A stretch of DNA of 5,864 bases from a candidate division TA06 bacterium SM23_40. GTDB taxonomy: Bacteria > LJUI01 > SM1-40. A program made the translations under genes and the position numbers. The stretch spans positions 1-5,864 of the forward strand of contig LJUI01000154.1 in the NCBI GenBank assembly GCA_001303705.1. Reading direction: 5' to 3'. Shown piece by piece: positions 1 to 5,864 of the stretch; the first letter of the stretch is position 1, and each line of letters opens with the position of its first letter. Under the pieces are notes generated by a model. That model was not told the origin of the DNA, made no database searches, and was given only the letters and a program-made list of their open reading frames with translations.

Positions 1-849
1 GGTTGGACGCACGAGATCGTGACCCCCGGGTTCGTCGACCAGTGGCATCAGTCGACGCAGCGGAACTACACGCCCGGCGGTGCAGTGAGCTGGAAGTGCG
101 GGGACACGGGACCCGGGGACTACGCGAACCTGCTCGATGCCGGTCTCATGACCCCTGAGCTGACGCTCCCCGAGAATCCGGTGTTGACGTTCTGGCACTG
201 GATCGATGCGGAGATATCGCAGATGTATCCGGGCAGGGCGTATGACGGCGGTCTTGTCGAGATCTCGATCGACGGCGGGTTGAACTGGACCCAGATCACG
301 CCCGAGGGCGGGTATCCGTATACGAGCCGCGGCACGACAGGCCCGTTCCCCGAGATGACGCCGATCTACTCCGGCTCATATGACTGGAGCCAGGCGGTCT
401 TCGACCTGAGCGGGTATTCTGGCGAGACTGTGCAGCTTCGGTTCCGGTTTGGCTCGGACCAGGGTGTGACTGCCGAGGGCTGGTATATCGACGATGTGTT
501 GATCGCCGGTCAGCCGGCGGTGACGGTCTCGGTGGAGCCCGATGCGTATGAGGTGCCGCGCGGCGGCACGCTCGGGTACACGGTGACGGTGGAGAACCTG
601 AGCTCGTCAGCGCAGAGCTTCTACGGTCTGATCGATGCGTGGCTGCCGAACGGGTCACCGTACAGCGGCAATCCGCTCCTTGGTCCTGTGCCGGTGACGC
701 TTGCTCCTGGCGGGAGCCGGTCGGAGTACCTGACACGCACGGTGCCGGCCATTGCGCCGCTCGGTGAGTATCTGCTTCGGGTGAAAGTGGGGAATCCGCC
801 TGCCGACCTGCTCGATCAGGACTTCTTCCACTTCAGGGTCGTGCCATAA
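1..849 (+). CDS. C-terminal part of a secreted protein: MAM/ConA-like jelly roll plus shared C-terminal beta-domain (5' truncated)
   Basis: The reading frame is open from base 1 to the TAA at 847-849, giving 282 visible residues; the true start lies upstream. Residues ~1-170 look like a MAM/concanavalin-type jelly roll: 'DQWHQS', 'SWKCGDTGPGDYANL', 'LTFWHW', 'GGLVEISIDGGLNW', 'FDLSGYSGETVQLRFRFGSD' and 'EGWYIDDV' in order. Such modules commonly follow the catalytic domain of secreted bacterial peptidases (M6 immune-inhibitor-A, S8 or C25 types), but no catalytic domain is visible, so the enzyme class is unknown. Residues ~173-282 form a second beta-rich domain ('VPRGGTL', 'LPNGSPYSGNP', 'APLGEY', terminal 'FHFRVVP'). 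It recurs at the C-termini of the next two genes. Only one Cys (C33) is seen. An extracellular location is inferred. The last codons lie within a tandem repeat that continues past the stop. Confidence 0.86.
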   Translation, partial: GWTHEIVTPGFVDQWHQSTQRNYTPGGAVSWKCGDTGPGDYANLLDAGLMTPELTLPENPVLTFWHWIDAEISQMYPGRAYDGGLVEISIDGGLNWTQITPEGGYPYTSRGTTGPFPEMTPIYSGSYDWSQAVFDLSGYSGETVQLRFRFGSDQGVTAEGWYIDDVLIAGQPAVTVSVEPDAYEVPRGGTLGYTVTVENLSSSAQSFYGLIDAWLPNGSPYSGNPLLGPVPVTLAPGGSRSEYLTRTVPAIAPLGEYLLRVKVGNPPADLLDQDFFHFRVVP

Positions 850-973
850 GACGAGATCGGGGTTGTGCCATAGGACGAGTTCGCGTCGTGCCATAAGACG
901 GATTCAGGATTGAGGCACAAGAGGATTCAGGGTCGCCTTACAGGACAAGTTCAGAGTTCTGCTGTGAGAGGAG
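832..973 (+). repeat. Degenerate ~24-bp tandem repeat spanning the end of gene 1
   Basis: About six head-to-tail units start at 832, 856, 880, 903, 926 and 950 (spacings 24, 24, 23, 23, 24). The best core is TTCAGGGTCGTGCCATAAG, followed by ACGAG. The first unit is the actual end of gene 1, encoding F-R-V-V-P-stop. Units 2 and 3 again contain GTN-GTG-CCA-TAA/TAG, that is, VVP-stop. Units 4-6 decay progressively but keep the TTCAG start and a purine-rich tail. The units abut without spacers. Serial slippage duplication of the gene end is the simplest explanation; any function is unknown. The rest of the gap to 1053 holds no recognisable gene or clear promoter, apart from the ribosome binding site. 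Confidence 0.75.
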
Positions 974-1042
974 GTCTGTGATAGTCAGGAGGGTGTTTCG
1001 AAGTCCGATCCTGTTGCAGAGACACAGATTTTGCGAGTAGAG

Positions 1043-1047
1043 AGGAG
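1043..1047 (+). promoter_or_regulatory. Ribosome binding site of the C25-like peptidase gene
   Basis: AGGAG ends 6 nt before the ATG at 1054, within the purine-rich run AGAGGAGAGA. Together with the signal peptide that starts at this ATG, it fixes the start codon. Confidence 0.75.
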
Positions 1048-1053
1048 AGACTG

Positions 1054-2706
1054 ATGGGTCGACGATGGATTGTGCTGCCCCTTGTACTGCTTATCGGTTC
1101 GAGCGTGGCGGCTGAGGAGGCCGACAACGGTGTGTGCGATGCAGGTGCCATCCCTGTGACACGATGGGAATCTCCACATGGCGAGGTCCCCCTCTCGTTC
1201 GAGGAATGGAGGGCGGCCCGTCCGTGGCCGAGAGACTTCTCGCTCGGCCGGGTCTATCATTCCGCGGTCAGGGCTGCTCCCGATGTGGACGTCATCGTGA
1301 ACAGCGAGCTGTACGATGACATCGAGGCCGCGTTGGGCCAGTACGTTGCGGAGCTCGAGTCCTGGGGATATGTCGTGACCGTCGATACGGCGTCTGCCGC
1401 TCAGACGATACCGGCGTGCGAAGAGCTGAGACAATATCTTGCGGACCGCCATGCAGCAGGACTAGAGGGAGTCGTGCTCATCGGCGACCTTCCTGTGCCC
1501 TGGTTCCAGATGATCGATGAGTTCGAGGGAGACGACCTTCGTGATGATTACGAGGAGTTTCCCATCGATCTCTTCTACATGGACCTCGACGGTGAGTGGG
1601 CTGACGAGCTGCACTATGACCCCCAGAGTCAGCAGATGGTTCCCGGCCCTGACGGCATCTTCGACACCCATGAGGGGGGGATGGAGCCGGAGATCTGGAC
1701 CGGGAGGATGACCGCATCACCCCTTGGGGATGAGGTGTACCTGATCACCAATTATCTCGGCAAGGTTCACGCATTCAGGACCGGCGCCAACACGCTTGCC
1801 GAGCGGGCGCTCGTCTACGTTGACGACGATTGGTACCCGTGGGCCATGCAGTGGTCAGGCGATGTAGGGCTCGCCTATGGCGACCGGACCAACGTCTACG
1901 ATCCGGAAGAGACAACGGCCTGGGACTATCGCGATCGTCTGGACGACGACTATGAGTGGATCGCCGTTCACGCACACTCCTGGCCGGGTGGCCATGGATT
2001 CGTGTACAACAACGGATCGAGCTGGAGTTGGTTCTATGCCTACGAAATACCGTCGATAGATCCTCTCGCTCTCTTCTATAACCTATTTGCCTGTTCTAAC
2101 GCGCGGTACGTTGAGGACGGATATATGGGCGGGGAGTATGTTTTCGCCCCGACCAGGGGACTGGGAGCGATCGGTTCGACCAAGACGGGGAGCATGCTCG
2201 AATTCCAGGATTTCTATGGTCCGCTCGGAGAGGGCAAGGAGATCGGAGAGGCGTTCCGTGCCTGGTTCGAGGCGCAGATCAAGGACGGGTTCGAGATGTG
2301 GGAGAAGTCATGGTACTATGGGATGACGCTCCTCGGTGATCCGACCCTGCGTCCGCAGGCTCCAGCGGTATCGGTGGCCATGACGCCAGAGTCGGTGGAG
2401 CTGGCCCCGGGTGAGACGCTCGTCTATACAGCTACCGTGGTCAACCACGCGGATACGTCCGTGACGTTCGTAGGATACGGCGATGTCAGTCTTCCCAATG
2501 GGAATCCGTATCCAGGCAATCCTGTCCTCGGTCCGATCACGATCGTGCTCGGCCCGAATCAAGTGAAGAGTCGATCGATCCAACACGTAATCCCGCTGGG
2601 GGCGCCCGCCGGCACGTACACGTATGAGGGCGTTGCGGAGACGCTCCTGGGGGAGGAGATCGACCGGGACGATTTCGAGTTCACGGTGAACGCCTCTGCG
2701 GGGTAG
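1054..2706 (+). CDS. Secreted gingipain-like cysteine peptidase (family C25) with shared C-terminal domain
   Basis: This 550-residue protein starts at an ATG with a good RBS and a Sec signal peptide: basic MGRR, hydrophobic core to ~18, likely cut near 'SSVAA'. Residues ~77-150 match the C25 N-terminal fold ('DVIVNSELYDDI', 'ELESWGYVV', 'GVVLIGDLPVPW'). The caspase-like catalytic part has 'VHAHSWPGGHGF' (H306, H308, H314) and 'LFYNLFACSNARY' (C347). It then reads 'GLGAIGSTKTGSML', 'GEAFRAWF' and 'YYGMTLLGDPTLRPQ', the usual end of C25 domains. C347 is the likely nucleophile. H314 lies 33 residues before it, the His-Cys spacing of gingipains. Expected role: extracellular endopeptidase; specificity cannot be read. 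Acidic patches (for example 'VDDDWY') could bind calcium, which is speculative. Residues ~438-546 are the C-terminal domain shared with both neighbouring genes; no typical T9SS tail is seen. The gaps are 204 nt upstream and 100 nt downstream. Confidence 0.9.
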   Translation: MGRRWIVLPLVLLIGSSVAAEEADNGVCDAGAIPVTRWESPHGEVPLSFEEWRAARPWPRDFSLGRVYHSAVRAAPDVDVIVNSELYDDIEAALGQYVAELESWGYVVTVDTASAAQTIPACEELRQYLADRHAAGLEGVVLIGDLPVPWFQMIDEFEGDDLRDDYEEFPIDLFYMDLDGEWADELHYDPQSQQMVPGPDGIFDTHEGGMEPEIWTGRMTASPLGDEVYLITNYLGKVHAFRTGANTLAERALVYVDDDWYPWAMQWSGDVGLAYGDRTNVYDPEETTAWDYRDRLDDDYEWIAVHAHSWPGGHGFVYNNGSSWSWFYAYEIPSIDPLALFYNLFACSNARYVEDGYMGGEYVFAPTRGLGAIGSTKTGSMLEFQDFYGPLGEGKEIGEAFRAWFEAQIKDGFEMWEKSWYYGMTLLGDPTLRPQAPAVSVAMTPESVELAPGETLVYTATVVNHADTSVTFVGYGDVSLPNGNPYPGNPVLGPITIVLGPNQVKSRSIQHVIPLGAPAGTYTYEGVAETLLGEEIDRDDFEFTVNASAG

Positions 2707-2716
2707 TCCTCACCAG

Positions 2717-2735
2717 CTGCCCTGATCGGGGGCAG
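2717..2735 (+). repeat. Small inverted repeat between genes 2 and 3
   Basis: CTGCCC (2717-2722) and GGGCAG (2730-2735) can pair as a 6-bp stem with a 7-nt loop, 11 nt after the stop of the C25-like gene. No T-run follows, so it is not a convincing terminator. It could stabilise the mRNA end or be chance. The rest of the 100-nt gap shows no clear promoter. Confidence 0.35.
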
Positions 2736-2785
2736 TGGTGCGAACCTTGAATAGCCTGGCAGAATTGCCTCAGCTGGTTCTGTAC

Positions 2786-2795
2786 AGGAGGAGGG
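2786..2795 (+). promoter_or_regulatory. Ribosome binding site that sets the start of the papain-like gene
   Basis: AGGAGGAGGG lies 11 nt before the ATG at 2807. It supports that ATG over the in-frame GTG at 2735, which would add 24 non-hydrophobic residues in front of an otherwise typical signal peptide and would place this RBS inside the coding sequence. Confidence 0.8.
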
Positions 2796-2806
2796 AGTCA
2801 GAAATC

Positions 2807-4768
2807 ATGGCGAAGAGAGTGATCAGCATCAGTAGCGTCGTGTCGATTCTGGTCCTCGGGCTCACAGTACCTGAACTCGCTGCCGGCGTCTCCTATCCGT
2901 CGGAGATACTCACTCTCGAAGAACTGACCAGGGGAGTCAAGGAGGCCAGTGCTGTGTCGAGGGCGGCTGACATCCAGATCGCCAACACCATCTCTATGGC
3001 AGAGGAACAGCTTGCCGATCAGCCATCGAGCATCGCCCATCGTGAGATGCTCCGGCTCTATACCGGTACCGAGGCCGGCATGCCGCGGCTCATCTTCGCC
3101 GAGGATGGGCCCATGTGCTGGAGCGTACCGCTTGTGCGGGATGAGGCGATCGTCGGGTTCCTGCTGTTCAACCCGTACACGGCATCGCTGATGGCAACGC
3201 CGATGTGGCAGGCCGGTGGCGATCCGGCAGTCTCAGTCAGTGAGAAAGAGTGGAATGAGCTCGAGAGACTCGTGACTCGCGCGCTCGGGATATCCGTGGG
3301 AAGCGAGGCGCGGCTCATCCAGATCGTGAACGGGTACGCGTTTCTCCTCTATCTGGCAGTTCCCGAGCACGGTGAGGTGTACCGCGTCGATGTGACGAGC
3401 CTCGGCGAACCAGGCGGGCTTCACCCTCGTCGGCTCGTCGATCAGCCTGTGACTCAGATCCCGCCGTCGTGCATCAGGAGAGAACCTCCAGCACCGTCGG
3501 AAACGTCCGGGAGCGGGTACAGCCTCGACTTCCCCATTCCAACAAGCTTCTCGCTCGCGGTGATGCCGAGGGTCATTGATCAATGTGCCTACGGGGCCTG
3601 TACAGGCCACGCCGCAACGTCGACCCGCGAATGGTGGGAGTGTGGAGCCATTTGCTACGATGGCACGGGGAATTCGGGCGAGTACACTTGTGAGTGCGAC
3701 AAGAACTACTACGGGACATGTTATGACTGTATCGTCATCAACCTGAGCCGCGAGTACATGTACGACCGGACCCGCACCTGGCCCGAAGGGTACGTGTACG
3801 ACATGGACTGTGACGTGTATGGATTCTGCATCAACAACAGCTGCGGACAGGGGACCTGTACCAATAACCTCGTTACCGATGGCGACATGATGAGCAACAA
3901 CCCGTACTGCCATCAGTGCGGGGGGGCCAATCCAGCCGACGCGGCAGCGGTACTTGTGGGGGAAGGGACCTGCACCGAGGCGTGCCAGCCCTATCCCAAC
4001 TACGGGTACGCCGGCCCTCAGCATGCGGGGTGCACTAACGGTGGACGGGAGGCCTGTACGGATCAGTGCTGGAACGTCACCGGCCCCTGCGGAGACGACT
4101 TCAAGCTGCAGAGCTATGGTGAGGTGATGACGGTGGAGGAGATAACCGATGCGGTCTATCATCACGGACCGGTGTTGGGGGGCGGGGCGATCTGTAGTCC
4201 CTGCTGGATGGGTATCGGCTCCAATGGCTGTGTCTGCTATCCCACATGCCCCTGCCCTATCGCCGGGGGTCATGCGTACATGATCTACGGCTATGATAAC
4301 GATTACAATCCTCCGATCCTCTACCTTCAGAACAGCTGGGGGACGGGCTGGGGTCAGATCGGCCGCGGCATGACGAGCCAGGCGGCATACACCCAGTTCC
4401 ACACGCCTCCTGACTTCTACTTCGTGGGCGGGAAGGACATCAGGATAACGGTCTCGCCGCACAGTACTGTCGTCCCACGGGGAGGCACGCTCTCCCTGAC
4501 GGCGACAGTCGAGAATTTCAGCGATCAGCCGCAGAGCTTCTCTGCGTGGACCGATGTCTATCTGCCCAACGGGAACCCCTATCCCGGGAATCCGGTGGCC
4601 GGTCCGAAGAGCGTCACGCTCCAGCCCTATCAACAGGTATCGAGGGAACTGAACCACTTCGTTCCTAACGTCGCACCGCTCGGCTTCTACCGGTATGTGG
4701 GCTGCGTGGGAATCTATCCGATGCAGGTGGACGACGACGACGAGTTTATCTTCATCGTGACACCGTAG
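2807..4768 (+). CDS. Secreted papain-like cysteine peptidase (family C1) with Cys-rich insertion and shared C-terminal domain
   Basis: This 653-residue protein starts at the ATG behind a strong RBS. Residues 1-~27 are a signal peptide (MAKR, hydrophobic core, 'ELAAG'). Residues ~29-210 form a module also found in the next gene, probably a propeptide; it shows no ERFNIN-type papain proregion. The catalytic domain begins near 240. 'VIDQCAYGACTGHA' supplies the oxyanion Q259 and nucleophile C265, with papain's six-residue spacing; Thr replaces the usual Trp after the Cys, as in some bacterial C1 enzymes. 'GGHAYMIYGY' gives H489 and 'LQNSWGTGWG' gives N509, completing the triad. Between Cys and His, residues 279-483 hold 24 cysteines, many as CxC or CxxC, suggesting disulfides or a metal site outside the cell. 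Residues ~544-653 are the C-terminal domain shared with genes 1 and 2. Expected role: extracellular proteolysis, probably after zymogen processing. Gene 2 lies 100 nt upstream; a terminator lies 16 nt downstream. Confidence 0.92.
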   Translation: MAKRVISISSVVSILVLGLTVPELAAGVSYPSEILTLEELTRGVKEASAVSRAADIQIANTISMAEEQLADQPSSIAHREMLRLYTGTEAGMPRLIFAEDGPMCWSVPLVRDEAIVGFLLFNPYTASLMATPMWQAGGDPAVSVSEKEWNELERLVTRALGISVGSEARLIQIVNGYAFLLYLAVPEHGEVYRVDVTSLGEPGGLHPRRLVDQPVTQIPPSCIRREPPAPSETSGSGYSLDFPIPTSFSLAVMPRVIDQCAYGACTGHAATSTREWWECGAICYDGTGNSGEYTCECDKNYYGTCYDCIVINLSREYMYDRTRTWPEGYVYDMDCDVYGFCINNSCGQGTCTNNLVTDGDMMSNNPYCHQCGGANPADAAAVLVGEGTCTEACQPYPNYGYAGPQHAGCTNGGREACTDQCWNVTGPCGDDFKLQSYGEVMTVEEITDAVYHHGPVLGGGAICSPCWMGIGSNGCVCYPTCPCPIAGGHAYMIYGYDNDYNPPILYLQNSWGTGWGQIGRGMTSQAAYTQFHTPPDFYFVGGKDIRITVSPHSTVVPRGGTLSLTATVENFSDQPQSFSAWTDVYLPNGNPYPGNPVAGPKSVTLQPYQQVSRELNHFVPNVAPLGFYRYVGCVGIYPMQVDDDDEFIFIVTP

Positions 4769-4784
4769 GCGAGTGTTGAACCGA

Positions 4785-4819
4785 GCCGCCGCCGGCACAT
4801 GCGCTGGCGGCGGCTTTTT
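4785..4819 (+). terminator. Strong intrinsic terminator after the papain-like gene
   Basis: GCCGCCGCCGGC (4785-4796) pairs with GCTGGCGGCGGC (4803-4814) as a 12-bp stem with one G-U pair and a 6-nt loop (ACATGC). Five T follow directly (4815-4819). It lies 16 nt after the stop codon and probably ends the transcript serving genes 1-3 or gene 3 alone. Confidence 0.9.
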
Positions 4820-4957
4820 GGGGTGGGGCCGTTGGTGGGGGGGCGTTCCCGCCGGGCAGTGCGGCGCGGCCGGGGGTTGCTGCCCCACGGGGGCGGGTCG
4901 CGGAACCATTTCCGTCGCCGGGATGTTGGAAGAAGAGAGCGGTCTGCGCATTTTCCC
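4820..4957. other. GC-rich non-coding stretch with clustered G-runs
   Basis: No gene is recognisable between the terminator and the next promoter. The stretch is strongly G-biased on this strand: GGGG (4820-4823), GGGG (4825-4828) and seven G (4837-4843) could form a G-quadruplex directly after the terminator's T-run. Reading frames crossing it on either strand have low-complexity Gly/Pro/Arg/Ala translations typical of GC-rich non-coding DNA. Confidence 0.5.
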
Positions 4958-4986
4958 TTGACAATCTCGTGAAGTGGTGATATGCT
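4958..4986 (+). promoter_or_regulatory. Sigma70-type promoter of gene 4
   Basis: A perfect -35 TTGACA (4958-4963) and the -10 TATGCT (4981-4986) are 17 nt apart, the optimum. TG at 4978-4979 plus one base before the -10 makes an extended -10. The region just upstream is locally AT-richer (ATTTTCCC). Transcription would start near 4992-4995, leaving a leader of about 235 nt before the ATG at 5230. Confidence 0.75.
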
Positions 4987-4996
4987 ACTGTCGGCG

Positions 4997-5038
4997 ATGC
5001 CGGGGTGGTGGCCGCGCACGCGGGCGGCGCCCCGGCAT
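4997..5038 (+). promoter_or_regulatory. Leader hairpin 1 at the 5' end of the gene 4 transcript
   Basis: ATGCCGGGG (4997-5005) is perfectly complementary to CCCCGGCAT (5030-5038). The GC-rich interior can form a further small stem (CCGC 5012-5015 with GCGG 5020-5023). The arm begins within a few bases of the predicted transcription start, so it would cap the mRNA 5' end. mRNA stabilisation or a regulatory fold are both possible; no known riboswitch class was recognised. Confidence 0.5.
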
Positions 5039-5050
5039 TGGCATTGGGTG

Positions 5051-5071
5051 GAGCATCCGGAACGGATGCTC
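5051..5071 (+). promoter_or_regulatory. Leader hairpin 2, 9-bp perfect palindrome
   Basis: GAGCATCCG (5051-5059) and CGGATGCTC (5063-5071) form a perfect 9-bp stem with a 3-nt GAA loop, or 8 bp with a 5-nt loop. No T-run follows, so it is not a terminator. It could be an RNA hairpin in the leader or, as DNA, an operator-like dyad about 65 bp downstream of the -10. Confidence 0.55.
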
Positions 5072-5090
5072 GGCGATAGATGATCGAGTA

Positions 5091-5120
5091 GTGCGGCGAG
5101 GTGCGGCGAGGTGCCGCGCG
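5091..5120 (+). repeat. 10-bp direct tandem repeat in the leader
   Basis: GTGCGGCGAG occurs twice back to back (5091-5100 and 5101-5110), followed by a third partial match, GTGCCGCGCG (5111-5120). It could be a slippage product or a repeated binding site; nothing decides between them. Confidence 0.6.
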
Positions 5121-5163
5121 GGTGCAGGATTCGGCTCTCCGGGTGCCGAGCCGGGTCCGCACC
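5121..5163 (+). promoter_or_regulatory. Leader hairpin 3 (two-tier stem)
   Basis: CGGCTC (5132-5137) pairs with GAGCCG (5148-5153) around a 10-nt loop. It is enclosed by GGTGC (5121-5125) pairing with GCACC (5159-5163). It lies about 50 nt before the RBS of gene 4 and does not mask it directly. Confidence 0.45.
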
Positions 5164-5211
5164 GTGACCTTCAACAGTACGCCAGAAGTGTCCGATCGGC
5201 TTCTGCAGCAT

Positions 5212-5217
5212 AAGGAG
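5212..5217 (+). promoter_or_regulatory. Ribosome binding site of gene 4
   Basis: AAGGAG ends 12 nt before the ATG at 5230 and 15 nt before the adjacent in-frame ATG at 5233. Spacing favours 5230, but either start gives the same signal peptide apart from one Met. Confidence 0.7.
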
Positions 5218-5229
5218 AAGGCGAGAACC

Positions 5230-5864
5230 ATGATGAGAAGAGCGGTTACCGTGTCCTGTCTTGCGTCCGTGCTGATCCTCGCTCTTGCCGCAACCGGACT
5301 GTCGGCAGCAGCGCCCTATCCAAGCGAGATACTCCCTGTACAGGAGCTCACAGAGGGGACGAAGAGCTCTGCCTTCGTGTCCAGGGCGGCGGAGATCCAG
5401 ATCGCGAATACTATTTCCGGAGCCGAGGAGCAGATCTCAGTCAACCAGGCCGGCCTCGGCCAACGTGAGATGCTCCAGTTATATACCGGTACAGAGGCAG
5501 GAAGGCCGCGGCTTATCTTCGGAGAAGACGGACCGCTCTGCTGGAGCGTTCCCATGGTCCGTGACGCGGTCATAGTCGGGTTCCTCCTGTTCAATCCATA
5601 CTCGGGATCGCTCATGGCTTCACCTCTATGGCAGGGCGGCGGCGCTCCTGTCGTATCGATCGGTGAGGCGGAGTGGAACGAGATTGAGGTGCGAGTGGCG
5701 CAGACGTTGGGTATATCCGTTGGCGGCGAAGCCCGGCTCATTCAACTGCCCAACGGTGCGGGCTTCACTCTCTATCTGGCCATTCCCAATCGCGACGATG
5801 TCGCCCGCATCGATGTGACGAGCATCGGGGAGGCGAGCGGCCTCATTCCTCGGCTGCTCCATAG
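5230..5864 (+). CDS. Secreted paralogue of the papain-like protease, N-terminal module only (3' truncated by window)
   Basis: An open frame of 211 codons from ATG 5230 runs off the right edge without a stop. Residues 1-~28 are a signal peptide (MMRR, hydrophobic stretch to 'LSAAA'). From residue 30 it aligns without gaps to the papain-like protein encoded at 2807-4768: about 118 of 180 positions identical between residues 31 and 210 by hand count. Invariant stretches include 'PSEIL', 'IQIANTIS', 'LYTGTEAG', 'CWSVP', 'IVGFLLFNPY', 'GISVG' and 'DVTS'. C104 is at the same position in both. By paralogy it is probably another secreted C1-type peptidase, but the catalytic region lies outside the window, so a stand-alone inhibitor-like or propeptide-like protein cannot be excluded. 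It has its own promoter (4958-4986) and long leader, so its expression is likely separate from that of the upstream genes. Confidence 0.9.
   Translation, partial: MMRRAVTVSCLASVLILALAATGLSAAAPYPSEILPVQELTEGTKSSAFVSRAAEIQIANTISGAEEQISVNQAGLGQREMLQLYTGTEAGRPRLIFGEDGPLCWSVPMVRDAVIVGFLLFNPYSGSLMASPLWQGGGAPVVSIGEAEWNEIEVRVAQTLGISVGGEARLIQLPNGAGFTLYLAIPNRDDVARIDVTSIGEASGLIPRLLH

Follow-up and report, generated by a model that had tools for sequence, protein, structure and literature searches.

Genes of the window and a C-terminal domain common to three of them

The window analysed here is the whole of contig C126 (5864 nt) from an assembly of 2.88 Mb in 189 contigs that is about 90% complete, hereafter the source genome. 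It carries, in order, the tail of a MAM-type protein, whose 5' end is truncated by the contig start (gene 1), a C25 peptidase (gene 2), a papain-like (C1) peptidase (gene 3) and the first part of a C1 gene paralogue (gene 4; Table 1). Gene 3 is likely to start at the ATG at 2807 and not at the GTG at 2735, and its partial paralogue gene 4 corresponds to its N-terminal part, the contig end falling before any C-terminal domain.

Table 1. Genes, domain copies and repeat in the 5864-nt window
Feature	Position (nt)	Strand	Evidence
Gene 1, InhA-like MAM / choice-of-anchor J front (about 241-507) and D	1..849	+	PF20773, 43.6 bits (cut-off 26.9)
D copy 1, ending ...FHFRVVP-stop	505..846	+	Pairwise alignment, conserved columns, profile match
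Near-tandem repeat, 47 nt, of the end of gene 1 (GTCGTGCCATAAGACG...), 70% alike	838..931	+	
Gene 2, Sec signal peptide, Peptidase C25 (about 1393-2352) and D	1054..2706	+	PF01364, 36.6 bits (cut-off 23); crude signal-peptide rule
D copy 2, followed by just 4 residues to the stop	2353..2691	+	Pairwise alignment, conserved columns
Gene 3, Sec signal peptide, ~200-aa N-terminal region, Peptidase C1 (about 3908-4363) and D	2807..4768	+	PF00112, 31.1 bits (cut-off 20.7); crude signal-peptide rule
D copy 3, ending ...FIFIVTP-stop	4424..4765	+	Pairwise alignment, conserved columns; AlphaFold2 model
Gene 4, partial, signal peptide and N-terminal region	5230..5862	+	64% identical to the N-terminal region of gene 3

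The first-pass annotation had proposed that genes 1 to 3 end in copies of one domain of ~110 residues, here called D, and the alignments confirm this: the three copies are 38-46% identical and gap-free across ~110 columns, 34 of 114 columns are invariant, and the local alignment scores of the pairs (205-235) lie far beyond the maximum of 60 reached in 500 shuffles per pair. The motifs it had named were recovered, namely (P)RGGTL / PGETL, D..LPNG.PY.GNP..GP, (V/I)P..AP.G.Y and an acidic end of the form D.D.F.F.V. D is the exact protein end in genes 1 and 3, while gene 2 continues past the profile end as listed in Table 1, and the front ends of the three proteins, InhA-like MAM / choice-of-anchor J, Peptidase_C25 and Peptidase_C1, are unrelated as had been claimed. 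In line with the reported lack of a basic tail or transmembrane segment, the last 40 residues of D proteins are acidic (mean charge -2.7 vs +0.3 in controls) and the predicted structure is beta-strand to the end. Proline is the final residue in 51 of 82 terminal D copies vs 6 of 104 control frames, and in 9 of 20 D copies after redundancy removal.

Known terminal signals of the LPXTG, PEP-CTERM and MYXO-CTERM types consist of a terminal hydrophobic segment and a basic tail, which D does not have, and 45 D members gave no NCBIfam match to models of these types. More generally, Pfam and NCBIfam scans of the 45 members returned no model above cut-off, ruling out that D is a known family of either library under another name, and a narrow literature search found no description of D.

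Distribution of D and its front ends

A profile built from the three window copies matched 103 places in the source genome, and a 45-row profile matched 105. The first-pass annotation had reasoned that many secreted proteins ending in the domain would speak for sorting and internal copies for binding; with about 92% of the ~105 copies at the extreme C-terminus of many unrelated secreted front ends, the outcome favours the sorting or retention type. Among 103 matches lying in frames with a stop codon, D ended within 7 residues of the stop in 80 and within 28 residues in 95, and it was internal by more than 60 residues in 7. There is one D per protein, a single frame having a second, weak match, and tandem arrays were not seen. 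Common descent of D together with its stop codon could account for part of the C-terminal placement. In a small set of internal cases a beta-helix and D are followed by a domain of ~205 residues. One internal D precedes a region that, read by eye alone, appears legumain-like.

Whole-length clustering placed the 97 D front ends in 35 clusters, and they touch 34 Pfam families, mostly of extracellular type; among the front-end types are beta-helix, C25 with propeptide, C1, M14, S8, M1, M10, PAD, Omp28, FG-GAP, BNR and MAM. By a crude home-made rule, Sec signal peptides were present in 63 of 84 D proteins vs 38 of 103 control genes. A lipobox was found in none of the D proteins, again by a crude rule, and lipoprotein anchoring was ruled out on this basis. 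The D sequences mostly track front-end class, yet 17 changes of class are required vs a minimum of 9. Clustering of the neighbours of D genes by blastp gave no recurrent family except further secreted paralogues; no shuttle-type family recurs among them, which speaks against an adjoining shuttle gene specific to D. About a hundred exported proteins of this little known bacterium end in D, three of them encoded in the window.

At a threshold of E 1e-8, D was present in 10 of 386 sampled genomes. The two genomes of family f118 have 32 (G117) and 28 (G255) copies together with SprA, the three of family f25 (G024, G171 and G310) have 5 copies each and no SprA found, G246 has 3 copies and likewise no SprA found, and G207 has SprA, 87 type A matches and a single D. 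SprA is present in G000, G117, G255 and G207, and G024 also gave no PorV-family or type A match, the absence calls for SprA and GspD coming from profile searches of incomplete genomes. D is accordingly commonest where a T9SS exists (105, 32 and 28 vs 3-5 copies). In the stretches examined, D ended within 20 residues of the stop in 47 of 54 copies in other genomes, and it was C-terminal in all 14 copies from the SprA-less genomes (5/5 in G024 and 3/3 each in G171, G310 and G246). Since D is equally C-terminal where SprA was not detected, it does not need a T9SS to serve as a terminal module, and a strictly T9SS-specific signal is unlikely. Three G255 proteins have an internal D and a type A C-terminal domain (CTD) at the end. 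A search of a collection of genome contigs with the three-copy profile gave just two short Firmicutes matches, probably due to chance.

D and the type A CTD as alternative protein ends

In the source genome we found SprA (504.6 bits, cut-off 200), and six proteins scored above the cut-off for the PorV family. The type A sorting domain matched 49 times, in nearly every case at the very C-terminus and followed through to the typical basic end. None of the 49 type A frames of this genome contains D, and no D frame contains a type A CTD; if the secretome is assumed to comprise 500-1000 proteins, the chance of such zero overlap is 5e-6 to 0.004. In six front-end clusters, some members end in D and others in type A. 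The tree of the largest cluster, the beta-helix proteins, shows 6 changes of ending, at least 2 of which are forced by well-supported branches. Comparing gene 3 with its four type A paralogues on contig C13, which have ~370 extra residues ahead of the CTD, we found the two endings in separate clades, so that this case represents one exchange only. The exclusivity, the mixed clusters and the changes of ending on trees together indicate that D and the type A CTD serve as alternatives to each other at the ends of related proteins.

D resembles the type A CTD in being extreme C-terminal, present in single copy, joined to many unrelated secreted front ends and of the Ig-like beta-sandwich class, and relatives of its own front ends carry type A in the source genome. 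It differs in length (~110 aa vs ~80 aa), in missing the PNP start and the basic KMVLLR-type end, in place of which D has an acidic and often Pro-terminated end, and in occurring also in genomes without detected SprA. An hhalign comparison of D with 42 type A CTDs from the source genome gave a probability of 1.2%, ruling out D as a divergent type A CTD, and none of the 45 D members matched the type A models PF18962 and TIGR04183.

Three T9SS CTD families (A, B and C) are recognised and the type A fold has been described (PMC10202324), and the families use family-specific shuttles (PMC12618676); a further T9SS CTD family would therefore have precedent. Like D, the type B and type C CTDs are terminal; they are export signals that occur alongside type A but belong to different sequence families. 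However, D matches no T9SS signal model of Pfam or NCBIfam and has no recurrent shuttle-type neighbour family. For type B, PF13585 and TIGR04131 were matched by none of the 45 D members in Pfam and NCBIfam, and no PorP/SprF-like neighbour of D genes recurred in the blastp clustering, which was done without a PorP/SprF model. For type C (ChiA-type, cl41395), NCBIfam gave no match to D, the inclusion of that model in the library being uncertain.

With regard to other exits, a profile search of the source genome, of which the assembly is ~90% complete, found no GspD over the curated cut-off. The same genome has a T2SS-like locus on contig C55, in which a PilM-PilN fusion occurs together with a secretin that has the N0 domain of GspD and with a protein resembling GspC that scores below the cut-off, and, separate from it, a pilM-N...Q cluster on contig C22. 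GspD passed the cut-off in all three f25 and both f118 genomes, and not in G207 or G246.

D is present on about twice as many proteins of the source genome as the known T9SS signal, yet no curated model covers it, and a D profile would allow an entire second secretome to be annotated in phyla about which little is known.

Predicted fold and candidate role of D

An AlphaFold2 model of copy 3, made with the other two window copies as the alignment, is an eight-strand sandwich with a mean pLDDT of 92.9. The structure comparison suggested in the first-pass annotation places this model among Ig/FnIII folds: the best match among solved structures is RbmA of Vibrio cholerae (PF22021; 4kkp/4be6), with Z 14.4 over 106 residues, CARDB follows with Z 12.1, and many enzyme accessory Ig/FnIII domains also match. 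No T9SS CTD structure was among the fold matches listed, which weighs neither way. RbmA also stands alone among PDB entries in being clearly matched by sequence profile, the 45-row D profile finding both RbmA sequences at E 4e-7 and aligning to both of their FnIII domains. D and RbmA are remote homologues, at about 15-20% identity; PF22021 (RbmA-like) is touched by 2 of 45 members (best E 0.0039), and window copy 3 scores 13 bits and does not pass its gathering score of 27. Both are secreted beta-sandwich domains, but RbmA consists of two tandem FnIII domains only and dimerises, whereas D occurs singly, joined to enzymes. CARDB / NEW3 (3idu, PF10633) shares the fold (Z about 12), and 2 of 45 D copies have weak Pfam similarity to NEW3 (best E 0.00067). 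Families of this type are often internal or tandem, in contrast to D, which is nearly always terminal and single and has no copy-wide match to them. RbmA is a biofilm matrix protein of which FnIII-2 is sufficient for binding the exopolysaccharide VPS (PMC5605196).

Since D replaces a known export tag on related proteins, it probably marks the destination or attachment of exported proteins. That D is nearly always terminal, occurs once per protein, has so wide a range of partners and excludes type A speaks for a part in routing or retention and not in the chemistry of a single enzyme, and its presence without a T9SS together with the RbmA relationship points mainly to retention on surface or matrix polysaccharide after export. 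We therefore favour, tentatively and with somewhat less than even confidence, that D is a terminal retention or matrix-binding module and that the proteins bearing it form a second exported class next to type A T9SS cargo. D would then be a self-contained FnIII/Ig-like beta-sandwich acting as the terminal module of Sec-exported proteins, namely proteases (C25, C1, M14, S8, M1 and M10), right-handed beta-helix proteins, beta-propellers and MAM-type proteins. These would cross the inner membrane by Sec, with D folding last. We infer that they also pass the outer membrane, by a T2SS-like route or by the T9SS, beyond which an uncleaved D would retain the protein on the cell surface or within the extracellular matrix, putatively by binding surface or matrix polysaccharide as RbmA FnIII-2 does. 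D would thus stand in for the type A CTD and set the destination. Against this reading stand the remoteness of the RbmA homology, a C-terminal placement stricter than a binding domain would call for, its possible partial origin in common descent with the stop codon, and a few internal copies. D-only proteins would also still require an outer-membrane exit, yet GspD did not pass the cut-off in the source genome, although the T2SS-like locus on C55 is present.

Both roles offered in the first-pass annotation survive in part. A sorting or anchoring domain fits the terminal, single placement on many front ends and the lack of any family above cut-off, but a signal of strictly T9SS type is not supported, given the SprA-less genomes and the three internal G255 copies. 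An Ig-like binding domain agrees with the FnIII/CARDB sandwich and with polysaccharide-binding RbmA as nearest solved relative, but D is rarely internal, and near-total C-terminal placement exceeds the needs of an ordinary binding domain.

If this lineage used D as an additional class of T9SS C-terminal signal, recognised in parallel to type A by SprA together with one of the PorV-like shuttles, the machinery of the source genome with its 49 type A matches, the exclusive and exchangeable endings and the higher numbers of D in SprA genomes would be accounted for, and distinct CTD families with distinct shuttles are established (PMC12618676). The equally C-terminal D of the f25 genomes and G246, the further lack of PorV-family and type A matches in G024, the lone D of G207 beside its many type A matches, the G255 proteins in which a type A CTD follows D, and the lack of profile similarity to type A make this rather unlikely. 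Several D front ends (C25 with propeptide, PAD and Omp28) resemble what we take to be known T9SS cargo types, which speaks for such a signal. It is likewise unlikely that D, as an ordinary Ig/FnIII domain, merely has some generic function in stability, inter-domain packing or substrate contact and was brought to the C-terminus by spreading with its stop codon. Its fold is indeed common to many enzyme accessory domains, its sequences mostly follow front-end class despite the excess of changes noted above, and a few copies are internal; however, the lack of overlap with type A, improbable at the assumed secretome size, the single copy per protein without tandem arrays and the same placement across unrelated genomes argue against it.

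We consider it quite improbable that D is an undescribed C-terminal sorting signal read by outer-membrane export machines of several phyla, the T9SS here and a T2SS-like machine elsewhere, such that exchange of D and type A would re-route an enzyme. Still more doubtful is that D aids exit by a T2SS-type machine, the ending (D or type A) selecting the export route. The GspD genes of the f25 and f118 genomes and the C55 locus are consistent with that route, but no GspD passed the cut-off in the source genome, G207 or G246, the correlation spans few lineages, and we know of no single terminal domain common to T2SS cargo.

Related proteins ending in D or in type A are natural swap pairs for how the last domain sets export route and final location; one example is the D protein on contig C117 and the type A protein on C143, which are 45% identical over 557 aa.

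Internal copies of D and runs of paralogues

The terminal domain D was found internally in four beta-helix proteins of the source genome (L065, L078, L081 and L071; contigs C165, C185, C89 and C42). All four have one and the same ~205-residue domain (YLIWE.D.TPISG...) after D, and this domain may itself be a terminal module. Three further proteins with an internal D, encoded by another genome (G255; L177 and L180), end in the known T9SS sorting domain, the type A CTD, after a gap of ~220-280 residues, and these are useful exceptions to the mutual exclusivity of D and type A. A single 20-kb contig (C117:1-20000, L061) carries about ten D-ended proteins, mostly beta-helix, in a head-to-tail row, and type A-ended paralogues form similar runs on C13, C42 and C84.

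Export machinery of the source genome

The source genome, sole representative of its phylum in the compared set, has genes for SprA, for several proteins of the PorV family and for 49 type A CTDs; the T9SS is thus present in a phylum that no other genome of the set represents. A T2SS-like locus encodes a weak GspC match, a PilX-like protein, a secretin with a GspD N0 domain and a protein in which PilM and PilN are fused.

Other features of the window

The ~200-residue region common to genes 3 and 4, which precedes the papain-like domain in gene 3, showed 64% identity in sequence comparison and had no match in Pfam; contig C13 carries four type A-ended paralogues with related regions. It is possibly a propeptide or inhibitor domain. 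The repeat found after the gene 1 stop (GTCGTGCCATAAGACG...) looks like a duplication of the end of gene 1; more GTGCCATA-type pieces lie between its copies. Gene 3 is followed by GCCGCCGCCGGCACATGCGCTGGCGGCGGCTTTTT, which resembles a strong intrinsic terminator; it was absent from the list of a terminator scan with a loop limit of 8.

Coordinates of the features described
Feature	Position	Remark
T2SS-like locus	source genome, C55:2233-11595 (L191)	
47-nt imperfect direct repeat	window 838-931	takes in last bases and stop of gene 1; copy downstream
Terminator-like sequence	window 4778-4818	downstream of gene 3
Promoter-like site TTGACA-17-TATGCT	window 4958-4986	upstream of gene 4
Region common to genes 3 and 4	window 2882-3540 (gene 3), 5308-5862 (gene 4)	after signal peptide
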